A stretch of DNA of 10,263 nt from Methanosarcinaceae archaeon. GTDB lineage: Archaea; Halobacteriota; Methanosarcinia; Methanosarcinales; Methanosarcinaceae. The stretch is from NCBI GenBank assembly GCA_020793555.1, contig DQIO01000253.1, forward strand, positions 1-10,263, in the 5' to 3' direction. The position numbers and the translations under genes are program-made. Position 1 is the first letter of the stretch. Every line of letters begins with the position of its first letter. The notes below the pieces were generated by a model that was given only the letters and a program-made list of their open reading frames with translations, did not search any database and had not been told where the DNA came from. Positions 1-10,263 of the stretch are shown in pieces.

Positions 1-117
1 CTCTTCAACCATCAAATTGACCTTGCTATTCGTTTTATCCTTCACAAGAGCAAGAGGACTTAATTTAGGATATAAATAGTTAGGGACTAAGATTTGAAAT
101 CCGTGACAAAGGCACAT
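1..117 (-). CDS. possible partial ORF leaving the left edge
   Basis: On the minus strand the frame is open from a stop at 151-153 to the window edge, with an ATG at 115-117. The visible 39 residues begin MCLCHGFQILVPNYLYPK and read plausibly as protein, but I recognise no family. No ribosome binding site is visible before the ATG, and the stretch upstream overlaps a HEPN remnant on the other strand. It may be the start of a gene continuing to the left, the end of a decayed one, or chance. Confidence 0.2.
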   Translation of the reverse strand, partial: MCLCHGFQILVPNYLYPKLSPLALVKDKTNSKVNLMVEE

Positions 118-144
118 GGTGCTGGTTTTGTTGGAAAAATATAG

Positions 145-387
145 CGATTTCTAGTTATCTTTGAAACTCAAGTTAAAGACATAACAGTCGAGAAAACACA
201 CGATCTTACAAAGATCAACAATGCGTGCATAAGTGTTGATTCTGAATTTGAAGAACTATCGGATGCAGCAGAAATTCTATCTGGTTATACCGTTGAAGTC
301 CGGTATCCCTGCGCTTTTTATGAATATTCGATCGAAGAAGCAAGAGAAGCCGTTGAAAAAGCGAAAATGTTCAAGGTCTTGTACTAA
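145..387 (+). pseudogene. HEPN-domain protein remnant (C-terminal part)
   Basis: Read from 145 the frame encodes the C-terminal half of a HEPN domain: FLV, then KTHDL, then a Cys, an SVDSEFEEL segment, YTVEVRYP, and FYEYSIEEAREAVEKAK before the stop at 385-387. In archaea HEPN proteins of this type usually pair with a minimal nucleotidyltransferase as a toxin-antitoxin module. Upstream, a TAG at 142-144 blocks the frame. A possible EKY of the usual EKYLKAFLV motif sits at 134-142 in another frame, about 4 nt short of normal spacing, which suggests a frameshift. No start codon, N-terminal helices or nucleotidyltransferase partner is recognisable within the window. The domain call rests on motif memory; the pseudogene status rests on the stop and frame break. 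Confidence 0.6.
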
Positions 388-504
388 AAAAAATATCATG
401 AACTTTGCGTCCCTGTCCGCATAGCACAGGATGTCTTGACCCCATATAACCGTGCTACGCGCGTATGGTATCACCGTTTTTATCCTGAACTCGTTAAAAT
501 ATTA
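388..504. other. intergenic debris between HEPN remnant and aksA 3' end
   Basis: About 117 bases follow the HEPN stop. The same + frame reopens after TAA-AAA-AAA and reads YHELCVPVRIAQDVLTPYN and onward into aksA antisense, but I cannot tie it to a family. It could be further remnant coding sequence. No RNA gene or other feature is visible. Confidence 0.3.
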
Positions 505-525
505 TTCATGATCACAGATCATGAA
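505..525 (-). terminator. perfect hairpin over the aksA stop codon
   Basis: The arms ttcatgatc (505-513) and gatcatgaa (517-525) are perfect 9-bp complements around a 3-nt loop and include the aksA TGA at 512-514. In the aksA transcript the hairpin is followed by AATAATATTTTAAC, which is moderately U-rich. This fits a 3'-end or termination element. Archaeal termination depends mainly on U-rich tracts, so the hairpin may rather stabilise the mRNA end. Confidence 0.4.
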
Positions 526-1690
526 GCTTCACATCATGGACCATTTCTTCGAGACGATTTCTTGATATTCCGCGCTTTGCTTCTGTGCAAACTTTAACTT
601 TGTCAATGAGATCGCACAATTCAGTCCTCTCAAGAGTGTAACCCATGTCCTTGAGGATACCTTTTAGTGCCTTGGTTCCTGTGTGTTTGCCTACAACAAG
701 GTTTCGCTCACCTCCAACCATCTCTGGACTGTAAAGTTCGTATGTCCGGGGTTGTTCAAGTATCGCAGCGACGTGTATGCCGGATTCATGCCTGAAAGCA
801 TTCCTGCCCACAACTGCCTTATTGACTGCAGGCAGGACTTTTGAATATTTCACGACCATATTGGACAGGTTAATTAGTTTTGAAACGTCATACCTATCAA
901 TTCCATACTGTAACCGTAATGCAACCAGCACCTCTTCAAGAGCAGCGTTTCCAGCCCTCTCACCTATGCCATTCACTGTGGTGTGAAGCTGTTTTGCGCC
1001 TGCTTCAGCAGCAGCAAGGGTATTTGCTGTTGCCATTCCCAGATCATCGTGGCAATGTATACATATCGGGGTGTGAACAACCTTTTTTATCTCACTCACA
1101 AGATAGGACGTGGTGCTTGGATTAAGGATACCGATCGTATCTGCAATACTTACATAATCCACTTTGTAGTCTTCTGCCATGAGAAATGCTTTTTTGAGCG
1201 TATCGATACTTGTTCGGGTGGCATCCTCAGCCGCAAATCTTACACCTAAACCATGATCTTTCGCGTACTCAATTGCACTGAATGCACACTCTGCCATCTC
1301 CTCACAGCTTCTATGGTACTTGTACCTAAGATGCAAGTCCGACATCGCAATAAAGATACTTACAAAATCAACACCGCAATCAATTGCAGCTTCCACGTCC
1401 CCAATGACCGATCGTGCAAGACAGCATGTCCTTGCATCAAGTCCCATATTGGCTATCTCTTTTACAACATCCTTTTCGGCAGGGGATACTACAGGAAATC
1501 CTGCTTCGATTATTTCAACACCAACAGAATCGAGTTCGCTCGCAAGTGCAACTTTTTCTTCCCTGTTAAAAGCGACACCTGGTGTTTGCTCCCCATCACG
1601 CAATGTCACATCACATATCTCGATGTCAAGCGGCTTTAGATCTAAATAATCCATCAATGTATTTTTTGAGTATTCTGGCAGATTGGACAT
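512..1690 (-). CDS. aksA: homocitrate synthase family protein (AksA-like)
   Basis: This 392-residue protein belongs to the DRE-TIM metallolyase (isopropylmalate/homocitrate/citramalate synthase) family, which condenses acetyl-CoA with a 2-oxo acid. Visible signatures are CDVTLRDGEQTPGV (26-39), the divalent-metal HCHDD (212-216), VNGIGERAGNAALEEV (239-254) and GRNAFRHESGIHVAA (295-309). It lacks the long C-terminal regulatory domain of LeuA, and its length matches the methanogen AksA that extends 2-oxoglutarate through 2-oxoadipate toward 2-oxosuberate for coenzyme B. A CimA or NifV-type role cannot be excluded by motifs alone. The ATG at 1688-1690 is preceded by AGGA with 9-nt spacing; the internal ATG at residue 13 has no such site. 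It is monocistronic or distal to larB (111-bp gap with its own TATA-like box). Confidence 0.9.
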   Translation of the reverse strand: MSNLPEYSKNTLMDYLDLKPLDIEICDVTLRDGEQTPGVAFNREEKVALASELDSVGVEIIEAGFPVVSPAEKDVVKEIANMGLDARTCCLARSVIGDVEAAIDCGVDFVSIFIAMSDLHLRYKYHRSCEEMAECAFSAIEYAKDHGLGVRFAAEDATRTSIDTLKKAFLMAEDYKVDYVSIADTIGILNPSTTSYLVSEIKKVVHTPICIHCHDDLGMATANTLAAAEAGAKQLHTTVNGIGERAGNAALEEVLVALRLQYGIDRYDVSKLINLSNMVVKYSKVLPAVNKAVVGRNAFRHESGIHVAAILEQPRTYELYSPEMVGGERNLVVGKHTGTKALKGILKDMGYTLERTELCDLIDKVKVCTEAKRGISRNRLEEMVHDVKLHDL

Positions 1691-1737
1691 GTTATCGATT
1701 CCTGTCAGTTCGTTAGTCGAGCATAACCATAAAGTTC

Positions 1738-1745
1738 TATATTAA
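1738..1745 (-). promoter_or_regulatory. candidate TATA box for aksA
   Basis: On the minus strand CCCCAAACTTAATATAGAAC contains TTAATATA. A start site about 25 nt downstream (near 1714) would give a leader of roughly 23 nt that includes the AGGA. It lies in the only gap between larB and aksA. The match is moderate. Confidence 0.4.
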
Positions 1746-1801
1746 GTTTGGGGAAAGTAGTCGCAATATTTCAAATGATTATTGAATGTTATTGTGCTCG
1801 C

Positions 1802-2575
1802 TTAACTACGTTGCGCTCCTGCAACCATATTGGCAATCCGCGCCGCAAACGCCCCGGCAACGAACCCCGCATCGATATTGACAACACTAATAACTGAACA
1901 GGATTGCAACATCGACAAAAGCGCAGCCTCACCGCCGCCGCCTGCGCCGTATCCAGTCGATACAGGAACACCGATCACAGGAGCATCTATCAGTCCTGCA
2001 ACAATGGTCGGAAGTGTACCCTCGCGCCCTGCCGCAACCACAACAGCACCAACGCCGTGCTCTTTTAGTTTTGATATCTGTGGCATCAACCTGTGTATCC
2101 CGGCAACACCGACATCATATATTGCAACAACTTCACACCCCATCTCACGCGCCACAACGCGCGCTTCCTCGGCAACACCAACATCAGCCGTACCGGCTGT
2201 CAAAATGCCAACCACTCCGCCGGAACTAGGACGCGGCGCGCCGTTGTGAACAACAGCCGCACGGGCGCGGTCATTCCACTCTATATTATCGGGATCAAAT
2301 GCGCTCCGCACAGCTTCGATCTGCTCGTCAGACACGCGCGTAAGCAGCGCTCTTCCTGCATGTTCCACCTGCATCTTTGTAATATCTACCAGATCGTCAG
2401 GGCGCTTGCCTTCGGCAAGCACCGCTTCCAAAACACCGGTGCGGTGCATTCGGTGCGTATCGATCTTCGCAATCTCCGAAACCGGTGTAAAACCCATGGA
2501 CTTGATCTGCATGGTCGCAGAATCAACATCCAACTGCCCGCTTTTTAATTTTAATAAAATATCTTCCAATTCCAT
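1802..2575 (-). CDS. larB: LarB, pyridinium-3,5-biscarboxylate mononucleotide synthase
   Basis: LarB, a PurE-related enzyme, carboxylates and hydrolyses nicotinate adenine dinucleotide in the first step of nickel-pincer nucleotide cofactor synthesis; LarE and LarC act later and are not in this window. The 257 residues match the family size. The N-terminal helical part (1-110) is followed by the PurE-like core: GILTAGTADVGVAEEA (123-138), YDVGVAGIHRL (153-163), VVVAAGREGTLPTIVAGL (178-195), GVPVSTGYG (202-210) and SCSVISVVNIDAGF (225-238). Cys226 aligns with the cysteine reported to attack the pyridinium ring in Lactobacillus LarB. The ATG lies 6 nt after the stop of a nadK remnant; no clear ribosome binding site is seen there. 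The gene is visibly more G+C-rich than its neighbours. It was probably once co-transcribed with nadK. Confidence 0.9.
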   Translation of the reverse strand: MELEDILLKLKSGQLDVDSATMQIKSMGFTPVSEIAKIDTHRMHRTGVLEAVLAEGKRPDDLVDITKMQVEHAGRALLTRVSDEQIEAVRSAFDPDNIEWNDRARAAVVHNGAPRPSSGGVVGILTAGTADVGVAEEARVVAREMGCEVVAIYDVGVAGIHRLMPQISKLKEHGVGAVVVAAGREGTLPTIVAGLIDAPVIGVPVSTGYGAGGGGEAALLSMLQSCSVISVVNIDAGFVAGAFAARIANMVAGAQRS

Positions 2576-2581
2576 GATAAA

Positions 2582-2713
2582 CTACGCCAATTTGCTTTGA
2601 ACCTTATTGTAGAATCCGCTGATCGTTGTCCTCACAAAACGTGCAGGATGTTTCAACTTTGTCAACGTAATAACATCGTGTTCACTGATAGTATAATTGT
2701 GTTATCCATCAAT
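2582..2713 (-). pseudogene. duplicated 3' fragment of NAD kinase gene
   Basis: This 132-bp stretch aligns without gaps to the last 132 bp of the intact nadK (5640-5771) with about 10 mismatches. It would encode IDG, a stop, then HNYTISEHDVITLTKLKHPARF and on to FYNKVQSKLA. The Gln codon after IDG has become TAA, so even this fragment is broken. Its terminal TAG (2582-2584) lies 6 nt before the larB ATG, which suggests the ancestral order nadK-larB. The fragment ends exactly at the left terminus of the 2.6-kb insertion. Confidence 0.85.
2707..2713. repeat. left target-site duplication
   Basis: catcaat (or ccatcaat from 2706) directly before the left terminal inverted repeat is repeated at 5332-5338 (or from 5331) directly after the right one. 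The intact nadK has a single ccatcaat at the homologous place (5764-5771), so the second copy is a real duplication of target sequence. Confidence 0.7.
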
Positions 2714-2780
2714 GGGCCTTGTGTATAAAGTATATCCTGTGTATAAAGTCGGGATATGTTACGATTTTTAAAACAAAGCC
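2714..2780 (+). repeat. left copy of MITE-like repeat
   Basis: This 67-bp stretch aligns without gaps to 5264-5330, with about 52 of 67 positions identical; the first 38 bases match at 34. Its outer arm is intact, while its inner arm (ttttaaaacaaagcc) is degraded, so only the outer end still forms a good terminal repeat. The inner flank (attaagac) does not repeat outside, consistent with the two copies moving together with what lies between. Confidence 0.65.
2723..2730 (-). promoter_or_regulatory. outward-facing TATA-like box in the element's left end
   Basis: Reading the minus strand toward larB, the terminal repeat contains ACTTTATACAC, a good match to an archaeal TATA box. A start site about 25 nt downstream (near 2700) would place larB on a leader of about 125 nt running through the nadK fragment. 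Since the insertion cut larB off from its old upstream genes, this box is a reasonable candidate for its present promoter. This is inference from sequence only. Confidence 0.3.
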
Positions 2781-3172
2781 ATTAAGACATGCCTTCAACG
2801 ACCTCGGATTTCGCTTCGCAAAATCCGGGGCATCAAGGAGGATGCTTAGTAATCCCCTTTCCCATTGTTTTGTTTGATATTGCGTTACCTTTAAGGTGCA
2901 GGAATCTTATTTTATATAAGTTCTAATATGATATATTCAAATGTAATTTCTAAATTAATAATCTGACAAAAAAGTATTAATGTAATTGAAAATAATAACA
3001 GCAAATCATATATACAAAAAAATATAAAAAATTAAGTTCCTTTAATAGCGTATACTATGTTGTTTTATTATTTTATCCAAAATAAGATATATGTGATTAA
3101 ATAAAAATGCTAATTTGAAAAGGTTGATATATTAAGTTTAAGGTGAAGAATGCTTATAATAGGATTGAGTCA
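2781..3172. other. A+T-rich region upstream of the cargo gene
   Basis: No credible gene lies here. It starts with a G+C-rich hairpin (2802-2830) and becomes extremely A+T-rich after about 2900. Several TATA-like strings (for example ttttatataag near 2910 and catatatac near 3007) could serve the cargo gene, but in such composition none stands out. Confidence 0.5.
2802..2830. repeat. stable hairpin inside the element
   Basis: CCTCGGATTTCGC (2802-2814) pairs with GCAAAATCCGGGG (2818-2830) around a 3-nt loop, with one mismatch and one G-T wobble on the + strand. No U-tract follows on the + strand, so an intrinsic terminator is unlikely. It may be a structural element of the mobile unit or a genomic repeat. 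Confidence 0.5.
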
Positions 3173-5155
3173 ATGAAAATATTACCAATAAACATTGATG
3201 ATTTAATATTTGCCCGATCTATGGAATCAGTCAGGCGAGAATTTAAAAAAACATGGTCTGAACCTATTTTAGAAAATGTAATCCATACCATTTGTGCTTT
3301 TGCAAATGATTTTTTTAATTTAAATGGTGGGTATATCATTTTGGGTATTGAAGAAAAGAATGGACAACCAATTCTTCCCCCTTATGGATTAGAAGACCAG
3401 AACTTAGACGAAATTCAGAAAAAAATACGAGGTAATTGCAAAAGAATAGATCCAGAATATCAACCAGTAATTTCACCGGAAATTTATATGGAAAAACAAA
3501 TTCTTGTAATATGGGTTCCAGGCGGAGAATTACGACCTTATCAGGCTCCAGTAAAACTTAAAGACGGTACTCGTGCTTACTATGTTCGTCAGGGAAGTGA
3601 GTCAGTTCAAGCAAAAGGAGAAATTTTAACACAGCTAATGCAAATGACTGCAAAAGTTCCTTTTGATGATCGACGTAACAATTCAATTCCAGTCGATGTT
3701 ATATCATCATCCATCGTAAGGAAGTATCTTACTGACATTCGGAGTGATTTAGTCGCCGAAAATATGCTTATTCCAGATAGGGATTTGTATCGTTATATGA
3801 AGATTGTTTCGCCTTTGAATAGTCATGAAGCTCCAAGAAATGTTGCATTACTATTTTTCACAGAAAATCCGGATCATTATTTCCCAGTAACTCAGATAGA
3901 AGTCGTTGAATTTGGTGATGATGCCGGTGGAGATCTTATCGAAGAAAAAGTTTTCAAAGGTCCAATTCATTTCCAATTAAGACAAGCACTTGATTATTTA
4001 AACAGTTTCAGTACTTCAATGATTAAAAAGATTCCAGGAAGAGCTGAAGCCCATAAAGCAGTTGCATTTCCATATGAAGCAATGGAAGAAGCTCTTGTGA
4101 ATGCAGTTTATCATAGAAGTTATGAAATTCATGAACCTATCAAAGTATATTTATATCCTGACCGAATGGAAATAATTAGTTATCCAGGACCAGTTCCTGG
4201 TATTGAATTGCAGCATTTACAAGCAGATGGAGTTGTGCCGCCAGTCCAAAGTCGAAATCGAAGAATTGGGGAGTTCCTTAAAGAACTCAATCTTGCAGAA
4301 GGGCGAGGTACAGGAATACCAAAAATCCGAAGGAAAATGAAAGAAAATGGTTCACCAGAGCCGAAATTCGAATTTGATAAAGAGAAAACATATTTCCGTG
4401 TTATTTTGCCTGCACATCCACAATATGTTGTGATTCATTCTTTACGTAATAGTGCCCATCTTTGGGCTACAGGGGATAGAAAAAGCGCCCTTATAAATTT
4501 AGAACAAGCTTTATCGAATGTTCCAGCATCAGGAGCACTTCTAGGTCAACTTATCGAGTATAAAGCTGGTTTGGGGGACTTACCTTCAGCTGAACATATG
4601 TTTAATGAGAATAGAAATAACATTGTATTAATTGATAGACATTTACTTTATCTTGCGATGGCTAGAGCATATTTGAATTCTCAAAAACCATCAAAAGCTT
4701 CATCAATTCTTCAGGAAATTCCTTCTCCGACAACTGGTGATGAATTAATTGAATTAGCAATATTATATAAAAGAGCTAAAAAATATGAAGAAGCACACGC
4801 GGTTTTTGCTTCCAATTATGATATTCTTCGTGAAGACCAGAAAGCCGTACATGAATTTGCACAAACAAAGATGAAATTATCATCAAAAGCGCGAGGACAT
4901 GTCCGAAAACGATTAAACAAAGAAGCTCTTGAACTATTACGTAGAGCTATACAATTATCAGATGACTATATTAGGACTGCTTGGTGTTGGTTTGATCTTG
5001 CAATAACTTTGAATTGGTTGCGTTCCCCTGAGACAGAAATTCTAAGTGCTTATAGTAAAGCTATGGAACTCTTACCTAATGAACCGATATTCAAAGAGAA
5101 TTATGAGAAATGGAGGGCTAACTACGAAAGACGAAGTGGATTTAAAAAAAAATAA
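3173..5155 (+). CDS. AlbA_2/Schlafen-like, GHKL ATPase-like protein with TPR-like C-terminus
   Basis: This is a 660-residue protein from ATG 3173, which has AGGA 8 nt upstream; a GTG at 3143 would add 10 residues but has no suitably spaced site. Positions here count from 3143. An AlbA_2 (Schlafen-type) domain spans about 24-165, with REFKKTWSE (32-40), ICAFANDF (50-57) and NGGYIILGIEEKNG (61-74). A HATPase_c_4-like domain spans about 300-425, with EEALVNAVYHRSYEI (315-329), RMEIISYPGP (341-350), RNRRIG (371-376) and EGRGTGIPKIRRKM (386-399). Proteins with these two domains (COG2865 type) normally end in a winged helix. Here residues 430-655 are instead helical with TPR-like pairs, such as YEEAHAVFASNYDILRED and EALELLRRAIQLS. 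No signal peptide or membrane segment is seen. It is the only gene in the element. A regulatory or defence role is inference; the function is unknown. Confidence 0.85.
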   Translation: MKILPINIDDLIFARSMESVRREFKKTWSEPILENVIHTICAFANDFFNLNGGYIILGIEEKNGQPILPPYGLEDQNLDEIQKKIRGNCKRIDPEYQPVISPEIYMEKQILVIWVPGGELRPYQAPVKLKDGTRAYYVRQGSESVQAKGEILTQLMQMTAKVPFDDRRNNSIPVDVISSSIVRKYLTDIRSDLVAENMLIPDRDLYRYMKIVSPLNSHEAPRNVALLFFTENPDHYFPVTQIEVVEFGDDAGGDLIEEKVFKGPIHFQLRQALDYLNSFSTSMIKKIPGRAEAHKAVAFPYEAMEEALVNAVYHRSYEIHEPIKVYLYPDRMEIISYPGPVPGIELQHLQADGVVPPVQSRNRRIGEFLKELNLAEGRGTGIPKIRRKMKENGSPEPKFEFDKEKTYFRVILPAHPQYVVIHSLRNSAHLWATGDRKSALINLEQALSNVPASGALLGQLIEYKAGLGDLPSAEHMFNENRNNIVLIDRHLLYLAMARAYLNSQKPSKASSILQEIPSPTTGDELIELAILYKRAKKYEEAHAVFASNYDILREDQKAVHEFAQTKMKLSSKARGHVRKRLNKEALELLRRAIQLSDDYIRTAWCWFDLAITLNWLRSPETEILSAYSKAMELLPNEPIFKENYEKWRANYERRSGFKKK

Positions 5156-5263
5156 CCATCCCCGTACTAAATCGTACAAGGTCTTCATCATACTTAAGCA
5201 AACGATTTCTTTCTTTAAGTCCTGAGGTGGTTACCAACCCTTACCCAAATCCCTTAGTGTATA
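5156..5263. other. 3' flank of the cargo gene within the element
   Basis: There is no gene here. Weak inverted repeats are gtac-taaatc-gtac (5164-5177) and acttaag...ctttaagt (5192-5220). The intervening atttctttcttt is pyrimidine-rich on the + strand and could act as the termination region of the cargo gene. Confidence 0.3.
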
Positions 5264-5331
5264 GGGCTTTGTGTACAAAGTACAGCCTGTGTATAAAGTC
5301 GAGGCATAATTCTACTTTATACACAAAGCCC
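5264..5331 (+). repeat. right copy of MITE-like repeat (68 bp, palindromic ends)
   Basis: The left arm GGGCTTTGTGTACAAAGTA (5264-5282) and the right arm TACTTTATACACAAAGCCC (5313-5331) are inverted repeats differing at one base in 19. The middle contains a third gtgtataaagt. This intact copy shows what the degraded left copy (2714-2780) once looked like. The coding capacity is nil. Confidence 0.75.
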
Positions 5332-5395
5332 CATCAATGACAATAACAACTTCATTTAAAGTATATTGAAGCGCCTTACCACTCAGGCCATTTGC
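5331..5395 (-). pseudogene. diverged NAD kinase fragment right of the element
   Basis: On the minus strand this reads ANGLSGKALQYTLNEVVIVI followed by DG, aligning without gaps to ANG...EAVIVIDG of the intact NAD kinase (65 bp to 5764-5828; 11 of 22 residues, about 38 of 65 bases). It ends at the same IDG codon where the left fragment resumes, so together they form an interrupted NAD kinase 3' end. A TGA lies three codons upstream of ANG, after which hicB begins. It is far more diverged than the left fragment (about 92% identical), so the two halves may have different histories. Confidence 0.5.
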
Positions 5396-5424
5396 ACCGC
5401 ATCAAAAAAAGTAAGGACTATGTA

Positions 5425-5619
5425 TTATGCGAATAATTTCGATTCGGGGATGAACTGATTATCCTCAATCAATCCCTGCACATGCAATTCTATGGCTTCA
5501 TGCATATTCCGCTCTATTTCTTCACGGGTAACTCCCGTAGCAACACAGCCTGATAAATACGGTGAATACGCCGAATAATTATTGTTTGCTTTCTCGATTA
5601 CAACAAGAAAACGACACAT
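5425..5619 (-). CDS. solo HicB-like antitoxin family protein
   Basis: This 64-residue protein has the HicB N-terminal fold pattern: FLVVIEKANNNYSAYSPYLSGCVATG followed by TREEIERNMHEAIELHVQGL and an acidic PES tail. HicB antitoxins normally neutralise the adjacent HicA RNase, but no HicA ORF lies on either side, and there is no C-terminal DNA-binding extension. The ATG (5617-5619) has GGAG 8 nt upstream and lies 20 nt after the nadK stop, so it is probably co-transcribed with nadK. Such orphan short HicB proteins are common in archaea, and their partners are mostly unknown. Confidence 0.8.
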   Translation of the reverse strand: MCRFLVVIEKANNNYSAYSPYLSGCVATGVTREEIERNMHEAIELHVQGLIEDNQFIPESKLFA

Positions 5620-5639
5620 ATCTATTTCTCCATTTTCAA

Positions 5640-6482
5640 CTACGCCAGTTTACTTTGAACCTTCTTATAGAACCCGCTGATCGTTGTCCTCACAAAACGT
5701 GCAGGATGTTCTGCCTTTGTCAACGTAATAACATCGTGTTCACTGATAGTATAATTGTGTTGTCCATCAATCACAATGACCGCTTCCTTTTCAGGATTCG
5801 TCAGCTCAACCTTGATGGAACCGTTTGCAGGAACAACCCATGGTCGCGATGATAACTTGAACGGTGCCAAAGGCACGATCAGTGCAGCATCAACACGCGG
5901 GTCGATGATAGGCCCGCCTGCACTCATAGCATAGGCAGTTGAACCCGTAGGGGTTGCAAATACTACACCATCCGCGCGTAGTTCCTCAAGTTCACATTCA
6001 TCCACACTGATCTTGTACGTAAGTATCTTCGCAGGTTTAGCCGTGATTATAACCACTTCATTGGTAGCGGATGGAAGCACCTCGCCGTTCAATGAAACTG
6101 CCAATCTTAGCCGCTCACCATATTTGAAACCGGCCAACACATTTTCAATTGTCTCGATCGCATCTTCAGGATCCACATCCACAAGGAAACCAAGTGTACC
6201 CATATTGATAGCAAGGATTGGAAGTGGATCATACATCTTTGAAATGTTACGAAGCACCGTCCCATCACCGCCAACAGAAATTATGAACTTTACACCATTC
6301 TCTCGCATCTTATTCACAGGCACCACAATGTCGCCTTCAACACCCAATGCCTTGGCTGTCATTGGTGATAGCGCAATATCAACTTTAGATCCAAACTTTT
6401 TCAAAATAGTCTTAACCATCTCAAGAGCATCCACGTGGTCACATCTTGACACAATACCGATCTTGTTTACCAGATTTACCAT
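5640..6482 (-). CDS. nadK: NAD kinase
   Basis: ATP-NAD kinase makes NADP+ from NAD+ in the cytoplasm. In the 280-residue product (counted from ATG 6480-6482) the signatures are SVGGDGTVLRN (69-79), INMGTLGFLVDVD (92-104), the NE of TNEVVI (140-145), TPTGSTAYAMSAGGPI (177-192) and VIVIDGQ near 235-241; this is the usual archaeal length. A TTG directly before the ATG would add one residue, but the ATG has GAGGGGGT upstream, located in the last codons of the preceding phosphatase gene, whose stop is 4 nt away. Tight spacing suggests translational coupling. In Methanocaldococcus the equivalent proteins are fused (NADP phosphatase/NAD kinase). The 3' end exists a second time at 2582-2713. Confidence 0.95.
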   Translation of the reverse strand: MVNLVNKIGIVSRCDHVDALEMVKTILKKFGSKVDIALSPMTAKALGVEGDIVVPVNKMRENGVKFIISVGGDGTVLRNISKMYDPLPILAINMGTLGFLVDVDPEDAIETIENVLAGFKYGERLRLAVSLNGEVLPSATNEVVIITAKPAKILTYKISVDECELEELRADGVVFATPTGSTAYAMSAGGPIIDPRVDAALIVPLAPFKLSSRPWVVPANGSIKVELTNPEKEAVIVIDGQHNYTISEHDVITLTKAEHPARFVRTTISGFYKKVQSKLA

Positions 6483-6486
6483 CAAA

Positions 6487-7302
6487 TTACCCCCTCGAAT
6501 TCAAATTCAAAAGATCCATGTGGGCATGTCCATTTGATGCAACCATATCCACACGATTCATAAGACCATTGGGCAGCTTAAGCGGGTCACCAAGTTCATT
6601 GGAAACCATCCCTCCTGCCTTTTCAAGTATAAAGTTCCCTGCCGCAACATCGGTTAGCCGCAAAGCCCTGCGAACGTCAACAAATGCATCCATCCTGCCG
6701 GATGCAACATAACATAATTCCAGCGCCACACTGCCAAGTATCCTTATCCTTCGAACCCCTTTGCATAATATAGACGTTCGTTCAACATGAGGACGATAAC
6801 CATATGCACTTATACAAAAATCATGAATATCCGAATTATCAGATGGGCTTATCGGCTTGCCATTCAAGTATGCACCCTTGCCGGACCCTGCATGATATGT
6901 ATCCCCATTTGCAAGATTCGTTACGTAGCCAAATGAAACGTCGGATAGGTCAGGTTTTGCTATAGCAATGGATACACTGTAGAATGGAATGCCAAAAGCC
7001 GCATTGTATGTCCCGTCAAGAGGGTCAAGTATAATAGAGACTTCAGGTTCATCCCCCTCCCCCTCCCCGATCATTATATCCCCTGCCTCTTCGCTGAGGA
7101 GCCGCATCGACCTGCCGTAATCCTTCAAAACCGTGAGTATTGCATCTTCCGCAGCCGCATCGATCTTCTTTGTTGGGGTTCCGTCAGCCCCCATATAAAC
7201 AGTGCTGTAGGCATCACTGCTACCTACCATGTCTTCAATAGCATCTGCTGCAGCCTGCGATGCGCGGTTGCATAATTCCAAAAGATCATGATCGGATGCC
7301 AT
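6487..7302 (-). CDS. suhB: inositol monophosphatase/fructose-1,6-bisphosphatase family phosphatase
   Basis: This 271-residue Mg2+-dependent, Li+-sensitive phosphatase-family protein has the metal-site motifs of the superfamily: EEAG (71-74), DPLDGT (93-98) and LTDVAAG (216-222, with Asp218), plus PTKKID (43-48). Archaeal members act on inositol-1-phosphate and fructose-1,6-bisphosphate, and some on NADP+. Because nadK follows 4 nt downstream, and the two activities are one polypeptide in Methanocaldococcus, an NADP phosphatase role is a serious alternative to the usual bifunctional IMPase/FBPase label. The ATG at 7300-7302 has no obvious ribosome binding site, only the A+T-rich TTATAATTT before it. 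Confidence 0.85.
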   Translation of the reverse strand: MASDHDLLELCNRASQAAADAIEDMVGSSDAYSTVYMGADGTPTKKIDAAAEDAILTVLKDYGRSMRLLSEEAGDIMIGEGEGDEPEVSIILDPLDGTYNAAFGIPFYSVSIAIAKPDLSDVSFGYVTNLANGDTYHAGSGKGAYLNGKPISPSDNSDIHDFCISAYGYRPHVERTSILCKGVRRIRILGSVALELCYVASGRMDAFVDVRRALRLTDVAAGNFILEKAGGMVSNELGDPLKLPNGLMNRVDMVASNGHAHMDLLNLNSRG

Positions 7303-7320
7303 AAATTATAAGAAAATAAT

Positions 7321-7344
7321 AATGTAAATGTAAATGTAAATGTA
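7321..7344. repeat. hexanucleotide tandem repeat, 4 x AATGTA
   Basis: Four perfect AATGTA units lie in the 64-bp gap between gap and the phosphatase gene. On the minus strand they read TACATT repeats preceded by ATTGTTTTTCATC, so the whole gap is pyrimidine-rich and may hold the gap transcript terminator (7335-7360) and the phosphatase gene promoter. Copy number could vary between strains. Confidence 0.6.
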
Positions 7345-7366
7345 AAGATGAAAAACAATGGGGATA

Positions 7367-8374
7367 TCAAATGCCCATTGCCTTGTTTGTTTTCGCGATA
7401 GACTTTGCACCGTCTGAGTCGATTTCCATCATAGCGCGGATCGCATCCACATTTTCGGGGATCACATCGGATTCCTGATGGATAGCCTGGAAGAAGTACA
7501 ATTCATCTTCATACATAGTAATGGATTCATCCCAGACGCAAGTCTCCCACATGTCACTTCTTGGACGGTCAAGATCCCTTGCAAGTTCCATTATCTCGGC
7601 AGTCGATGTAATTCCCTGCCCGACAAAACGAACTCGTGACTGCTTTGCAAGAACGGCCTCAACCTCTTTTGCCGTGCACTCGTCCCTGAATTCCATATTA
7701 AGGGTATGCATGTGCATCAATGTAGTTGGAAGTTTTACAGCCATTGTCGCAATATCAATATGCGGCAAAATGGTTTTCACATCAGGACCGTGGTGTGATG
7801 GAAGTGTTATTGGATTTGGAATAATCGCATTGATCGGACCATGTTTAATATCTCCGGGGTCGGCTGCCCTTCTAAGGAGCGTCACCCGCACTTTCTTGAT
7901 ACCAAATTCCTTGTCAAGAGGCGAAATTACCCTGCAAAGTCCGGTCGTGTTGCATGAGACAACCCTGACAAAGTCTTTTCCAAGGGATTCACTGTAATTT
8001 GCATCAGCATTGAAAGAACAGTCTGCAAGTTTATGGTCCTCTCCACCTTGCCATATTGCTTTGACTCCTGCTTTTTCATAAAGGGATTTATTCTTCTCTC
8101 CAATACCGCCGGGCGTACAATCAACAACAACATCAGCACTATTGATCATATCATCCACTGTACCGGCTGCTTCTATACCGGCATTTTTGAAATCATTAAC
8201 CCTGTCAGCAAGCGTATAGACATCATACCCTTTATCGTGTGCCATAGCAGCCTCGAAATTAGGTCTTGTCTTTGCAATGCCTACAACTTCCATATCATCC
8301 TGCAGACGAACAGCATCTGCAACCCTCTTACCTATAGTCCCATATCCATTTACTGCAACTTTCACTTTTGCCAT
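7367..8374 (-). CDS. gap: glyceraldehyde-3-phosphate dehydrogenase, archaeal type II
   Basis: The 335-residue archaeal GAPDH oxidises glyceraldehyde-3-phosphate to 1,3-bisphosphoglycerate with NAD(P)+; in methanogens it works mainly in gluconeogenesis. Visible are the Rossmann motif NGYGTIGKR (9-17), DCTPGG (85-90), the catalytic cysteine in VSCNTTGLCR (Cys141), LRRAADPGD (167-175), and PNPIT...HHGPD (187-198) with MHMHTLN (220-226) supplying the catalytic-histidine region. Full length for the family. The ATG is preceded by a strong GGAGGA with about 6 nt spacing (8381-8386 on the + strand as tcctcc). It is separated from cooT by about 180 bp and has its own promoter region. Confidence 0.95.
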   Translation of the reverse strand: MAKVKVAVNGYGTIGKRVADAVRLQDDMEVVGIAKTRPNFEAAMAHDKGYDVYTLADRVNDFKNAGIEAAGTVDDMINSADVVVDCTPGGIGEKNKSLYEKAGVKAIWQGGEDHKLADCSFNADANYSESLGKDFVRVVSCNTTGLCRVISPLDKEFGIKKVRVTLLRRAADPGDIKHGPINAIIPNPITLPSHHGPDVKTILPHIDIATMAVKLPTTLMHMHTLNMEFRDECTAKEVEAVLAKQSRVRFVGQGITSTAEIMELARDLDRPRSDMWETCVWDESITMYEDELYFFQAIHQESDVIPENVDAIRAMMEIDSDGAKSIAKTNKAMGI

Positions 8375-8470
8375 TTAAAGTCCTCCCTATACTCATTTGC
8401 CACAATTATAACTCATTTAGGTTATCAATTTGAATCAATTACATTAATGTTTTGTTAACTGTCAGTTATT

Positions 8471-8479
8471 AATAAATAA
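8471..8479 (-). promoter_or_regulatory. candidate TATA box for gap
   Basis: On the minus strand CTTATTTATTAATAAC offers TTATTTATT. A start near 8448 would give a leader of about 70 nt including the GGAGGA. A second TATA-like string (gttataattg, near 8406-8415) is too close to leave a leader carrying the ribosome site. Confidence 0.3.
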
Positions 8480-8506
8480 GTGTCGATATCGCATCGGCTC
8501 CCGCGA

Positions 8507-8521
8507 AATTATTCAATAATT
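8507..8521. repeat. palindrome AATTATT-C-AATAATT
   Basis: A perfect 7-bp inverted repeat with a 1-nt centre lies between cooT and gap, upstream of the candidate gap TATA box. It may be an operator for gap or the end of the cooT transcript. A+T-only palindromes arise easily by chance. Confidence 0.25.
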
Positions 8522-8554
8522 ATTCTATCCAACACGCACCCCAATACGTTATAT

Positions 8555-8743
8555 TTACTTTTCAATAATTATAGTTTCCCCTTTAGTGAAATCGACTTCC
8601 TTTATCGAACCCGAAATAACTTTTTTGTCCCCGAATATTCCGGTCAGCTCGATCGAATCACCATTAACAATCATTCTTGTCACAGACTCCATAACCACTT
8701 CCCGCTCATCACCACGAACAAGTATAGCATTTAGTTCACACAT
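8555..8743 (-). CDS. cooT: CooT-family nickel-binding protein
   Basis: This 62-residue protein starts MCELNAIL, contains a VVMESVTRMIV segment and ends with a short beta-rich part (IELTGIFGDKKVISG, SIKEVDF, TIIIE). This matches the small CooT family, whose Rhodospirillum member binds Ni2+ through Cys2 and supports maturation of carbon monoxide dehydrogenase; Cys2 is present here. In methanogens with nickel CO dehydrogenase/acetyl-CoA synthase a nickel-handling role is plausible but unproven. The ATG has GGAG about 9 nt upstream. It lies 46 bp after the DUF89 gene and may share its transcript. Confidence 0.75.
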   Translation of the reverse strand: MCELNAILVRGDEREVVMESVTRMIVNGDSIELTGIFGDKKVISGSIKEVDFTKGETIIIEK

Positions 8744-8789
8744 TTTTTATATCTCCACTACTTGGCCATTAAACATTACAGATTGGACA

Positions 8790-9668
8790 TCAAACGTTCA
8801 CTAACTTTGCGACTGAATAGCCCACCTCAAGTCCCATGTCTTTTGCCACACTTTCGCACTTTGTGCGAAGCAAATAAGCGATCGGACCTAAGTTTCTCTC
8901 TGAAAGTGTCTCATAATTTGCCATTCCCTTACTCATGATAAGTGATGCATTCTCAAATGCATCCATAAGTTCTTTGGGAGCCTCAGCAAAACAAACACCA
9001 ATCGCATGTGAACCCGTAGTCAGTACACGATCTACCATTTTATCGATCTCAAACTCACGCACATCATCCATTGTTACATCATTGAGTATTGGAGCACCAC
9101 GAACTACCAAAGTGATATTTCCACCCATCTTTTTGATAATATCAAATACCAGTGTATCAAGCAGTATCTCACCGCAATTGTCAACAATATAGACCACGTC
9201 ATCAAGCATATCGAGCATTTGTGGAGTGTCATCAACATCCAGCCCGTGCCTGAACAGTTCTGTGAAAGTATCATCGAATGCATCAGGCGCAACGTCAAAT
9301 CCCATTACCCCAAAATCAAAATAATTACCTATTACAGATGCGAGTACGGCACGACTGAATATCTCCCCCTCTTCCGGTTCACCTTCATATATCAGCTTCT
9401 TCGCAATAGGCAACACTTCATTTGCAACCTTGTTGCTGATTTGTTTCAGTTTTAGATAGGGATCAACATCACCTAAAACCTCATACGCCTTGCGGTGCAT
9501 TGCCGTTGAAAGATAACCGGCAGGCGTATCAGGTCTGTATTTACGATTTAGTACATCAATTCCTGCCATGACAGTCTTGTGTATCAATTGTTCATCGTCG
9601 GTCGATAATTTTGCTTCGTAGTGTACTCTTGAGAGCATGCAATGTGGACAGCGTGCGTCAATTTTCAT
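8790..9668 (-). CDS. DUF89/ARMT1-like metal-dependent phosphatase
   Basis: This 292-residue protein is of the archaeal DUF89 subgroup. DUF89 proteins are Mn/Ni/Co-dependent phosphatases proposed to remove damaged or excess phosphometabolites. Visible are the N-terminal cysteine pair CPHC (7-10), typical of this subgroup, a helical region to about 150, YIVDNCGEILLD (160-171, with the metal-binding Asp-Asn pair at 163-164), VVRGAPILNDVT (188-199) and LIMSKGMANYETLSE (243-257). I chose the ATG at 9666-9668 because it has GGGA 8 nt upstream and gives the family's usual start MKIDARCPHC. A longer frame to 9761 adds 31 unlikely residues. It is divergent from the right-edge gene. Confidence 0.85.
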   Translation of the reverse strand: MKIDARCPHCMLSRVHYEAKLSTDDEQLIHKTVMAGIDVLNRKYRPDTPAGYLSTAMHRKAYEVLGDVDPYLKLKQISNKVANEVLPIAKKLIYEGEPEEGEIFSRAVLASVIGNYFDFGVMGFDVAPDAFDDTFTELFRHGLDVDDTPQMLDMLDDVVYIVDNCGEILLDTLVFDIIKKMGGNITLVVRGAPILNDVTMDDVREFEIDKMVDRVLTTGSHAIGVCFAEAPKELMDAFENASLIMSKGMANYETLSERNLGPIAYLLRTKCESVAKDMGLEVGYSVAKLVNV

Positions 9669-9799
9669 GTGATTATCCCTTTTGGTCCCCTTTATTGTCA
9701 AGGATACTACAAATGACCGCATGCAAAATAAGTGTAACCTTAGTAAAACCGCAATACACATAGCATATTTTTTATACAGAGTATTTCATTTTACTTCCA
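9669..9799. other. divergent promoter region
   Basis: The 131 bp between the divergent DUF89 and phosphodiesterase genes must hold both promoters. For the minus direction acttattttg (near 9728-9737) is a weak TATA candidate. The plus-direction box is listed separately. No other feature is seen. Confidence 0.4.
9770..9777 (+). promoter_or_regulatory. TATA box for the right-edge gene, probably leaderless
   Basis: TTTTTTATAC is centred about 27 bp before the ATG at 9800, the usual TATA-to-start-site distance in archaea, and no ribosome binding site precedes that ATG. Transcription would therefore begin at or next to the start codon. Confidence 0.45.
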
Positions 9800-10263
9800 A
9801 TGAACCAAAATACATCATATTCCAGCTCCACAAGAATCCTATTATTAACACTGATGTTATTACTATTATTCTCATTTTTACCCATATCAGCCATCGCATC
9901 AACCCTTGTAGAAGTAAATCCCGTAAACACACCGGATGGCGCAGTTATCCTGATTATAGACGGACTTGGTGCCCCATATATCTATCCCGAACTTACCCCT
10001 TACGCAATTGACGGAACTGTACTTGCTAAAGCCGTTGTACACAATATTTCGCAGATCGCGCAAAACAGTGCGCGTGTTGTGGATATCCGCGCGCCCCGGA
10101 CTTACACAGAGGCAGGACATTCTGTCCTTGTAACCGGAAATTCCGGTGCAGATAGTGAAGTAGTCGGACATCCGGGTGCTACCATCTATGACATGGCGCA
10201 CGATAATGGATATCTTGCACTCGCAGTGCTTGAGATGGGAGATTTTTACGAAATGCGTGCCGA
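9800..10263 (+). CDS. secreted alkaline-phosphatase-superfamily phosphodiesterase (partial, 5' part)
   Basis: 154 codons are visible before the window ends. Residues 1-33 form a signal peptide: a Ser/Thr/Asn-rich start with Arg12, a Leu-rich core 13-27, and a likely cleavage near ISAIA-S. The mature part opens the alkaline phosphatase/nucleotide pyrophosphatase fold: VILIIDGLGAPYIYPEL (49-65), where Asp54 fits the first metal ligand, and RTYTEAGHSVLVTGN (100-114). The latter resembles the T-x-x-x-H...L-x-TG nucleophile region of type I phosphodiesterases, making Thr103 the likely nucleophile. Substrate unknown; it should act outside the cytoplasmic membrane. A phosphoglycerate mutase-like cytosolic enzyme is unlikely given the signal peptide. 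Confidence 0.75.
   Translation, partial: MNQNTSYSSSTRILLLTLMLLLLFSFLPISAIASTLVEVNPVNTPDGAVILIIDGLGAPYIYPELTPYAIDGTVLAKAVVHNISQIAQNSARVVDIRAPRTYTEAGHSVLVTGNSGADSEVVGHPGATIYDMAHDNGYLALAVLEMGDFYEMRA

Follow-up and report, generated by a model that had tools for sequence, protein, structure and literature searches.

Mobile insertion cassettes are, in the passages of two papers that describe them (PMC3129680; PMC5444012), non-autonomous derivatives of insertion sequences in which inverted repeats enclose a coding gene but no transposase, and which a cognate transposase may activate; MIC231 is a named example, in the reference list of a third paper (PMC6542083). The element reported here lies in a window of 10,263 nucleotides (the whole stretch of DNA analysed, contig DQIO01000253.1 of a Methanosarcinaceae archaeon) and is similar to the cassettes of those passages in its inverted repeats, its 9-bp target duplication, its coding cargo without a transposase and the presence of a cognate transposase in a relative. 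It differs from them in that one family of ends encloses many unrelated cargos in one genome and that the interiors found at one site differ between species. With the prokaryotic MITEs, as treated in the main text of a review (PMC10969869), the family has in common ends without a transposase and copies of 86-386 bp with duplications, but 15 of its 18 copies carry open frames of at least 70 aa; the terms passenger and mobile insertion cassette are absent from that main text. Archaeal integrons (PMC9668308) likewise exchange gene cassettes between conserved sites, whereas the elements described here have a DDE transposase as partner and target duplications.

The partner transposase resembles the IS5 family in its DDE_Tnp_1 domain (1.9e-20) and in having an IS5 model as its best NCBIfam match, and departs from it in a score under the IS5 cut-off, a SWIM zinc finger and ends with several repeats. 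The tip of the element and the 9-bp length of its duplication resemble those of IS903-like members of the IS5 family. Tn7 duplicates 5 bp of its target. The Tn7-like transposons (PMC8649781) also possess transposon ends and a variable cargo that includes defence genes, but the units here comprise one to few genes and a 9-bp duplication. The element is known in kind (mobile insertion cassette), and the novelty lies in how varied the cargo is, in the partner enzyme and in the differences observed at the same site. Among the top-ranked results of a literature search there was no paper on an element family with GGCTTTGTGTAnAAAGT ends, and a search for SWIM zinc finger, transposase and insertion sequence together returned nothing.

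Because the ends and duplications recur, and because a relative encodes a transposase between such ends while none was found in the element's own assembly, we regard the unit with high confidence as a non-autonomous cargo-carrying transposon of the mobile-insertion-cassette type, one of a family characterised by GGCTTTGTGTAnAAAGT ends and target duplications of 9 bp. To judge from the sequences, it is probably mobilised in trans. The preliminary description had taken it for a non-autonomous element that captured a gene, and this is borne out by the recurring ends, the other cargo between them, the transposase of the relative and the empty sites. It did not anticipate that the cargo at one site differs between species. 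The term MITE, which it had also used, is rejected on account of size and cargo, as copies reach 5.7 kb and carry genes. The features of the locus are collected in Table 1.

Table 1. Features of the element and of its surroundings in the window (LE, left end; RE, right end).
Feature	Position	Strand	Remarks
AIRC-domain (larB-like) gene	1802..2575	-	second gene beside the site
Duplicated 3' end of the NAD kinase gene	2580..2714	-	
Left copy of the target duplication	2706..2714		9 bp, CCATCAATG
Element	2715..5330		2616 bp; GGC...GCC tips
LE module	2715..2846	+	palindrome-like tip of 66 bp containing TGTGTATAAAGTC repeats, followed by inner LE
Probably captured segment	2967..5149	+	cargo gene and about 206 bp upstream; stops at the last codons
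Cargo gene	3173..5155	+	660 aa with start at ATG 3173; the open frame begins at GTG 3143
RE inner module	5151..5224	+	74 bp
RE tip	5265..5330	+	66-bp hairpin-forming palindrome
Right copy of the target duplication	5331..5339		9 bp, CCATCAATG
Diverged NAD-kinase-like stretch	5331..5396	-	other side of the element; minus strand ANGLSGKALQYTLNEVVIVID
HicB-like antitoxin gene	5425..5619	-	between element and NAD kinase gene
Intact NAD kinase gene	5640..6485	-	Pfam

The 19-bp terminal inverted repeats noticed earlier at 2714-2732 and 5313-5331 were confirmed: they are 95% complementary, and their coordinates were right to one base. A flanking direct repeat is present as well, but it is an exact duplication (9/9) and not one of 7-8 bp, and the boundary had been placed one base off on each side. 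A palindrome-like unit of 67 bp, which contains the TGTGTATAAAGTC repeats, stands in direct orientation at both ends of the element (78% identical), and the terminal inverted repeat is therefore a part of a more complex end. When folded as DNA, the RE copy of the tip (5264-5331) is predicted to form a strong hairpin (z -5.4), while the LE copy (z -1.3) gave no strong fold and the inner RE stretch of 76 bp no notable one (z -0.13); an Rfam scan of 2600-5450 returned nothing up to an E value of 1. The homology of the LE module with the element at the same site in G183 extends 132 bp inward, and the RE inner module was found without the ends at nine loci in other genomes.

The unit had been described as sitting inside a NAD kinase-like frame. 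Sequence derived from NAD kinase is indeed present on both flanks, but an intact copy of the gene adjoins the element, so the functional gene is not broken. Empty sites were found in two genomes, G180 and G184, where the AIRC-domain gene is 6 bp from the NAD kinase gene without the duplicated end, the element and the HicB-like gene. In the host genome (G000) and in G183 the same two genes are separated by the duplicated 132-bp NAD kinase end, an element, the diverged NAD-kinase-like stretch and the HicB-like gene. The duplicated end and the LE also adjoin the AIRC-domain gene in G179, where no RE was found in the 7 kb examined, and the search for the window's site gave no match in G181 and G182.

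As stated before, the sole large gene inside the element encodes a protein with SLFN_AlbA_2, HATPase_c_4 and TPR domains. Going by its domains only, SLFN_AlbA together with an ATPase domain, it is probably a defence or conflict gene. Further matches of the protein are to the first part of a pAgo model (2.9e-23) and, less strongly, to two Argonaute-associated models, and its sequence relatives in the structure archive are 2kyy and 3lmm. The dN/dS ratio is 0.07 against L095, dS being saturated for L094 and L096; judged from the sequence, the cargo gene is intact, maintained and under purifying selection. In the search of the order its best full-length match was the protein of G009, a genome of another family (91% identity); 114 of the 185 genomes match at all, mostly distantly. 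The probably captured segment and the G009 locus have 88.7% DNA identity over 2188 aligned columns. By our reading the G009 homologue sits between two copies of a flavoprotein-like gene, without the ends described here; homology between the two ends within an A-run in the last codons of the cargo gene, and the stop codon in the window lies inside the RE module. Paired ends were found around none of the 18 relatives of the cargo that were tested (20 were returned), and those loci are located elsewhere, in other lineages. The occurrence of the gene without the ends in other lineages fits the capture that had been proposed. The cargo would have come from a G009-like locus and would have been joined to the RE module in the A-run at its last codons.

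The ends are by no means confined to the window. In the host assembly (2.56 Mb in 334 contigs, 92.7% complete) the 19-mer has 31 matches at up to 3 mismatches versus 1 for the reversed pattern, and the DNA of the element matches 26 places, namely itself and 25 end pieces. Many ends of the host genome have neither a partner nor a duplication, and many are decayed. The RE is present in 31 of the 185 genomes of the order, and an 18-mer at up to 2 mismatches in 109 of them, although the latter exceeds its control chiefly for genus g1 and for G076; the phage and plasmid collections gave no match to the RE, and the viral contigs no exact 18-bp tips. We scored pairs of ends that are separated by 60-9000 bp and have no more than 4 mismatches in sum at 69 loci from the host and its relatives, including 15 host stretches. 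Seven of the resulting 77 pairs have exact 9-bp duplications, three match at 8/9, four at 7/9 and 63 at 6/9 or less, while a control with displaced right flanks yielded 0 exact cases among 7906, 1 at 8/9 and 22 at 7/9. Many of the 63 pairs combine ends that are not true partners. With L258 and L259 added to the seven exact cases (nine exact in all), the set retained comprises 18 elements whose duplications match at 7/9 or better, spaced 0.09-5.7 kb between their ends in the host and relatives; L257:11084-12920 (8/9, but a left end with 3 mismatches), a 48-bp pair inside L143 and further copies of loci already counted were left out. Three of the 18 (86, 355 and 386 bp) have no open frame above 62 aa, and their duplications match at 7 to 9 of 9 positions.

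The other copies enclose different genes. At the Pfam cut-offs and among the frames scanned, defence, restriction or toxin-antitoxin genes are found in 7 of the 15 gene-carrying elements: SLFN_AlbA in the window element, SIR2_2 in L010, N6_Mtase in L023, a HicB-like protein in L160 (identified by scanning the identical copy of L009), GmrSD_N with HEPN in L156, HicA and HicB in L143, and AAA_15 in L145. PADLOC, applied to ten cargo proteins, returned strong matches for four of these seven elements (SIR2/ThsA, type I/IIG methylase, NsnA/PD-T4-2_A and NsnB) and none for the proteins of L011, L259 and L261. There was no Pfam match for the 207-aa protein of L258, for L259 (624 aa), for L149 and for the first frame of L151.

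An intact transposase between these ends was present in a single one of the 18 elements, L144 of G046, which is 5.3 kb long, has an exact duplication and encodes a 417-aa protein with SWIM and DDE_Tnp_1 domains (PF04434, 3.2e-6; PF01609, 1.9e-20). We call this enzyme IS5-like and no more, since its score with the best NCBIfam model, IS5, is 123.6 bits against a cut-off of 140. A tblastn search with the L144 transposase gave no match at 0.01 in the other 17 elements, and none was found in the host assembly at its 92.7% completeness and 334 contigs. In the protein search 7964 of the 7998 scored candidates reach an E value of 0.001. The search that found none in the host has matches in 106 of the 185 genomes of the order, many of them with distant DDE_Tnp_1 relatives. 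Remnants of the C-terminus reach the end itself in L155 (G120) and lie 69 bp from an end in L207 (G003), and in the window's own genus G182 has a remnant (L206/L268), 78% identical over 59 aa, at a distance of 1.1 kb from an end. On viral contigs a 48%-identical transposase stands between perfect inverted GGCTTTGCCTCATAAATG tips (18 bp, GGCTTTG) without a target duplication. The g14 genomes have transposase remnants beside tips reading GGCTTTGCACCTAAAGT, where no left end or duplication was found. Ten DDE_Tnp_1 (PF01609) matches of the host have no such end at up to 3 mismatches in the surrounding DNA examined, PF13737 has no match in the host genome nor in the control genomes, and the intact distant transposases L164-L166 gave no common ends. 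The N-terminal SWIM matches of the f5 genomes have no paired ends and come from transposases of a different type; L203, which was scanned whole, matches DDE_Tnp_IS240.

We propose that the SWIM zinc-finger DDE_Tnp_1 transposase would bind the repeated TGTGTATAAAGTC motifs of LE and RE, cut at the GGC/GCC tips and insert the unit together with whatever gene lies between them. The transposase remnants at several loci and the many decayed ends could also be read as ordinary insertion sequences that have decayed beside host genes, without functional carriage of cargo. This is very unlikely, as the cargo lies inside ends with exact duplications, varies between elements and, in the window, evolves under purifying selection; moreover, gene-poor copies of 86-386 bp occur alongside those with cargo, and the cargo is absent from the two empty NAD kinase sites. 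A palindrome-like unit in direct orientation at both ends, an RE tip that folds strongly when single-stranded and a variable cargo would suit integron-like cassettes, with the 66-bp palindromes as recombination sites of a tyrosine recombinase. We reject that reading as very improbable in view of the 9-bp target duplications, the DDE transposase between such ends and the gene-poor single copies.

Sites that are orthologous, grouped by the 300-bp outer flanks of the ends, hold different interiors. Seven same-site comparisons have an interior on both sides: three at site A, which is the window's site and is occupied by the SLFN gene in G000, by GmrSD with HEPN in G183 and by a GNAT pair (GNAT and a 64-aa frame) beside the LE in G179, and one each at B and C (G000-G183), D (G182-G183) and F (G183-G182). 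For two of the seven, G000-G183 at sites A and B, both ends are visible in both genomes. Each of the remaining five shows one element from its LE only, owing to a contig end, split contigs or no RE found; this concerns G179 at A, G183 at C, where its RE is on another contig, and at D, and G182 at F. The neighbouring genes in those five are thus cargo by position only. In all seven comparisons the flank and 72-132 bp of the LE align, as do 177-198 bp of the RE where it is visible, while the interiors of both have no aligned DNA and no shared cargo protein (blastp, 1e-4). Site E and further cases at B, D and F either have no interior on one side or are inverted (D in G179). The sole shared cargo found is a two-element composite in G000 and G179, 99.9% identical over 1939 bp, whose flanks differ from the tip on, with the 9-mer TGACTTAAA on the left in G179 and on the right in G000; it represents either recent movement or one molecule binned twice.

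One way to arrive at such sites is an exchange platform: the end modules of a unit already inserted, of which same-site elements share about 72-132 bp of LE and about 177-198 bp of RE, may recombine between elements, so that interiors would be swapped across species, and even families, without a new insertion, while ends and site are kept. We put this forward tentatively, at somewhat less than even chances. Its main rival, repeated independent insertion, would make the sites hot spots at which a separate element landed on the same base in each species, with no need for exchange between ends, and we consider it somewhat unlikely. The RE of G183 at site A is a mosaic that suggests exchange of cargo in place: 5 of 5 inner diagnostic columns are of the other-site type and 2 of 2 tip columns of the same-site type, in a test of 7 columns of one end against 8 other-site REs chosen for comparison, with the composite C74 (same right flank), not the NAD kinase contig, as the G179 reference. 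The tip at this site is 97-99% identical to the same-site partners, while the inner RE is 87-88% identical to them and up to 96% to elements of other sites. That tip and flank follow the site and the inner RE does not speaks against repeated insertion, as do the derived structure of the NAD kinase site, common to G000 and G183 despite different cargo (its left part also to G179), and the lack of a full motif common to the duplications of different sites. At site C inner module and tip are 96-97% identical to the partner, the tip being equally close to another site, and at site B both tip and inner module are closer to elements of other sites than to one another. Exchange is, on these alignments, supported at A, compatible with C and not shown at B, where tips of different length (67 vs 87) and 88% tip identity under 96% flank identity favour repeated insertion. 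The element of G179 at site D, in opposite orientation at the same position, points the same way, and CATC or CCAT within several duplications makes some target preference possible. The different interiors might finally be artefacts of assembly or binning, if short-read assemblers had combined cargo and ends from different elements; the assemblies of the genus are fragmented (70 to 334 contigs), the end modules are about 84-97% alike, and the near-identical composite contigs could, as noted, be one molecule. Since exact matches between the ends compared within a genome are no longer than 49 bp in 48 of 49 pairs and reach 75 bp in the remaining one (G000), mis-assembly is improbable. In the g14 genomes, among them G155 as a single contig, the genes that separate the transposase remnant from the right end also differ, although remnant, right end and flank are similar; no left end or duplication was found there.

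The family bears on how archaea acquire and swap defence genes. Cargo turnover at fixed sites, by recombination of ends or by repeated insertion, can now be tested. If the end modules do serve as an exchange platform, fixed sites would cycle through defence and toxin-antitoxin genes in an integrase-free analogue of cassette exchange. The paired GGCTTTGTGTAnAAAGT ends mark both boundaries of what they enclose and offer a direct route to captured genes, including those for proteins without a Pfam match such as the 624-aa protein of L259.

A HicB-like gene common to two loci (65/73 amino acids, 91% at the DNA level) sits inside elements of two families, and its partner genes differ. At the composite of two elements, the 9-mer TGACTTAAA stands on the left side in the genome G179 and on the right side in the element's own assembly. 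The SLFN gene of G009, a genome of another family that holds the best order-wide match to the cargo gene, is flanked by two copies of another gene, which are 95% alike over 300 bp.

Loci and features of this part
Feature	Locus	Length	Detail
Two-element composite	L009:1-1947; L160		surrounds HicB-like gene and NAD kinase fragment
HicB-like gene	L009:735-956; L143:1350-1571
Dispersed repeat of the genus	L009, about 1986-2057
SLFN gene of G009 with the two flanking gene copies	L297:4309-8090
Genes between transposase remnant and right end	L209/L210		AAA_15 ATPase; HNH protein
Inner right-end module without ends	L076, L077, L078, L081, L083, L085, L086, L088, L089	74 bp
Amplified end-motif unit	L159:7724-7871	148 bp	end repeats every 20 bp

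Genomes of the genus g14 differ in the genes enclosed by a transposase remnant and a right end, each of which is similar between them; this right end lies directly upstream of a gene that resembles trpC. Several genomes of the family f5 (L195-L204, L212) encode another transposase, whose N-terminus is SWIM-like; the one scanned whole, that of L203, matches DDE_Tnp_IS240.

The inner module of the right end, AATAACTATCCCYGTACTnAATAGTACAGGG..., is also present without ends in nine loci, eight of them from the family f3; in two of the nine it precedes genes that may be thiC. Separately, a dispersed repeat of the genus was observed (about 45/52 matches in one search, seven genomes). In the 148-bp unit, where six of the repeats lie on one strand, the end motif is amplified.
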